Shown one piece after another: positions 1-64,000 of a stretch of 64,000 nt of DNA. A program made the translations under genes and the position numbers. This DNA comes from Synechococcus sp. M16CYN (GTDB lineage Bacteria > Cyanobacteriota > Cyanobacteriia > PCC-6307 > Cyanobiaceae): assembly GCF_040371545.1 (NCBI RefSeq), contig NZ_AP029048.1, forward strand, positions 62,001-126,000. The letters are read 5' to 3'. Under the pieces are notes generated by a model. The model was given only the letters and a program-made list of their open reading frames with translations. It ran no database searches and had not been told where the DNA came from. Within the stretch, counting starts at the first letter, position 1, and each line of letters opens with the position of its first letter.

Positions 1-809
1 GCTGCATAGCGATCAGTGGTATCCCGCCCTTGGCTGGTTTTTGGAGCAAAGATGAAATTCTTGGCCAAGCCTTTAAAACCTTCCCGGCGCTATGGCTCGT
101 GGGTTTCCTCACAGCAGGGATGACGGCCTTTTATATGTTTCGGCTTTATTTCCTTACCTTCGAAGGAAAGTTTCGCGGTAACGATAAGGCTATTCGCACC
201 TATCTCCTTGCCGCTGCTGGCAAGGAAGACAAAGATCATGACGATTGTGTCAACAGCGTGCATGAGTCGGCCTGGCCGATGACGACGCCGCTCATCCTCT
301 TAGCTGTACCCTCCGTACTGATTGGTTTGCTGGGCACCCCTTGGAATAATCGTTTTGCTGGCCTATTGAACCCGGAAGAAGCTGCAGAGATGGCTAAGTA
401 CTTCAGCTGGAGTGAGTTTTTGCCCTTAGCGATTGCCTCTATTGTCATTTCTTTAACAGGCATCGGCTTAGCAACTTTTGCTTATGCCATACAGCGAATC
501 AATCTCGGACAGCTTATTGCTGGGCGGTTCCCAATAATTAACACCTTCCTTGTCAATAAATGGTACTTGGATTGGATTAACGAACAATTATTTGTTCGAG
601 TTAGTCGCAGGCTCGCTCGCGAGGTTCTAGAGGTGGATGCCAAGGTGGTAGATGGGGTTGTGAACCTCACCGGCTTGCTTACCCTTGGTAGCGGAGAGGG
701 TCTCAAATATCTGGAGACTGGTCGTGCGCAATTTTATGCGCTGATTGTGTTTGCTGGTGTGATTGCCATGGTTGTTTTGTTTGGAGTGATCGGCAGACCA
801 ATTAACTGA
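1..809 (+). CDS. ndhF: NAD(P)H-quinone oxidoreductase subunit 5 (NdhF), C-terminal part
   Basis: Proton-pumping membrane subunit of the thylakoid NDH-1 complex, which passes electrons from reduced ferredoxin to plastoquinone. The gene is cut by the window edge: the frame is open from base 3, and the first visible residues (SGIPPLAGFWSKDEIL) are the conserved NdhF/NuoL antiporter-like core, so the TTG at 30 is not the true start. About 268 residues are visible, with several hydrophobic membrane segments and a long C-terminal part containing WYLDWINEQLF. It stops at 809, 90 bases before ndhD, and the pairing suggests the NdhF1/NdhD1 type used in respiration and cyclic electron flow. Family assignment is firm; the paralogue number is inference. 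Confidence 0.95.
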   Translation, partial: CIAISGIPPLAGFWSKDEILGQAFKTFPALWLVGFLTAGMTAFYMFRLYFLTFEGKFRGNDKAIRTYLLAAAGKEDKDHDDCVNSVHESAWPMTTPLILLAVPSVLIGLLGTPWNNRFAGLLNPEEAAEMAKYFSWSEFLPLAIASIVISLTGIGLATFAYAIQRINLGQLIAGRFPIINTFLVNKWYLDWINEQLFVRVSRRLAREVLEVDAKVVDGVVNLTGLLTLGSGEGLKYLETGRAQFYALIVFAGVIAMVVLFGVIGRPIN

Positions 810-823
810 TCCAGACCCTTATG

Positions 824-853
824 TGTGTCATCACCTATCGAGGTGATGACACA
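824..853. terminator. Perfect 13-bp hairpin between ndhF and ndhD
   Basis: Bases 824-836 (TGTGTCATCACCT) pair without a mismatch with 841-853 (AGGTGATGACACA) around a 4-base loop ATCG. It lies 15 bases after the ndhF stop and 46 bases before ndhD. No T-run follows, so it is not a textbook rho-independent terminator. It may be a processing or stability element, or a weak terminator that sets the ndhF:ndhD ratio. Confidence 0.55.
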
Positions 854-899
854 GCCTCAGCGATTTCTACGATCCAACCAGTGAAAACTTAGGTAGTTC

Positions 900-2549
900 G
901 TGATCGATTTTGCTGTCGCTGGTCTGAGCGACCCCGTGCAAACGGCAATACCTTGGCTGAGTCTGTCGATCATCGCGCCGATAATTGGCGCGATGATGGT
1001 TCCCTTCATCCCTGACAATGGAGAGGGTAAGCAAGTGCGTTGGTATGCACTGCTTATCACTTTGGTCACATTTCTAATAACAGTTGCGGGCTATCTCAGA
1101 GGCTATAACCCCAGCCTAAGTGGCCTACAGTTGTCTGAGCGCGTCAGCTGGTTACCTGATCTTGGCCTCACCTGGACCGTTGGGGCTGACGGACTGTCGA
1201 TGCCCTTAATCCTGCTGACTAGTTTTATCACTAGTCTTGCCTGTCTGGCTGCATGGCCGGTGACCTTTAAACCGCGGCTGTTCTATTTCCTATTGCTCAC
1301 GATGGATGGAGGCCAGATTGCTGTTTTTGCGGTGCAAGACATGTTGTTGTTTTTCTTGGTTTGGGAGTTGGAGCTGATTCCCGTTTACCTGTTACTTGCA
1401 ATTTGGGGAGGCAAAAAACGTCAGTATGCTGCTACGAAATTCATCCTTTACACGGCAGGTAGCTCTCTTTTCATCTTGCTGGTGGCTCTCGCTATGGGAT
1501 TTTTTGGAGGGGAGACGCCGAGCTTTGAATACACCAAGTTGGCGGCCAAAGACTTCGGAAGTGGCTTTCAGTTGTTTTGTTACGCAGGGCTGCTCATCGC
1601 CTTCGGAGTAAAATTGCCAATTGTGCCTCTGCACACATGGCTACCGGATGCCCATGGTGAAGCGACAGCACCGGTACATATGTTACTGGCCGGCATATTA
1701 CTAAAAATGGGTGGTTATGCTCTACTGCGCTTCAACTGTGAGCTACTTCCCACAGCGCACGCTCAGTTCGCCCCTTTACTGATCGTGCTTGGCGTTGTGA
1801 ACATAATTTACGCTGCTCTCACTTCCTTTGCCCAGCGTAACCTCAAACGGAAGATTGCTTATAGCTCGATCAGTCATATGGGATTCGTGTTGATAGGTAT
1901 CGGCAGCTTCAGCGTTCTTGGCACAAGCGGTGCCATGCTACAAATGATAAGTCACGGACTGATTGGCGCCAGCTTGTTCTTCCTTGTGGGCGCCACCTAC
2001 GATCGCACCCACACTCTACTTTTAGATGAAATGGGTGGGGTAGGGCAGAAAATGCGAGTCATGTTTGCCCTATGGACTGTTTGCGCTCTCGCTTCTCTAG
2101 CCTTGCCTGGAATGAGCGGTTTTGTCAGCGAGCTAATAATTTTCGCCGGGTTTGCTACTGATGAGGCCTACACATTGGCCTTTCGCGTAGTTATTTGCGG
2201 ACTTGCAGCAGTGGGAGTCATTCTTACGCCAATTTACCTGCTCTCAATGCTTCGGGAAATCTTCTTCGGCAAAGAAAAAATTGAGCTTGTTTCCGACACG
2301 AACCTGGTAGATGCCGAGCCCCGTGAGATTTATATCATCGGATGCTTACTCATTCCAATCATTGGCATTGGTTTGTATCCGCGTGTTATGACCGATAGTT
2401 TCAGCAGCTCGATCGAGGCGTTAGTAAGTCGAGATCTGACTGCTATGGAGCAGCTCAGCAAGCCCACGGCACCATTAATTCGGGGTCAGCGCGAATCTTC
2501 CATGCCGGCGATGCTGCAGGCACCCATCCTCACCCCTTCAACCTCTTAG
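900..2549 (+). CDS. ndhD: NAD(P)H-quinone oxidoreductase chain 4 (NdhD)
   Basis: Second antiporter-like proton-pumping subunit of NDH-1, in the thylakoid membrane. The 549-residue product is almost wholly hydrophobic, with about 14 expected membrane spans. It carries the family segments LFFLVWELELIPVYLLL (near 150), LPLHTWLPDAHGEA-type text here reading PLHTWLPDAHGEA (near 245) and LKRKIAYSSISHMG (near 315). The conserved Glu in WELELIP and the Lys residues of the central helices are present. The start is GTG at 900; no better in-frame ATG lies nearby and the N-terminus aligns by eye with picocyanobacterial NdhD. Directly after ndhF on the same strand, it is probably NdhD1. Length is normal for the family. 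Confidence 0.95.
   Translation: MIDFAVAGLSDPVQTAIPWLSLSIIAPIIGAMMVPFIPDNGEGKQVRWYALLITLVTFLITVAGYLRGYNPSLSGLQLSERVSWLPDLGLTWTVGADGLSMPLILLTSFITSLACLAAWPVTFKPRLFYFLLLTMDGGQIAVFAVQDMLLFFLVWELELIPVYLLLAIWGGKKRQYAATKFILYTAGSSLFILLVALAMGFFGGETPSFEYTKLAAKDFGSGFQLFCYAGLLIAFGVKLPIVPLHTWLPDAHGEATAPVHMLLAGILLKMGGYALLRFNCELLPTAHAQFAPLLIVLGVVNIIYAALTSFAQRNLKRKIAYSSISHMGFVLIGIGSFSVLGTSGAMLQMISHGLIGASLFFLVGATYDRTHTLLLDEMGGVGQKMRVMFALWTVCALASLALPGMSGFVSELIIFAGFATDEAYTLAFRVVICGLAAVGVILTPIYLLSMLREIFFGKEKIELVSDTNLVDAEPREIYIIGCLLIPIIGIGLYPRVMTDSFSSSIEALVSRDLTAMEQLSKPTAPLIRGQRESSMPAMLQAPILTPSTS
969..997. repeat. 11-bp inverted repeat inside the 5' end of ndhD
   Basis: Bases 969-979 (ATCATCGCGCC) pair perfectly with 987-997 (GGCGCGATGAT) around a 7-base loop, about 70 bases into the ndhD reading frame. 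It encodes the quasi-symmetric peptide IIAPIIGAMM. It could fold strongly in the mRNA near the ribosome entry site, or may only reflect codon choice for a repetitive membrane helix. Confidence 0.45.
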
Positions 2550-2965
2550 GTAATTAGGTAACACACCGATCCTGTGGCTTTAGTGCCGGGCTCTCTAAAG
2601 TTCGCCCAGGCCAAGGCGCTTTGCCCATGCTCTGTCTTGGCCTGATGTTTGTCTTCAAACTGGGTTTATCCTTAATCTTTGAGAACAAGGCTTTAGCAAT
2701 CGCTTACGTGTTGTGGGAGAGCAATACTCTCTGCGGATTTGGTGAATCCCTACCTTTTCTTTATTTTTTGTCACTAAAACCGGAGCCACATCCCACCAAA
2801 AGGTAGGTCAGGTTTCCGCTAGCAATGATCCTGACCTTGAGTAGGCCCTACACAAAAACGCAATACCAACCAAGACGGACTCGGATGAGCAGGCATACAT
2901 GGCAGATGGCTAGCCTGCCAACAACATGGTCGATACTTTAGATCGGGCAGAGATTTGAATTCCCA
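2550..2965. other. Gene-less spacer ndhD-scpA (416 bases)
   Basis: No convincing gene. A 61-codon open frame at 2621-2806 has no family resemblance and no ribosome-binding site and is treated as chance. No tRNA-like arm or T-tailed hairpin was seen. Confidence 0.5.
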
Positions 2966-3883
2966 TTGCATCAGGTTATCCCCGAAGAAACCACTGGTTC
3001 CGGTACGCCTCTAGCTATCCGTCTTCTGCAGAGCGCTGTCGAGTGCGGAAGCCTTGACCCTTGGGGTGTCAATGTGATTGCTGTTTTGGACGGATTCCTG
3101 GACCAACTTAGGCAACGTCTCGAAATGTCTCGACAAATAACAACGGCCGTAACAAGACAAGGTGGCAGTTACGAGCGCGATCTAGCCGAAAGCAGTCAAG
3201 CCTTTTTGGCTGCATCAATTCTCCTGGAGCTAAAAGCCCAATCGCTTGAGGCAAGTTTGCTCTCATCTGCTCCTGAAGTGGATGAATATTGCGAAGTCGA
3301 CCCTGATAATCAGAGAGGGCTGAATCCATGTTTTGAACTACCTAAACGACCAGAGCTCTATCTGCAACGTCGACCAGTAGCGCCTTTACCACTGCGTCGG
3401 ATTGTTGCTCTCGGAGCATTGGCATTGGTTGAACAACTCGAGGCCATTGCCAAGCGGCGGCTTGAGTCACGTGAGTTTGAAATACGACCTCGTCAAAGCC
3501 ACAGGCGTTCCAGTGCAAACAACGCAGTTGCCCAAGTAGCCGACCTAGCTCATAGGGAAAAACTACCTGAAACTACAGAAGCTCTTGGTGTTTTTCTCGC
3601 CGGCTGGGAAGACGCTTTGGATTGGGTGGACTTCGAACAACTGGTACGGCACTGGGGTCATGTAGCCGCAGCTGATCTTAATCGAGACAGGGTTGGGGTG
3701 TTCCGGGCCCTTCTCTTTCTCTCCTCCCAAGGCAAGGTGGAACTCGACCAAAAAGTGTGGCTACATGGACCATTACAATTCAAACGAACCCCAGCCAGTG
3801 GAATTCCGACTCGATTGCCGATCGGCTGTCTTCGTTTGCCAGACCCTGTATCGACTGCGGCAACCACTATCACGCGAAAGTAG
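2966..3883 (+). CDS. scpA: Segregation and condensation protein A (ScpA)
   Basis: Kleisin subunit that bridges the two heads of SMC and, with ScpB, helps compact and separate the chromosome in the cytoplasm. The recognisable part begins around residue 12 with LAIRLLQSAVECGSLDPWGV, followed by VIAVLDGFLDQLRQR and SYERDLAESSQAFLAASILL; the C-terminal winged-helix part is near 240-275. It is about 305 residues, normal for cyanobacterial ScpA. The first possible start is TTG at 2966: an in-frame TAG lies at 2939 and there is no ATG or GTG between, so the start is either this TTG or a weaker codon. The NDP-sugar gene follows 36 bases later on the same strand. Confidence 0.88.
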   Translation: MHQVIPEETTGSGTPLAIRLLQSAVECGSLDPWGVNVIAVLDGFLDQLRQRLEMSRQITTAVTRQGGSYERDLAESSQAFLAASILLELKAQSLEASLLSSAPEVDEYCEVDPDNQRGLNPCFELPKRPELYLQRRPVAPLPLRRIVALGALALVEQLEAIAKRRLESREFEIRPRQSHRRSSANNAVAQVADLAHREKLPETTEALGVFLAGWEDALDWVDFEQLVRHWGHVAAADLNRDRVGVFRALLFLSSQGKVELDQKVWLHGPLQFKRTPASGIPTRLPIGCLRLPDPVSTAATTITRK

Positions 3884-3919
3884 TCTAATGTGCTGCCAAT
3901 TCAGGAGCCCGAAACGCCA

Positions 3920-5098
3920 ATGAAGGCGATGATTCTGGCGGCTGGCAAGGGGACAAGGGTGCAGCCGATTACGCATGTGATCCCCAAACCAATGATTCCG
4001 ATCTTGCAAAAGCCAGTGATGGAATTTTTGTTGGAACTATTGAAGGAGCATGGTTTTACCGAAGTGATGGTAAACGTTTCTCATTTGGCCGAAGAAATTG
4101 AGAACTACTTTCGTGATGGCCAACGTTTTGGCGTAGAACTTGCTTACAGCTTCGAAGGCAGAATTGAAGATGGTGAGCTAATCGGTAGCGCCCTAGGTTC
4201 GGCTGGTGGACTAAAAAAAATCCAAGATTTCCAACAGTTTTTTGACGATACCTTTGTGGTGCTCTGCGGAGATGCCCTGATTGACCTCGATTTAAGTGAG
4301 GCCCTGCGACGTCACCGGGAGAAAGGAGCTATTGCCAGCTTGGTAACCAAACGTGTTCTTAGAGACCAGGTCAGTAGTTATGGTGTTGTCGTCACCGATG
4401 ATGCGGGTCGAATCTCATCCTTTCAGGAAAAACCAAGTGTTGAAGAGGCGCTCAGTGACACAATCAACACTGGTATTTATATCTTTGAGCCAGAAATCTT
4501 CAAACACATTCCTTCTAGAGTCTCCTTTGATATTGGCTCTGATCTGTTTCCAAAGCTGGCCGCATCCGGAGCACCTTTTTATGCCATCCCGATGGATTTT
4601 GAATGGGTGGATATCGGCAAAGTGCCAGATTACTGGCAGGCAATCCGTAGGGTACTCTTAGGTGAAGTTCGCCAAGTCGGTATTCCGGGCAAGGAAGTGT
4701 GTCCAGGTGTCTTCACCGGCCTTAATGTCGCTGCCAACTGGGACAAGATCAAAATTTCTGGGCCTGTTTACGTTGGGGGCATGACCAAAATCGAAAACAG
4801 TGCAACCATTATTGGTCCCTCAATGATCGGGCCTAGTTGCCATATTTGCGAAGGCGCCACAATCGATAACTCAATTATTTTTGATTACTCACGCATTGGA
4901 GCCGGTGTTCAATTAGTGGAGAAACTGGTTTTTGGACGCTACTGCGTTGGCAAAGACGGTGGTCACTTTGATCTGCAAGAAGCCTCGCTTGATTGGTTAA
5001 TTACTGATGCTCGACGCCAAGATCTTGTAGAGCCGTCTCCACAACAAAAAGCGATGGCAGAACTACTCGGCACTGATCTCACCTCAGCAACGAGCTGA
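3920..5098 (+). CDS. NDP-sugar pyrophosphorylase family protein (nucleotidyltransferase plus left-handed beta-helix)
   Basis: Predicted to make a nucleotide-activated sugar (NDP-sugar plus pyrophosphate) from a sugar-1-phosphate and NTP, feeding surface polysaccharide or glycolipid synthesis. Residues 1-235 form the nucleotidyltransferase domain, opening with MKAMILAAGKGTRVQPIT (the GxGTR nucleotide loop) and containing VVLCGDALIDLDL (metal-binding Asp) and FEWVDIGKVPDYW. Residues 265-340 show hexapeptide-repeat text (GPVYVGG, ATIIGPSMIG, GATIDNSIIFDYSRIG) of a beta-helix. An open GTG at 3890 exists, but the motif begins exactly at the ATG at 3920, which I take as start. The 3' end overlaps the convergent metF by 20 bases. 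Exact sugar and base are unknown. Confidence 0.9.
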   Translation: MKAMILAAGKGTRVQPITHVIPKPMIPILQKPVMEFLLELLKEHGFTEVMVNVSHLAEEIENYFRDGQRFGVELAYSFEGRIEDGELIGSALGSAGGLKKIQDFQQFFDDTFVVLCGDALIDLDLSEALRRHREKGAIASLVTKRVLRDQVSSYGVVVTDDAGRISSFQEKPSVEEALSDTINTGIYIFEPEIFKHIPSRVSFDIGSDLFPKLAASGAPFYAIPMDFEWVDIGKVPDYWQAIRRVLLGEVRQVGIPGKEVCPGVFTGLNVAANWDKIKISGPVYVGGMTKIENSATIIGPSMIGPSCHICEGATIDNSIIFDYSRIGAGVQLVEKLVFGRYCVGKDGGHFDLQEASLDWLITDARRQDLVEPSPQQKAMAELLGTDLTSATS

Positions 5099-5969
5099 TT
5101 CCTGCTTGATCAAGAATCAGGGGGATTCGCTCTTCTGCTCTAATTGCCATCAGGTGAACGCCTCGGACAATTCCTAGGTATTGCTGTACTTGCTCCGCAG
5201 CGATGGCTACTCCTTCCATTGATGCATCGGAAGCCCTGTCTAAACGCTCGATCAGATGGTTTGGAATACATGCTCCAGGCACCACACGGTTAATGAAGCA
5301 AGCATTCTTTGCCGACTTTAATAGAAATACTCCCGCTATCACAGGCAGCTTCAGAGGGCCTGCAAGCTCATGCTGAAAACGTTCCAGTACAAGAGGATCC
5401 ATTACCATTTGGGTCTGAACAAAACGGGCACCTGCCGCTGCCTTTCTTTGCAACCGGCGCTGCAACCCGCTCCAGCTACGCGAGTGAGGATCAGCGGCGC
5501 AACCCACAAACAAGGAGGTTGCACCATCAGGAAGGCTTCCTTTAACCGGATCTTCACCCTGGTTCAAGGCGGCCACTTGGCGAATAAGCTGCACCGACTC
5601 CAACTCGTTCACTGGTCGCACCTCAGGCTGGTCCCCTGCACGCATGGGGTCGCCGGTTAGGCATAAAAGATTGCGAATGCCGAGGGCATGGGCTCCTAGC
5701 AGATCTGCCTGAAGAGCGATGCGATTACGATCGCGACAAGCTAGTTGCCACACTGGCTCAGTGCCAGCATCTAACAAGAGTCTACAAGCGGCCAAGCTGC
5801 TCATTCGCATCACAGCACGGCTTCCGTCAGTGACGTTCAGAGCATGAACACGCCCACTTAAGTGAGCAGCCATGGATAGCATGTGAGAGGGATCTGCGCC
5901 ACGTGGTGGCATCACTTCTGCTGTGAAAACCTGCTCCCCAGCCTCGATCGCGCGCTGAAGCGCTGTCAT
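5079..5969 (-). CDS. metF: Methylenetetrahydrofolate reductase family protein (MetF-like)
   Basis: Flavoprotein that reduces 5,10-methylenetetrahydrofolate to 5-methyltetrahydrofolate, the methyl donor for methionine synthesis. About 296 residues with the TIM-barrel text of the family: FTAEVMPPRG near residue 15, HALNVTDGSRA near 42, LLCLTGDPMRAGDQP near 105 and FVQTQMVMDP near 190. The frame is open to 6071, but the extra 34 residues look unlike protein-coding text, and the homologous start MTALQRAIEAGE falls at the ATG at 5969, so that is chosen. It is divergent from the PedR-like gene (83 bases between starts) and convergent with the NDP-sugar gene. The protein is of the short cyanobacterial class without the C-terminal regulatory half of eukaryotic enzymes. 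Confidence 0.88.
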   Translation of the reverse strand: MTALQRAIEAGEQVFTAEVMPPRGADPSHMLSMAAHLSGRVHALNVTDGSRAVMRMSSLAACRLLLDAGTEPVWQLACRDRNRIALQADLLGAHALGIRNLLCLTGDPMRAGDQPEVRPVNELESVQLIRQVAALNQGEDPVKGSLPDGATSLFVGCAADPHSRSWSGLQRRLQRKAAAGARFVQTQMVMDPLVLERFQHELAGPLKLPVIAGVFLLKSAKNACFINRVVPGACIPNHLIERLDRASDASMEGVAIAAEQVQQYLGIVRGVHLMAIRAEERIPLILDQAGISSLLR

Positions 5970-6052
5970 CAAACCCTTTTTTCGCTTCAAGAAATCACTG
6001 TGTATTACTAGAACCCGTAACGGGACTAGCATGGTGCCAAAGGTGGCCGACC

Positions 6053-6382
6053 ATGTCATCAGTCGATGCAACTGATCCCTTGGACATTGCCCTGTCCACC
6101 AGGGAAATCGAGATCATTCAGTTGGTAGCAGAGGGACTCACCAATCAGGAAATTGCTGATCGTTTAACCATCAGCAAGCGAACCGTCGATAACCACGTGA
6201 GCAATGTGTTCACCAAGACTGGCTTGAGGAACAGGGTGGCCTTACTGAATTGGTCAATGGACAACGGGAAGATTTGTCGCGACGGCTTCAATTGTTGTGC
6301 TCTTCCAGACGCGGACCCCCCCATGAATCCTGATCGAGGAAAACACGGACTTAGGCAAGACTTGAAGAGTCGGAGACAATGA
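6053..6382 (+). CDS. Small LuxR-type transcriptional regulator, PedR-like
   Basis: A 109-residue DNA-binding protein that is little more than a LuxR/FixJ helix-turn-helix: LSTREIEIIQLVAEGLTNQE and IADRLTISKRTVDNHVSN (residues 14-52). It lacks a receiver domain. This architecture, and cysteines after the helix-turn-helix (C75, C81, C82, in KICRDGFNCCALPD), match PedR of Synechocystis, where a C-terminal cysteine responds to thioredoxin and so links photosynthetic electron flow to transcription. The same redox role here is inference. The tail beyond residue 88 is polar, low in conservation and may be a recent extension. Start ATG 6053 lies 83 bases from the divergent metF start. Confidence 0.82.
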   Translation: MSSVDATDPLDIALSTREIEIIQLVAEGLTNQEIADRLTISKRTVDNHVSNVFTKTGLRNRVALLNWSMDNGKICRDGFNCCALPDADPPMNPDRGKHGLRQDLKSRRQ

Positions 6383-6537
6383 GGGACGAGGCTTAAACAG
6401 GTGGGTTCCAGGCAAACCTCGATGCTGCTTTCAACCGAGTGAGGCATTTCTATCCAAACCACAAAAACCAAATATTGCCGGAGCGTCACCACGCTCCTCT
6501 CGAAGATAAAAGTAATCTATAAATTAATTAGGGAGGT

Positions 6538-7044
6538 TTAGGCCAACCCATAGTGTTGGCGATCTTTCAAAGGCCAAGATTGCAGTGGGCAGTTTGCTAG
6601 AACCGCGTTGGCCCAGCGCGATTCTCCGGTGATCTCGTTTCCGCACCAGGTCGGGATTTCGATCTTCTGATTAATCTGAGAAAGTTCCACTTCTGCCAAG
6701 ACCAGGGGAGAATTAGCACCGGTAAAGCAATCCACTATCCAATCTCCACCGGGAAGATCAAGGGCCCAACGCGTTTTCTCTAAGCTAGGCAATGACAAAC
6801 GCCACATGACCTCTGCATCCACAACGGGGATGGCATATTCGAATTCATGTCGAACTAAGCCAACGGCATCAGCTGGAGCTTTCAGACTGAGCCGAGCCTG
6901 ATCCTCATCCTCAAATCGCAGGCGCACAGTCACCCCTTCAGCACTTGCTGCGAGATACATCTGCCGCAATCGCTGAGCAGACCTAGCATGAGTAAGCCAT
7001 CCCTCACCATGTACCAAGAACCGCCGCTCAATTTCCAAGGTCAT
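6538..7044 (-). CDS. CYTH domain protein (triphosphate tunnel family)
   Basis: Member of the CYTH superfamily, whose beta-barrel tunnel binds inorganic or organic triphosphates; bacterial members are often triphosphatases. The signature EIERRFLV stands at residues 4-11, followed by charged strands (VTVRLRFEDEDQARLSLKAP, 38-57) and DWIVDCF and VLAEVELS typical of the tunnel wall. At 168 residues it is the usual size for a single-domain member. It is the last gene of the minus-strand run, three bases after nadK, a linkage I remember from other picocyanobacteria and that hints at a role around nucleotide or polyphosphate use. Substrate unknown. Confidence 0.88.
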   Translation of the reverse strand: MTLEIERRFLVHGEGWLTHARSAQRLRQMYLAASAEGVTVRLRFEDEDQARLSLKAPADAVGLVRHEFEYAIPVVDAEVMWRLSLPSLEKTRWALDLPGGDWIVDCFTGANSPLVLAEVELSQINQKIEIPTWCGNEITGESRWANAVLANCPLQSWPLKDRQHYGLA

Positions 7045-7047
7045 AAG

Positions 7048-7998
7048 TCAATTGGGCGAGGGCTGATCAAACGTAAGGCTGCCCGCCCAGTGCAACTTAT
7101 GAGTTAAAGTTCGATAGTAAGAGGGACTTTGGTTCAGCAGTACCATCTGGGCATGGCAGCGAGCCTGTTGCACTACGACGCACTCGCCAGGTTGCAACAA
7201 AGTGCACCCAACACCATCTTTCCAAAGCTTAATTTGATGACCTAAATTTCCTAAGGGCCACAGCACCAGCCGAGAACGAGAGGGAACGACAACGGTGCGG
7301 CTTGAGAGACTCATCGGACAAATTGGCGTAACTATGATGGCATCGATGCCTGGATGCAAAATCGGCCCCCCAGCAGCCATCACGTACCCAGTAGAACCTG
7401 TCGGGGTCGCGAGAATTAGCCCATCTCCACGTACCTGATCCACCACTTCCCCATCGATTTCGAGTTCGAGAGTGCAGGTAGGAGAAATTTCATCGAGGTA
7501 GGCCCTCAGATAAAAATCGTTGAGGGCCCAATGATGTTCCTTATCACCTTCAACACCGGGTTGCTCCAGCACTGCTGGCCCTATAGGCCGTTCTGTCGCA
7601 CAGCGACGATCGACCATCGCCTGCAACATCATCCGTCGTTCAATTGCATACTGATCGCGTAGCAAACGCTGCCAGACCTCGTTTCCTCTTAATACCCATT
7701 GATCATGCGTAAGAAAGCCGAGATGACCACCTACGTTGATATTAAGCAGGGGAATATCGTGCACTGCAAGATGACGGGCAGCGCCAAGGACCGTACCGTC
7801 ACCTCCCAAAACAACTGCCAGATTCGGCAACTCAGCCTCCACAGCCAATAAACCTGGGAACGGATTTGCTTGGGGACCAGACATCGCCAAAATGACTCTA
7901 GATCCAAGGGCCTCTAACTGCCTTGCACAGTGACGCGCCTCACGTTGGGCTGGTTGACTATCTGCTCGATAGACCAACCAGATCCGGTCGAGACGCAT
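7048..7998 (-). CDS. nadK: NAD kinase
   Basis: Phosphorylates NAD to NADP using ATP (or polyphosphate in some members), in the cytoplasm. The catalytic signature [12 protein letters not shown] is at residues 64-75, and the second conserved block ([15 protein letters not shown], followed by AGGP) near 190-212 forms the NAD site with the AlNDFYLRA segment before it. At 316 residues it is of the usual bacterial length. It sits 18 bases after ndhE and 3 bases before the CYTH gene, all on the minus strand, so it is probably co-transcribed with the NDH-1 genes, which use the same nucleotide pool. Confidence 0.95.
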
Positions 7999-8016
7999 AA
8001 CTTTCCGGGGGATGGT

Positions 8017-8346
8017 TTACCAACGCAACAGGTTGAACTGCTCCATATCAACAGTAACGCGGTTGCGATAAAGCGACAGTAGAATGGCTAAACCGACCGC
8101 TGCTTCTGCTGCGGCAACCGTAATTACGAAGACTGCGAACACTTGACCCCTAATTAGATCACCATCAACATAAGAGGAGAAGGCCATCAAGTTAATATTT
8201 ACCCCGTTCAACATCAATTCAATGCTCATCAATACGCGTACGGCATTGCGGCTGTTAATCAACCCCCAGACACCTATGCAAAATAGCATTGCGGCAACAA
8301 GCAAATAAGCTTGAAGAGAAGAGAAGGTGGAGAGAAATTCGTTCAT
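8017..8346 (-). CDS. ndhE: NAD(P)H-quinone oxidoreductase subunit 4L (NdhE)
   Basis: Small NuoK-like membrane subunit of NDH-1. The 109 residues form three membrane helices: [19 protein letters not shown] (12-30), a second with [16 protein letters not shown] carrying the conserved Glu of the proton path (38-55), and a third, [18 protein letters not shown] (71-88), with the second conserved Glu. It is the last ndh gene of the gltA-ndhA-ndhI-ndhG-ndhE run, 23 bases after ndhG. Confidence 0.97.
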
Positions 8347-8369
8347 TTGTCGATGTTTAAGATCAGCAG

Positions 8370-8972
8370 TCAGGAAGAGCGCCGCTCCAAAAGCAGTGAA
8401 GCAGGAGGCTTTTCGATCAGGCCCTGATCAGCAACCTCACCAGTCACCACATCATTTGAAAAAACGTCGCGGCGTGCTAAGACAATGGCACCGATCATCG
8501 CCATCAGCAGTAACACAGAAGCTAGCTCAAAAGGTAGTAAATAATCAGTAAATAAGTGTTCACCGATCCTGGCTGTCGCTTCCTCGCCAACTACAGTTGG
8601 CCCGGGTAGTGACCAGGGCGTGGTGACTACCACGCGCGTCAAGAGCGCCAGAAGGCCAAGACAGACGGCACCGGAGACTAAACGTCGAGTAGTGAGATTG
8701 GCAATAGTTTTAAGCTCTTCTCGCTTATTCACTAGCATAATCGCGAATAAAATTAAAACGTTGATAGCGCCTACGTAAATCATCACCTGAGCTGCTGCAA
8801 CGAAGCTGGCATTAAGTAGCAAATACAAGCCTGCTACGGCCATAAAGACTCCGCCTAAGAGAAAGGCCGAATAGACGATGTTACTTAGCAGAACGACCCC
8901 AAGGGCACCAGCCACCACAGCAGCAAACAGTACCAGCAAGCAAATCAGCTCAGCAGTCGTCGCAATGGTCAT
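8370..8972 (-). CDS. ndhG: NAD(P)H-quinone oxidoreductase subunit 6 (NdhG)
   Basis: NuoJ-like membrane subunit of NDH-1. It has five hydrophobic helices within the first 165 residues; the third contains [20 protein letters not shown], the most conserved block of the family with its pi-bulge region. The 200-residue length is normal, and the tail after residue 170 is polar and variable. The start ATG at 8972 overlaps the ndhI stop by four bases, which suggests coupled translation. Confidence 0.96.
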
Positions 8973-9601
8973 GCGTCTACCCCCCTATCACTTTCAAATG
9001 ATTTCTCCTTGTTCTTGACCAAAGTGATGGTTTCCATCACTTCAGCAGGTAGTGTGCCAGCACGAGGATTGTCAGCAGGCACACCATGGGGATCAACTTC
9101 TCCGACAGGTAGATACGCCAATTCACGCAAAGGTTGTACTGATGGATCTGTGGTCACGTTGGTTGGAAGACGTCCAAGGGCAACATTGTCATAATTCAGA
9201 CCGTGGCGATCGAACGCTGCCATTTCATATTCCTCAGTCATTGAAAGGCAATTAGTGGGACAATATTCCACACAATTACCGCAAAAAATACAGACTCCAA
9301 AGTCTATAGAATAATTACGTAATTCTTTTTTCTTTGTATTTTTATTCATGACCCAATCGACTACTGGAAGGTTGATTGGACAAACTCGAACACACACCTC
9401 ACAAGCAATACATTTATCGAACTCGTAGTGGATTCGACCCCTATAGCGCTCTGAAGGGATGAGCTTCTCGTAGGGATACTGCACCGTAACCGGCCGGCGC
9501 TGCATGTGGTCAAAAGTGACCGCGAAACCCTGTGCCAGATTACGGGCTGCATACATTGCATCTCGAGTGTAATCACCAACCTGCTTAAGGAATCCAAACA
9601 T
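8969..9601 (-). CDS. ndhI: NAD(P)H-quinone oxidoreductase subunit I (NdhI), 2x[4Fe-4S]
   Basis: Peripheral-arm iron-sulfur subunit of NDH-1 that hands electrons toward plastoquinone. Two ferredoxin-type motifs are complete: [12 protein letters not shown] (Cys 64, 67, 70, 74) and [12 protein letters not shown] (Cys 104, 107, 110, 114), binding two [4Fe-4S] clusters. An amphipathic N-terminal stretch (residues 10-32) anchors it at the membrane. The length of 210 residues is standard. It follows ndhA by 73 bases and overlaps ndhG by four. Confidence 0.98.
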
Positions 9602-9674
9602 TGACAGAAACTAGTTAAGGGTTAATAGTAATTCTCAATCCAATAATGACGGAAAAGAGAAGAGAACGGCGACT

Positions 9675-10796
9675 TCAGCCGCCAAATGCCACAGGAAATG
9701 CCAACTTGAGAGCAGCAGTGACCAAAAGATTTACAAGGGCCAGGGGAAGCAAGAACTTCCAACCCAAATCAAGTAATTGATCAATGCGAACGCGCGGTGT
9801 GGTCCAACGCAACAAGATTGCAACAAAGACCAGTAAATAAGACTTCAGGATGGTCATCACAATGCCGACAGACCCCGTGATCACCTGTACCGTAGGTGCA
9901 TTAATTGGTTGATGCAGCCATCCAGCAAACCACTCCACTGGAATCGGGCAACCCCAACCACCTAAGTACAGCACTGATACCAAAACAGCTGAGAGCACCA
10001 AATTGATGTACCCCGCCAGGTAAAAAAGGGCAAATTTCATCCCGGCATATTCGGTCTGATAGCCTGCTACGAGTTCCTCCTCCGCTTCCGGAAGATCGAA
10101 GGGAAGGCGCTCACACTCGGCCAAGGCACAAACCCAGAAAATTAGAAACCCGACGGGTTGGCGCCAAATGTTCCAACTGAGGATCCCAGCTCCAGTCTGC
10201 TGGCCAACAATGTCAACTGTGCTGAGAGAGTTACTCATCATCACGATCGCCAGCACTGCTAATGCTAGTGGAATCTCATAACTAATCGACTGCGCTGCAG
10301 CGCGTAAGCCCCCTAATAATGAATATTTGTTGTTAGAGGCATACCCACTCATTAATAATCCGATTGGCTGAATGCTGCTAAATGCGATCCAGAGGAAGAT
10401 GCCAACCCCAATGTTACTAATCAGCAGGTTCTGGCCAAAAGGGACGATCAACCAAGAAACAATTACTGGCACCACCACAAGGATAGGGCCAAGGGTGAAC
10501 AGAATACTGTCGGCACGTGCAGGAATGATGTCTTCCTTGACTAACAGCTTAAGACCGTCGGCCAAAGGCTGAAGAACGCCGAGGGCACCAGCATATTCGG
10601 GACCGATTCGCTGTTGAACGGATGCCGAGATCTTCCTTTCCAACCAAACTGACACCAGCACACCAATTACTGCCGCCACGAGGACGAGCAGCATCGGCAA
10701 AGGAAGCCAGAGCAACCGGGCAACCTCAGGAGAGAAGCCAAACCCCTGCATTGCCTGGCTAAAACTTAGTTCCAGGTCCAATCCCGGGCTTACCAT
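9675..10796 (-). CDS. ndhA: NAD(P)H-quinone oxidoreductase subunit 1 (NdhA)
   Basis: NuoH-like membrane subunit that forms much of the quinone-binding cavity of NDH-1. Diagnostic blocks are [20 protein letters not shown] (about residue 49), [17 protein letters not shown] (about 73) and [19 protein letters not shown] (about 230), which line the quinone channel. About eight membrane helices and 373 residues, as expected. It starts at ATG 10796, 24 bases after the gltA stop, so gltA and the ndh genes probably share a transcript. Confidence 0.98.
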
Positions 10797-10820
10797 GGTG
10801 TCGACCGAAGTGTCTTTAAC

Positions 10821-12011
10821 TTAAACGGCTGAAGACGCAGCCCGTTCGTTTATCGGGGTCCACGATCGCGGCTGCGCACCGGAATAAATCTGAGATGGAC
10901 GAAAAATGCGGTTGGCACCCAGCTGTTCCCGCCAGTGGGCAAGCCATCCAGCCACGCGGGCAATCGCAAAAACAGGGGTGAAGAGATCACGAGGAATACC
11001 GAGTTTCCTATAGACCAAACCAGAGTAGAAATCCACGTTGGGATAAATACCTTTAGGGCCCAGACGAAACATAGCCTCTCGTTCTATAGCCCTGGCGACG
11101 TCATAAAGCTCGCTATGACCGAAGTCGTTAAACATCTCTTCAACAAGCGACTGAAGAATGACAGCTCGCGGATCTTTCACCTTGTATTCCCGATGGCCAA
11201 AGCCCATGATCTTGCGTTTAGCGGTTATTGCCTCATCAAGGAAAGCACCGGCATTATCTGGGCTACCAACCTCTTCAAGCATGGCCAACACATCTTCATT
11301 TGCTCCACCGTGTAGGGGACCAGCCAGAGTTCCCACCGCAGAAGCGATAACAGCATAGGGATCGGTGAGAGTACTTGCGGTCACTCGAGCACTAAACGTG
11401 CTTGCGTTGAGACTGTGCTCGGCATGAAGCATCAAACAGCGGTCGAAAATTCGTGCGGCTCGCGGATCAGGCTCACGCTCGGTGAGCATATAAAGAAAAT
11501 TAGCTGAGTACGCCAAATCATCTCGAGGCTGAATCGGATCTTGGCCTTTGCGAATTAATTGGAAGGCCGCCACCATCGTTGGGATTTTGGCAATCAAGCG
11601 CACCACAGCTTTGTAGATATAGCCGGGATCGTCAATGGCACGTCGTGAATAAAATAAACCAAGGGATGCAGCACTGGACTGCAATGCATCCATCGGGTGA
11701 CCACTGGCCGGGAAGCATTTCATCATGTCCCGCACCCGAAAACTCATCCTGCGATGCATTTGTACCTCATGCTCGAACTCATGAAGCTGCTCATGAGTAG
11801 GCAACTCACCCCAGATCAACAAATACGCCGTCTCCAAAAAACTGCTGTTAACTGCTAGATCCTCCATGGGATAGCCGCGATAGGTAAGAAGCCCTTGCTC
11901 CCCATCGATATCGCAAATCGCAGACTTGGTGGCGGGTACACCATCTAAGCCAGGCCGCAATTCGATTCCAGTCCGCGCATGGCGTAGGTCGCCATTCTGC
12001 TGCTGAGCCAA
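10821..12011 (-). CDS. gltA: Citrate synthase
   Basis: Condenses acetyl-CoA and oxaloacetate to citrate, the entry to the incomplete cyanobacterial TCA route that supplies 2-oxoglutarate for nitrogen assimilation. Catalytic blocks are present: MLHAEHSLNASTFSARV (first active-site His), GPLHGGANE (second His) and IMGFGHREYKVKDPRA, with the catalytic Asp region VDFYSG near residue 325. At 396 residues it is a type II-like prokaryotic enzyme. The start appears to be TTG at 12011; no in-frame ATG lies close upstream. It leads the minus-strand ndhA-ndhI-ndhG-ndhE-nadK run. Confidence 0.95.
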   Translation of the reverse strand: MAQQQNGDLRHARTGIELRPGLDGVPATKSAICDIDGEQGLLTYRGYPMEDLAVNSSFLETAYLLIWGELPTHEQLHEFEHEVQMHRRMSFRVRDMMKCFPASGHPMDALQSSAASLGLFYSRRAIDDPGYIYKAVVRLIAKIPTMVAAFQLIRKGQDPIQPRDDLAYSANFLYMLTEREPDPRAARIFDRCLMLHAEHSLNASTFSARVTASTLTDPYAVIASAVGTLAGPLHGGANEDVLAMLEEVGSPDNAGAFLDEAITAKRKIMGFGHREYKVKDPRAVILQSLVEEMFNDFGHSELYDVARAIEREAMFRLGPKGIYPNVDFYSGLVYRKLGIPRDLFTPVFAIARVAGWLAHWREQLGANRIFRPSQIYSGAQPRSWTPINERAASSAV

Positions 12012-12441
12012 CGCCTCGATGCCACTGCAGGCAACCTAAGGCGCGAGGATATACGCCCTTGGTTTAGGGGGAAAGACCTGATCGCGGCAAGAAAAAGAAC
12101 TGCTATCAGTCGGTCATCTCAACTGATACAACTGAAAAATTAATCCTACTTTCTTCGGCACTAAACCATCAGAAAGTAAACCAAACGAGGTAGAGGCCAG
12201 GCACATAAAGTCAGGCTCATGCTCTACCAAATCGACTCGATCTCAAAGCTTTGGGACTAGCGCCAGCCTGGTCTTCACTGGGTCGTGGACATCTAGTCAG
12301 TATCAAACACTGAAGTAAACACGCAGCTTGGTCATTGCCGCATAGGTACGTTAATGCAGCCGTACCTATGCGCACCATGTTTCAGATGGTACGGGGAGTT
12401 TATCTCCATCGATCTTATGCCTTACCACGAAGGGGCTAGCG
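12012..12441. other. Gene-less spacer upstream of gltA (430 bases)
   Basis: No open frame of note on either strand. It contains the strong inverted repeat at 12339-12372 and otherwise unstructured, moderately AT-rich sequence. The gltA promoter should lie in the part near 12012-12150. Confidence 0.5.
12339..12372. terminator. Perfect 12-bp hairpin downstream of the DUF3352 gene
   Basis: Bases 12339-12350 (CGCATAGGTACG) pair perfectly with 12361-12372 (CGTACCTATGCG) around a 10-base loop. It lies about 70 bases beyond the end of the minus-strand DUF3352 gene and 328 bases upstream of gltA, so it could end or protect that transcript. There is no T-run on the minus strand after it, so function is uncertain. 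Confidence 0.5.
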
Positions 12442-14022
12442 TCAACCGAGCCTAAGGCGAGCATGGAAGGGAAGGATGGCGCCCACATCGTCTTTTTTGT
12501 CGGCATCCACGGCAAGGCTGAGTTCTCGCACATGATCCTTTAAAGATTGACCCGCGAGAGCCTGAATCAAAATCCAGGGTTGCCACTGATCCAACAAGTT
12601 CTGAGAAGGTTCATCTGCCAAAAGAAGGGCCTGGACCGGATTCATTTTGGTGCTGATAGCCTGCCACTGAAGAAGACGAGGCCGCAACCCGCGGACGTCT
12701 TGACGATGCGTTAATGCCATCAGGGTCTCCCCCCACCAATCTAAAGAGGAGGCACGAGCCTGAGCCACCGCCAATTGAACCTCGAGGCCAGCATTCCGAT
12801 TGCGTTGACGTGCGAGACGCGTCCAAACTTCAAGCGTTTCACCTTCACCCTGTAGCTCTGAGCGAGACAGCCCAAACTTACGGAGTCGCGAATCTACGGC
12901 AACCTGAGATGGATGTTCACGATGTGTGCCCAGTAGCCAACCATCAGACTGGTGCTGCCAAAGTAATGGTCCGTCGTTGAGTTCCGCAATCGCTGCTGCT
13001 GCAAATTGACCTCGCAGATAATCTCGAAGCAATGGTCCTAACCACTGCGCTATCGGATGTTGTTCATCAGGGTCAAGCAGGCGGGCAGGGTTTTGCAGTT
13101 GGGCCAGCCAAAGAGCTCTACCACCAGCTGTTGCGGAAAGATCTGTGATGGATGGCCAGGCTTCTGACTTCAAGCTGTCGCGAAATTTAAGCAAGGCATC
13201 TACAACCAACTCAGTACCCTCTAAGCGCAAGGACGCAAGCAGACCTACTAAGTCATCACGGTTCACGAGCGCCGCGGGAAGCTGCAACCAGCGCTGCATT
13301 GCTGGTGGCGAGGCCGTCAGCAATGCGACACCATTACTAAAGTCGGCGACGTTCTGCTGTAGGCGCTGATCCCCCAGCTGATGCTGGGCATCCAACTGAG
13401 ATACATCGAGGGATTGCTCGAGGACGCCGCGACCCGACGCCAGTAGTAAGAGATCGTCATCAATCAAAGCCGTAGCCAGCGGCTGGGGATTTCGACCGAT
13501 CAAAGCACCACGCCCACTGATCACACCGATCCCTCGATAGCTGCTGACCTGAAGATCTGTTCCGGCTAGGCTACGGGTCTGCCAGAAGCGCTGCAAAAAG
13601 CGACGAGCACCATCGTTATCACGACTGGTAAGGGCAAGAATCCATCCGGGCTCAGAGCCACTTTCTAACAAAGTGAAGCTGATTTCAGACCCAATCCATG
13701 GCAGGAGTTCAGCCTCGAAGTCAAGACCCGCTAAAGCAAAGGCACCATTGCGCCAAGTCCGAGCACCATCCCGGGCTGCACGACGCCCTGTCGCGGGCGC
13801 CACCGCCTGGGCATAAGCAGGAAGGCGTGACGGGTCAGCCAACCAGCACAGGGAGATAGCAGCATCGCGAGGTACGAAGCGCGCTGAACGTGGCAATTGC
13901 AATGTCTGCTGCGCAAGATGGAGAGGACTACGTCGGTCTATTGCCCAGACCAAACCGATAGCCAGCAGTACTAGCGACAAGAGAACAGCACCAACTGCTG
14001 CAAAAAAAGAGCGGGCCTTCAT
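12442..14022 (-). CDS. DUF3352 domain-containing protein
   Basis: Conserved cyanobacterial protein of unknown function, expected to be membrane-anchored with most of its mass outside the cytoplasm. Residues 1-25 (from the ATG at 14022) are a basic start and one hydrophobic helix; a long hydrophilic domain of about 500 residues follows, with ARFVPRDAAISLCWLADPSRL and LDFEAELLPWIGSEISFTLL as the family text. No enzyme motif is visible. The frame is open to a start at 14058, which would add a charged stretch of 12 residues; both are possible. It stands alone between trpB and gltA on the minus strand. Confidence 0.85.
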   Translation of the reverse strand: MKARSFFAAVGAVLLSLVLLAIGLVWAIDRRSPLHLAQQTLQLPRSARFVPRDAAISLCWLADPSRLPAYAQAVAPATGRRAARDGARTWRNGAFALAGLDFEAELLPWIGSEISFTLLESGSEPGWILALTSRDNDGARRFLQRFWQTRSLAGTDLQVSSYRGIGVISGRGALIGRNPQPLATALIDDDLLLLASGRGVLEQSLDVSQLDAQHQLGDQRLQQNVADFSNGVALLTASPPAMQRWLQLPAALVNRDDLVGLLASLRLEGTELVVDALLKFRDSLKSEAWPSITDLSATAGGRALWLAQLQNPARLLDPDEQHPIAQWLGPLLRDYLRGQFAAAAIAELNDGPLLWQHQSDGWLLGTHREHPSQVAVDSRLRKFGLSRSELQGEGETLEVWTRLARQRNRNAGLEVQLAVAQARASSLDWWGETLMALTHRQDVRGLRPRLLQWQAISTKMNPVQALLLADEPSQNLLDQWQPWILIQALAGQSLKDHVRELSLAVDADKKDDVGAILPFHARLRLG

Positions 14023-14595
14023 AGGCCTGCGATTGCGAGTTCTCTCATCTTTGTCCATCGCAACATAAATGGCGCTATGAATTCCGTCTAACCGCCTCTG
14101 ATCAGCGTCCGTGAACGTTTACTTTGACTGCACAGCAATCAAACTCCATTGGAATTAGTGAATGTGCGGTAGGTACAAAAATTGGTATTACCAGCTTCCT
14201 GTGAGAGGCATCGCATCTTGTCCATACAAGGCGCGATGCCAAAACGCTACATCATTGATGCGGATGAATTAAATCTGCAAGAGTCGGCGCTCTAGTGCAA
14301 CAGCCTTGCATCCCAGTCAATTTGATCTCGACCCAAACCTAATAATTAAAGTACTGAAATAGCGCAATATACTCATCCAATCCTGTATCTCATCGAGACG
14401 AACTCCAGACACTTTTCCTGTGTACAGCTCACTTTGACTAGCGCCCGGATCGCGAGTTGTAAACCTTCCTAAGCCTGCGGCTAATGATACGATCCATCAA
14501 TAACGAATTGATTACGCCAACTAGCTACGGAGCACACATGCGGACCTATCTGAGTAGGACAGGCTGCTTGCTAGTTAGTAACTTGGAAGCGAGAT
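14023..14595. other. Gene-less spacer between trpB and the DUF3352 gene (573 bases)
   Basis: From memory, picocyanobacteria often carry a small rhodanese-like gene between DUF3352 and trpB. I looked for it on the minus strand: only a short piece reading SGVRLDEIQDWM (about 14360-14410) faintly resembles such a start, and nothing follows it in frame. It also holds the hairpin at 14207-14240. An open frame at 14484-14747 runs antisense into trpB and is rejected. Confidence 0.4.
14207..14240. terminator. Hairpin downstream of trpB
   Basis: Bases 14207-14214 (GGCATCGC) pair with 14233-14240 (GCGATGCC); inside, CTTGT and ACAAG can pair around CCAT, giving a long, nearly continuous stem. It lies about 355 bases past the trpB stop on the minus strand and 185 bases upstream of the DUF3352 start. 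It could be a terminator or a structured 5' leader of the DUF3352 transcript. Confidence 0.4.
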
Positions 14596-15852
14596 TCAGA
14601 GTTTCTCTCCGAGCCTTTCTACGACTGTATTCACGTCCTTGTCTCCACGACCAGAACAGTTTATTACAACTTCACAACCCTTCTGAAGAGTGGGACACAG
14701 TTGGTCTAACCATGCAAACGCGTGGGCCGTCTCCAACGCAGGAATAATGCCCTCCAGTGCACTAACTAGACACAGAGCATCAAGAGCCTGCTGATCGGTC
14801 ACCGCTACATACTCTGCGCGGCCAATTTCACGTAAATAACTGTGTTCTGGCCCAACACCAGGGTAATCGAGACCTGCACTAATGGAGTGTGCTTCTTGCA
14901 CCTGGCCGTCGCTGTCTTGCAGCAGTAGGCTCATGGCACCATGCAGAACACCAGCGCGACCTTGTGTAATGGTGGCAGCGTGACGAGGTGTATCTATACC
15001 ATCGCCAGCAGCCTCAACCCCGATCAGACGAATGGCTGTGTCTTGAACAAAATCATGGAATAGGCCCATAGCATTAGATCCACCACCGACACAGGCCATC
15101 AGCACGTCAGGCATACGACCAAAAGCCTCACGACACTGCTGCTTGGTCTCCTGTCCAATCACAGCATGGAAGTCGCGCACCAGCATGGGATACGGATGTG
15201 GGCCAGCAACAGAGCCCAGAATGTAGTGGGTGGTTTCTACGTTAGTGACCCAATCGCGAATCGCCTCACTAACTGCTTCTTTTAGGGTAGCTGAGCCCGT
15301 GGTCACCGGTTGCACCGTCGCGCCGAGTAAGCGCATGCGAAATACGTTAAGCGCCTGACGATTCATATCTTCGGCACCCATATAAATCATGCACCTAAGG
15401 CCGAAGCGTGCACAGACTGTTGCCGTGGCCACACCGTGCTGTCCAGCCCCAGTTTCGGCAATGATCCGCTTTTTACCCATTCGGAGAGCCAGGAGTGCTT
15501 GGCCGAGAGCATTGTTGATCTTATGAGCGCCAGTGTGGTTTAAGTCTTCACGCTTTAGCCAAATGCGCGGGCCTCCATCAGCGCGACGATAGTGGGCTGT
15601 TAGCCGCTCGGCTTCATACAGCGGTGTTGCACGACCCACATAGGTCTTAAGGAGCCGATTCAGTTCATCTGTAAAAGCAGGATCATTCCAAGCTTGCGTC
15701 GCAGCTCGCTCTAATTCAACTAGAGCTGGCATCAGGGTTTCTGGCACGTACTGACCACCGAAACGGCCGAAGCGACCATGAGCAGCGGGTCGCATCGTTG
15801 GCTGAAGGCTGGCGGGATCCAGGTGGATAGCGTTCGGCAAAGTGCTGGCCAC
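14596..15852 (-). CDS. trpB: Tryptophan synthase beta chain
   Basis: PLP enzyme that joins indole with serine to make tryptophan, working with TrpA in the cytoplasm. The PLP lysine is in [13 protein letters not shown] (Lys111), the substrate loop [12 protein letters not shown] follows, and the phosphate-binding loop GGGSNAMG is near 240. At 418 residues it is a standard TrpB1 with a short N-terminal extension before [15 protein letters not shown]. The start is GTG at 15852. It is not in an operon with other trp genes, as is usual in cyanobacteria. The roughly 1-kb region upstream is empty. Confidence 0.97.
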
Positions 15853-16128
15853 AGATCCAGTTAGTTCAAAGCGCTAGGCCAGCGTAAACAGGCAGTTAGG
15901 TGATGACATAGGCAATCAACCTAAAGCTCGGGTTATGAAATCTCGGTCGTTTAAGAGTAATTACTAGAAACTTAAAGCAAAATGCCGTCCAACTTAGGGC
16001 CTAATATTCTCAAGTAGCGCAGGCGTACGGGGACACCTTGAAGCTGCAATGTCGGTAAACTAAAGTTGTTGTTACCAAAATCCTAATCAATTACGTAGCA
16101 ACAATCGGGCTATTTACGCTAACACTGC

Positions 16129-16260
16129 ATGGGTAGTTTCTCAAGGCGATTCACTACAGGCGATCCAGAGACTGGTCACATTGATCACATTCGCGTTCAG
16201 ACCCGTGTCCTTTGCGACTATGTAGTGTTATTCCGCCACGAAACCCAAAGCATTGGATAA
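16129..16260 (+). CDS. Possible 43-residue small protein
   Basis: ATG at 16129 opens 43 codons ending in TAA at 16260. The product is charged and begins MGSFSRRFTTGDPETGHI, with IRVQTRVL near residue 21. I do not recognise it and see no ribosome-binding site. It may be a chance frame, a real small protein, or the eroded end of a lost gene; the length fits chance well. No membrane segment or motif is visible. Confidence 0.15.
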   Translation: MGSFSRRFTTGDPETGHIDHIRVQTRVLCDYVVLFRHETQSIG

Positions 16261-16820
16261 CTTTGGCACACTGTGGGGGAAATGTGTTGACTTGATAGCA
16301 TCGAAATGTCAGTCGCTATGGCTGTTCGACCGAAATATCAGAAACCTTCGCTCGCAGATAGCAGCTAAGAGTCGGCTTATTCAACGGTTATGAAACTGAA
16401 GCTACGCAACAATCAAGACCGCGTAAGCCTCTCCTTTGCACCAAGAGAATCTGGCGACTCGGCGTAGGCCTCAACAGCAACGCTATTGCAACTGGTGTTA
16501 CTGCATCCAGCCATCCGGATGCCCAATTGTTGCACTCGGAAAGGTAACATTAGTTACGATTGGGCTCAAATTGGGCTCAAGCTAAAATAGTATCATATTG
16601 AGTATGATCATCTGGGCATTCTCTCAACCGAGGTTGGTTCAGCAGCGGAGTTAACCTCAAGAACTCGACGCCTAATGTAGAGTTGACCTATTCAGCGAGG
16701 GTTTATATAGGGTCGGCTTTTTGCTGCGATTTACCCTTAGGGAGGGCTGGATCTAATTAGGGGCGAAACGCTGTCGAAAAAACAGCTAAGAACGACGCAA
16801 TTAAACCTTAAGGAGTGGTT

Positions 16821-16868
16821 GTGCAAACCAAACTTTGGTTCTGCTTCCCTGGAAGGGCTATCGGCTGA
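16821..16868 (+). other. Possible 15-codon leader ORF upstream of cysC
   Basis: A good Shine-Dalgarno-like TAAGGAG (16809-16815) stands five bases before GTG 16821, opening MQTKLWFCFPGRAIG and a TGA at 16868, 51 bases before the cysC ATG. It overlaps a small palindrome (AACCAAACTTTGGTT). It may be a leader peptide or simply the scar of a lost upstream gene. Confidence 0.2.
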
Positions 16869-16919
16869 AATGCGTTGGTAACCGGTTTGAGTGACAATGG
16901 TCGCCTTTTCCCACCGATT

Positions 16920-17540
16920 ATGAACTCATTTACCCCCCAGGTCGCTAACATTACCTGGCATGAAGCTTCGGTAGACCGAGTAGCCAGAGCGGACAAGCGT
17001 GGGCACCGCAGCGCCATTCTTTGGTTCACTGGACTTTCTGGATCCGGCAAAAGCACCCTGGCCAATGCAGTGAATGCGACTCTGTTTAAGCGAGGATTGG
17101 CTAGCTATGTACTGGACGGTGACAATATGCGCCATGGTCTCTGCAAAGATTTAGGTTTTTCTGGCGCTGACAGAGAAGAAAATATCCGACGCATCGGCGA
17201 AGTAGCAAAGTTATTTCTCGATGCAGGCATCATCGTTCTCACCGCTTTTATATCTCCGTTTCGCGCTGATCGCAACAAAGTTAAAGCCCTAGTCGAAGCA
17301 GATGATTTCCTCGAGATCTATTGCGCGGCTGATCTGAACGTTTGTGAAGTTCGAGACCCCAAAGGCCTCTATGCTAAAGCCCGGTCTGGTGTTATTAAAG
17401 AGTTCACGGGTATTTCCAGCCCCTACGAGGCACCTGAAGCCCCCACTCTGAAGATTGATACTGGCGTCCAGGAATTGTCTGTATCGGTCAGTAGAGTAAT
17501 CAGAATCCTTCAGGACAGGAAAGTGATTCCGTCAATGTAA
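16920..17540 (+). CDS. cysC: Adenylyl-sulfate kinase (APS kinase)
   Basis: Phosphorylates adenosine 5'-phosphosulfate to PAPS with ATP, in sulfate assimilation. The P-loop GLSGSGKST is at residues 38-46, LDGDNMRHGL (APS site) at about 62-71 and the lid region SPFRADRNKV near 114. At 206 residues it is normal for a single-domain CysC. The frame is open from 16875, but the ATG at 16920 gives the family N-terminus (NITWHEASVDR), so it is chosen. It is convergent with the dead AI-2E gene, which ends 10 bases beyond its stop. The upstream kilobase is empty, so it now appears to be a single-gene transcript. Confidence 0.95.
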   Translation: MNSFTPQVANITWHEASVDRVARADKRGHRSAILWFTGLSGSGKSTLANAVNATLFKRGLASYVLDGDNMRHGLCKDLGFSGADREENIRRIGEVAKLFLDAGIIVLTAFISPFRADRNKVKALVEADDFLEIYCAADLNVCEVRDPKGLYAKARSGVIKEFTGISSPYEAPEAPTLKIDTGVQELSVSVSRVIRILQDRKVIPSM

Positions 17541-17549
17541 TGTCAGTAC

Positions 17550-18585
17550 TTAATTACCTGTTGCATCGGCCAGTGTTTTAATGTAATCGACGGTCGACAC
17601 TGCAAAGAGAAGACTCAACAATTCTCCAAAGCCGGGTGGGCTAGCAAGCCCAGCTCCAATTGGCAAAAAAATTGAGCGGTCAGGCCGGTTACAGCCCAAC
17701 GATCCTACCCATAAGTCTAGGTTGAATCACCTGATCCACAATCTGGCCTACTACAACAGCAGCGATCAAGAGCTTTAGTCCAATTCGGAGATCTTGGACT
17801 GCTAAAGCGGCGTTTACAAACATGATGGTGAGAGTACTGGCATATGGGATCAACATGGTGAAGCCGATCAATACGGCAAACAGCACGTCGTAGGGGATAT
17901 CTAGACTGGCAAACACCAGTAGCTGCCTACCGCAGAGGATAAAGGCAAGTAACACTTGACCGGCAAAGTAGCCGCGAAAGGTTCGGTCAAAAGTTCTCAT
18001 GACCAGAGCCTGCCGACGCTCCGGTAGCTATCGGATCAAATCCGCGGTGATTGGCTCAGCTCCCAGCAATAGGAACACTGCCAACGCCAACACGATTACC
18101 ATATCGATGGCGATGCTCACCGTAGCGCCCAAAATACCCAGCAAACGCTGACTCAATTGGGTAGCTACCCAACCCACCTGGGTGGCTAAATCACTGCTGA
18201 AACCAACAAAATCCGTAGGAAGGCCATAGGAAGTAGCCCAGGCTTGGGCTTGATTGATCCCCTGCTCAGCGGCCGTTAGCAACGATGGTCCTGTACTAAT
18301 CAATTGACTGAGCTGCACAATCAATAACGGCAGCAGTTCGACTGCCGCTAGCGCTAGTAGGCCTGCCGTGAGCAGCACCACTACGGTAATCGCTAGCAGT
18401 CATGTCAACCCAAGCCTTATTAGTCAGCGACAGGGAAGATCCAAGAGGAATGCGATTAATGCGGCCGTCACAAACAGCCCCGGAAATGGGGCGAACTGCA
18501 CCAAGATTCGTTTAAGGACAAAAACATTTAACCCGAATAAAGGCAGCACCAAGCTAAGGTGGAATCAGCTAGGCCAAGCCTTCAT
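17550..18585 (-). pseudogene. Degraded AI-2E family permease gene
   Basis: The minus strand from ATG 18585 reads through one AI-2E/PerM-type membrane protein but with in-frame stops at codons 7 (18567-18565), 54 (18426-18424) and 62 (18402-18400), at 18030-18028 and at 17691-17689. A frameshift follows, after which the C-terminus continues as GELLSLLFAVSTVDYIKTLADATGN to a stop at 17552-17550. Surviving family text includes LLPLLIVQLSQL, FRGYFAGQVLL, LIGFTMLIPYAS and IQPRLMGRIVGL. The whole trace is about 345 codons, the normal length, so this is a full gene killed by point mutations rather than a truncation. The intact protein exports small molecules across the inner membrane; its substrate in cyanobacteria is unknown. 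Confidence 0.9.
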
Positions 18586-19198
18586 TTAGTGGAACCTTCT
18601 GAGATTGAAGCTTGGGATACTTCGGCCATGTGTTAACACCAAAGACCAAAGCAAGTAGCCATTTCCAGCAACTCAGCGGCTCTTGAAGCAAAGGTGAGAT
18701 AGCTTTGTAAAACATCAATCACAATTAAAACGTTGATCAGCATCAGGGAAAACATGGAAGAATTGTAATCAAACCGTTGCGAAAAACCGTGGGATTACTA
18801 AATAATAGCCCCTAGCACCGCGCAGTTGAGGTAAAGGATAGGCCTCGTTAGAAGTAATAGTTATGGACAAGAAATATATTGTCGCAGCACGACCACGGTA
18901 AAAAACCACCTCCGCAATAACTAAACTTCTATCATCCTTTGATAAGATCCTTGGATTCGATCTAATTCGGCAGTAGATCCAGTTTCGTTAATAGTGTTAC
19001 CTATAGCAAAGAGTTGACCTTGAGACACACCCTGGGTTCAACGGAGCCTCGTAGACTTGAGCAGGGTTCTTGACCATGAATCAGAACCAATTTCTTCAGT
19101 CAAATTTCACTACAAAATAATGTTGTTAAAAAATAGTGGTAAGTACTATCGCCCGTCACGAAGTTAGTAAGGGTAAGAGTGTGGTACTGAGCATCGCG
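18586..19198. other. Gene-less spacer between the AI-2E pseudogene and purE (613 bases)
   Basis: No open frame, hairpin with a T-tail or RNA-like fold was recognised. It is AT-rich and lies downstream of purE (minus strand) and upstream of the dead gene, so it probably includes the dead gene's promoter remains. Confidence 0.45.
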
Positions 19199-19762
19199 CT
19201 AACTCATTTGCTCGAGATAAGTACTGCTACCTAAGTCAAGCAAGCGAGCATCTTTTGCCACTACTACATCATGTAAGCTGTTGCGATAATCCGTTAAGCG
19301 CTGAGCCAAGGAATTATCGGAAGTGGCCAGGATCTGAGCGGCGAGTAGCCCGGCGTTAAGGCCTCCATTAATGGCCACCGTGGCGACGGGAATGCCGCCA
19401 GGCATTTGCACAATCGAGTAAAGCGAGTCCATGCCAGATAATGCTCGGCTCTGCACTGGCACTCCAATCACGGGAAGAGTGGTGAGGGCTGCCATCATTC
19501 CGGGAAGATGAGCGGCACCACCGGCGCCGGCCACGATTGCACGATGTCCTCGCCGACGTGCCTGCTGAGCGAACGCCACCATTTCCAGAGGGGTGCGATG
19601 GGCGGATAACACTCGCACCTCTACTACAACCCCTAGCTGTCGCAAGATCGCTGCTGCTGGCTCCATCATTGGCAGATCAGAATCACTGCCCATCACCACG
19701 GCAACGCGGGCAGAAAGAGAGGATACTGTCACAATGTGCTCCGACAGGACTGCCATCGTCAC
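19199..19762 (-). CDS. purE: 5-(carboxyamino)imidazole ribonucleotide mutase (PurE class I)
   Basis: Moves the carboxyl group of N5-CAIR to C4 in purine synthesis. The active-site text VAVVMGSDSDLPMME (about residues 20-34), VLSAHRTP and AGAGGAAHLPGM is all present, with LSGMDSLYSIVQMPGG following. At about 187 residues it carries a short N-terminal extension; the first two ATG codons (19762 and 19756) are both possible. It is divergent from nagA with only 28 bases between likely starts, so the two genes share a very compact promoter region. Downstream is the 613-base empty stretch. Confidence 0.95.
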   Translation of the reverse strand: MTMAVLSEHIVTVSSLSARVAVVMGSDSDLPMMEPAAAILRQLGVVVEVRVLSAHRTPLEMVAFAQQARRRGHRAIVAGAGGAAHLPGMMAALTTLPVIGVPVQSRALSGMDSLYSIVQMPGGIPVATVAINGGLNAGLLAAQILATSDNSLAQRLTDYRNSLHDVVVAKDARLLDLGSSTYLEQMS

Positions 19763-19790
19763 CTTCTAATGGCCTCAAGTGCCAGATTCA

Positions 19791-20942
19791 ATGCGACGGA
19801 TCACTGATGTGCGCTTACCCGCACCCTTGGGTAGTGATACTGAACAACGCTACTGGCTCAATTTAAGCCCACAGGGTGTCATAGTCGCATCCGGCCCGAT
19901 GGAAATAAAAAACCCAGAGGTGAGGAGTAGTTGGCACGGGGATTGGATCAGCCCCCGTGCTGTTGATCTGCAGATTAACGGCGGGTTAGGTCTGGCTTTC
20001 CCGGAATTGGTTCCCACCGATTTACCACGCCTGATAGACCTACTGAAATTGCTCTGGAGAGATGGGGTTGAGGCGATCGCTCCAACCCTAGTGACCTGTG
20101 GGGTTGCTCCGTTACGCAAGTCCCTTGCCGTGTTGCAAGAAGCCAGAAGCTATAAGCGACCCGATTGTTGTCGATTATTAGGTGCCCACCTTGAAGGACC
20201 TTTTTTAGCAGAATCGCGCCGAGGCGCACATCCGAAGCAACACCTAGTTGCACCAAGCCTCACGGCCCTTCATGAACGCATCTGTGGCTACGAATCCGAG
20301 ATTGCCCTGATGACCCTGGCGCCTGAACTCGACGGTGCCGCTACGGTGATTGACCGACTGCGGGATTTAGGGATCACAGTAGCTCTGGGTCACAGCAGCG
20401 CTAACGCCGGCTCCGCAGCAAAAGCTTTTGATCAAGGAGTGGGAATGCTTACCCATGCCTTCAATGCGATGCCGGGATTACATCACCGGGCGCCGGGTCC
20501 AGTGGGGGAAGCATGCAGACGTGATGCCATCGCCCTCGGTCTGATTGCGGATGGCGTACATGTAGATCCGACCATGGCGGTGTTGCTGCAAAAACTTGCA
20601 CCAAATCGAATTGTGTTGGTCAGCGATGCCCTTGCTCCCTACGGACTCGCCGACGGTATACACCGCTGGGATAAGCGAAACTTATTAGTCAAGAACGGCG
20701 TCTGTCGACTGAAGGATGGCACCCTGGCTGGGGTGACCCTACCCCAATTGGAAGCGGTAAAACGTTTGGCCAGATGGAGCGATGACGCAGGGGCTGCTAT
20801 CTGGAGTGCCACGGTAGCCCCACGTGGAGTACTTGGCAGTATCGGCACGCTGGAGCAGATTCTGATTGGACAGCCCCTTACTGCGCTGTTGCGCTGGCAC
20901 CAAACTGCAAAAGGATGTCTGGACTGGAGTTACGCTGCTTAA
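19791..20942 (+). CDS. nagA: N-acetylglucosamine-6-phosphate deacetylase
   Basis: Removes acetate from GlcNAc-6-phosphate, recycling amino sugar from peptidoglycan or making GlcN-6-P. Amidohydrolase-fold motifs: GAHLEGPFL (metal Glu), ALGHSSANA (His), LTHAFNAM (His) and LVSDAL with the catalytic Asp. At about 383 residues it is normal. A GTG at 19779 is in frame, but ATG 19791 (MRRITDVRLP) looks like the family start. It is divergent from purE and followed 31 bases later by chlM on the same strand. The ring of metal ligands is complete, so it should be active. Confidence 0.92.
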   Translation: MRRITDVRLPAPLGSDTEQRYWLNLSPQGVIVASGPMEIKNPEVRSSWHGDWISPRAVDLQINGGLGLAFPELVPTDLPRLIDLLKLLWRDGVEAIAPTLVTCGVAPLRKSLAVLQEARSYKRPDCCRLLGAHLEGPFLAESRRGAHPKQHLVAPSLTALHERICGYESEIALMTLAPELDGAATVIDRLRDLGITVALGHSSANAGSAAKAFDQGVGMLTHAFNAMPGLHHRAPGPVGEACRRDAIALGLIADGVHVDPTMAVLLQKLAPNRIVLVSDALAPYGLADGIHRWDKRNLLVKNGVCRLKDGTLAGVTLPQLEAVKRLARWSDDAGAAIWSATVAPRGVLGSIGTLEQILIGQPLTALLRWHQTAKGCLDWSYAA

Positions 20943-20973
20943 GATTTCGCAGCAGATCGCCTTGTCTCACTAG

Positions 20974-21684
20974 ATGGCCTCTGATCAGCTACTAACGCAG
21001 AAACAGCTCGAAAAGGAAAAAGTAAAGGGATACTTCGAAACCACGGGCTTTGACCGCTGGAACCGCATCTACAGTAAAAGCAATGAAGTGAACAAGGTGC
21101 AGCGCAATATTCGCATTGGTCACCAGAAAACTGTGGATGAAGTGGTGAGTTGGATTCAAGAAGGCGGTGCCGTAAGCGACGTCAGCTTCCTCGATGCCGG
21201 CTGTGGTGTGGGCAGCCTTAGTCTGCCGTTGGCCATCATGGGCGCTGGTTTTGTCTACGCCAGTGACATTTCCGCAACGATGGCCAGGGAAGCGGAACGC
21301 CGGGCTCGAGAAGCTGGCCTCGATATGGGCAAGTTGAAATTCTCCGCTAACGACCTAGAGAGCATCAGCGGGTCTTTTCACACGGTGTGTTGCTTAGATG
21401 TCTTTATCCACTACCCCCAGCCGGCTGCAGAAGAAATGGTGAAGCATTTGTGTAAGCTCACCGAAAAGCGACTGATCGTGAGTTTTGCACCGTACACTCC
21501 ATTTTTAGCAGTGCTCAAAGGTATCGGCCAGTTATTTCCGGGACCTAGCAAAACCACCCGTGCCTACACGCTGAAGGAAGCCGGTATTGTCAAGGCTGCG
21601 GAAGAATGCGGTTTGCGAGTGGTACGCCGCAGCTTGAACAGAGCACCATTTTACTTTTCCCGTCTGATCGAATTTTGCAAATAA
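20974..21684 (+). CDS. chlM: Magnesium protoporphyrin IX methyltransferase (ChlM)
   Basis: Uses S-adenosylmethionine to methylate the propionate of Mg-protoporphyrin IX, the step after Mg chelation in chlorophyll synthesis. The SAM-binding loop FLDAGCGVGSLSLPLA is at about residues 73-88, preceded by YFETTGFDRWNRIY, typical of ChlM/BchM. VCCLDVFIHYPQPAAEEM and ETTRAYTL-like text (TTRAYTLKEAGI) further support it. At 236 residues it is standard. It follows nagA by 31 bases and is a direct sign that the organism makes chlorophyll. Confidence 0.96.
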   Translation: MASDQLLTQKQLEKEKVKGYFETTGFDRWNRIYSKSNEVNKVQRNIRIGHQKTVDEVVSWIQEGGAVSDVSFLDAGCGVGSLSLPLAIMGAGFVYASDISATMAREAERRAREAGLDMGKLKFSANDLESISGSFHTVCCLDVFIHYPQPAAEEMVKHLCKLTEKRLIVSFAPYTPFLAVLKGIGQLFPGPSKTTRAYTLKEAGIVKAAEECGLRVVRRSLNRAPFYFSRLIEFCK

Positions 21685-22131
21685 CGAAATGTTAGCTGAA
21701 TTAAAGACTTCTTTAGACAACATCATGACTAACTATATTTTAGCAAACTTAAGTCTGTTCAAAGCGCCACCATCTGTGAGCAGCACTCTCAATCTCCAGG
21801 TTCGGCCATCATTGAAATCTTTCAAATAAAAGGAGTTACACAATGCGTCATTGAACACTTCTTTAACCCATCTCTTTCGTGCAACGACCCCAATTCGATT
21901 CTCTAGAACCAGAACTCAATAGCAAAAACTCTCTTTATATACGCTAGCTTTTGCTAGGAGAGGCCAATCAAACCCTGTCATAACTATACTATTTTGACTA
22001 GACTTGACAGACTTATGAAGTAACCGAGCATCAGCTGAAGCATAGATAAAGATACGGGCACGTCAACGAGAAATTTGTCTACCATATCGCTGGTGGTTGA
22101 CCTGACTCAAAACTGATGCGATGAGTATGAA
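21685..22131. other. Gene-less spacer chlM-rre1 (447 bases)
   Basis: This is the meeting point of two convergent genes (chlM plus, rre1 minus), where long spacers are usually unnecessary. No open frame, RNA gene or clear terminator was recognised. Confidence 0.45.
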
Positions 22132-22869
22132 TCATTTTACTAAACGGTGCTCCAACGCATAACGCACCAACTCTGTACGGCTGGAGGTGCCAGTTTTGTT
22201 GAACAAGCGACTCACATACTTCTCTACATTACGGATTGATGTTTCTAGTTGACGCGCGATTTCTTTATTCATTAAACCCTCGGCTACCAACTGCAGCACG
22301 CTTGACTCTCTCGGGGTAAAACTATGCACGACGGAGTTCTTTAAAGGCAAGGCTTCCGCTTGGGCTAACAACGAACGGATCTCGGTGATCTGCTTGGCCA
22401 TCTGGCCCATATCGGTATCAGCGAAACGAGCCGCTTCTTGCAGCAGCCGATGTTGGCGCTGAGCGACGTTGCACACCCGTGCTACTAGTTCGTTGGGATC
22501 GAACGGTTTGGAGATGTAGTCGTCTACTCCGGCCATATAACCTTGAGTTCGGTCTGCTGTCATCCCCTTAGCAGTGAGGAAAATCACTGGCGTCCCACCC
22601 AAAAGCTCGTCTTCCCGTAATTTTTTTAATAAGCCGTAGCCATCGAGTTGCGGCATCATTACATCGCTGATTATGACATTGGGCAGCATTTGTTGTGCCT
22701 TAGCAAACCCCTCTTCCCCATTTACCGCGGTGGTGACATCAAAGCCCTCATCTTCTAAATAAGCCTGGACGGCGGTTCGCAGACCCGGCTCATCATCCAC
22801 TAGTAGTAACCGTTGCGATGGCAGTGGCGCCTCTTGCTCATCGTTTGATGTAGTGGGGGCATTGCTCAT
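22132..22869 (-). CDS. NarL/LuxR-type response regulator, Rre1 (ycf29) group
   Basis: Two-component response regulator binding DNA in the cytoplasm. The receiver domain (residues 20-135) has the acidic pair D25/D26, the phospho-acceptor D69 in VIISDVMMPQLDG, and K121 in YISKPFDP. A linker with a likely coiled part (140-175) precedes the LuxR helix-turn-helix (184-245: FTPRESSVLQLVAEGL, NKEIARQLETSIRNVEKYVS). In cyanobacteria this group (Rre1) controls heat, salt and other stress genes, with Hik34 or Hik2 as partners; no histidine kinase is nearby here. The 500 bases upstream are empty, leaving room for an autoregulated promoter. Confidence 0.88.
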   Translation of the reverse strand: MSNAPTTSNDEQEAPLPSQRLLLVDDEPGLRTAVQAYLEDEGFDVTTAVNGEEGFAKAQQMLPNVIISDVMMPQLDGYGLLKKLREDELLGGTPVIFLTAKGMTADRTQGYMAGVDDYISKPFDPNELVARVCNVAQRQHRLLQEAARFADTDMGQMAKQITEIRSLLAQAEALPLKNSVVHSFTPRESSVLQLVAEGLMNKEIARQLETSIRNVEKYVSRLFNKTGTSSRTELVRYALEHRLVK

Positions 22870-23380
22870 GACTGGGGAGATTCTAATTGCAATTTATGGA
22901 GACTGTGTTTAAGAGACAAGTGCAGGTAACTACTTCTGCCGTTCATGCAACCAGGATAGAGAAATCGAGTTCCAGTAGCTTTTCACACAGCATGGCAGGG
23001 TCTACCCTCCGTTGTCTTTAAAAAGCCACAAGTGGTCTGTTAAGCCAAGTTGACTTCTTAGTTGTACTAAATAATTGGAACACCAGGCCCGAGCCAACGT
23101 AGGCAAATCAAACACCTTTTATGCTGTGAAACCGCAAGTTTTCTGGTACCAGTGGTTATAGAGCCATAGATGCAGGGTCCACCATTGCCACCTTCAAGCT
23201 GTTTAATCCAGACCGCTTCATTTAATTTAGTATTCTTAGCGGACGGTAGCTTTTATCGCCAAGAGTACTAAAGGCAACATCGATCCAAAACCAAACAGGT
23301 TCATTGAGAAAATACGGATCTATGTGGCAAAACAAAATAGCGCCGGTTCATGATCGCGACAGCTAGTTACCAACGGTACG
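22870..23380. other. Gene-less spacer between rre1 and the cysteine desulfurase (511 bases)
   Basis: Divergent intergenic region. Nothing recognisable beyond promoter space. The plus-strand frame feeding the desulfurase is closed by TGA at 23351-23353 and has no ATG, GTG or TTG before 23441. Confidence 0.5.
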
Positions 23381-24514
23381 CTGAACAACGTCCCTCTTGC
23401 CTTTGATTTCCAAGCCACCACCCCCTGTGAGGTTGAGGTAGTGGAAGCGATGGCGCCCTATTGGAATAAACATTGGGGAAACCCCTCCAGCCGCCAGCAC
23501 CACCAAGGCCTCATCGCTTCTGCTGCAATCAAGCTGGCTCGGCGCCAAATCGCGGAAGCCATGGCCGTCACACCCGAACGGGTTGTATTCACCAGTGGCG
23601 CCACTGAAGCCAATAACTTGGCCTTGCTTGGTCATGCCCGTACTTACGGAAGTGGCCATTTAATTAGCGTGAACACTGAACATCACGCCGTTTTGGATCC
23701 GCTCGCCCAACTGCAGCGAGAAGGCTTCCAGGTAACACTGTTGCAACCGCAACCTGATGGTTTAATTACCCCATCTCAATTAGAGAGAGCAATCACGTCG
23801 GATACGCGACTCGTAAGTGTGATGGCTGCCAACAATGAGATTGGAGTGTTACAGCCTCTGGCAGAACTAGCAGCAATTTGCCAAGCTCGAAATATCACTA
23901 TTCACAGTGACGCAGCCCAAGCTTTTGGACACATCCCATTGGGACCCGACGTCCTAGGGCTAGATCTGATCAGTATTAGCGCTCATAAACTTTATGGTCC
24001 CAAGGGCGTCGGTGCTCTGATCATCCGAGAAGGCATAAACTTGCAACCACTGCAATGGGGAGGCGGCCAAGAGGGGGGTCTACGGGCAGGCACGCTGCCC
24101 ACTGCCCTTATCGTTGGCTTCGCAACAGCCGTGCAGCAGGCAATGGCAGATCGGGAGGAAAGGTGGAAACGCCTTGCTTGTCTGCGAGATCGGCTCTGGA
24201 GAGGGCTGCAACAAAAGATCCCTGGGCTACAGCTCAACGGCGCCGCTTATCCACGTCTAGCCCACAACCTCAATATTACCATTCCTAGGGTGAGCGGTAG
24301 TCGCTTGTATCGAGATTTACGACCCTACCTTACTTGCAGTAGCGGATCTGCTTGCAGCAAAGGTGCTCCCTCCCACGTACTCCAAGCTATCGGTCGCTCT
24401 CGCTCCGAAGCAAACTCCTCTCTGCGGCTTAGTCTGGGCCGCTATAGCACTGCTAACGATGTAGAACAAGCAATCGTATCGATTGTGGAGGCTGTTGCTA
24501 TGCAACAAATGTAG
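23381..24514 (+). CDS. Cysteine desulfurase (NifS/IscS family), start codon uncertain
   Basis: PLP enzyme that takes sulfur from cysteine for Fe-S cluster and other sulfur cofactor assembly. The N-terminal family text FDFQATTPCEVEVVEAM lies upstream of the first normal start (GTG 23441), so the protein must begin earlier; the only candidate codon before the in-frame stop at 23351 is CTG 23381. From 23441, Lys183 in SISAHKLYGPKG is the PLP lysine and the reactive Cys is in SSGSACSKGAPSHVL. Length from CTG is about 377 residues, normal. Body intact, start odd: either CTG initiation, or a gene that has just lost its start. It is followed by a 770-base empty region. Confidence 0.82.
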   Translation: MNNVPLAFDFQATTPCEVEVVEAMAPYWNKHWGNPSSRQHHQGLIASAAIKLARRQIAEAMAVTPERVVFTSGATEANNLALLGHARTYGSGHLISVNTEHHAVLDPLAQLQREGFQVTLLQPQPDGLITPSQLERAITSDTRLVSVMAANNEIGVLQPLAELAAICQARNITIHSDAAQAFGHIPLGPDVLGLDLISISAHKLYGPKGVGALIIREGINLQPLQWGGGQEGGLRAGTLPTALIVGFATAVQQAMADREERWKRLACLRDRLWRGLQQKIPGLQLNGAAYPRLAHNLNITIPRVSGSRLYRDLRPYLTCSSGSACSKGAPSHVLQAIGRSRSEANSSLRLSLGRYSTANDVEQAIVSIVEAVAMQQM

Positions 24515-25284
24515 TCTTCCCACGATACCCAGTTATTGCTTAGCACTGCCGCCCAGAACGGACGCTTTCAGCTGGGATTCTTTATTGGTACCCAATCCAG
24601 CTATCAGCCAACTAGTGGCTTTGTTTTTAATGACTTCATGCTAGAAGCGTCTGTTAAATGCACCGGTGAACCTTCGAGATGTTATTGATCTAATTCCTGG
24701 GTTATGGATCGTTTTCAACGGTAAAGATTCATGTTATTATAGGCCTTCTCAGCATGCGCCGGACGTCCTTTATTAGGGTCTCTTCAGCCAGTAATAGATC
24801 ACGCTTATATTGCCATTATGTAATTGTTTTTCAGCTTCCCTTTGCTGACTCACTGCTACTGCTGTCGATACTTAAGAGATTATTGATTACGATAATCAAC
24901 TTGGCTTGCACGGTGAATTCATGAATGTACGGTGCATATAGATCTGTTAGTGACATGAATTGACCATAGTGAGTGAACATCAATCACTTGACACTGGTTG
25001 TAACTAAATGCTTATAGCCTGTTGCGTATCTTCACCTCAGTCGGATTGGAGTCGTTTAAATCCACATATACTGCCGGGTGGCTAAAGGGATCACCCTGCT
25101 GACGTCATAGATTTGGTAGTATAGGATCGGGACGATAAGCGCTCAGTTTTGGTAATACAAGCGCCGTTTCTATCACTTTGGCAGTCGCCTTGGCTCGCAA
25201 AGTGCGCTTTATTCTTAGATTTGGACAAAGTCAGACGGCGGTTGGTGGTTGTTCAATACCAAAAGAGAAATTAAATGGGCGGGC
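24515..25284. other. Gene-less spacer between cysteine desulfurase and rsmH (770 bases)
   Basis: Convergent region with no recognisable gene. The open frame starting at 25178 on the plus strand runs antisense into rsmH and is rejected. No tRNA arm or T-tailed hairpin was noticed. Confidence 0.45.
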
Positions 25285-26169
25285 TCAACGATTGTTAACC
25301 CGTCGCGCTAAACGCCATTTAGCACTACGACTGCGAGGGTTGATCCGCCGCTCAGCGCTAGTGGCCACTATTGGCTTTCTAGTTATGTTTTCCAGCCGAT
25401 CGTCCCGCATAAATGCTGTTTTTACCAGCTTATCTTCCAATGAGTGAAAGCTGATGAGACCGATTACTCCCCCAGGCTCCAGCCAACTCGGTCCGCTCTG
25501 CAAAAATCTGTCTAACGCTGTGAGCTCGTTGTTCACGGCAATTCGCAGTGCTTGGAAAGTACGTGTGGCTGGATGAATCCGGCCCCAACGAACCTTTGGT
25601 GGATAGCAACTGGCTACAGCATGAGCTAGCGCTGACGTTCCTTCATAAGCCCCCTGGTCAGCTAGATCGCTTTTGATCCGACGGGCAATTCGACGAGACC
25701 AACGCTCTCCGCCGTAGCTGTAAATGAGATCAGCTAAAGCGTTTTCTTCTAATCGGTTAATCAACTCCGCTGCTGTTTCAACATCGCTATTGGGATTCAT
25801 TCGCATATCTAAGGGGCCATTCAATCGAAAGCTAAAACCTCTTTCCGCCACGTCCAGCTGAGGGCTGCTAACTCCCAAATCTGCGAGCACCATCAATGCC
25901 GACTCAGATGGGGTGTAGTTAGCGAAATTGGCAGCCAGAATGGTGACGCGGTCGCCAAACACTGCCAGACGCTTTGACGCCGCTGCTCGAGCTGTTGGAT
26001 CTTGATCGAGTCCTATTAAGCGAAGGTTGGTATGGCGCTCGAGGAGAAGGGCGCTATGACCACCGCCACCGAGGGTGACATCGATCAACAAACCGTTGTG
26101 ATGCGGTAATTGATCGGCTCCAGCAATCACGGCACCTGCCATTACAGGCACATGACTGAAAGGAAACAC
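25285..26169 (-). CDS. rsmH: 16S rRNA (cytosine(1402)-N4)-methyltransferase
   Basis: Methylates N4 of C1402 in the decoding centre of 16S rRNA with S-adenosylmethionine. The SAM loop [15 protein letters not shown] is at about residues 30-44, with [11 protein letters not shown] before it, [20 protein letters not shown] in the middle and [13 protein letters not shown] near 245. At 294 residues it is normal. It is divergent from ndhH with 57 bases between starts. The family is often beside the mra/mur cluster, but in picocyanobacteria it stands next to ndhH, as here. Confidence 0.96.
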
Positions 26170-26226
26170 AGAGCACAGGCGGTAACTGTTTTAGTATCAA
26201 TACATCATGTTGCTTCGTCGCTCTTC

Positions 26227-27411
26227 ATGACGCAGTTAGAAACGCGCACGGAGCCGATGGTGGTGAACTTCGGCCCACATCATCCCTCCATGCATGGGGT
26301 GTTGCGACTGGTGGTCACTCTCGACGGTGAAGACGTGGTGGATTGTGAGCCAGTTATTGGCTATCTCCATCGCGGTATGGAAAAAATCGCAGAGAATCGC
26401 ACGAACGTGATGTTCGTGCCCTACGTGAGCCGCATGGATTACGCAGCTGGCATGTTTTACGAAGCCGTTGTGGTGAACGCTCCGGAGAAGCTAGCCAATA
26501 TTCGTGTTCCCAAGCGAGCTAGCTATATCCGGGTACTGATGTTGGAACTAAACCGAATCGCTAATCATTTGCTTTGGCTTGGCCCCTTTCTTGCCGATGT
26601 GGGAGCCCAGACACCATTCTTTTACATATTTCGAGAGCGAGAAATGATTTACGACTTATGGGAGGCCGCCACTGGACAACGGCTGATTAACAACAACTAC
26701 TTTCGGATAGGTGGTGTGGCTGCCGATTTACCGTGGGGTTGGCTCGAAAAATGCCGCGACTTCTGTGACTGGTTTGCCCCCAAAATTGATGAATACGAGA
26801 AATTGATTACCAACAATCCGATCTTTCGACGCCGAATTGAAGGTTTAGGGACGATTGCTACGAAGGACGCTATCAACTGGAGCCTAAGTGGACCGATGCT
26901 GCGCGCATCTGGCGTACCTTGGGATCTACGTAGGGTGGACCATTACGAGTGCTACGACGACTTTGAGTGGTGCGTGGCCTGGGAGAAAGAAGGCGACTGT
27001 TTCGCCCGCTATCGGGTACGGATCGAAGAAATGCGTCAGTCGCTTAAAATCTTGTGCCAGGCTTGCAACATGATCCCCGGTGGACCCACTGAAAACCTCG
27101 AGGCTAAACGACTGAGTGAAGGAAAAAGCAACGACGCGGCAAGCTTCGATTTACAGTATGTAGCCAAGAAGGTAGCCCCCACGTTTAAGATCCCCAACGG
27201 CGAGCTTTACACCCGCTTGGAATCTGGCAAAGGTGAAATTGGTGTTTTTCTTCAAGGCAATAACAATGTGACCCCTTGGCGTTTCAAAATTCGTGCCGCA
27301 GACAGCAATAACCTGCAAATCCTTCCTCACATTCTCAAGGGGTGCAAAGTAGCTGACATCATGGCCATACTCGGTTCCATTGACGTGATTATGGGATCTG
27401 TAGACCGCTGA
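26227..27411 (+). CDS. ndhH: NAD(P)H-quinone oxidoreductase subunit H (NdhH, 49-kDa)
   Basis: Peripheral-arm NDH-1 subunit that, with NdhK, forms the plastoquinone pocket. Hallmarks are [17 protein letters not shown] (about residues 11-27), [19 protein letters not shown] (40-58) and [11 protein letters not shown] (near 150). The tail ends in IMGSVDR, close to the usual [10 protein letters not shown] of cyanobacteria. The frame is open from 26110, but the first 39 residues run antisense to rsmH, and ATG 26227 gives the family start [11 protein letters not shown]. At 394 residues it is standard. It is monocistronic here, with a 774-base empty region after it. Confidence 0.97.
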
Positions 27412-28185
27412 TTAACTGAATGATATCGAGGTAAGCATTGAAAGATGAAGCCAGGTGATTAGGTAAGAGCTACAAAAAAACCTCCAATAACCTTAAGCAC
27501 TCTAAGGCAACTCACACAAATAAAATACTGTCCTACCGATTAGATCGCAAGTTAAGTCGGACTAGCGGATTCCTAGGCAATAAAGCGAATACCTGGATTC
27601 TGTGCGGGAGCAATAACCAGAAAGCAATTCTGGCAAAGCCCCCAATAGTTGGCGGTCGCCTTAGTAGCAAGCCTCACTTTCCGAAGGTAAAAGTTACTCT
27701 ATTAAAGTTATCATTTTATCGCAAAAACCAGCAAAAGCGGGCAACGAAAATGACTATGTACAGCGATAAAGATGTTAATAAAGCTCACACTTTTTCTGAA
27801 CTTTAATTTTTTTACAATTAGAGTAGTAGTGAAAAAGTAGCGCCGAGAGTTATATCCACATAAAATCTAATCCGGAAGCGTTAACGCTACTACAAAACCA
27901 GAAGGAATGTAAGACATAGAATCTAATTGTTGTGACAAAGAGGAAAACAAGCTTACCATCATATGTAAAGGTAATATACCTGAAGTAACCCTCTCAGTAT
28001 CTAGAACTCAGTACACATCAATACTGCTGGCACGGTCGCTACTTGACAAACCAAACAGACTGGAAAACAGAAAAGACTAAAGTTTATGTCAACACTACTT
28101 GTGCAACTATAGACCTTGGCAGATTCGGCACCAGAGTGGCGGCACTGCTCGGCTTTGGTGTCAACAACTTATTTGTAATGTTGCA
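27412..28185. other. Gene-less spacer between ndhH and the thioesterase (774 bases)
   Basis: AT-rich, with no open frame of 60 codons except the extension of the thioesterase frame back to 28099. No RNA gene or terminator was recognised. Confidence 0.45.
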
Positions 28186-28626
28186 ATGACTATCTGTACT
28201 TGGTTGGAGTTAACTCGAACGGTGCGCTTCAGCGACACCGATGCTGCTGGTGTGGTTCACTTCCAAAGACTCCTGGGGTGGTGTCACCAGGCTTGGGAGG
28301 CAAGTCTTGAGGAGTTTGGAGTGCCAGCGGTTGCTGTTTTTCCTGGTGGACCAAAAGAACAGCCCAGCGTTGCCCTGCCGATTGTGTACTGTCATGCAAA
28401 CTTTTGCGCTCCGCTACGTATAGGCGATACTGTTGTTATCCAACTGCGACCCAAGAGGCTCAATCCAAGCTGTTTCGAAGTAATCAGTCACCTACGCTTG
28501 GACGATCAGAAAGTTGCGAGTGGTTGCCTACGTCATTTAGCAATTGACGCCAGTACTCGCCAGCGCTGTAACTTGCCCAAACCAATAGAATTTTGGCTGA
28601 AGGCGGCAGCCCTAAGCCGAATCTAA
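28186..28626 (+). CDS. 1,4-dihydroxy-2-naphthoyl-CoA hydrolase (hotdog thioesterase)
   Basis: Hotdog-fold thioesterase that releases DHNA from DHNA-CoA before phytylation in phylloquinone synthesis. The catalytic text TVRFSDTDAAGVVHFQRLL (about residues 11-29) with the nucleophile-activating Asp is the family signature. At 146 residues it is one domain. The frame is open from 28099, but ATG 28186 starts the recognisable domain. It converges on menE with a 15-base overlap (28612-28626), and its neighbours menE, menC, menA and menF belong to the same pathway, which supports the assignment over a generic 4-hydroxybenzoyl-CoA thioesterase. Confidence 0.87.
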   Translation: MTICTWLELTRTVRFSDTDAAGVVHFQRLLGWCHQAWEASLEEFGVPAVAVFPGGPKEQPSVALPIVYCHANFCAPLRIGDTVVIQLRPKRLNPSCFEVISHLRLDDQKVASGCLRHLAIDASTRQRCNLPKPIEFWLKAAALSRI

Positions 28627-29775
28627 CCTTTCTAGCCAATTCTGCCAGTGTTGCCGATTCCACTTGCCAGCGTCCGTCTGAGTCAACTCAGGACAAAGAA
28701 CCCAACGCCGCGGCTGTTCCGCGGCTGGCCAGTCGGTCGTCAACGATGCAATCCGCTTCAACAACGCGGGATCCGAACTATGGACGAATGCCACTAACTG
28801 CTGACCCCATTCTGGTTCATCCACTCCCGCTAGCAGTATAGCTTCGACCGGAAGTTCTTCTTGGCGGATCGCTGACATTAACCGAGCTTCAAGCTGCTCT
28901 GGGAAAATGGTTTCACCACCGGAGTTTAGTGCTGTATCGAGTCGTCCACATATTTCAAGACCTTTTGCAATTTGTGCCCGATCCGCCGTGCGCCACCAAC
29001 CATTAGTGTCTGCCACAGGTTGCAAGGAATCGGGCTTTTCTTGTTGCCAGAGGCCTATCGCCAGCCGAGCAGTTTTAATTTCTAAGGCCCCATGCACGGC
29101 TAGACGCAGCTCTACATCGTGCAACGGTGTGCCGCAGGTGCGATCTCCGACTAGAAATCGTTGGGGTGACAATGCCGTCACCATCGCAGCCGTTTCCGTA
29201 GCCCCATAGCAAGGGGCTAAAAGAATACCTTCAGCTCTAGCTTGCTCGGCGAGGAGTTGTGGCAGAGACGCCCCACCGATCCAAATCAGCCTCATGTCTT
29301 TCAACAGGGCTTGACCATTTGTATCAGCCAGCAACCGCCTCAGCTGCGTTGGCACTAATGAAAGCAAGATCTCGCGATTTGACCAATTAGGCAAGCTGCG
29401 GCAATAGCGCAGTAGCTCCCACGGCTGTTTCATCAACTCTGGCGCCAAGCGACAATGCGGCACCCCCCAGCTGCGTGAACGCCACCAGGGCATTAGCCCA
29501 CTGACGTGATGCATCGGAAGAGGATTTAACACAAGAGTCTGCTGAGGATCGATTCCAAGGTTTTGCAACCAGGTCGCCGTCGCCTCTGCTGAAGAGTCGA
29601 GATGGTGACAAGGCTGCAAACACAACCGGCGGCCACCAGTGCTGCCTCCACTGCTTATTATTACCCCTGGACCAGACGGTAACAAACGATGGGGCAATAA
29701 TAACGGCGTACCTTGCAACGATACCCAACGCCCAGCATCTAATTCCTGCAGCAAGTTATCCAGATCCACACACAT
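28612..29775 (-). CDS. menE: o-Succinylbenzoate-CoA ligase (MenE)
   Basis: Adenylates o-succinylbenzoate and joins it to CoA in phylloquinone synthesis. AMP-binding signatures: the P-loop VIISSGGSTGGRR (about residues 38-50), APCYGATETAAMV (A5-type, near 215) and the C-terminal lysine region TDAGKWNRQHW. At about 387 residues it is a short MenE, as in other picocyanobacteria. The frame is open to 29838, but ATG 29775 overlaps the menC stop by one base (TGATG), the expected arrangement for coupled translation, so that start is chosen. Last gene of menA-menC-menE. Confidence 0.92.
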   Translation of the reverse strand: MCVDLDNLLQELDAGRWVSLQGTPLLLPHRLLPSGPGVIISSGGSTGGRRLCLQPCHHLDSSAEATATWLQNLGIDPQQTLVLNPLPMHHVSGLMPWWRSRSWGVPHCRLAPELMKQPWELLRYCRSLPNWSNREILLSLVPTQLRRLLADTNGQALLKDMRLIWIGGASLPQLLAEQARAEGILLAPCYGATETAAMVTALSPQRFLVGDRTCGTPLHDVELRLAVHGALEIKTARLAIGLWQQEKPDSLQPVADTNGWWRTADRAQIAKGLEICGRLDTALNSGGETIFPEQLEARLMSAIRQEELPVEAILLAGVDEPEWGQQLVAFVHSSDPALLKRIASLTTDWPAAEQPRRWVLCPELTQTDAGKWNRQHWQNWLERLDSA

Positions 29776-30743
29776 CACAACGCTCCCGCCCAGACCATCT
29801 CCGGATCGTCGGAGAATAGGGGTCCCGTCGGACACCACCCTGGAGCCAAACCCGGAGCTGTTGGCGTGGGTCCATCACACTGAAGGGCGGCCAAATGGTG
29901 TAGCCAACGGCGGCCAATGCCAGTTTCAAAAGCCGTACTCACCATTCGATAAGGAACCTGATTCTGGAGCTCCTGTAACAGCGGCCGTGGATCTCCGTCG
30001 ACTACCGGACGCCGCACCTGCCAACCCATCCAGCTATCCCGAAGTTCGGGCCTATACTCAAGTGATTCGTCCAACGCTACTGGACCAAGCCGAGCTAACT
30101 GCTCAAGACCCGCATGGTCATTCACTGCTAACGGCTGTTCTAACCAATCGAAACGTGGCTCCTGCCTCAGGGCCTTCATCCAAGACTCAGCGGTGGAGCG
30201 ATCCCAACCACCGTTGGCATCTAGCCGAAGCCTGGCGTTGCTGGGCAAACGGTCTAAAAGCTGCCTCAACCATTGCTGTTCAAGCGCGGCCGGTTCAGTT
30301 GCTACTTTCCATTTAAGCGTCAACACCTGTGAAGAAGAGGTCTGATCTAGAACGCGGTCAACGGCCATGAGCATCTGCTCCCCTGCCGGTAGGAGCTGAG
30401 CAGAATTAGGTGCGGCTTTCCAACTCTGTGAAGCATCACCTCCAACGACCCCATCGAGCTCCGCCAATGCCGCACCACACCCAAAGCCGATCGCACCGGG
30501 TCCTTCAATGATCAGCCCCGCAAACTGAGACAAGGAGAGTCGATTCGGGAGGGCTAACAATAATCCACGGCAAAGAGTCCATTGCTCAGCTTGTAATGGC
30601 GCCACCTCACCCCAACCGACCATACCGTTGTCGTCTTGCACGCGCAGTAACCAGCCACGGCGTTCCGAGAAAACACCAGCTGCTGTTCGTAACGACTGCA
30701 TTAGTGCGAAGCGAAAAGAACGAACTTGGAGTCGCAACATCAT
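29775..30743 (-). CDS. menC: o-Succinylbenzoate synthase (MenC)
   Basis: Enolase-superfamily dehydratase converting SHCHC to o-succinylbenzoate. The catalytic set is complete: the Lys pair in LTLKWKV (about residue 140), metal ligands in LRLDANGGW, DWLEQPL and VALDESL, spaced as in the family. At about 322 residues it is normal. The ATG at 30743 overlaps the menA stop in an ATGA junction; a second ATG follows directly at 30740. Its stop overlaps the menE start by one base. Together these mark a tightly coupled menA-menC-menE operon. Confidence 0.93.
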   Translation of the reverse strand: MMLRLQVRSFRFALMQSLRTAAGVFSERRGWLLRVQDDNGMVGWGEVAPLQAEQWTLCRGLLLALPNRLSLSQFAGLIIEGPGAIGFGCGAALAELDGVVGGDASQSWKAAPNSAQLLPAGEQMLMAVDRVLDQTSSSQVLTLKWKVATEPAALEQQWLRQLLDRLPSNARLRLDANGGWDRSTAESWMKALRQEPRFDWLEQPLAVNDHAGLEQLARLGPVALDESLEYRPELRDSWMGWQVRRPVVDGDPRPLLQELQNQVPYRMVSTAFETGIGRRWLHHLAALQCDGPTPTAPGLAPGWCPTGPLFSDDPEMVWAGAL

Positions 30744-31684
30744 CTCACCGGCAAGCATGCTCCCAGTGCCAAACCAACGGCAAGACCCAAGCCATTCCAG
30801 GCTTGAAAACGTAGTGCCAAAAACTTGCTGAGACCGATGCGTGTGGGCTGATTATGGTAGCGCTGCAGCAAACGAATCAAGGCGCAGCCAGCTGGCAAGC
30901 CCAGGCCGCTGAGCAGGGCTGTAAGGGGCCAATGGCCCTGTAGCACAGGAAGCCATTCAATTAGCAGGGTAAGGGTTACAAACCATGGAACCAGAGCTGA
31001 GGCTCGCGCGGTTCCCAGGCGCACCACAGGTGAACGCTTGTCATGGGCAATATCCTCTTCTACTTGATGAAAATGAGAGCAAAAAAGCACCAGCGTTGTG
31101 GCCAAGGCCGGACCGGACCCCAACAGTAACGCTTGGTCCCATGGAACCACCCCCGTCCCCACCGGCGCTAGCACCAACAAAGCTGCTGCAGTTGCAACAG
31201 GGCCGAACGCCAACCAGCAAAGTGGTTCACCAAGCCCCCGGTAGCCGAGACGAAACGGCGGACCCTGATATACATAACCCAAGCCGCAACTGAGCAGCAC
31301 TAGCATCAGTACCACAGGATTACTTGACCAAGCTAGCCAAGCCACTAACACCAGGCCAAGCAGCAAGGCTACAGACGACAGCAACGCAATGCAATCTCGG
31401 CGACCTGTGAGATTCACCACCGAGTGGGGTTTACCAATCGCGTCCACTCCGGTTGCGGAATCAAATAGATCATTGCTGAGGTTCTCCCATATCAATAAAA
31501 GAATTGCGGCCAGCAGGAAACCCAACATTTGATTCCAGCGCAACGTTCCTTGAAAGCCAAGCCACCATCCTGCGGCCAAAAGCACTGGCATCACAGCGAC
31601 CGAGTACATTGGCCACTTGATCGCAGCTTTCCACAACGCCCTCCGTTGGGCGTAACAGGATGCGACAACCTGTGGCTCTTGCAT
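30740..31684 (-). CDS. menA: 2-Carboxy-1,4-naphthoquinone phytyltransferase (MenA)
   Basis: Membrane prenyltransferase that attaches the phytyl chain to DHNA, giving the phylloquinone ring of photosystem I. The Asp-rich motif WENLSNDLFDSATGVD (about residues 65-80) is the first diphosphate-binding site, and HQVEEDIAHDKRS (near 200) contains the second. Eight or nine membrane helices; about 314 residues. The frame is open to 31723, but ATG 31684 gives the family-like start before ALWKAAIKWPMYSV. It is divergent from menF with 71 bases between starts, so one control region may serve both arms of the pathway. Confidence 0.93.
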   Translation of the reverse strand: MQEPQVVASCYAQRRALWKAAIKWPMYSVAVMPVLLAAGWWLGFQGTLRWNQMLGFLLAAILLLIWENLSNDLFDSATGVDAIGKPHSVVNLTGRRDCIALLSSVALLLGLVLVAWLAWSSNPVVLMLVLLSCGLGYVYQGPPFRLGYRGLGEPLCWLAFGPVATAAALLVLAPVGTGVVPWDQALLLGSGPALATTLVLFCSHFHQVEEDIAHDKRSPVVRLGTARASALVPWFVTLTLLIEWLPVLQGHWPLTALLSGLGLPAGCALIRLLQRYHNQPTRIGLSKFLALRFQAWNGLGLAVGLALGACLPVR

Positions 31685-31755
31685 GGGCAGGACCCGTATC
31701 ACTCGAAATAATGGCTCATACATTTGAGCAATCCCTCTGGCCAGTCACTCCACGG

Positions 31756-33159
31756 ATGTCGACTGATCTCAGTTTCGGCGAACTGCTTACTGCTGCACAA
31801 CGGAGCTGGAGCGAGCGTCGTCACGATGAAGGACTGTTGAGTTTATGCCTGCCTTTAGACCGCATAGATCCGCTCCAGGCGTTGCCACAACTGGCAATGA
31901 AAGAGACATTCCGCGTCCTATGGGACAACGCACCTGGTATCTGCTTAGCGGTCGCCGGCCGCTGTCAACAACTCGAACTGGCCAGTGCTCGCCGATTTGA
32001 ACTCGCCCAGCGTTTCGTCGACCTTAGCCTTGGCCGTTTAACTGATGGCAGACCAGACACTCCAGCGTTTTCACGTCCGCGAGTGTTGCTTTCATTTCAG
32101 TTTTTCAACCAGACTAGCGAATGCCACTATGGCATCCATAGCAGCCCATCGGTGCAGGCGGTTTTGCCCCGCTGGCAACTCAGTCGACAAGGAAGGTGCG
32201 GCTGGCTCAGGTTGAACGGTGTCGTGAATAACACGGCAGAAGCACGTGAGCTAGCCGAGCAGCTATGGTTGAAACGCGGCGCATTGCAAGACGAGAGGAC
32301 TGAATTCAAGCTCTCTCTCAGTCCCGCCGTCCGGCTCGATAGACACAAGATTGATTCTTGGCAGCGGCGCTATGCTGATGCCCTTAACCGTGGCTTAGAG
32401 CTAATTAATAGCGGTGAGCTTCGCAAATTGGTGTTGGCAGTGCGTCAATCCATTTATGTGGGACCGCACTTCGACCCTTTACCCCTATTGGCCCGTCTAC
32501 GGCGCCAACAGGCCGGCAGTTGTCGCTTACTCTGGCAGCGCGACACTGGTGATGTACTTTTCGGCGCTTCTCCAGAACGCCTGTTAAGCCTTCGCGGTAG
32601 TCGTTTGAGTAGCGATGCCCTCGCTGGTACAGCAGGCCCGAGTGAGAGCGGCCAGCAATTGCTACATTCGGATAAAGACAGAAGAGAACATGAACTTGTA
32701 GTAGAAACCATCATCGACCAGCTTCGCCACAGCGGCTTATCGCCCTTGCGGCAGCGCCAACCCCAACTAGCCCGTCATGGACACCTAACCCATCTGCACA
32801 CCCCAATTGTTGCCGACGCTCAGGGACACTCAGCACTATCTCTCGCCGAACAGTTGCACCCCACTCCTGCGGTTGCTGGTCTTCCTCGATGTGAGGCTAT
32901 GGCTTGGCTACGTACTTTGGAACCCTTTGAAAGGGGAAGTTACGCCGCTCCGATTGGCTGGATTGACAAGGCTGGAGACGCTGAATTGCGAGTTGCTATT
33001 CGCTGTGGTCATGCCAAAGGGCATTACTTAGATCTCACCGCTGGTGCAGGCCTGGTGCGTGGATCTACCGCAGAACGAGAGCTGCAAGAAGTGGGCTTGA
33101 AACTGACTGTCCTTGCTAACCAGCTGACCTTAAGCTCTTCTCAAAACTATGCACCTTAA
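31756..33159 (+). CDS. menF: Isochorismate synthase (MenF-type)
   Basis: Turns chorismate into isochorismate, the first committed step toward phylloquinone. The chorismate-binding half shows LFGASPERLLSLRGSRLSSD, ALAGTAGPSESG, KDRREHELVVETI and the C-terminal GAGLVRGSTAERELQE with the Mg-binding Glu. At about 467 residues it is normal. The frame is open from 31660, through codons antisense to menA; ATG 31756 (MSTDLSFGELL) fits the family start, while ATG 31711 is an alternative. It ends six bases before the convergent gshB. Confidence 0.92.
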   Translation: MSTDLSFGELLTAAQRSWSERRHDEGLLSLCLPLDRIDPLQALPQLAMKETFRVLWDNAPGICLAVAGRCQQLELASARRFELAQRFVDLSLGRLTDGRPDTPAFSRPRVLLSFQFFNQTSECHYGIHSSPSVQAVLPRWQLSRQGRCGWLRLNGVVNNTAEARELAEQLWLKRGALQDERTEFKLSLSPAVRLDRHKIDSWQRRYADALNRGLELINSGELRKLVLAVRQSIYVGPHFDPLPLLARLRRQQAGSCRLLWQRDTGDVLFGASPERLLSLRGSRLSSDALAGTAGPSESGQQLLHSDKDRREHELVVETIIDQLRHSGLSPLRQRQPQLARHGHLTHLHTPIVADAQGHSALSLAEQLHPTPAVAGLPRCEAMAWLRTLEPFERGSYAAPIGWIDKAGDAELRVAIRCGHAKGHYLDLTAGAGLVRGSTAERELQEVGLKLTVLANQLTLSSSQNYAP

Positions 33160-33165
33160 ATTCCT

Positions 33166-34107
33166 TTAAATTTGGGACGATATTTGGAAAGCGCGGTGAA
33201 GTCGATCAATTGTTTGATCCGCTATCGGCTGCTGCATCAGTCGCTCCACCTCTCGCACCCCGGTAGGACTGGTGACGTTGATTTCGCTCAGCATTCCGTC
33301 GATCACATCGATGCCTACAAAAAATAGGCCCTCAGCCTGTAGGGCCGGTGCTAAGGCAGCACAAATTTGTCGTTCCCGGTTTGTGAGTTCCGTAGCTTCT
33401 GCCTGACCACCTACTGCCAGATTACTGCGGAACTCACCGGCCAAGGGGCGACGGTTAACTGCCCCTAGAGGCTCACCATCCACCAATATGATCCGCTTAT
33501 CGCCATCAGTAACTGCCGGTAGGAAGGCTTGAGCCATCACTGGTAGACGCTCCTGCTCAGTTACTAACTCCAATAAGGCTTTCAGATTAGGGACCTCAGC
33601 ATTTACCCGAATCACACCGAAACCGGCACGTCCCCCGAGCGGTTTGAGCACTACGTCACCTTGTTCTTGGGTAAAGGCTTTAAGCTCTGCTACCCGACCA
33701 GATACCGTCGTGGGAGCCATCCATCGACAAAAACGCAAAGCGCCAAGCTTCTCATTCCACGCGCGCAAAGCACTGGGGCGGTTGAGCACACGCACTCCTG
33801 CACGTTCCGCTACTTCAAGTAAATGGGTGGCATATAAGTACGCTTCGTCTACTGGCGGGTCCTTGCGCATCCATATTACATCGAAGGTAGTGAGGCACTG
33901 ACGTTCTCCCGCTCCAATGCTGATCCATGGATCCGGAGTTACTGGCAGTGCCATTGCCAACGGTTTATCACCACGAGCAATCAGATCAGCCGGGGTGCAC
34001 GCCCACACCTCATCGTCGGCACGTTGCGCTGCTTGCATCAGGGCAGCCGACGAATCCTTGAATGGATTAATACGTTGGAAGGGATCCAAAACAAACAGCT
34101 GGCGCAT
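33166..34107 (-). CDS. gshB: Glutathione synthetase
   Basis: ATP-grasp ligase joining gamma-glutamylcysteine with glycine. The family text [19 protein letters not shown] near the start, [33 protein letters not shown] (ATP-grasp lysine and Gly loop, about residue 150) and [20 protein letters not shown] (metal ligands near the end) are clear. At 313 residues it is normal. grxC lies three bases upstream on the same strand, a functional pair: glutathione and the glutaredoxin that uses it. Confidence 0.96.
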
Positions 34108-34110
34108 GAC

Positions 34111-34368
34111 TTAGACCTTGAGAAGGAGATCAAGCTTTCCTGCTTGCTCTAAGGCATGCAGATCATCACAACCACCCACGTGATAATCGTTGATGAAGAT
34201 CTGAGGAACGCTGCGGCACCCATTGCTGCGAGCAGCCATTGCATCACGGCCAAGCTCGTCGCCATCCAAATTGATTTCGATGTATGCCGAGCCTTTGGCC
34301 TCCAACAAAGCTTTGGCTCGAATACAGAACGGACACGTACGCCAGGTGTAGATCTCAACCTTGGCCAT
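34111..34368 (-). CDS. grxC: Glutaredoxin 3-type (GrxC)
   Basis: Glutathione-dependent disulfide oxidoreductase of 85 residues. The dithiol active site TCPFC (Cys12 and Cys15) follows VEIYTWR. VPQIFINDYHVGGCDDL with the cis-Pro and the GGCDD glutathione-binding turn is at about 51-67. It precedes gshB by three bases in the same operon and is divergent from prfB with 78 bases between. Confidence 0.96.
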   Translation of the reverse strand: MAKVEIYTWRTCPFCIRAKALLEAKGSAYIEINLDGDELGRDAMAARSNGCRSVPQIFINDYHVGGCDDLHALEQAGKLDLLLKV

Positions 34369-34446
34369 GACAAAAACAAAACACCATATTCGGGACTCTA
34401 TGAAGCAAATGCGCTGATAGCTTCGGATTCGATTAAGGTCAGCTCC

Positions 34447-35575
34447 TTGCCTGATTTCACTGACTTCAAACGCGACTTATCTGAGCTAACTGACCGCCTG
34501 GGCAACGCCCAGGACTGTCTTTGACGTTCCTACGCTGGCTGCTAAGCAGCAGGATCTGGAACAGCTCGTCGCACAACCTGATTTTTGGGACGACCAGCGA
34601 AATGCGCAGAAACAGATGCGATACCTCGATGAAGTGAGAGCCCAATTACAGCAGCTGGCGAACTGGTGCAGCGCCATCGATGACGCTAAGGCTACCCTCG
34701 AGCTCTATGAGCTGGAAGCTGACGAAGACATGCTTTCAGAAGCTCAGCGGGGCCTCGACTATCTTCGCCAAGGACTCGAGCGCTGGGAACTCGAGCGCTT
34801 GTTTAGCGGTGAATACGATAAAGAGGGAGCTGTACTCAGCATCAACGCCGGCGCCGGAGGCACCGACGCTCAGGATTGGGCCCAAATGCTGTTACGCATG
34901 TATACCCGCTGGGCGGAAGATCACAACATGAGGGTGACAGTTGATGAGCTCAGCGAGGGGGAAGAAGCCGGTATTAAAAGCGTCACTATTGAAGTGGAAG
35001 GCCGTTACGCTTACGGATACCTTCGCAACGAGAAGGGCACGCATCGTCTGGTTCGGATCTCACCGTTTAACACTAATGGCAAGCGCCAAACTAGTTTTGC
35101 TGGCATTGAGGTAATGCCAAAATTGGAGGATAGCATTGACGTAGATATTCCCGAGAAAGACTTGGAAATAACGACCTCTCGGTCCGGCGGTGCTGGTGGT
35201 CAAAATGTCAACAAAGTCGAAACCGCTGTACGCATCCAGCATTTGCCGACCGGTTTGGCGGTGCGCTGCACCCAGGAGCGCTCCCAGCTCCAAAATAGAG
35301 AAAAAGCTATGATCTTGCTCAAGGCCAAGTTGTTAGTAATTGCGCAGGAACAGAGGGCAGCAGAAATCGCCGACATCCGTGGCGATAGTGTGAGTGCGGC
35401 CTGGGGTAACCAGATTCGCAACTACGTCTTCCACCCTTACCAGATGGTGAAAGATTTGCGCACACAGAAAGAGACCAGTGATGTGCAAGCCGTGATGGAT
35501 GGCGCGCTTGATCCGTTCATTGACGCGTCTTTACGGCAAGGTGTTGAGCGTTCTGACAATGATGCAAGCAGTTAA
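34447..35575 (+). CDS. prfB: Peptide chain release factor 2, with programmed +1 frameshift
   Basis: Ends translation at UGA and UAA codons. The 25-codon first frame (from TTG 34447: [19 protein letters not shown]) stops at TGA 34522-34524; the main frame resumes at 34523 by skipping one T, giving a product of about 375 residues. Release-factor signatures are RISPFNTNG (the SPF stop-reading tripeptide) and [14 protein letters not shown] (GGQ for peptide hydrolysis). AAGG at 34435-34438 lies eight bases before the TTG and supports that start; no ATG is in frame. RF2 thus controls its own synthesis: when it is scarce, UGA is read slowly and frameshifting rises. It is followed seven bases later by the DUF3285 gene. 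Confidence 0.94.
34511..34525 (+). promoter_or_regulatory. RF2 programmed frameshift site
   Basis: CTT TGA C (34519-34525) is the classic slippery site: peptidyl-tRNA on CTT slips to TTT in the +1 frame while the in-frame TGA waits for RF2. AGGA at 34511-34514, four bases upstream of the CTT, can act as the internal Shine-Dalgarno stimulator. The match is weaker than the AGGGGG of E. coli. Confidence 0.93.
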
Positions 35576-35581
35576 CTACCT

Positions 35582-35758
35582 ATGAGCATTAAACCCAGTC
35601 AAACCACCACACCACAGCCCAGCTTTGTGAAGCAAGCAATGCGTAACATGGTGCGCAAGGGACGGCAAAGCGCTCTTCACTTCAGTCTAACTGCCATAGG
35701 GTTCCTTGGCTTCATCACCCTGGTGGCCTGGTTGGGTCGACCGACTTTGCCCCAGTAA
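35582..35758 (+). CDS. DUF3285 small membrane protein
   Basis: A 58-residue protein of a family I know only from cyanobacteria. It begins MSIKPSQTTTPQPSFVKQAM, has a basic stretch MRNMVRKGRQSALHF (20-34) and one membrane helix (about 35-52), ending RPTLPQ. Function unknown; a single-span thylakoid or plasma-membrane protein is likely. It sits seven bases after prfB and five before ybeY, an arrangement consistent with co-transcription. Confidence 0.85.
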   Translation: MSIKPSQTTTPQPSFVKQAMRNMVRKGRQSALHFSLTAIGFLGFITLVAWLGRPTLPQ

Positions 35759-35762
35759 ATGA

Positions 35763-36290
35763 GTGATAAAAACTGACCTCGCTTTTGGCTTCGCCGGGGT
35801 TGACCTGCTAGAAGAAGATAATGATCGGCTCTTGTCAGACACTGCTTGGGCTCTGGTATTTAACCATTGGATTGAACTAGTTCGCACTGATCCTAAGCTC
35901 CGCTGTCCATTCGTCGTACGACAGGCCACCGAGGTCAGCCTTGGACTTAGCTTCACTGATGATGCTGGCATCGCTGATCTGAACAACCAATGGCGGCAGA
36001 AACCAAATCCCACTGACGTGCTGTCGTTCGCTGCTCTCGAAGGAACGTCAAAATGGATGGATGGCGCAGCTGTGGAACTCGGCGACATTATCGTGTCACT
36101 GGACATGGCCCGACGTCAGGCCCAAGAGTACCGTCACAGCCTAGAACGGGAACTGCAATGGCTTGTTAGTCATGGTCTCCTACACCTTCTGGGGTGGGAC
36201 CATTACAATGACGTTAGCCTTAGTTCGATGCTTGCTCTTCAGGAACGTCTCCTAGAGATAACAAGTAAAATTTTTACTAAGGATAGATGA
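35763..36290 (+). CDS. ybeY: Endoribonuclease YbeY / rRNA maturation factor
   Basis: Metal-dependent RNase needed for 16S rRNA 3'-end maturation and ribosome quality control. The zinc site HGLLHLLGWDH is complete (three His), near residue 139, with NPTDVLSFAA before it and LGDIIVSLDMA in between. The 175-residue length is normal. It starts at GTG 35763, five bases after the DUF3285 stop; the ATG at 35760 is out of frame. The N-terminal 40 residues are variable. Confidence 0.94.
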   Translation: MIKTDLAFGFAGVDLLEEDNDRLLSDTAWALVFNHWIELVRTDPKLRCPFVVRQATEVSLGLSFTDDAGIADLNNQWRQKPNPTDVLSFAALEGTSKWMDGAAVELGDIIVSLDMARRQAQEYRHSLERELQWLVSHGLLHLLGWDHYNDVSLSSMLALQERLLEITSKIFTKDR

Positions 36291-36377
36291 CACATGAAGA
36301 TTAAATAAATTTTTATGCTCACCAAAACTTCGCTAATTGCTATCTACAGATCCTCAATACCGGACGGGGTTGTGGTC

Positions 36378-36779
36378 ATGTCTCGATCACTTCGTAACGA
36401 AAGCTGGCGCGTTGCCAAAGATTTTCTCGCCAGCTTTCGTTACGCTGCCCAAGGCTTGGGCTATGCATTCGTAACCCAACACAACTTTCGCATCCACGTG
36501 CTAATAGGTTCGTTGGTCTTTGCTTTGGCCGGCTGGCTGCAGCTTGATGTGATTCGCTTGGCTGTGTTGGTATTCACGGTGACAGCCGTTCTCGTATTAG
36601 AGCTATTGAACACTGCTATGGAAGCTGTAGTGGACTTGGCTGTTGGTCGGCGCTACCATCCCCTAGCCCGTATTGCGAAGGACTGTGCAGCAGCGGCAGT
36701 TCTGACAGCTGCAATCAGCTCTATCCTGATTGCTTTATTTCTACTTCTGCCCCCTTTGACGCTTCGCTTGGGGCTTTGA
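36378..36779 (+). CDS. dgkA: Diacylglycerol / undecaprenol kinase (DgkA family)
   Basis: Small membrane kinase that phosphorylates diacylglycerol or undecaprenol. Three membrane helices and the family signature VLELLNTAMEAVVDL (about residues 72-86) and ARIAKDCAAAAVL (about 100-112) with the metal-binding Glu and Asp. From ATG 36378 the product is 133 residues; the frame is open from 36315 but the added 21 residues are not family-like. It follows ybeY and precedes trpG by 26 bases. Confidence 0.92.
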   Translation: MSRSLRNESWRVAKDFLASFRYAAQGLGYAFVTQHNFRIHVLIGSLVFALAGWLQLDVIRLAVLVFTVTAVLVLELLNTAMEAVVDLAVGRRYHPLARIAKDCAAAAVLTAAISSILIALFLLLPPLTLRLGL

Positions 36780-36805
36780 TTTCACCTTCTCGCCATTTCT
36801 TGCGA

Positions 36806-37420
36806 ATGCTGCTGATCATTGATAACTACGACAGTTTTACTTTTAATTTGGTGCAATACTTGGGAGAACTCTCCGCTCAACACCCTGTAGCTGCCGATCT
36901 CAGGGTTGAACGCAATGATGCTATGAGCCTGGCTGAAATTAGTCGCTTGGATCCCGCAGCAATTCTGCTTTCACCGGGCCCTGGTGACCCTGATCAGTCC
37001 GGCGTCTGCCTAGATGTGCTGCGAAACCTATCTCCTACAATTCCCACCCTCGGAGTATGTCTCGGTCATCAGGCTTTGGCACAAGTCTACGGCGGCAAGG
37101 TGGTACGTGCACCAGAACCTATGCACGGCAAAACCTCGCCGGTACTACATGGTGGGAAGGGAGTGTTTGCTGGCTTACCCCAGCCTCTAACAGCCACCCG
37201 GTACCATAGCCTTGTGGCAGATCGAAACAGTCTACCTCCATGCTTAGAAGTCACTGCTTGGCTGGCAGATGGCATGGTGATGGGCTTGCGACATCGAAGT
37301 TATACTCACCTGCAAGGGGTACAATTCCATCCAGAAAGTGTACTCACTGACGCTGGCCACCAACTACTAGCCAACTTCCTAACAGAAGCGGTTGCAAGCC
37401 GCCGGTGGGTCGCTCCCTAG
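36806..37420 (+). CDS. trpG: Anthranilate / aminodeoxychorismate synthase glutamine amidotransferase
   Basis: Class I glutamine amidotransferase subunit supplying ammonia to TrpE (tryptophan) and, in many cyanobacteria, also to PabB (folate). It begins LLIIDNYDSFTFNLVQYLGE; the nucleophile is in LGVCLGHQAL (Cys about 86), and the His-Glu pair in QFHPESVLT. The 204-residue length is normal. ATG 36806 is chosen over the open 36776 because the family begins there. A 890-base empty stretch follows. Confidence 0.94.
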   Translation: MLLIIDNYDSFTFNLVQYLGELSAQHPVAADLRVERNDAMSLAEISRLDPAAILLSPGPGDPDQSGVCLDVLRNLSPTIPTLGVCLGHQALAQVYGGKVVRAPEPMHGKTSPVLHGGKGVFAGLPQPLTATRYHSLVADRNSLPPCLEVTAWLADGMVMGLRHRSYTHLQGVQFHPESVLTDAGHQLLANFLTEAVASRRWVAP

Positions 37421-38310
37421 CAGGAGATGTCTCCCTTTTATAGGGCCGGGCCTTATCAATATCAAGTCAGCGGGTATTAAACTTGAAGGATTTTTATGAA
37501 CCCAGTGACAGGGTGGGTAGCTAAAATTTTGCCAGCGCCATAGTCTGGTTTTGGCAGCGAGGAGTTCGAATTTTGCCCATTTAACGCGGCTGGCGCAAAC
37601 ACTGATCTAATCATCACCTGCACTGATTCGGTACTCTTGAGACAGCTTGACTTAAATTCTTATTAATTCATTTTGATCATTGAAATCCGGTAGCAACAAC
37701 AGGTACTCAATGGTAACAAAGCTGCCATTTTGATGAACTAGCCAAATCCAAGGGCAAGTGTCTTTCCTTCGTGTAGCACGTCAAGGGCAACGTTTCTATA
37801 GGCCACAATAGAGTGGGCACGCAGCCTCTTTTCAACGCTGCCGCTTGCATCACAGCTATACAGAATCCCGATCAATTAATCCGGTCGAGTAACGTTGGAT
37901 GACTCAAATTATAATGCAATAACTGAAGTAAGATTTTGATAGCGCTTGTAAGGTCAACTTCCAGGAAATCAAATCTAGTCTGAGATTCGTTTGTAGACCA
38001 CCATCACAGCATTATTTTCAGACGAAATGAAATTAAGCTACGGCCCGACTGCAGACCAATTTTGACATTGCTTACCAAAGGTCAAGGCATGGAATGGAAC
38101 ACTATGCAAAATAACACCAAAACCCTATAACAAAGACGACTTCCAACAAGTTAAAGCCCTTAGGCTAATTCGGTTGCACTAAGAGCCGAAAACTGCAACT
38201 AAATAGGCCGAGCGTTGAATGCTCAGTAACGACAGCAGGGCTATAGTAGGTCTGAACCAAGTACAAAGAGTGTAAGCACTCTTGAGGTTTTAAAAGTCAT
38301 TATTTTTCTT
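37421..38310. other. Gene-less spacer after trpG (890 bases)
   Basis: From memory a metallo-beta-lactamase-fold gene often follows trpG in this group. Plus-strand fragments such as WVAKILPAP and TDLIITCTDS (37500-37650) are too short to claim as its remains. No other gene, RNA or repeat was recognised. Confidence 0.4.
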
Positions 38311-38568
38311 TCAACCTGTCGGAATCAGCTTCCATTGAGTGTCGTCTGGAATTTTAGGAGCTACTTTTAGGTCGGCAGGCTCTTCCCAAGACACTCGCCA
38401 ATCAGGCACCCGGCAAGACACATAATCGGGGTGCTCGATGCGAATACCTCCCAAATCAGACGGTATTCCTACCCAGCCACTTTCCCAACGTGCACAATCC
38501 TGACGGGAGCTTCCCTTTAACCAAACCCAGCACTTCAACTTACTTTTGCTTGGCATCGCGGCCCTCAT
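38311..38568 (-). CDS. Small conserved hypothetical protein
   Basis: An 85-residue frame (or 81 from the ATG at 38556), rich in Trp and basic residues: KLKCWVWLKGSSRQDC, then IRIEHPDYVSCRVPDWRV and APKIPDDTQWKLIPTG. The composition is that of a real folded protein and resembles small hypotheticals I associate with marine Synechococcus, but I cannot name a family. No signal peptide or membrane helix. It is isolated between two empty spacers and so probably has its own promoter. Confidence 0.6.
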   Translation of the reverse strand: MRAAMPSKSKLKCWVWLKGSSRQDCARWESGWVGIPSDLGGIRIEHPDYVSCRVPDWRVSWEEPADLKVAPKIPDDTQWKLIPTG

Positions 38569-39167
38569 TATGTCGATCTAATCATTGTAAAATAAACATC
38601 TAAGTTTCATTTACACAACGCCAGTCAACACGAAGAGCGAAAAGCCTGGCTCGAGGATATAGGCTAAATATTAAGTACGAGTAAATAAGGTTGGCAGCCT
38701 TAAACGTCGTGCGCAATGATGATCCGGTTTGCATAGTTTCAAGGTCTTTCAAACTTCGCAGATCAAATGATCGTTTCGCCTCAGACCAAACTTAGTTTCG
38801 GGATAAGGAAATTATTAACTGCTTATTGTATCCAGCACCATGGGTACAATTCAAATCCGAGCGTGGGGATCCACCTAATACACTTAAAATATTAAGTAGT
38901 TAAATAAACAAAAAATATTCTTTGCCTAGACACTCTCACAAAAGTCCATAGCTAGATCTGTCGACGCGGTTAGTTCTTGAACTGAATCCAGTAGTTTTGT
39001 GACGATGGCGTGTAAGCATTCTGACTCTAAATGGATTGTGATGATTGAGATTGAGTGATTTAGCTCTCCCCCCTGCACCCATTTCTTGGCCATGAATGGC
39101 ACGGAGATGCGAGCCCTTGACCATCAAAAGCACCATAAACAGAACACTTGTACTAATTCAAGGCGGT
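38569..39167. other. Gene-less spacer before the DUF3104 gene (about 600 bases)
   Basis: Upstream region of two divergent small genes. A 66-codon minus-strand frame (38936-39136) has no family resemblance. AT-rich around 38880-38930. Nothing else was recognised. Confidence 0.45.
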
Positions 39168-39458
39168 ATGAGTATTGGCAGTGGAGCGGTGGCTGCCCCC
39201 ATCCGAGAGCGGCCAGTTGTCAGTTCTGTTCAAGCGGGGGATTTAGTGATTGTCTGGAATAGTCCCGAGGCCAGATCTACTGAATCTCAAGATTGGTGGA
39301 TGGGGGAGGTGCTGTGCGTAGAAGACTCCGGTCAAGATCCCCAAGCGTCTCGTCTACTTCAAGTTGTCGATGTCGATACAGGTTTGGTCTGTTTGGTTAA
39401 CGAAGATCAGATTCAACAGGTTCGGCTTCCTATCCACACACCGTTCACCGCTCTTTAA
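39168..39458 (+). CDS. DUF3104 domain-containing protein
   Basis: Small SH3-like protein of a family I know from marine picocyanobacteria. The core is VQAGDLVIVWNS (residues about 22-33), WWMGEVLCVEDSGQDPQAS and LLQVVDVDTGLVCLVNEDQI. From ATG 39168 it has 96 residues; an upstream in-frame start at 39096 would add 24 residues that do not look conserved. Function unknown. Its stop overlaps the convergent ansA stop by four bases. Confidence 0.75.
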   Translation: MSIGSGAVAAPIRERPVVSSVQAGDLVIVWNSPEARSTESQDWWMGEVLCVEDSGQDPQASRLLQVVDVDTGLVCLVNEDQIQQVRLPIHTPFTAL

Positions 39459-40465
39459 ATCAAATCAAAATCAGACACCACACTGGCTGAGTATTGAAGT
39501 AGAAAGGCCAGGCCAGAACGATCGAATCCTGCAATCAAAGCCAGCATCAGCAGCACTCGTGCTTTCTGGGGGTTGAGACGACCTGCCGGCAGCAAACCGA
39601 GTCGCGACTGGTACTCATTGTTATGAACGAGCCCGGAACCGCATCGGTTTGAATAGAGCATCAAGGGTAAGGGTCCTTTCCAGGAATGCAAACTGGAATG
39701 CTCTAACTCAGAGAGCTGTCCTGATCCTGTGCCGGTGAACACCATCCCTTGTACCTCTGCCATGAGAAGTGCTGAAATCAAAGCAGCCGGAGGTTCAACA
39801 CACCCATAGACAATGGCCACCTGAGGCCATTCATCTCGAAGCTGGAGTTGGGCTAACGGCTTGGGACGCCGATTAACAAGATACAAAAGATGAACACCGG
39901 CATCATCCACCCAACCTAAGGGTCCTATACCGGGACTTGTAAAAGCGCCAACACCCTGGGTGGCGCTTTTAGTAACAGCTTCAGCACAGTGAATCTGGCC
40001 ATCCATGACTATTAGCACTCCTTGACCACGAGCCGCAGAGCTCAGCGCTACTTGTACGGCTTGTAGAAGGTTGAGCGGACCATCAGCACTAAGCGCTGTA
40101 GCCGGCCGCATTGCACCCACCAACACAATCGGACGTGGATCATCGATCAACAACTGCAGCAACCAAGCAGTTTCCTCAAGCGTATTGGTACCATGAGTGA
40201 TCACCACCCCCGCCACCTCGGAGTCCTCAGCAAAAACTTCGCGAATACGCTCCACTAAGCTGCGCCAGTGTGTAAGCCGTAAGTCGGCACTGTCTACGTT
40301 GGCAATTTGCTCTAATTGCAGTATTGCTAGCTCTTGCACTTGTGGCACTGCCTTTAGCAGCTCATCGCCTGCTATCACGCCAGCGGTATAATGGTCTAGC
40401 TGTGCGCTGTCGTTGCCGCGCCCGGCTATCGTTCCGCCCGTCGTCAGTATAAGCAGCCGTTTCAT
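39455..40465 (-). CDS. ansA: L-asparaginase (type I-like)
   Basis: Hydrolyses asparagine to aspartate and ammonia. Both catalytic threonines are visible: LILTTGGTIAG at residues 4-14 and VVITHGTNTLEETAWLL near 87-103, with GPLNLLQAVQ further on. At 336 residues it is normal; no signal peptide, so cytoplasmic. ATG 40465 is chosen because it overlaps the upstream hisC-type stop (ATGA) and starts the conserved strand; the open frame to 40537 runs through hisC codons. Confidence 0.93.
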   Translation of the reverse strand: MKRLLILTTGGTIAGRGNDSAQLDHYTAGVIAGDELLKAVPQVQELAILQLEQIANVDSADLRLTHWRSLVERIREVFAEDSEVAGVVITHGTNTLEETAWLLQLLIDDPRPIVLVGAMRPATALSADGPLNLLQAVQVALSSAARGQGVLIVMDGQIHCAEAVTKSATQGVGAFTSPGIGPLGWVDDAGVHLLYLVNRRPKPLAQLQLRDEWPQVAIVYGCVEPPAALISALLMAEVQGMVFTGTGSGQLSELEHSSLHSWKGPLPLMLYSNRCGSGLVHNNEYQSRLGLLPAGRLNPQKARVLLMLALIAGFDRSGLAFLLQYSASVVSDFDLI

Positions 40466-41571
40466 GGGTCGACGTGAAGGTAGGCTTTGACGAATCGCCG
40501 CATCTGGCCTGTCGTCCCGATGCTCACGCGAAAACAACCATCAATCAACGGCTTACCAGCCATCGAACGTACCAAGATTCCCGCAGCTCTTAGATCAGCA
40601 TCCACTTCCGCTACCGGCCGCTTTGGCCATAACAGCAAGTAATTGCCGCCGTCGCAATGGTAACGCACGCACGCCTGCCGCAGCATTCGCAAAGTCCAGT
40701 CCTTTGCCCTCAGTACCTCAGCTACGTAAGCATCTACATAAGACTGATCCGCTAATGCGGCGAACGCTGCAGACACCGCTAAACTGTTAACGTCATAAGG
40801 ACCGGTTACCCGGCTGATACGGTCGATCACACTGGAATGCCCAATAGCAAAGCCGACGCGGAGCCCTGCTAACCCGGCAGTTTTCGCTAACGAACGGAGG
40901 ACAAGAAGGTTCGGCGTGATAGCAAAACTAGCAACCGGTAACACACTGTCGCCAGTGAACGCCTCATACAACTCATCAACTACGACTAGAGTGCTGGGGG
41001 TCGTTGACGCCAACTCTATAACACGTTCCGGATCTAGACGCGTACCGGTGGGGTTATTGGGATTGCAAATCAGCAGCAACCGTGGCACTTGTTTCTGCAA
41101 AGATGCTTGGATTCCTGCCCACGGAAATGAGAATGCATGTCCTTCGTAAGGAATAGCTTCAATCGTCATCCCCTGCATCTGAGCACAAGGGTTGTAATAG
41201 CCAAAGGTGGGCGCTGTAGTTAGCAGTTGATCACCTCTATCGCCATAGGCCTGAAATACGGCGTGAATGGCTGCGTCTACTCCGTTGAATAGGCCTACCT
41301 GCTCAGGCTTCAGCCCAGCGCGACAACCACCCTCCAACAGATTTTTAACCACTGCCTCGCTTAGTCCTTCATATTCGGGATAGACAGCGATCTCCTCAGC
41401 ACTCAAATTGCGCACCGCACGTGTCACCAGCGGACTACAACCCATGGTGTTCTCGTTGAAATCCAGTCTCAACAAGAACCGTCGACGCCCTTCTAACGGC
41501 GCTCTGTAGGGTTGTAATTGCTCAACCGCCGCGTTTGCCAGAGGCGGGGCGGGGTAGTCACCAGGAGACAC
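40462..41571 (-). CDS. hisC: Histidinol-phosphate aminotransferase family protein (HisC-like)
   Basis: PLP class-I aminotransferase likely making histidinol phosphate in histidine synthesis. It shows LDFNENTMGCSP (start of the domain), ICNPNNPTGT, VVDELYEAF and the PLP lysine in RSLAKTAGLAGLRVGFAIG. The frame is open to GTG 41658, but the first 29 residues are unlike the family; GTG 41571 (MSPGDYPAPP) gives a 369-residue protein of normal size. No Shine-Dalgarno decides between them. It is translationally coupled to ansA. A related, CobD-like enzyme lies at 59847-60920, so one of the two may do another job. Confidence 0.85.
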   Translation of the reverse strand: MSPGDYPAPPLANAAVEQLQPYRAPLEGRRRFLLRLDFNENTMGCSPLVTRAVRNLSAEEIAVYPEYEGLSEAVVKNLLEGGCRAGLKPEQVGLFNGVDAAIHAVFQAYGDRGDQLLTTAPTFGYYNPCAQMQGMTIEAIPYEGHAFSFPWAGIQASLQKQVPRLLLICNPNNPTGTRLDPERVIELASTTPSTLVVVDELYEAFTGDSVLPVASFAITPNLLVLRSLAKTAGLAGLRVGFAIGHSSVIDRISRVTGPYDVNSLAVSAAFAALADQSYVDAYVAEVLRAKDWTLRMLRQACVRYHCDGGNYLLLWPKRPVAEVDADLRAAGILVRSMAGKPLIDGCFRVSIGTTGQMRRFVKAYLHVDP

Positions 41572-41901
41572 TAACGCAGCGAGGCAGGAAAATGTATGTA
41601 ACCAGTCTGATGATCGTGGTACAAGTAAAAGTAATGGGGGAGATTGATCATCTTTCACTTGCCGATGCTAGGGACTGACTTTTCCTTACTACTGACTCGC
41701 AAAGTCACTTCTCAATACCTCTAAAGCAAATAAAAAAGCCGATAAGATGTAGTAGATATGCTGGCATCACCAAATTCATTCCCTAAGCCGGCGGGCGCGA
41801 TCGACGTTCTTGGAATAAATCATCTAGAGCGGTGGGCGTTTGATAGCGTCAGCTCCTGTATTCCAGCTGGTTGAGTTGCTACGGGTCCGCCACGGGTAAA
41901 G

Positions 41902-43683
41902 TCACATCCGTTCAAGCGCGGGAATTCCCAGCAGACCCAAGCCACATTGCAAAGTGTCTGCTGTATGACGGCAAAGAGCTAAGCGAGACGCAAAGCCGGC
42001 GGGCTTCGCTTTCAGCACAGGTACCTGATCATAAAAGCGATTAAATACCTGACTGAGTTCAAACAGGTAACCGCAGAGACGATTGGGTAGGAGTTCTTCC
42101 TCCACTTCAATAATTACATTGTCGAACTTCAACAGCTCCCGCGCGAGAGCCCACTCTTGAGGCTCGCTGAGTTGCAGACTAACAGAAGCTGGCTGGGAAC
42201 CCCTCTCTTTTTCCGCCTTTCGGGCAATGCCAGCAATACGCACGAGGGTATACAACAGATAAGGTGCGGTATTGCCTTGCATGGCAAGCATCCGATCAAA
42301 GGAGAACTGATAGTTAGTGAGACGATTTTGGCTGAGATCAGCGTACTTTACGGCTGCGAGGCCGACTGTGCTCGCTACTTGGGTTACGAATTCTTCTGTC
42401 TCGTCACGCTTCTCTTCCTTCAAGCGAGACCGTAAATCATCTTCGGCTCGACCCACCGCCTCGTCCAATAGATCACTAAGCCGCACGGTGTCACCAGAAC
42501 GGGTTTTTAATTTTTTACCATCCTCCCCCTGCACCAAGCCGAAAGGCACATGCTCCAGTCTGGCACCTTCTGGGATCCAGCCTGCTCGTGTCGCCACCTG
42601 AAACACACCAGCGAAGTGGTTAGCCTGGCCAACATCTGTCACGTAGATTACTCGTCGTGCCGCATCGCCATTCGGTGCGGATGCAAAACGATATCGGATC
42701 GCTGCAAGGTCCGTCGTAGCGTAGTTGAAGCCACCATCGCGCTTCTGGACAATCATGGGCGGGGGATTACCACCTTTACCGGTGACGTCGCTCAGAAAGA
42801 CGCATTGGGCACCATCGTCAGTAACTAGTAGGTTGGCGGATCGTAGGTCATCGATTACGGCAGGTAAGTAGGGGTTGTAGAATGATTCCCCTCGCTCGTT
42901 AAGGCGGATGTCGAGTCGGTCGTAAACCTTCTGGAACTCACGACGGGATTGGTCGCAGAGCAGACTCCAGGCATTAAGTGATACTGGGTCGCCACTCTGC
43001 AGCTTTACCACCTCATTCCGAGACTTGTTCCGAAAATCTTCGTCCTCATCGAAGCGCCTCTTGGCTTCACGATAGAAGGCCACGAGATCACCCAAATCTA
43101 CTGCGTCGGCAGTCTCTAAAGCTTTAGGTGCTATCTGTTTCAGCTGATTAATCAGCATCCCGAATTGGGTTCCCCAGTCGCCCAAATGATTCAGACGTAG
43201 TACCGGATAGCCGCGAAACTCCAGCACCCGAGCCAGGGAGTCACCAATGATCGTAGAACGTAGATGCCCTACGTGCATTTCCTTGGCGATATTAGGGCTG
43301 GAGAAGTCCACAACTATTGGCGCCGCACTATCCACGGTTGGAACGCCGAGTCGTTCAGTCCCCAAGCGTGCGGCCAACTCCGCCGCCAGGCGATCCGGAC
43401 TAACGGTAAGATTGATAAAGCCTGGTCCAGCGATTTGAGGTTTTAAGCAAATCGCATTGAAACTGGCATCGTCTTGGAGCTGGTTGACAATCGCTGCGGC
43501 AATTCGGTGGGGCGCCTGCTTTAAGAGCTTTGCCAGAGATAGGGCACCGTTAGCTTGGAAATCACCGAATTCCGGCTTACTTGCTGGGGCTAGTTGGGGA
43601 TTCAGCTCTATCTTTGCATCCGGGAAGGCCCGCTGCATCGCCTCTCGCAACTGGACATCCAAAGTATGGAATAGACTGAGCAT
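41902..43683 (-). CDS. argS: Arginyl-tRNA synthetase
   Basis: Class I synthetase charging tRNA-Arg. The HIGH-type motif is [12 protein letters not shown] near residue 125; the KMSK region is replaced, as usual in ArgS, here by [13 protein letters not shown]-terminal add-1 domain (1-100) and C-terminal DALR anticodon-binding domain, ending [10 protein letters not shown]. From ATG 43683 it has 593 residues, matching the family; the open frame to 43719 adds 12 unlikely residues. Followed 63 bases upstream by nadC on the same strand. Confidence 0.96.
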
Positions 43684-43746
43684 GAGCCGCGTGTGATCAG
43701 TGGATCCGGCTCTGATCATCTCTTGCCGCAGATTGTTAACAGAAAT

Positions 43747-44586
43747 TTAGTTGAACCGCATGCTGAGATCCAGCCAGCGGCCACGGGTGACCGGAGCACT
43801 TGTTGAAATCAAGTCGATCCCAGTAACGGCATAGGCATGCAGCCGTTCAGGTTGCACACCGGAGGCCTCGACCACAAGAAGACCACTAGTGGCCAACCGA
43901 CGCAACCGTGGCACCAAGCCCATAAGCTGCTCTGGGGTGAATTCATCCAATAGCACCCCGTCAGCCCCGGCTTTCACAGCTTCGCTAGCCTGTCTCTCTG
44001 TTTCTGCTTCTACAATAATTCGAGTTGGCCAAGGAGCCTTACTACGGACAGCTTGAACCGCTTTGGAGATCCCACACGACCAAGCCAAGTGGTTCTCTTT
44101 GAGTATGGCCGCATCATCGAGTCCCATGCGATGGTTAACGCCGCCACCGCACCGCACCGCATATTTCTCTAGCACTCGTAATCCTGGTGTGGTCTTACGA
44201 GTATCGGTCAGTCGAACCGCTGTGCCCTTTAGCTGAAGCATCAAATCTGCGGTAGCAGTGGCGATGCCGGAGAGATGCATAGCCAGATTCAGAGCCGTAC
44301 GTTCACCAGCCACCAATGCGGCGGCAGGACCCTCAAGTTCCAGCAAACGCTGCCCAGGAAGTACCTGCGCACCATCAGCCAAGAGCAGCTGCACATGGCA
44401 GCTTGGATCCAAGCGATGGAATAACTTTTGTACAAGCGAACCGCCACAAAAGCGACCGGGTTGCTTTGCTACCCAATGAGCGGAACCATATTGCCCCTGC
44501 AGCGCCACGGAAGTAAGATCACCGCGGCCGATGTCTTCATCTATCCAGCGATCTAAAGCAAGGGTAAGTGCTGGAGCTTGCCAGTC
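43747..44586 (-). CDS. nadC: Nicotinate-nucleotide pyrophosphorylase (quinolinate phosphoribosyltransferase)
   Basis: Converts quinolinate and PRPP to nicotinate mononucleotide in NAD synthesis. Clear family blocks: DEDIGRGDLTSVAL near the start, HLSGIATATADLM, RLTDTRKTTPGLRVLEKYAV, CGGGVNHRMGLDDAAILKENH and ADGVLLDEFTP. Start is uncertain: the frame is open to GTG 44646, which would overlap mnmE by 32 bases; GTG 44586 removes the overlap and leaves 14 residues before DIGRGDL, giving 279 residues, the usual length. With nadK elsewhere in the window it serves NAD(P) supply. Confidence 0.92.
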   Translation of the reverse strand, partial: DWQAPALTLALDRWIDEDIGRGDLTSVALQGQYGSAHWVAKQPGRFCGGSLVQKLFHRLDPSCHVQLLLADGAQVLPGQRLLELEGPAAALVAGERTALNLAMHLSGIATATADLMLQLKGTAVRLTDTRKTTPGLRVLEKYAVRCGGGVNHRMGLDDAAILKENHLAWSCGISKAVQAVRSKAPWPTRIIVEAETERQASEAVKAGADGVLLDEFTPEQLMGLVPRLRRLATSGLLVVEASGVQPERLHAYAVTGIDLISTSAPVTRGRWLDLSMRFN

Positions 44587-44614
44587 CACATCGCAACACG
44601 CAACTTTGTTGAGC

Positions 44615-45976
44615 CTATTTGCCGATACAGAATCGGGAGAATACACGCTCTAAGATATCTTCATTGATTTCTTCACCGGTGATCTCGCCAAGGTGACGAA
44701 TCGCCTCGCGTAAATCAATCGTCCAGAAGTCCCAGGGGAGCTGCTGACCCGCTACATCACAGCTCCGCTCTAAGGCCTCCGCTGCTAAGGCTGCTAAATC
44801 TCGCTGCCGTTGATTTAATGCTATCAAGAACCCATCTCCTTCACCGGCCCCCGAAGCCGCCAGAAGGGCTTGCACCAACATCTCCTCGCCCTCCCCTTGT
44901 AAGGCAGACATACATACATCAGGCTGCATATCAGAGGGCATAGAACCAGCTAGAAGATCAGCCTTATTCGCTACCAACAAACGAGGTACCGCCGGAGGTA
45001 TGCGGGCCCATAAGGCGGCATCAGCATTAGTCCATCCGTCATGGCGGTCAATAATCAACACCACTACATCTGCAGAAGCGAGTGCTTCTTCACTACGAGC
45101 GATTCCAAGCTGCTCTACGACATCGTTTGTCTTACGGATTCCTGCAGTATCAAGCAAGGTAATAGGGACCCCTGCCAGCACAATTTCGCTTTCGAGTAGA
45201 TCACGAGTAGTTCCTGGTAAGTCAGTCACAATCGCCCGCTCTCGACGACTAAGCAAATTCAACAATGAGCTTTTCCCCACATTAGGGCGCCCTACCAACG
45301 CTACGCGCAAGCCGCGTCGCAGGAGATCGGCTCGTTTCCCATCCGCCACCAAGACCAAGAGCTCAGCACGCACCGCTTGCAGCTCTTTTAATAAGATTAT
45401 CTCGTCCAACGGCGGCAGATCTTCCTCAAAATCGATCCGGGCTTCCAGCTTTATGAGTTGATCCAGCAATCGCTCTCGCAGCACTGTAATCCGCACCTGA
45501 ATCCCTCCATCTAGACCAGCCATCGCCAAATCAGCCGCACGACGACTTCGTGCTGCCACCAACTCACTTACCGCTTCCGCTCGCGTGAGATCCAAACGTC
45601 CGTTCATAACTGCCTGCCGGCTGAACTCACCGGGCAGAGCGCGGCGCACGCCGGGTTGTTCTAGCACCCGCTCCAACACCTGCTGCACTACAATTACACC
45701 GCCATGACAATGAATCTCCACTACATCTTCACCAGTGAAACTGCGCGGTGCGCGCATTAGCAACAACAACACCTCATCTAAACGGTGTTGACCGTCGGCC
45801 GCCATCACATAGCCATACAAGATCCGATGACTGGCCCACTTTTGACGACCTGGACAGTGTACTAAAGCGCGACCAATTGTTTCAGCCGATGGTCCTGACA
45901 ATCGAATGATAGCGATCCCTCCTTGGCCTGGTGCAACAGCCGTGGCGACAGCCGCGATGGTCTCGGAATAATTCAC
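44615..45976 (-). CDS. mnmE: tRNA uridine-5-carboxymethylaminomethyl(34) synthesis GTPase MnmE
   Basis: With MnmG modifies the wobble uridine of several tRNAs. Folate-binding N-terminal domain (1-120, ending GEFSRQAVMNGRLDL), helical domain split around a Ras-like G domain: G1 VGRPNVGKSS (228-237), GTTRD, DTAG and NKAD near 335. The C-terminal CIGK with the essential Cys is intact. The 453-residue length is normal. Divergent from the DUF2062 gene by 62 bases. Confidence 0.97.
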   Translation of the reverse strand: MNYSETIAAVATAVAPGQGGIAIIRLSGPSAETIGRALVHCPGRQKWASHRILYGYVMAADGQHRLDEVLLLLMRAPRSFTGEDVVEIHCHGGVIVVQQVLERVLEQPGVRRALPGEFSRQAVMNGRLDLTRAEAVSELVAARSRRAADLAMAGLDGGIQVRITVLRERLLDQLIKLEARIDFEEDLPPLDEIILLKELQAVRAELLVLVADGKRADLLRRGLRVALVGRPNVGKSSLLNLLSRRERAIVTDLPGTTRDLLESEIVLAGVPITLLDTAGIRKTNDVVEQLGIARSEEALASADVVVLIIDRHDGWTNADAALWARIPPAVPRLLVANKADLLAGSMPSDMQPDVCMSALQGEGEEMLVQALLAASGAGEGDGFLIALNQRQRDLAALAAEALERSCDVAGQQLPWDFWTIDLREAIRHLGEITGEEINEDILERVFSRFCIGK

Positions 45977-46038
45977 AACAAAGTCAGGGTCAATAAATCC
46001 ATATTTAAAATCCGACCACTTTTCAATTCGATGCCCAA

Positions 46039-46542
46039 ATGCACCGGCTATTGTCAGTCAGTCGCCAATACCTTCGACGAAATCTACAGTTGCTTCGGGA
46101 GCAAGAAGGAACTCCTGGCCGGCGTGCTCGGGGTATCGCAGCAGGGGTACTCTGCGGGTGCCTCCCTTTTTTTGGGTTGCAGGTTGTCCTGAGTATGAGT
46201 GTGGCAGGATTGATAAGAGGCAACTACCTATTAGCTGCTGCAGGAACACTGATTAGCAATCCCTTCACCTATGTGCCGCTATACTGGCTTAACTATCAGG
46301 TGGGGTGTAGCTTACTTGGGCCCAGCAGCTTGAGTACACCAAGCAGAATCACTCATACCGATATCTGGGTGCAAGGTTGGGATTTTTCCCAGCGGATCCT
46401 GTTGGGCTCAGGCCTAGTCGGTCTCGTTTGTTCGGCCATCGGCGGCGTTCTTGCCTATAAACTGTTTCGGCGTCACGAAATGCATCAGTCACGACGACGA
46501 GGCGCGGTATCCAACCCGAGCGTGACGAAAGTGAGCTGTTAA
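46039..46542 (+). CDS. DUF2062 domain-containing membrane protein
   Basis: A 167-residue membrane protein. RARGIAAGVLCGCLPFFGLQ (29-48), then GNYLLAAAGTLISNPFTYVPLYWLNY (62-87) are the DUF2062 signature, with three or four membrane helices in total. Function unknown; often near mnmE and rel in this group. Start ATG 46039; an earlier ATG at 46031 is out of frame. It is followed by the largest empty stretch of the window. Confidence 0.88.
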   Translation: MHRLLSVSRQYLRRNLQLLREQEGTPGRRARGIAAGVLCGCLPFFGLQVVLSMSVAGLIRGNYLLAAAGTLISNPFTYVPLYWLNYQVGCSLLGPSSLSTPSRITHTDIWVQGWDFSQRILLGSGLVGLVCSAIGGVLAYKLFRRHEMHQSRRRGAVSNPSVTKVSC

Positions 46543-49134
46543 GGACTGAGTCGATCAGTTGATTTCTAAAGGCCCCTATTCCATTGATGCAGATCTTCTC
46601 TCTTAGCAATACCAACGAGGCGTCGCTTTAGCCACTAGATATCTGCTAATCCTTTCGTGTGCCTCAGTGGGTGCTGAGTTTACGTATCTACGCATCTGTA
46701 CCAAAGGAAATGAAAAATGGCTCCACTACCTCGGCCTAGTCTCTCGGTGTCCAAACGGTATAACGGAAACTGCAAAGGGGTAGATACGCTTTGCTAGATA
46801 AACCTCAAGAGTCGTAAAGCTCAGTTAATCATCACCGGCATCGGTAATGTCGCTGACTTTAATATCCCAGCCTGAGTTCTGATCCTCACAAATCTCAGCT
46901 AAGTGGTTAGAGTGATTTTTTCATCCAGCCAATTGCCGACTAGCGTCCACAGGTACATAATCTACGTCTAATTTAAGTAAGCTACTATAAAACCAGTGTA
47001 CTAACTACCCGAGGACTTATTCCCGCGATAAAGATAGAGGATGTTCCTTGCTAGTTTCGCTAAAAAATAATGCCTGGTTTATGATGAAGTTAAATCAATG
47101 TGAGGCCTTGAAAGCAATCATCTCCTAAACACTGCTTTAATGAGAAGTTAGCTATATACGATCATCACCTAAAAAGCTTATTGAATAAGTTCGTTTAAAA
47201 TCGGAATTTCAGAGAGCAATCTGTGGAGCGATGTTAAACCATTGCGGGAGGAAGCGAACGCTATTACTAAAGAAGTAGAAGTATTTAGATAAAAGTGTTA
47301 GTTGAGTCAGATTCAAATACTTTACTCAAGCACTTAACTCTAAGCGATCTAGACCTTAAAAAGAATTACGATAGAAAACTGTTCAGTCCTGCAGCGATCC
47401 TGAATTAAGCAGATTCCGTTGATTAAAAACTACGACTGCCTAAATTCTAGCTGGATTAGGATTCAGAGAGTGAAAATATATGGGATGAATTTATTTTGGT
47501 TATTGTTCCACTTTTTAGTTATCCATGACTCTTGTAGCAAAAAACATTTTTAAACTCAAGAATTACTGGCAACAGTCGCTTAAGTCTGAGAGTGATATCA
47601 AGAATCACACGCATCCCAAGACGTTGCGAAAAGACCACTATCAATATGCAGTTTAATATCAATAAAATCAGCAAAGTCTATCAGTTGGTTAGGCTCACAA
47701 ACCAATAATCCGTAGTTTCCACTACAGAAAATCTGAGTACAAGTAACCACATCAGTGGACATTAAAAATATCTTTGGCTGAGAAACAAACGCAAAATAAT
47801 TGTCACTTATATCTCAGTAATACAGGGAAGATTACTATGCTTCAGCTACATCCATGATCTGCAAGGCTCGGATAAGGTCCTCGAGACGCTAAAACAGAAA
47901 CCAAAATTCACATGAAACCAAACTCCTATACCTAGTAGTAGAGGTGCATAGGCACCCACCTGCAAGAATTCAGTTCGATGTATCTAATAACTGCGATTTG
48001 AATTTCTTTCCTTGCTATCTCGAACAACTCAATGCTGGAAGCCGTTGTCCCAAGACGACTGGCCAAGTAGTTATCGACAACCAGATTATTAATAATCCTG
48101 AGACCATGAGCAAACTCAAGAGTACCTTGAGTTCAGTATATTGCAAGACATGAATCTCTAAGTAAGCGAAACGTCGTCCCTACAATTTCAGATATCCAAG
48201 TTTATTACTCTTTGTTCTAAGGGTGGCGAAATTCTGGAAACCAGCATACTTAATTAGATAAAGTAAGGAAAATCAATTAGGAACAGTGACGACTTTTTAT
48301 CTTTGTTGCACACTAAGCTCACCTGCTTAAATACAACTAACAGATCTTGCTGAGGTTATTCTACTTAAACAGATCTATCAGTTTCCTGACTCACACTTGA
48401 CGATAGTGACACTTATTCGCTTTACAAGCGTTAGAAATTACTTACATCGTTCCTTAAACCCTGAAACAAGAAACATTTCTTGATCATGAACACTGAGTAG
48501 AACCTTACCCACATACTTATCGAGAGGAGGTACCCGGATTAATTCGGCACGGTAGTCCACAACCCTTGTCAATGTTACGAGGCTATGCCATTTAGAGATC
48601 GTTAGCGCATTGATCTTGAATCTGTCAGTACAAGAGGATTGCTTGTGAGAAGAGGATCGATTACGGTGAAAGCAATAGTAATCACATAAAATCAGTAGCG
48701 CCGATACTCGTAAATAACATTAGGCACCTTTACGCTCGAGTAAAAAGTGACAAACAGAGATTGCCCATAAAGTCATATTTAAGCTTTGGCGTGGCACAAC
48801 GTCACAGCCCACACGAAACTCATAACCTTTATGGCATCATCACACGGCTAGGACTACAACATCAAGTCGCGGCACAGAGTCGCCAACCGCCGATCATGTT
48901 GACTATGGGGAAGTTACTGACCCATAGATTTGTGTTGTGTAATTAAAAGGTTCATGAATCCGACAACCGGGGCTCACCTACCTCTAGGAGGAAATTGCAC
49001 CCTCTCCACTTATTAGATGGAGCGTTTTATGATGTCGAAACTCTAAATGTTAAGGATCACCTGTCTACAACTCAAGAAACCTGATTAGGGCGGGACAACT
49101 CGGATTTACAGCCTTGACTCTGTCTGCTTTGCCT
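46543..49134. other. 2.6-kb gene-less region between the DUF2062 gene and rel
   Basis: The longest stretch without a recognisable gene. Only two open frames above 60 codons occur (47944-48153 and 48761-48946, both plus), fewer than random sequence of this length might give, and neither has family text or a ribosome-binding site. Visibly AT-rich between about 46900 and 48700. No tRNA arms, T-tailed hairpins, direct repeats or CRISPR-like spacing was found. It could be an eroded gene block, an unrecognised ncRNA or simply non-functional. Confidence 0.5.
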
Positions 49135-51474
49135 TTATGGCCCTCCCTGACCAATGCGTGCAACACCAATAACATCTGCCATCGAGCGAATTTGAGCCAT
49201 AGTTCGGCTCAGCTGATCGGCACTCTGCAACTCTACTTGCAGACTGATACGAGCTGGTCGACCAGCAGCTGTCTTTACGCGCGCGTCACTAACGTTGATT
49301 GCACCATCCGAAAGACGCATGAGGATGTCCTTCAGGATGCCAACACGATCAATCGTTTCAATGCGCAACTGCACTGAAAAATTTTGGCGCTTGCCGTTGA
49401 GCCTAGGATTCCACCGTACCGGTAGACGCCGTTCCCGAGGGATTGACTCCACATTGCAGCAATCCTGACGGTGAATCGTGACGCCATGATTACCGAGAGC
49501 AACGGTGCCAACAATGGTTTCTCCTGGCAACGGACTACAGCAACCACCCAAGCGGTAATCGAGTCCTTCAATTCCAAGTATCGTCCCCTCTTCACTGTGC
49601 TGGAATTGAACTGAATCCTTTGGCACCATTAATGCACGGGCCACCTTTTCGCTGCTAGTTGGCTCTTCCTCCTGTTGCTGTGTCTGAAGCCTGATTTCCT
49701 CACGGAAACGGTTAAGAACCTGTTGCAAGGTCACTGCACCAAATCCAAGCGAAGCCAACAAATCTTCTGTAGTCACAACATTGCAGCGATGTGCTACGCG
49801 CATCATGATTTCGCCATTCAACAAAACATCAAATCCATCTCGACCCAATTCCCGCTCCAATAGGTTTTTACCTCTCTCAATCGTTTCATCCCGATGGCTA
49901 CGCTTGTACCACTGGCGAATGCGATTCCGTGCCGTTGGCGTCGCAACGAAATTGAGCCAGTCGAGGCTGGGATGGGCGGTTTTACTAGTGAGAACCTGAA
50001 CGAAGTCACCGTTTTGTAGTGGTGTCGCCAAAGGGCATAAGCGGTCGTTAATGCGAACACCGTGGCAATGATGACCAACCTCGGAATGAATACGATAAGC
50101 GAAGTCAACAGCCGTCGCTCCTTTGAGCAGACCCACCACATCACCTTTTGGTGTGAATACAAACACTTCTTCATCGAAGAGATCTTCTTTGATCGAAGAG
50201 AGGTAGTCGTTGTGATCATCATTGCCCCCCTCCTGCTGCCAATCTATGAGCTGTCGCAACCAATTGAATCGTTCGGAATCACTACTGCAAGTTGCGGGTG
50301 AACCTCCCTCTTTGTATTTCCAGTGAGCTGCGATACCGAACTCAGCGATCTGATGCATCTCCAAAGTTCTAATTTGCACTTCAATCGGCCGGTGACGACC
50401 AATGACGGCCGTGTGTAACGACTGGTACCCATTCGGCTTCGGTAAACCAATGTAGTCCTTGAATCTTCCAGGAATCGGGCGAAAAGTGTCGTGCACCACA
50501 GCCAATGCGCGGTAACACGTTTCAACGCTAGGCGTGATAATGCGAAGGGCAGCCACGTCGTAAATCTCGTGGAATGCCTTCTGTTGGCGTTTCATCTTAC
50601 TCCAGATGCCGTACAGGTGTTTGGGTCGCCCACTTACCTCACACCCCTCTAAAGCAACCCGCTGAAGCCGCTCATTGAGTAAGTCAACTGTGACCGCCAA
50701 TCGCTGCTCACGCTCACTGCGTTTAGTTGCCACCTCATGCTGAATCTCCCGGAACGCCTCCGGCTCTAACAGCTTGAATGCCAAGTCTTCAAGTTCCCAC
50801 TTAAACCGTCCGATCCCAAGACGGTTAGCTAAGGGAGCGTAAATCTCTCGTGTTTCCCGAGCAATTCGCTGACGTTTCTCTTCCTTCAAAGCGCCAATGG
50901 TGCGCATATTGTGTACTCGGTCCGCCAGCTTCACCAACACAACGCGGATATCACTAGCCATCGCCATGAACATTCGCCGCAAATTCTCGGCCTGCGCTTC
51001 CGTGCGATCGTTAAAATGAATGCCGCCTAACTTAGTAACTCCCTCTACCAGCTTGCGCACTTCTAACCCGAAATGTTGTTGTATCTCTTCAAGAGTGACA
51101 TCGGTATCTTCTACCACATCGTGAAGGAAGCCCGCTGCGATGACCGGAGCACTGGCGCCTATGTCACGTAGCAGATCAGCCACAGCAACAGGATGAACTA
51201 TGTATGGATCTCCGCTAGCGCGGAACTGACCCTCGTGTAGTTGAAAACCAAAATCGAATGCCGATACCAGCAAAATTTCCGGATCGGTCGGACAGTTTTG
51301 GTCGGTTCCTGGGTGCACATTGGCAATGCATTGCCGCAACCATTCAGGCAAGGCAATCTGATAATCGTCGAGATGCCGAATCGGACGCTGCCCAAATCCC
51401 AGCAAACCGCGCGCCATCAGAGCTGAGCTGAATTTGTCTCTTTCTTCATCCGGTATTGAGGCGGCATTACTCAT
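49135..51474 (-). CDS. Bifunctional (p)ppGpp synthetase/hydrolase (Rel/SpoT)
   Basis: Makes and breaks the stringent-response alarmone (p)ppGpp. Order of domains: HD hydrolase (AAGFLHDVVEDT near 120, ending around 200), synthetase (VSGRPKHLYGIWSKM and GRFKDYIGLPKPNGYQSLH, about 285-380), TGS (EEVFVFTPKGDVVGL, about 440-500), zinc-finger-like helical part (DYRLGGCCSPLPGE) and ACT (RIETIDRVGILKDIL, last 80 residues). An intact HD site plus the RFKD motif typical of bifunctional Rel indicates both activities. At 779 residues it is complete. ATG 51474 is chosen over 51495. Divergent from the ABC gene with 65 bases between. Confidence 0.95.
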   Translation of the reverse strand: MSNAASIPDEERDKFSSALMARGLLGFGQRPIRHLDDYQIALPEWLRQCIANVHPGTDQNCPTDPEILLVSAFDFGFQLHEGQFRASGDPYIVHPVAVADLLRDIGASAPVIAAGFLHDVVEDTDVTLEEIQQHFGLEVRKLVEGVTKLGGIHFNDRTEAQAENLRRMFMAMASDIRVVLVKLADRVHNMRTIGALKEEKRQRIARETREIYAPLANRLGIGRFKWELEDLAFKLLEPEAFREIQHEVATKRSEREQRLAVTVDLLNERLQRVALEGCEVSGRPKHLYGIWSKMKRQQKAFHEIYDVAALRIITPSVETCYRALAVVHDTFRPIPGRFKDYIGLPKPNGYQSLHTAVIGRHRPIEVQIRTLEMHQIAEFGIAAHWKYKEGGSPATCSSDSERFNWLRQLIDWQQEGGNDDHNDYLSSIKEDLFDEEVFVFTPKGDVVGLLKGATAVDFAYRIHSEVGHHCHGVRINDRLCPLATPLQNGDFVQVLTSKTAHPSLDWLNFVATPTARNRIRQWYKRSHRDETIERGKNLLERELGRDGFDVLLNGEIMMRVAHRCNVVTTEDLLASLGFGAVTLQQVLNRFREEIRLQTQQQEEEPTSSEKVARALMVPKDSVQFQHSEEGTILGIEGLDYRLGGCCSPLPGETIVGTVALGNHGVTIHRQDCCNVESIPRERRLPVRWNPRLNGKRQNFSVQLRIETIDRVGILKDILMRLSDGAINVSDARVKTAAGRPARISLQVELQSADQLSRTMAQIRSMADVIGVARIGQGGP

Positions 51475-51539
51475 CCATCCAGCAGGCCAACCCATGGTAT
51501 GTAGTGCTGGTTCTTCACGCCTTTCCGTTCATTCTCACC

Positions 51540-53135
51540 ATGGCACGGCCAGTTTTAGAGCTCAATCAATTAAGACTGCGTTACCCCAAGAGCAAAAATT
51601 GGTCTCTAAATGGTTTTGATCTGCGCCTCGATACCGGAGAAACCCTTGCGTTAGTCGGCTCTTCCGGATGTGGCAAAAGCACCGTGGCCCGGGCGATAAT
51701 GCAACTTCTACCCCAAGGAACCATTTGTGAAGGCGGCTTAGAACTTACCGGGAAAGATCCTCGTCGACTCGATCGCGCTGCACTGCGTCGGTTGCGGGGA
51801 CAAGCAGTCGGTCTGGTATTTCAGGACCCGATGACGCGATTGAACCCTCTGATGCCTGCTGGAGCACATATACTGGACATTCTAAAAGCGCATCGACCAG
51901 CAACAAACCCCAAATGGCGCAAGACACGGGCCCTCAACCTATTAGAACGGGTTGGAATTAGCACCCGACGTTTCCGGGCTTACCCCCACGAACTTAGCGG
52001 GGGAATGCGGCAGCGTTTAGCTATAGCCCTCGCGATCGCGCTGGAACCCCCACTCCTCATTGCTGATGAACCGACAACCAGCCTGGATGTAGCAGTAGCG
52101 AGTCAAATGATGGCCGAGCTGAGTGAACTATGCCGTGAACTAGGGAGTGCTCTGTTGCTGATCAGCCATGATTTAGCAATGGCCGCCCGATGGTGTGATC
52201 GGACAGTTATTCTAAGCGAAGGTCGTCGAGTGGAAGAAGGTCCCAGCGATCAGCTGCTCACCCGCCCACGGTCATCAGTAGGACAACGACTTGTTTATTC
52301 GGCACGAACCCGCGAAAGGAGGCGTTTTTATCAACAACCAAAAACCCAAGTCATTTTAAGCGTAGACACCATGCGCTGCTGGCATGCCGTCGGTGGCACG
52401 CCCTGGTCACCAGCATGGTTCAAGGCTATCGATGAGGTAAGTTTTGACCTATTGGTAGGCGAAAGTCTAGGTATTGTAGGAGCCTCGGGCTGTGGCAAAA
52501 GCACCCTTTGCAGGGCATTAATTGGGTTGCAGACGGTTCGCGGCGGCAGCGTAAAACTCTTTGGAGAAGATCTGCTTTGCCTGCGTGGAGAGAAACTGCG
52601 TTTCGTCAGACGTGCGATTCAAATGGTGTTTCAAGATCCGTTAGCCTGTCTCAACCCGGCTTTCAACGTGACCGACGCTATCACCGATCCGCTCCTTATT
52701 CATCGTCTCTATTCTAAAGCAGCAGCACGAGAGCAGGCTAGACAACTATTAAAACAAGTGGGCTTAAATCCCTTTAAACAATTCAAGGATCGCTTTCCCA
52801 GACAATTATCTGGCGGTCAACAACAACGAGTCGCGATCGCACGCGCTCTCGCTCTCAAGCCGAAGGTACTGATATGCGACGAAAGTGTAAGCATGCTCGA
52901 TGCAGAAGTCCAAACAGAGATACTGAACTTATTAAAACAACTTCAGCAGAATTTGGGACTTTCTATCTTATTCATCACTCACGATTTATCATTAGCCAGC
53001 GGTTTTTGCCATCGCGTCATAGTGCTAGATCGGGGGCACATCGTGGAAGAAGGTCCAGGCGATCGAATCTTCCAAGCACCGCAATCTAAGATCAGTCGCG
53101 CTCTGGTGGAAGCATGTCCAAAACTGCCGCACTGA
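51540..53135 (+). CDS. Fused peptide/nickel-type ABC transporter ATP-binding protein (DppD-DppF)
   Basis: One polypeptide of 531 residues with two complete ABC ATPases. First: Walker A GSSGCGKST (about residue 38), QDPMTRLNPL, signature ELSGGMRQRLAIA and Walker B LLIADEPTTSLD. Second: Walker A GASGCGKST (about 320), QDPLACLNPAF, signature QLSGGQQQRVAIA, and Walker B VLICDESVSMLD. The QDP-x-LNP text is typical of the oligopeptide/nickel (Dpp/Opp) class. No permease or substrate-binding gene is nearby, so its membrane partners must lie elsewhere or be lost. ATG 51540 fits; an open frame to 51456 overlaps rel. Confidence 0.92.
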   Translation: MARPVLELNQLRLRYPKSKNWSLNGFDLRLDTGETLALVGSSGCGKSTVARAIMQLLPQGTICEGGLELTGKDPRRLDRAALRRLRGQAVGLVFQDPMTRLNPLMPAGAHILDILKAHRPATNPKWRKTRALNLLERVGISTRRFRAYPHELSGGMRQRLAIALAIALEPPLLIADEPTTSLDVAVASQMMAELSELCRELGSALLLISHDLAMAARWCDRTVILSEGRRVEEGPSDQLLTRPRSSVGQRLVYSARTRERRRFYQQPKTQVILSVDTMRCWHAVGGTPWSPAWFKAIDEVSFDLLVGESLGIVGASGCGKSTLCRALIGLQTVRGGSVKLFGEDLLCLRGEKLRFVRRAIQMVFQDPLACLNPAFNVTDAITDPLLIHRLYSKAAAREQARQLLKQVGLNPFKQFKDRFPRQLSGGQQQRVAIARALALKPKVLICDESVSMLDAEVQTEILNLLKQLQQNLGLSILFITHDLSLASGFCHRVIVLDRGHIVEEGPGDRIFQAPQSKISRALVEACPKLPH

Positions 53136-53283
53136 TCAAGGGCCAGCATCGAAATAAAAATCATGGTAGTAGATATGGATTACCCTCTGCGCTGAGTGAA
53201 ATCAATCGAGCGCCTTTATCACTATCTGATGAGATTTTTTAAGTAAAAATTTTCTTCAGGTTGCGATCAACACCAAAAATCAC

Positions 53284-54297
53284 TCAAGAACGACGTCGCA
53301 AAACCAGTAACAACTTCTTCATTGCAGATGGCAAGGGTGCCTGAAACACCATTCGCTTCTGTGTAACCGGATGATCTATTTCTAACTGCATAGCGTGCAG
53401 AGCTTGACCAGGCAACGCAACCGGAAGTTTTCGACAGCGACTATAGGTGGAATCCCCCACAATCGGATGATTCATATGCGCACAGTGGACCCGGATTTGA
53501 TGGGTTCGGCCCGTATCCAATTTGAAACGTAAAAGTGAATATTCATTAAGTCGCTCTAGTAAAGTCCAGTGTGTACGAGCATAGCGACCAGATACATCAC
53601 TAACCACGGCATATTTCTTGCGATCTGCCGGGTGGCGCCCAATAGCACCAATTATCGTTCCCGTCTCGCCATTGGGTGCTCCGTACACCACCGCGCAGTA
53701 TTCCCGCGAAGCTACCCGCTTCTGAATCTGTACTTGCAATTTCACCAGCGCTTCTTGCGATTTGGCGACAACTATGCAACCAGTGGTATCCCTGTCCAAG
53801 CGGTGTACGATGCCTGGACGCAGTTTTCCGCTGATTCCGGGCAGGTTGGGACAGTAGTGCAGCAGACCATTGGCTAAGGTACCACCTTTATTTCCCGGAG
53901 CCGGATGCACCGTGAGTCCCGCTGCTTTATTGACCACAATCAGGTGCTCGTCCTCGAACAGCACATCCAAATCCATAGGTTCAGGACTGAGATAAGGCAG
54001 CGGCTCCGGTGGAGGAATCCACAACCTCACCTCGTCACCTTCGTGAAGCGGTGTTTTGGCCTTACCAGGCCTACCGTTCACTCGCACATAACCAGCACCG
54101 ATGAATTTCTGAATACGCGCGCGGCTTTGTTCCCTGCGCTGACTGACCAGCCAGCGATCCAGACGCATCGGCAAAGATCTAGAGTAAGTCAGCGTGGCCA
54201 TCTCGCCCCTACCCTCACCAAAGGCATTGGTGAATACCTCTTCCATTGATGGCGGACACCCATGAGCATGGATCCGGTCTCGATTTCCACCAGTCAT
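53284..54297 (-). CDS. RluD-family 23S rRNA pseudouridine synthase
   Basis: Isomerises uridines in 23S rRNA. An S4 RNA-binding domain (PMRLDRWLVSQRREQSRARI, followed by GYVRVNGRPGKAK) leads to the RluA/RluD catalytic core: HRLDRDTTGCIVVAKS (catalytic Asp), GRTHQIRVHCAHMNHPIVGD. The start ATG 54297 overlaps the rbgA stop by four bases (ATGA), although an ATG at 54246 gives a more family-like N-terminus. From 54297, 337 residues. Last gene of usp-rbgA-rlu. Confidence 0.93.
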   Translation of the reverse strand: MTGGNRDRIHAHGCPPSMEEVFTNAFGEGRGEMATLTYSRSLPMRLDRWLVSQRREQSRARIQKFIGAGYVRVNGRPGKAKTPLHEGDEVRLWIPPPEPLPYLSPEPMDLDVLFEDEHLIVVNKAAGLTVHPAPGNKGGTLANGLLHYCPNLPGISGKLRPGIVHRLDRDTTGCIVVAKSQEALVKLQVQIQKRVASREYCAVVYGAPNGETGTIIGAIGRHPADRKKYAVVSDVSGRYARTHWTLLERLNEYSLLRFKLDTGRTHQIRVHCAHMNHPIVGDSTYSRCRKLPVALPGQALHAMQLEIDHPVTQKRMVFQAPLPSAMKKLLLVLRRRS

Positions 54298-55172
54298 GCG
54301 CCTCTCAGCTCCGGCAATTCCAGAGCGATGCTGCCGAGAGCGGATTTGCGAAAATCATCAAGAAGGCGCTGCGCCATGCGGGTGGTATTGCCTGACGTGT
54401 GTCGCGCTGCAGCAGCCTGTAGCCAGTAGGCAGGATCTCGGGTTTTCTCTGCCACTGGGATGCCGTAACGAGTCTCTAAGACGCTAATCGTAATTCCTGA
54501 AGCATCTCGTTTTTGTGAACCGATCAAAAGCTGCAAAAAAGCCCTGGCCACTAGCTCCCCATCGTAGGCTGCTTGACCAATGTCATCGCATAATGCGAGG
54601 TAAAGCGCTGCTTGCTGGTCATCTAGATACGGAGGCAATATACCAGGAGCATCCAGCAAATCCAATTCTCGACCAAGCCGAACCCAGCGTAACGTACGAG
54701 TCACACCAGCCCGGCGTGCACTTGCCACAACCTTTTGCTTGGCTAACCGATTGATTAAGGTCGATTTTCCAACATTCGGAAAACCGAGGGCGAGGGCACG
54801 CACAGGCCGCGGACGCATCTTCCGGTTGCGACGCCGTTCATTAAGCTGATTCCCAGCTCGAATGGCCGTTTGCTGCACCCGTTTCACTCCAGCGCCAGCC
54901 TTGGCATCACACCAGACCGCGCGTTGACCCCGCGCTCTAAACCACCGCTCCCAGGCCTCCCGTGCCGCTGTGGTTACCATGTCGCATCGGTTGATTACCA
55001 ATAAATGCTGTTTCCCCTTCAGCCAGCGATTGATGTGAGGATGTCCTGTCGCAAGGGGAATGCGTGCATCGCGCACCTCAATGATCAGATCAATTTTATC
55101 AAGATGGTGCTTGAGCTGCCGTTCTGACTTGGCTATATGGCCGGGATACCAGTGAATAGGAGGTGAACTCAC
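54294..55172 (-). CDS. rbgA: Ribosome biogenesis GTPase RbgA (YlqF)
   Basis: Circularly permuted GTPase for late 50S assembly. The motif order is permuted as expected: G4-like NRCDMV first (about residue 56), then G1 GFPNVGKSTLINRL (about 125) and G3 DAPGILPP (about 170). The N-terminal PIHWYPGHIAKSERQL is diagnostic. Note NRCD instead of the usual NKxD. GTG 55172 overlaps the universal-stress stop (GTGA) and is preferred over the open 55193. About 292 residues, with a helical C-terminal domain. Confidence 0.93.
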   Translation of the reverse strand: MSSPPIHWYPGHIAKSERQLKHHLDKIDLIIEVRDARIPLATGHPHINRWLKGKQHLLVINRCDMVTTAAREAWERWFRARGQRAVWCDAKAGAGVKRVQQTAIRAGNQLNERRRNRKMRPRPVRALALGFPNVGKSTLINRLAKQKVVASARRAGVTRTLRWVRLGRELDLLDAPGILPPYLDDQQAALYLALCDDIGQAAYDGELVARAFLQLLIGSQKRDASGITISVLETRYGIPVAEKTRDPAYWLQAAAARHTSGNTTRMAQRLLDDFRKSALGSIALELPELRGA

Positions 55173-55552
55173 GGCACCACCAAAACCGGGCACGGCGCCA
55201 GCTGAATAACCCGAGCTGCTGTGCTCTCGCGATCATTCTTCAGATTTAGGCCACGGGTACCAATTACGATTACGCTCACATTCAACTCGTCAGCCACGTC
55301 GCAGATCACAAAAGCAGGAATTCCATGACGCTCGACGATTTGGCAGGGTCTCCCTGCTCCCTTGATCTTGGCTTCGGTTCTCGCTAACAACTCAGCTACT
55401 ACATCATGATCTTTCATTTCAGATCGATCGGGTTGGACCACAGACAGCGCGACTATACGGCTGTTGTGGGAGCACGCCAAATCCAAAGCCTTTTCAGCTG
55501 CTTCGATCGATTGGTGGCTCTGGTCGATTGGAAAAAGAATAGTCTCGAACAT
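55169..55552 (-). CDS. Universal stress protein (UspA family)
   Basis: Small cytoplasmic protein of 127 residues, ETILFPIDQSHQSIEAAEKAL at the N-terminus and VSVIVIGTRGLNL near 95. The ATP-binding Gly loop (normally G-2x-G-9x-G-S) is imperfect: GTRGLNLKNDRES, followed by PCPVLVVP, so nucleotide binding is uncertain. Divergent from pgk (116 bases apart) and translationally coupled to rbgA. Role unknown. Confidence 0.9.
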   Translation of the reverse strand: MFETILFPIDQSHQSIEAAEKALDLACSHNSRIVALSVVQPDRSEMKDHDVVAELLARTEAKIKGAGRPCQIVERHGIPAFVICDVADELNVSVIVIGTRGLNLKNDRESTAARVIQLAPCPVLVVP

Positions 55553-55668
55553 AGACTGATCGCGAGCTGAATTAATGCCTTCGTCTATACGGACTTTATT
55601 TCATCTTCCTTTGCCCTGGAACACAGGTTAACCTCTCCCCGACTTTTACTACTGTATGGGACGATCCT

Positions 55669-56876
55669 ATGGCAAAGCGTTCTCTAGTCAGTCTTACTAC
55701 TGGCGATTTAAGCGGCAAACGCGTTCTTGTACGAGTTGACTTCAACGTTCCTCTCGACGATGCGGGCACCATTACCGATGACACCCGCATCCGCGCTGCC
55801 CTTCCTACGATTAACGATTTAATAAGCAAGGGAGCCAAGGTTATCCTTTCTGCTCATTTCGGCCGTCCTAAAGGTCAGGTGAATGACGCTATGCGCCTCA
55901 CACCGGTAGCTGTTCGCTTGAGTGAATTATTAGGCAAAGCCGTCACCAAAACAGACAGTTGTATCGGACTCGATGCAGAAACCAAAGTAAACGCCATGGT
56001 AAATGGCGATGTCGTGCTACTCGAAAACGTTCGTTTTTTTGCCGAAGAGGAAAAGAACGATGCCAGCTTTGCTGAAAAGCTAGCCCAACTGGCTGATGTA
56101 TACGTAAACGATGCCTTTGGTGCCGCCCACCGTGCTCATGCCTCTACCGAGGGCGTCACCAAATTCTTGAAGCCAAGCGTTGCTGGCTTCTTAATGGAAA
56201 AAGAACTTGAATATCTACAGAGTGCTATCGACCAACCCAAGCGTCCCCTTGCCGCGATCGTAGGTGGTTCCAAGGTGAGCTCCAAGATCGGTGTGCTCGA
56301 ATCTTTGATCGACAAGTGTGACAAGATTTTGATCGGTGGTGGTATGGTCTTCACCTTCTATAAAGCTCGAGGCTTGAAAGTCGGTGGAAGCTTGGTAGAG
56401 GAAGACAAGTTTGATCTGGCTAAGAGACTGGAAACTAAGTCCAAAGCGAAAGGGGTAGAACTCCTTTTGCCAACTGACGTAGTCTTGGCTGATGGCTTCG
56501 CGCCTGACGCCAATAGTCGGGTTGCCGATGCTACAGCCATCCCCGATGGGTGGATGGGTCTAGATATTGGTCCCAGTACGGTTAGGATGTTTCAAGATGC
56601 TTTAGCCGGCTGTAAGACCATAATCTGGAATGGCCCTATGGGTGTATTTGAATTTAAAAAGTTTGCCGCCGGAACCAACGCTATTGCTACCACCTTGGCC
56701 GAGTTAAGCGACAAGGGCTGCTGTACAATCATTGGCGGGGGTGATTCTGTGGCAGCTGTAGAGAAGGCTGGTTTGGCTGACAAAATGTCCCACATTTCGA
56801 CCGGGGGGGGGGGGCAAGTTTAGAATTATTGGAAGGTAAGACGCTGCCCGGTGTAGCTGCTCTTGACGACATCTAG
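55669..56876 (+). CDS. pgk: Phosphoglycerate kinase, reading frame broken at a 12-G tract
   Basis: Transfers phosphate between 1,3-bisphosphoglycerate and ADP; works in the Calvin cycle and glycolysis. Signatures: [11 protein letters not shown] (18-28), [27 protein letters not shown], and [10 protein letters not shown]. The frame as read stops at 56823 after GGGGQV. A tract of 12 Gs (56803-56814) falls in the GGG active-site loop; with 10 or 13 Gs the frame continues [20 protein letters not shown] to TAG at 56876, the normal C-terminus of about 402 residues. As pgk is essential in a phototroph, a homopolymer sequencing error, or polymerase slippage in the cell, is more likely than a dead gene. 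Start ATG 55669. Confidence 0.92.
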
Positions 56877-57946
56877 TCGCTCGCAAGCTATGCAATACCC
56901 AGGCCAATTGAATGGTCAAACATGAAAAGCCTCTTTTGCAGGCTTTTCATGTTGTGAGAGGCTGGGGAAATGGGAAAAAATCGGCCCGGGCCTCGGTAGG
57001 CTAAAGGCGTCTTATGTCGACAAGTCTTTTATATTCCAGGTCAATACCCCTGCTCATCAAGTTCACGGACACCATCCATCTAGACATAATATTTACGACC
57101 AGACTTACATTACCTGAAAACTATTGCCTGCGACTTATCTTGGTTCTATCATAAACCGGCTTACGTCAGCGAAACAAAATCGCTAACGTTGCTGTTGCGA
57201 AACATAAACATATAAATATGTAGTCACGGCTGCCCTTTGACTAGACCCTTGAGGCTTGAATCATGTCTTGAAACCTACACAATTTAAGATGACTTAGACG
57301 CTACTTGTTCCAGATCAACTAACTCGTATTAAAGACATGAATCTTGTGTATGCGCAGCCATGCCACAACTCGACAAGATTTTACAGAGGGGCTATTGCTT
57401 ACGCGGTACTTGTAGAAATAAACCGAGGAACTAACACCCTGTTGCTTTGTTGCAATAACAGAAATTTGGTCGGTACGATGCTCTTCAAAGCAAACGGTGT
57501 ATATAAGCAACTAGAAGTCAGGAGCAATTCGCAAGGTATGAAGTAGCATTGAGTTAATTCACTATTACTTTTAACTACTTTTTAATAGTCCCTTGCGCTT
57601 ATTGCCTCGCTCAATTGAGTAGTGGACACATAGCAGTCCTGAGACGAGTTTACCTCCCCATCCTCAAGATCATTCGGCAATGTCACTTGCTTTGGAGCTA
57701 TTGATCACAGCCAAAAGGTAAAAAGATCATGGAAGTTAGCTACCGGAAATCGCGCCGCCTCCGCTGCAACAGCAATCGTAGAAAGCTATTATTGATATTT
57801 ACAAGGAGCGCACCTCTCTTTCAAGGGAGCGCTACGGAAGATTGAACTCTTAATTGTTGACAAACTGACAACGACGAGCACATTATTCTTTATTACTCCA
57901 ATTATACTGCCGCAGTAAAAAACAGAATGTATGCGTATTTGTGGTG
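56877..57946. other. Gene-less spacer after pgk (1.07 kb)
   Basis: Holds the pgk terminator (56921-56951). Two opposite open frames (57319-57510 minus, 57337-57546 plus) mirror one another and have no family text; both are rejected. No other structure was recognised. The two flanking genes converge here. Confidence 0.45.
56921..56951 (+). terminator. Rho-independent-like terminator of pgk
   Basis: CATGAAAAGCCT (56921-56932) pairs perfectly over 12 bases with AGGCTTTTCATG (56940-56951) around a 7-base loop, 44 bases after the restored pgk stop. The AAAAGCC/GGCTTTT form with T residues in the descending arm is a common cyanobacterial terminator type. Confidence 0.75.
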
Positions 57947-58705
57947 TTATGTGCGCGTCTTTTCGGCCAACCTGTTCAAGATCTGAACGTGTTTTGTGGC
58001 CGTCACAATACCGTCAGGATGAACTAACATCATCCCCCACGTCTGCGAGCCAGGCCGCTGGGGTGCCCGCACACTTTTGAACAGACCTCCACCACCCAAT
58101 GGCGCCAAATGCAAGTTGTGAAGCTTGAACGTGGCTAATTGCTGATCATCGGACAGATTAATCAAGCCTCCAACCAACATTGCCTGACCCAACGGCTCAT
58201 CCACGATGAAATCGATTTCGTAACGGTTCCCAGCGAGTACCACATCAGGTATGTTCAAGGTCACTTTCAATAGTCTTTTACCGCTACGCAACAACGACTG
58301 CTGGGATAGAACTTCCTGTGAGCTAAGCTTTCCCTTCTCCAAGCGTATAGCCATTTGCTTCTGAGCTTTAAGCTGATACTTCAGACTGCCGATAGTGACC
58401 GTACCGGTCACATGCACTAACAGAGTGGGACGACCATCCGCCAGAGGTTCGGCCGGTTCTACAGCCCACTTTGCATTAGGGAAGTCGACCCTAAACGACT
58501 CGTAACGAGGTTCTAAATCAGATAATACGTCTTGGGCTACCAATGAATTGAGATCGGCTTTAGATTCCCTGTTCAGCGCACTCTCTAAGCGCTCACAGAA
58601 TCGTGCCAGGGGAAGAGTTTGTAACCCTGCCAGAGCAGGGTTATGCGTTGGGGCAGCACACACACAGAAAACTGTGACAAAAGCGGCCCGCCAAAAACTA
58701 CCCAC
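57947..58705 (-). CDS. Secreted conserved hypothetical protein
   Basis: A 252-residue protein with a clear signal peptide: hydrophobic stretch AAFVTVFCVCAAP after a basic start and a likely cleavage after NPALAG. The mature part (about 28-252) is rich in beta-forming segments (LLVHVTGTVTIGSLKYQL, NRYEIDFIVDEPLG, GGLINLSDDQQL) and ends near HPDGIVTATKHVQIL. I recognise it only as a picocyanobacterial hypothetical between pgk and murG; no domain name is offered. It is divergent from murG with 58 bases between starts. A periplasmic or envelope role is inference. Confidence 0.8.
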   Translation of the reverse strand: MGSFWRAAFVTVFCVCAAPTHNPALAGLQTLPLARFCERLESALNRESKADLNSLVAQDVLSDLEPRYESFRVDFPNAKWAVEPAEPLADGRPTLLVHVTGTVTIGSLKYQLKAQKQMAIRLEKGKLSSQEVLSQQSLLRSGKRLLKVTLNIPDVVLAGNRYEIDFIVDEPLGQAMLVGGLINLSDDQQLATFKLHNLHLAPLGGGGLFKSVRAPQRPGSQTWGMMLVHPDGIVTATKHVQILNRLAEKTRT

Positions 58706-58763
58706 GGGTCTGTCGTATTAGTTGAACTAAGATTAAAGTACGCACGTGGGGAAGTCCGAAGCT

Positions 58764-59870
58764 GTGACTCGGCTTCTAATTGCTGCCAGTGGCACTGGCG
58801 GTCATTTATTTCCGGCTCTCGCTGTTGCCGAAGCTCTTGACAAGCATTGGCACGTGCGCTGGCTTGGGGTTCCTGATCGACTTGAAACCAAGCTAGTTCC
58901 AGCTCAATATGACTTAATCACCGTGCGTGCTGCAGGTCTGCAGGGCCAGGGTATCGACAAATTGCTACAGCTGTTTCGACTAGTGACGGCTAGCTTTACC
59001 GTGCGTAGCCTAATTCGGCGACATCAGATCGAAGCCGTATTCACTACAGGTGGATATATCTCAGCACCAGCTATTCTCGGGGCCCGCTGGTGCTGCGTCC
59101 CCGTTGTCTTGCACGAATCCAATGCCATCCCCGGCCGGGTGACCCGTCTGCTGGGGCGTTTGAGCTCCACTGTTGCTGTCGGATTGCCCGTAGCTGCCGG
59201 ACGTATTCCAGGCTGCCGCCCAGTGCTTACAGGTACACCAGTGCGCTCCGCGTTTCTCACTCCTCAACCCCTACCAGCCTGGGTCCCTACCGGATCGGGA
59301 CCCTTGCTTGTGGTGATGGGCGGTAGCCAAGGCGCCGTTAACCTGAATCGCATGGTTCAAGCTGTGCTTCCAAGTCTTTTACAGCAGGGTTGTCGAGTGG
59401 TACATCTCACCGGCAGCAACGAGTCTGATATGAACCAGCTTCAGCATCCTCAATTGGTGGAACGCCGCTTCAGTGACGAGATTCCTGGCTTACTGCAACA
59501 CGCTGATCTCGCGATTAGCCGCGCTGGCGCCGGTAGCCTGAGTGAACTTGCGGTGTGTGGTACTCCTACAATTTTAGTGCCTTTTCCACAGGCGGTAGAT
59601 CAGCACCAAGACGCAAATGCTGCCTGTGCTGCTGAATTCGGCGGTGCGGTAATTGTGCATCAACACGCTCCGGATCATCCTGCACTAGACAACACCATCC
59701 GACGGTTGCTGGGACACCGACTGGGACAAGTGAATGCAGTACCTGGATGGCTTGATAGAATGCGCATCGGCATGGAGAAATTAGCCGAACGAGATGCAAA
59801 TATACGGATGGCCATGTTGCTCCAAGACCTGATTAATGACCTAAGTTCAAACCAAGGGCAGTTGTTTTAA
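58764..59870 (+). CDS. murG: UDP-GlcNAc:undecaprenyl-PP-MurNAc-pentapeptide GlcNAc transferase (MurG)
   Basis: Makes lipid II from lipid I at the inner face of the plasma membrane. N-terminal donor-loop [18 protein letters not shown] (about residues 7-24), [25 protein letters not shown] (lipid I pocket) and C-terminal [25 protein letters not shown]-type GT-B text, here split as [14 protein letters not shown] and [14 protein letters not shown]. About 368 residues. GTG 58764 fits the family start; GTG 58746 adds six residues. The 3' end overlaps the convergent CobD-like gene by 24 bases. Confidence 0.95.
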
Positions 59871-60920
59871 CTCTTGTTGAAGGGCGCGGGTAATGCGGCG
59901 ATTGCCTAGAGGGCTTTGAAAACCGATCCGTAGCCAGCACTCCCCTAATCCATCAAAGGAGCGACAGTCTCGAAGCAAGATCCGGTGGCGCTGCTCAAGT
60001 GCTTCTCTCAATGGGACAAGGGATTGTTTTGCACGGATTAACAGAAAGTTGGCTGCCGAAGGCATCGGCCTGATTCCTGGCAACTCAGCTAGGTGTCGCA
60101 ACAACCAGGCACCCTCTTGTGCCGTCCATTGCTGAACTTTGTGGCACCAAGATCGATGACGGCGGCGGTCGGTGATGAGCTTCACTCCCATGGCGGAAGC
60201 TATACCATTCACAGGCCAGGGATCACGCCATTCCGCCCAACGTCGAAGACGTTCGGGCTGGCTAACGGCGTAGCCCAGTCTCACCCCGGCAATGCCAAAT
60301 AACTTAGTAAGACTGCGTATTACGACAAGATTAGGATATTCAGGTACCAGCTGAATTAGCGACTGACTATCACCGTCAGCGACAAGAGGAAGAAAAGCCT
60401 CATCACAAATTACCAGTGCGAATTTCTGCAGCAACACCTTTAAAGATGCTCGACTCCAAAGCTGCCCCGTGGGGTTATGGGGATTACAGATCCATAGGAC
60501 GTCACCATTGCCAGGGCTTGGAAGGATCTGAGGAAACTGAGCTGACCAATCCAATGGCATTGGTCGCTGAATAATTGTGGCACCCCAACATCGCAAGGCG
60601 CGACCATAGTCGGCAAAGCAAGGGGTGGGCAGCACATTGGAACCGGCGGCAGCTGCATCCCGAGCAGCCCAGGTAAACAATTCAGCTGCACCATTCCCTG
60701 GAAGAACTAATGCTGCATCAAGACAGTGATGCGTTGCAATAGCAGTTCTCAGGGCTTGGTATTGACGGTCTGGATAGTCGCGTAGCGTTTCAACCGACCA
60801 TGTGTCGTATAATGGTGTCCAGGGAACTAACGATGCGCTCGCATCTAGCAGCGCGGATGATTGACAACCCAAGGCTTCCCCCAATGTCACCCGGTTACCG
60901 CCATGGCGCTCGACAGCCAT
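59847..60920 (-). CDS. CobD/HisC-type pyridoxal-phosphate aminotransferase (probable threonine-phosphate decarboxylase)
   Basis: Fold type I PLP enzyme, 357 residues. It starts [14 protein letters not shown] and has FSASLVP-like [12 protein letters not shown], the N-terminal pattern of CobC/CobD enzymes that decarboxylate threonine phosphate to aminopropanol phosphate for cobalamin. [11 protein letters not shown] and the PLP lysine in [17 protein letters not shown] follow. HisC-type activity is the alternative, and the HisC-like protein at 40462-41571 may share that role. Convergent with murG; 242 empty bases separate it from pyrD. Confidence 0.82.
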
Positions 60921-61096
60921 CTGAACCTTTAAATAGAACTCAAGAACATCTCCAGCGGGACTTCCGCTCTACCTCACTCCAACCCGCTACCGTTGACACC
61001 TTATAAGAAACTCAGAGTGTAAGCAGATCAAGAAGCTTTCACGCTTGGCTGCGCATACTTGCTTAATAGGAATCTTGCCAAGATCAACAGATATAT

Positions 61097-61129
61097 GGTT
61101 GCAAAGTCAATTTGCAAATGAATGCAACC
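61097..61129. terminator. Nested inverted repeats downstream of pyrD
   Basis: GGTTGCA (61097-61103) can pair with TGCAACC (61123-61129), or TTGCAAA (61099-61105) with TTTGCAA (61111-61117): two mutually exclusive 7-bp stems. They lie 34 bases beyond the pyrD stop (minus strand) and about 180 bases upstream of the CobD-like gene. They may end the rnhA-pyrD transcript or act as a switch before the next gene; no clear T-run. Confidence 0.3.
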
Positions 61130-61162
61130 TGCAGATAAATTATGTTCGAACGCTGGTTACAG

Positions 61163-62356
61163 TCAGGTTTTCCAGGGAAGATTAGAACCCACAGCCTCAG
61201 TGATCGACTGCATACCATAGTGGTCAAGTTGCTCCTTTAACCCCTCAAGAATCCGCGGCACGAGATCTGGGCCCTTAAAGATCCAACCGGTGTAGAGCTG
61301 TACTAGAGAAGCTCCAGCAGTAATTCGCTCCCAGGCAGCCTCTGGGGAATCAATACCACCAACCCCAACTAGCGTGAGCGCAGGGCCAGCCACCGCACGC
61401 AAGCGGCGAATCACTTCTAGAGCTCGGCCACGCAGGGGCACGCCACTTAGCCCTCCTGCTTCTTCAATCAGAATCCGGCCAGTTTGGGACAAACGACGCT
61501 CAGCCAAGTCGAACCGATCGAGCGAGGTATTCACCGCAACCACGCCGGCCAGACCTTCTTCAAACGCAAGCCGGGCAATCGTGTCAATAGCCTCATCATC
61601 AAGATCAGGGTCGATTTTCACTAGCAATGGTGGACAGATTGCTAATCGACGGAAGCGCTCAACTAGTCGCTTAAGCTGAGCAGAATCTTGCAAATCACGT
61701 AGTCCGGGTGTGTTAGGGGAGCTGATGTTAATCACAGCGTAATCCGCCAATGGAGCTAACAGTTCCAGCGATGCAGCGTAATCTTCTGGAGCCTGCTCTA
61801 ACGTCGCGATCTTCGACTTACCCACATTGATCCCCAACACCGCGGGACGTTGTCCAGGGGATTTGAGGTACTGACGCACCAAGGTTTTTGACAATGCCCG
61901 TGCACCATTATTGTTAAATCCCATACGATTCAATGCTGCTTGCTCTGCCGTGAGGCGAAATAACCTTGGCTTAGGGTTCCCGGTTTGACTATGCCAAGTA
62001 ACGGTACCTACTTCCGCGAATCCAAATCCGAAGGAATCCCAGATCCCAGCAGCGACGCCGTTCTTGTCAAAGCCCGCCGCTAAGCCGACAGGGTTTGGAA
62101 ATCGGCAACCAAATAATATTTGTTCCAAACGGGTATCTTGGCGCTGCAGATTCGCCGCCATGCCATTAAGAACTGACGAAACCCCTGGCCAATAACGTCG
62201 CAAGCTGGCCTGTTGGAGAGCAGCTAGGGCCAACCGCGATAATTGCTCAGCATCTATTCTTTCGTTGTGCAAGAGAAATGAACTAAGCAAACGTCGGCAG
62301 AAAACTCGACTACCAAACGGATCAACCAAAAAAGATGGCGATACATGGAGCCTCAC
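61163..62356 (-). CDS. pyrD: Dihydroorotate dehydrogenase (quinone), class 2
   Basis: Membrane-associated FMN enzyme oxidising dihydroorotate with quinone, in pyrimidine synthesis. Family text: [15 protein letters not shown] (about 87-101), [34 protein letters not shown] (catalytic Ser) and [20 protein letters not shown] near the end. At 397 residues it carries an N-terminal helical part (about 1-60) that contacts the membrane in class 2 enzymes. The GTG start at 62356 overlaps the rnhA stop (GTGA), so the pair is coupled. Confidence 0.96.
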
Positions 62357-63096
62357 GACTTACCTGAATTTGTATTGCGACGACGCAAACGCCAGTAACC
62401 GTTCTGATCAGGAACAATCAACCAATCACGCCATTCCCAGCTTCCATCTTTAGTCACCAGTTGTTTTAAGGGCTCCCCAACCAAGTGCTCCAACTCAGCC
62501 GTCGTGATGCTACACCCTCTCTCTGCCACTCGGTCAGCTAGCTCCAGGCGTGTCAGTGACTGATGTAGTTGAGCGGAGACCATATCGAGTTCTGTAGCAA
62601 GGGCGGGAACCGTGACTTTGTCATTAAAATTCAGCTTTGGGGCATAGCCATGTGAAAAAGCCACAGCAATGCGGTCTACTCGCTCGTTATCTGGATCACC
62701 GCTATGACCTTTCACGTGGGTAAATTGAGCATCGTCGAGACGCGCAGCGTCCAACGCTTTCCACAAATCTTGATTGAGCACAGGACTGCCGGCGGCCGTC
62801 CGCCAGCCTTTGCGTTTCCAACCTTTGATCCAAGACCCCAACCCATCAACTAAATACCTACTGTCAGTCCGTAACCTGAGGTCAGGATGGCGCGCGAGTT
62901 GTCTGAGACGCTCCAGTAACTTTAGGGCAGCCTGAAGCTCCATCCGGTTGTTTGTAGTGGCAGGGTTATAGCCACCGAACTCTTCAACGCTTCCATCTTC
63001 AAACCGTAACAGTACCCCCCAGCCGCCAGGGCCCGGGTTGCCGCGGCATGCACCATCTGCCGCAGCTGCTACCACTCGACCCCGTACATCAGCCAT
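62353..63096 (-). CDS. rnhA: Ribonuclease HI with C-terminal extension
   Basis: Cuts the RNA strand of RNA-DNA hybrids, removing primers and R-loops. Catalytic acids: D14 ([16 protein letters not shown]), E53 ([10 protein letters not shown]), D78 (TDSRY) and D141 with H131 ([15 protein letters not shown]). The enzyme core ends near residue 150; about 100 further residues follow ([17 protein letters not shown], then a Trp-rich end [19 protein letters not shown]), which may help bind nucleic acid. ATG 63096 is chosen; the frame is open to 63219 but that part overlaps the DUF3747 start. Coupled to pyrD. Confidence 0.93.
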
Positions 63097-63147
63097 TGGT
63101 TTTCTCCTGCAAAATTCAGTAGAACACAGGTTCTCTCTGAGCCGCGC

Positions 63148-63966
63148 ATGCGGAAAACCTACCCCCAGACTGTTATAGGACTGCTCTTTGTATTCCTGCC
63201 CAGTGAGCTCGCGGCCCAAGGTTTATTTAAGAGCCAGCCCTTGGCTCAAGAACGTTTCGCTGTTTTGGCACAGCCCATTAACAAAACTGGTTGGAAGTTG
63301 TTGGTACTTGAACAGATCAAACGTGAGCCCTTGTGCTGGGAGTTGCGGACAGATGGTCTAATCGAACCTACCCTGAACAATTTTAACTTTACTGGCATTT
63401 GCAGTCGCTATCTCGACAGCAATAACTATTCCCTTCGCAATAAGGGCACTGATCTTGGAACACACTTTCGATTACGCTTAAAACAGAGAGGTTCTACGTT
63501 AAACCTACATGTCATCGACCCAAGTCGGAGAAGACCGACCCTGATTGCCCGAGCTACTGTGCCTCACAGACGCCGCAATGGTCTCGTGCCCCTAAAGCTG
63601 ATCGATGGCTGGCAGCTTGAGCGACGCGTCTATCAAGGGCGAACTCTTAACCATCTTTACTTTTCTAATCCTGGCCCTGTACAGACACTCATGACGAGTT
63701 CTATGCACAGAGGTGAGAGTTTAAGCTTCTTGAAGTCCGGCCTGTCATCAGTTCCAAGTATGCCGCCACCTGTCTTATCGGCTCCGCGTCAGGTAACTGC
63801 TTCTCGACACCATAGTCAATGGCTCGGCTTGTCATCAGTTCCAAGCATGCCGCCACCTGTCTTATCGGCCCCGCGTCAGGTAACTGCTTCTCGACAACGC
63901 AATCAACGTCTTTTTAGCACAGAGCCAATACCCATTGAGGTGATTCCTTACAACCGCCAACGCTGA
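63148..63966 (+). CDS. DUF3747 domain-containing secreted protein with tandem repeat
   Basis: A 272-residue protein of unknown function. A signal peptide (residues 1-23: hydrophobic [15 protein letters not shown] after MRKTYPQT) is followed by the DUF3747 domain (about 30-180), with [28 protein letters not shown] and [19 protein letters not shown], close to family members in cyanobacteria. After it, residues 198-226 and 227-255 form a tandem repeat of 29 residues ([20 protein letters not shown] in each), then a short tail. The repeat is Pro- and Ser-rich, like a linker or wall-spanning stalk. Divergent from rnhA (51 bases). Confidence 0.88.
63738..63911 (+). repeat. Tandem duplication, 2 x 87 bases, inside the DUF3747 gene
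   Basis: Copy one (63738-63824) and copy two (63825-63911) are offset by exactly 87 bases (29 codons). The first 70 or so bases differ at only three positions, all silent third-codon changes; the last part is more diverged (HHSQWLG against QRNQRLF). The near identity suggests a fairly recent duplication, or repeat-number turnover by slippage. Confidence 0.9.
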
Positions 63967-64000
63967 TTATTGGCATCGTGCCAGTTGACAGAGAGAACAG

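Follow-up and report, generated by a model that had tools for sequence, protein, structure and literature searches.

A purE-linked PF01594 membrane-protein gene of Synechococcus sp. M16CYN that has most probably decayed in place

What happened to the gene that lies between cysC and purE in this cyanobacterium, and how did it come to be broken? In the 64,000-nucleotide stretch that we analysed (the window), both neighbours are intact, and the minus-strand sequence between them resembles a membrane protein whose reading frame is repeatedly interrupted. The preliminary description, made from the DNA letters, had called it a full-length AI-2E permease pseudogene. We conclude that an ancestral chromosomal PF01594 membrane-protein gene decayed in place once it was no longer needed, and put the probability of this explanation at about 0.96, because the broken copy is full-length, intact orthologues occupy the same locus in relatives, and the nonsynonymous rate is raised on its branch. 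The features of the locus are as follows.

16875-17540, plus strand: cysC (APS kinase), the intact downstream neighbour
17500-18585, minus strand: PF01594 (AI-2E/UPF0118) membrane-protein pseudogene, recognised by homology, a PF01594 match and nucleotide alignment to four intact orthologues
18565-18567, minus strand: stop 1, TGA, codon 7 (Trp in relatives)
18424-18426, minus strand: stop 2, TGA, codon 54 (Trp in relatives)
18400-18402, minus strand: stop 3, TGA, codon 62 (Arg in relatives)
18028-18030, minus strand: stop 4, TAG, codon 186 (Trp in relatives)
17689-17691, minus strand: stop 5, TAA, codon 299 (Gln in relatives), from alignment and codon model
17680-17682, minus strand: stop 6, TGA, codon 302 (Trp in relatives), from alignment and codon model
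17668-17676, minus strand: frameshifting 1-bp insertion next to a run of T, placed at 17674 by nucleotide alignment
17546-17547, minus strand: 7-bp deletion between these bases, from nucleotide alignment
18586-19198, minus strand: relic of a 211-aa membrane-protein-like gene, far more decayed, from weak matches and alignment
19199-19762, minus strand: purE, intact, the upstream gene of the ancestral run purE - 211-aa gene - AI-2E gene

The pseudogene retains its start codon (ATG, 18585-18583). When read through its stops, it aligns to the best intact orthologue, a protein of 363 residues, with 73% identity over 298 codons (E = 2.7e-125). This translated search against the AI-2E proteins of relatives had been proposed in the preliminary description. 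The alignment with intact relatives is free of gaps over these first 298 codons, and the read-through matches PF01594 (AI-2E_transport) with an E value of 8.2e-36 and 124.2 bits, compared to a curated cut-off of 34.3. The segments might have come from different proteins; instead, the nucleotide alignment to four intact orthologues places all of them in order along one single protein. A search with the sequence of the intact orthologue found no solved structure at E 0.01, and no Rfam family matched anywhere in the window at the gathering threshold.

The five stops that had been located by eye, at codons 7, 54 and 62 and at 18030-18028 and 17691-17689, are all where they were said to be in our alignment. 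The count of "at least five" holds, but the actual number is six, as the TGA at 17682-17680 had not been listed. Likewise, the reported frameshift is real and corresponds to the 1-bp insertion, but the 7-bp deletion that restores the frame had escaped notice. As the two indels together restore the ancestral frame, the pseudogene ends in that frame at TGA 17502-17500, the ancestral stop position. The gene is thus full-length as described, but it does not end at 17550: the true end is 17500, and the last 50 bp had been missed.

The six stops comprise four TGA, one TAG and one TAA, and relatives have Trp at four of the six sites. That three of the four TGA codons (7, 54 and 302) occupy Trp positions might suggest that TGA, or another stop, is recoded as an amino acid and that the gene is functional. 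The fourth TGA occupies an Arg position, however, TAG and TAA stops are also present, and of the 29 full-length genes that lack an internal stop, 11 end in TGA. The frameshifts would remain in any case, and TGG to TGA or TAG is a single-step change. We regard recoding as negligible, the least probable of all the alternatives considered.

A different way to rescue the gene is to suppose that it is intact and that whole-genome amplification or assembly introduced the stops. Errors are possible in principle, given that the CregCyn genome, to which we assign this assembly below, was derived from amplified host-cell DNA (PMC11150560). Against this, one gene combines six stops with two indels and an elevated nonsynonymous rate, and a few read errors cannot yield substitutions across a whole gene. 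Of 37 full-length matches in the window to ORFs of relatives, 29 have no internal stop; the eight that do include some other pseudogenes and some matches with stops only at the end of the ORF. We consider an artefact extremely improbable.

The locus itself is conserved. The order cysC - AI-2E gene - purE - nagA was found in 18 of 18 fetched loci of the genus, which were picked for carrying the AI-2E gene (G013 and G022 were omitted, their matches being cut at contig ends). The position between cysC and purE is therefore typical of the group, as stated in the preliminary description, and the orthologue is present at this locus in relatives. The AI-2E gene is matched in 20 of 23 same-genus genomes and, in a larger genus set, in 30 of 34 genomes including this one. 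The genomes without a match (G012, G015 and G016, joined by G045 in the larger set) are 77-83% complete. Among the best 80 of 546 named purE loci, 62 have the AI-2E gene on the same strand as purE, at most about 1.7 kb downstream of it; these counts refer to loci, not genomes, and some of the 62 positive loci are cut by contig ends. The 3' end of the pseudogene overlaps cysC tail to tail by 41 bp, and an identical 41-bp overlap is found in the genus genome G006. The 3' sequence of the pseudogene may persist partly through this overlap.

These observations bear on whether an imported or duplicated copy could have been inserted at the locus and died there. The genome does contain another PF01594 gene, but the neighbours are identical in all 18 fetched relatives and the cysC overlap is the same as in G006. 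The nearest sequence is the purE-linked orthologue (73%), and the gene tree, like those of eight neighbouring genes, puts the pseudogene beside the clade of G006, G014, G004 and G043. The genome-wide search turned up only the paralogue and no second, intact purE-linked copy, and phage records gave no match to the AI-2E gene at E 1e-5. Import or duplication is about as improbable as an artefact. With orthologues at the same locus and no phage match, the earlier view that an ancestral gene decayed in place, rather than being an import, is well founded.

To describe the selection acting on the gene, we used a codon model, implemented in our own script, with nine taxa and a tree computed here. Eight intact genes served as controls; some taxa lack some of the controls, and in the DUF3352 control, one in-frame stop in the matched stretch in G007 and G002 was dealt with by setting the codons to missing. 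On the pseudogene branch, dN/dS is 0.161 compared to 0.056 elsewhere in the tree (2ΔlnL 10.1). Neutrality (dN/dS 1) over the entire branch is rejected as well (2ΔlnL 13.6). A relaxed rate combined with rejection of whole-branch neutrality indicates that the AI-2E gene evolved under constraint at first and was released from it later. Branch dN/dS is 2.9 times the background value for the pseudogene and 0.63-2.18 times for the eight intact controls, whose dN/dS values on the same branch are 0.016-0.132. The highest of these, nagA at 0.128 (background, 0.167) and DUF3352 at 0.132 (background, 0.118), are near the 0.161 of the pseudogene; cysC is the one control that departs from its own background by more than 3.84 (2ΔlnL 4.3).

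A two-phase model, in which a functional phase is followed by a neutral one where stops are permitted, prefers a neutral last part. The neutral fraction is 0.16 of the branch, with a range of approximately 0.07-0.40 within 1.92 log units, and 0.16 corresponds to about 0.34 neutral substitutions per codon. Third and synonymous positions are near saturation on the pseudogene branch, and the dating is consequently rough. The AI-2E gene was lost fairly recently, in roughly the last 16% (about 7-40%) of the branch that leads here from the split with the nearest relatives.

Translation from the ancestral start would stop after six codons, and the pseudogene therefore most likely makes no product at all today. 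Two open frames of 103 and 117 residues remain, scoring 67.8 bits and 31.7 bits against PF01594, the latter slightly under the cut-off of 34.3 bits. Might they still yield working part-transporters? A codon-position bias can still be detected, the differences from the G006 orthologue being 0.225 at first, 0.121 at second and 0.597 at third positions. In the most conserved third of the gene, however, second-position divergence is about 2-4 times that of functional relatives. Measured against G006, second-position differences in codons 201-298 are 0.112 in the pseudogene compared to 0.031 and 0.051 in the functional, more distant G007 and G008, and in codons 101-200 they are 0.18 compared to 0.08 and 0.11; codons 1-100 show no excess (0.07 compared to 0.07 and 0.14). 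This pattern is consistent with recent death. Working fragments are very unlikely, if slightly less so than an artefact or an import. The gene-like remainder, with an N-terminal third that seems as constrained as that of functional relatives and 298 codons without an indel, does count against decay in place, and is accounted for by the recency of the loss.

The preliminary description overlooked a second, older relic at 18586-19198, between the pseudogene and purE. In G006, G014 and G043 this space is filled by a 211-aa gene that abuts both purE and the AI-2E gene, which suggests that the three genes form one operon in these genomes. Neither Pfam nor NCBIfam gave a match to the 211-aa protein of G006 at E 0.01. 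Two stretches of the relic, 18600-18839 and 18824-18931, match the protein with stops (E 2.6e-5 and 4.6e-6). A full-length nucleotide alignment of 18586-19198 has 330 of 607 positions identical (54%), whereas 20 shuffles averaged 41% and reached 44% at most. The 211-aa gene has relatives in 24 of the 34 genus genomes if the traces described here are included. It has no match in, for example, G007, G017, G020, G023, G040 and G044, and is present as fragments in G001 and G004; the AI-2E gene is kept in these genomes, and in G004 it is open despite the damaged 211-aa gene. As relatives keep the AI-2E gene without an intact 211-aa gene, losing the middle gene does not necessarily disable the AI-2E gene. 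Here, the 211-aa gene is clearly the more decayed of the two and so probably died before the AI-2E gene. The likely order of events would be that the middle gene was lost first and the AI-2E gene later, while purE was kept.

What the intact protein does is a separate matter from its name. The family was re-named once YdgG of E. coli had been identified as an exporter of AI-2 (PMC7221264). LuxS (PF02664) was found in none of the 34 genus genomes by a search that was positive in 5 of 14 control genomes. Given the absence of LuxS from these genomes, export of self-made AI-2 by the orthologue is unlikely, and "AI-2 exporter" is used here as a family label only. The Na+(Li+)/H+ antiporters of UPF0118 are described as having signatures in motifs C and D (D251; R292, R293 and E296; DFiPIiGSI and IRRTVEPKVMG; PMC7221264). 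When compared by eye to this printed consensus, the motif C and D residues were not seen in the intact orthologue, which has STLIPYASAL and VDQVIQPRLMG instead. With LuxS found in none of the 34 genus genomes searched, the AI-2E label in marine Synechococcus should be read with caution, and not as evidence of quorum-sensing export.

All 18 other genus genomes that are at least 90% complete have three PF01594 matches each, free of internal stops, and this genome has one intact PF01594 gene (G000:C1:1366587-1367597) in addition to the pseudogene. The surviving paralogue is intact at L148:2572-3642 (L148 is G000:C1:1364001-1371000). In G006 this paralogue has a tandem partner, to which no separate match was found here, either in the surrounding 7 kb or genome-wide. 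A broader scenario, to which we give even odds, is a staged collapse of the purE operon. The middle gene would have gone first and become nearly unreadable, and the AI-2E gene would have followed during the final 7-40% of the branch, with purE kept. The PF01594 transporters would have been reduced from three to one through the additional loss of the tandem partner, and the survivor would then mark the only function of this family that life in the host chamber still requires.

The assembly consists of contigs of 1,940,073 and 17,326 bp, the small one with exact long internal repeats; the nearest relatives with one-contig genomes have 2,234,828 and 2,285,034 bp. G006 and G014 are presumably clade IV-like, and we take them to be strains CC9902/BL107. 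CregCyn, which lives as a cyanobiont with the dinoflagellate Citharistes regius, is known for genome reduction, with a 1.94-Mb chromosome and a plasmid of about 17 kb carrying duplicated genes, and is sister to Synechococcus clade IV (PMC11150560). We infer that the assembly is CregCyn, Synechococcus sp. M16CYN. Its protein repertoire is reported to be a quarter to a third below that of related free-living strains, with most losses among transporters (PMC11150560). The words pseudogene and autoinducer are absent from the main text of that paper, which thus does not describe the AI-2E relic, and our literature search found no report joining AI-2E, Synechococcus and pseudogene.

Other genes in the window have suffered as well. 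G006 and G014 share 55 conserved ORFs over the corresponding stretch, of which a mechanical tally scores 35 as intact, 9 as broken and 11 as absent in the window; purE is falsely scored as broken, as the G006 ORF starts further upstream, and the "intact" G006:2009599-2010549 owes its score to a paralogue at another place in the window, matched at 29%. In G006, trpB is flanked by HrcA and a SUI1/YciH-like gene, neither of which is matched in the window (sites, 14058-14599 and 15861-16905). The gap between trpB and cysC is about 1 kb here and holds no recognisable genes. SelO, another gene of G006, is likewise unmatched in the window, and its place (46494-49150) is taken by a gap of about 2.6 kb. 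The stretches 29781-31124 and 31389-31652, which match G006 ORFs of 481 aa and 88 aa, contain three and two internal stops, respectively, and are probably further pseudogenes.

The pseudogene, whose counterpart remains unbroken at this locus in free-living relatives, is an ordinary gene loss by reductive evolution, one of many in this genome. Given that the assembly matches CregCyn, the most likely cause would be relaxed selection together with drift, in a symbiont that lives with a dinoflagellate and has a reduced genome. The locus provides a roughly dated case of transporter loss in such a cyanobacterium, with wrecks of two ages adjoining in one gene run, and suggests that erosion of this genome is still under way.

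The closest known counterpart is the purE-linked PF01594 protein of marine Synechococcus, 363 residues long in G006 and G014, which shares the locus, the reading-frame plan and 72-73% amino-acid identity with the pseudogene. Compared to the gene in these strains, the copy described here has six stops, two indels and relaxed constraint. Gene loss in dinoflagellate cyanobionts has been described for CregCyn and OmCyn (PMC11150560), and it is CregCyn that our assembly matches. The same purE-linked gene is missing from many Prochlorococcus: the 18 loci without it among the best 80 of 546 named purE loci are every one labelled Prochlorococcus, including one (L120) that stops 386 bases past purE, too early to judge. 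Two other Prochlorococcus loci, L077 and L079, retain the purE-linked gene. The loss in Prochlorococcus is clean, with no remnant beside purE (tblastn, E 1e-4), whereas in the genome studied here the wreck is still visible.
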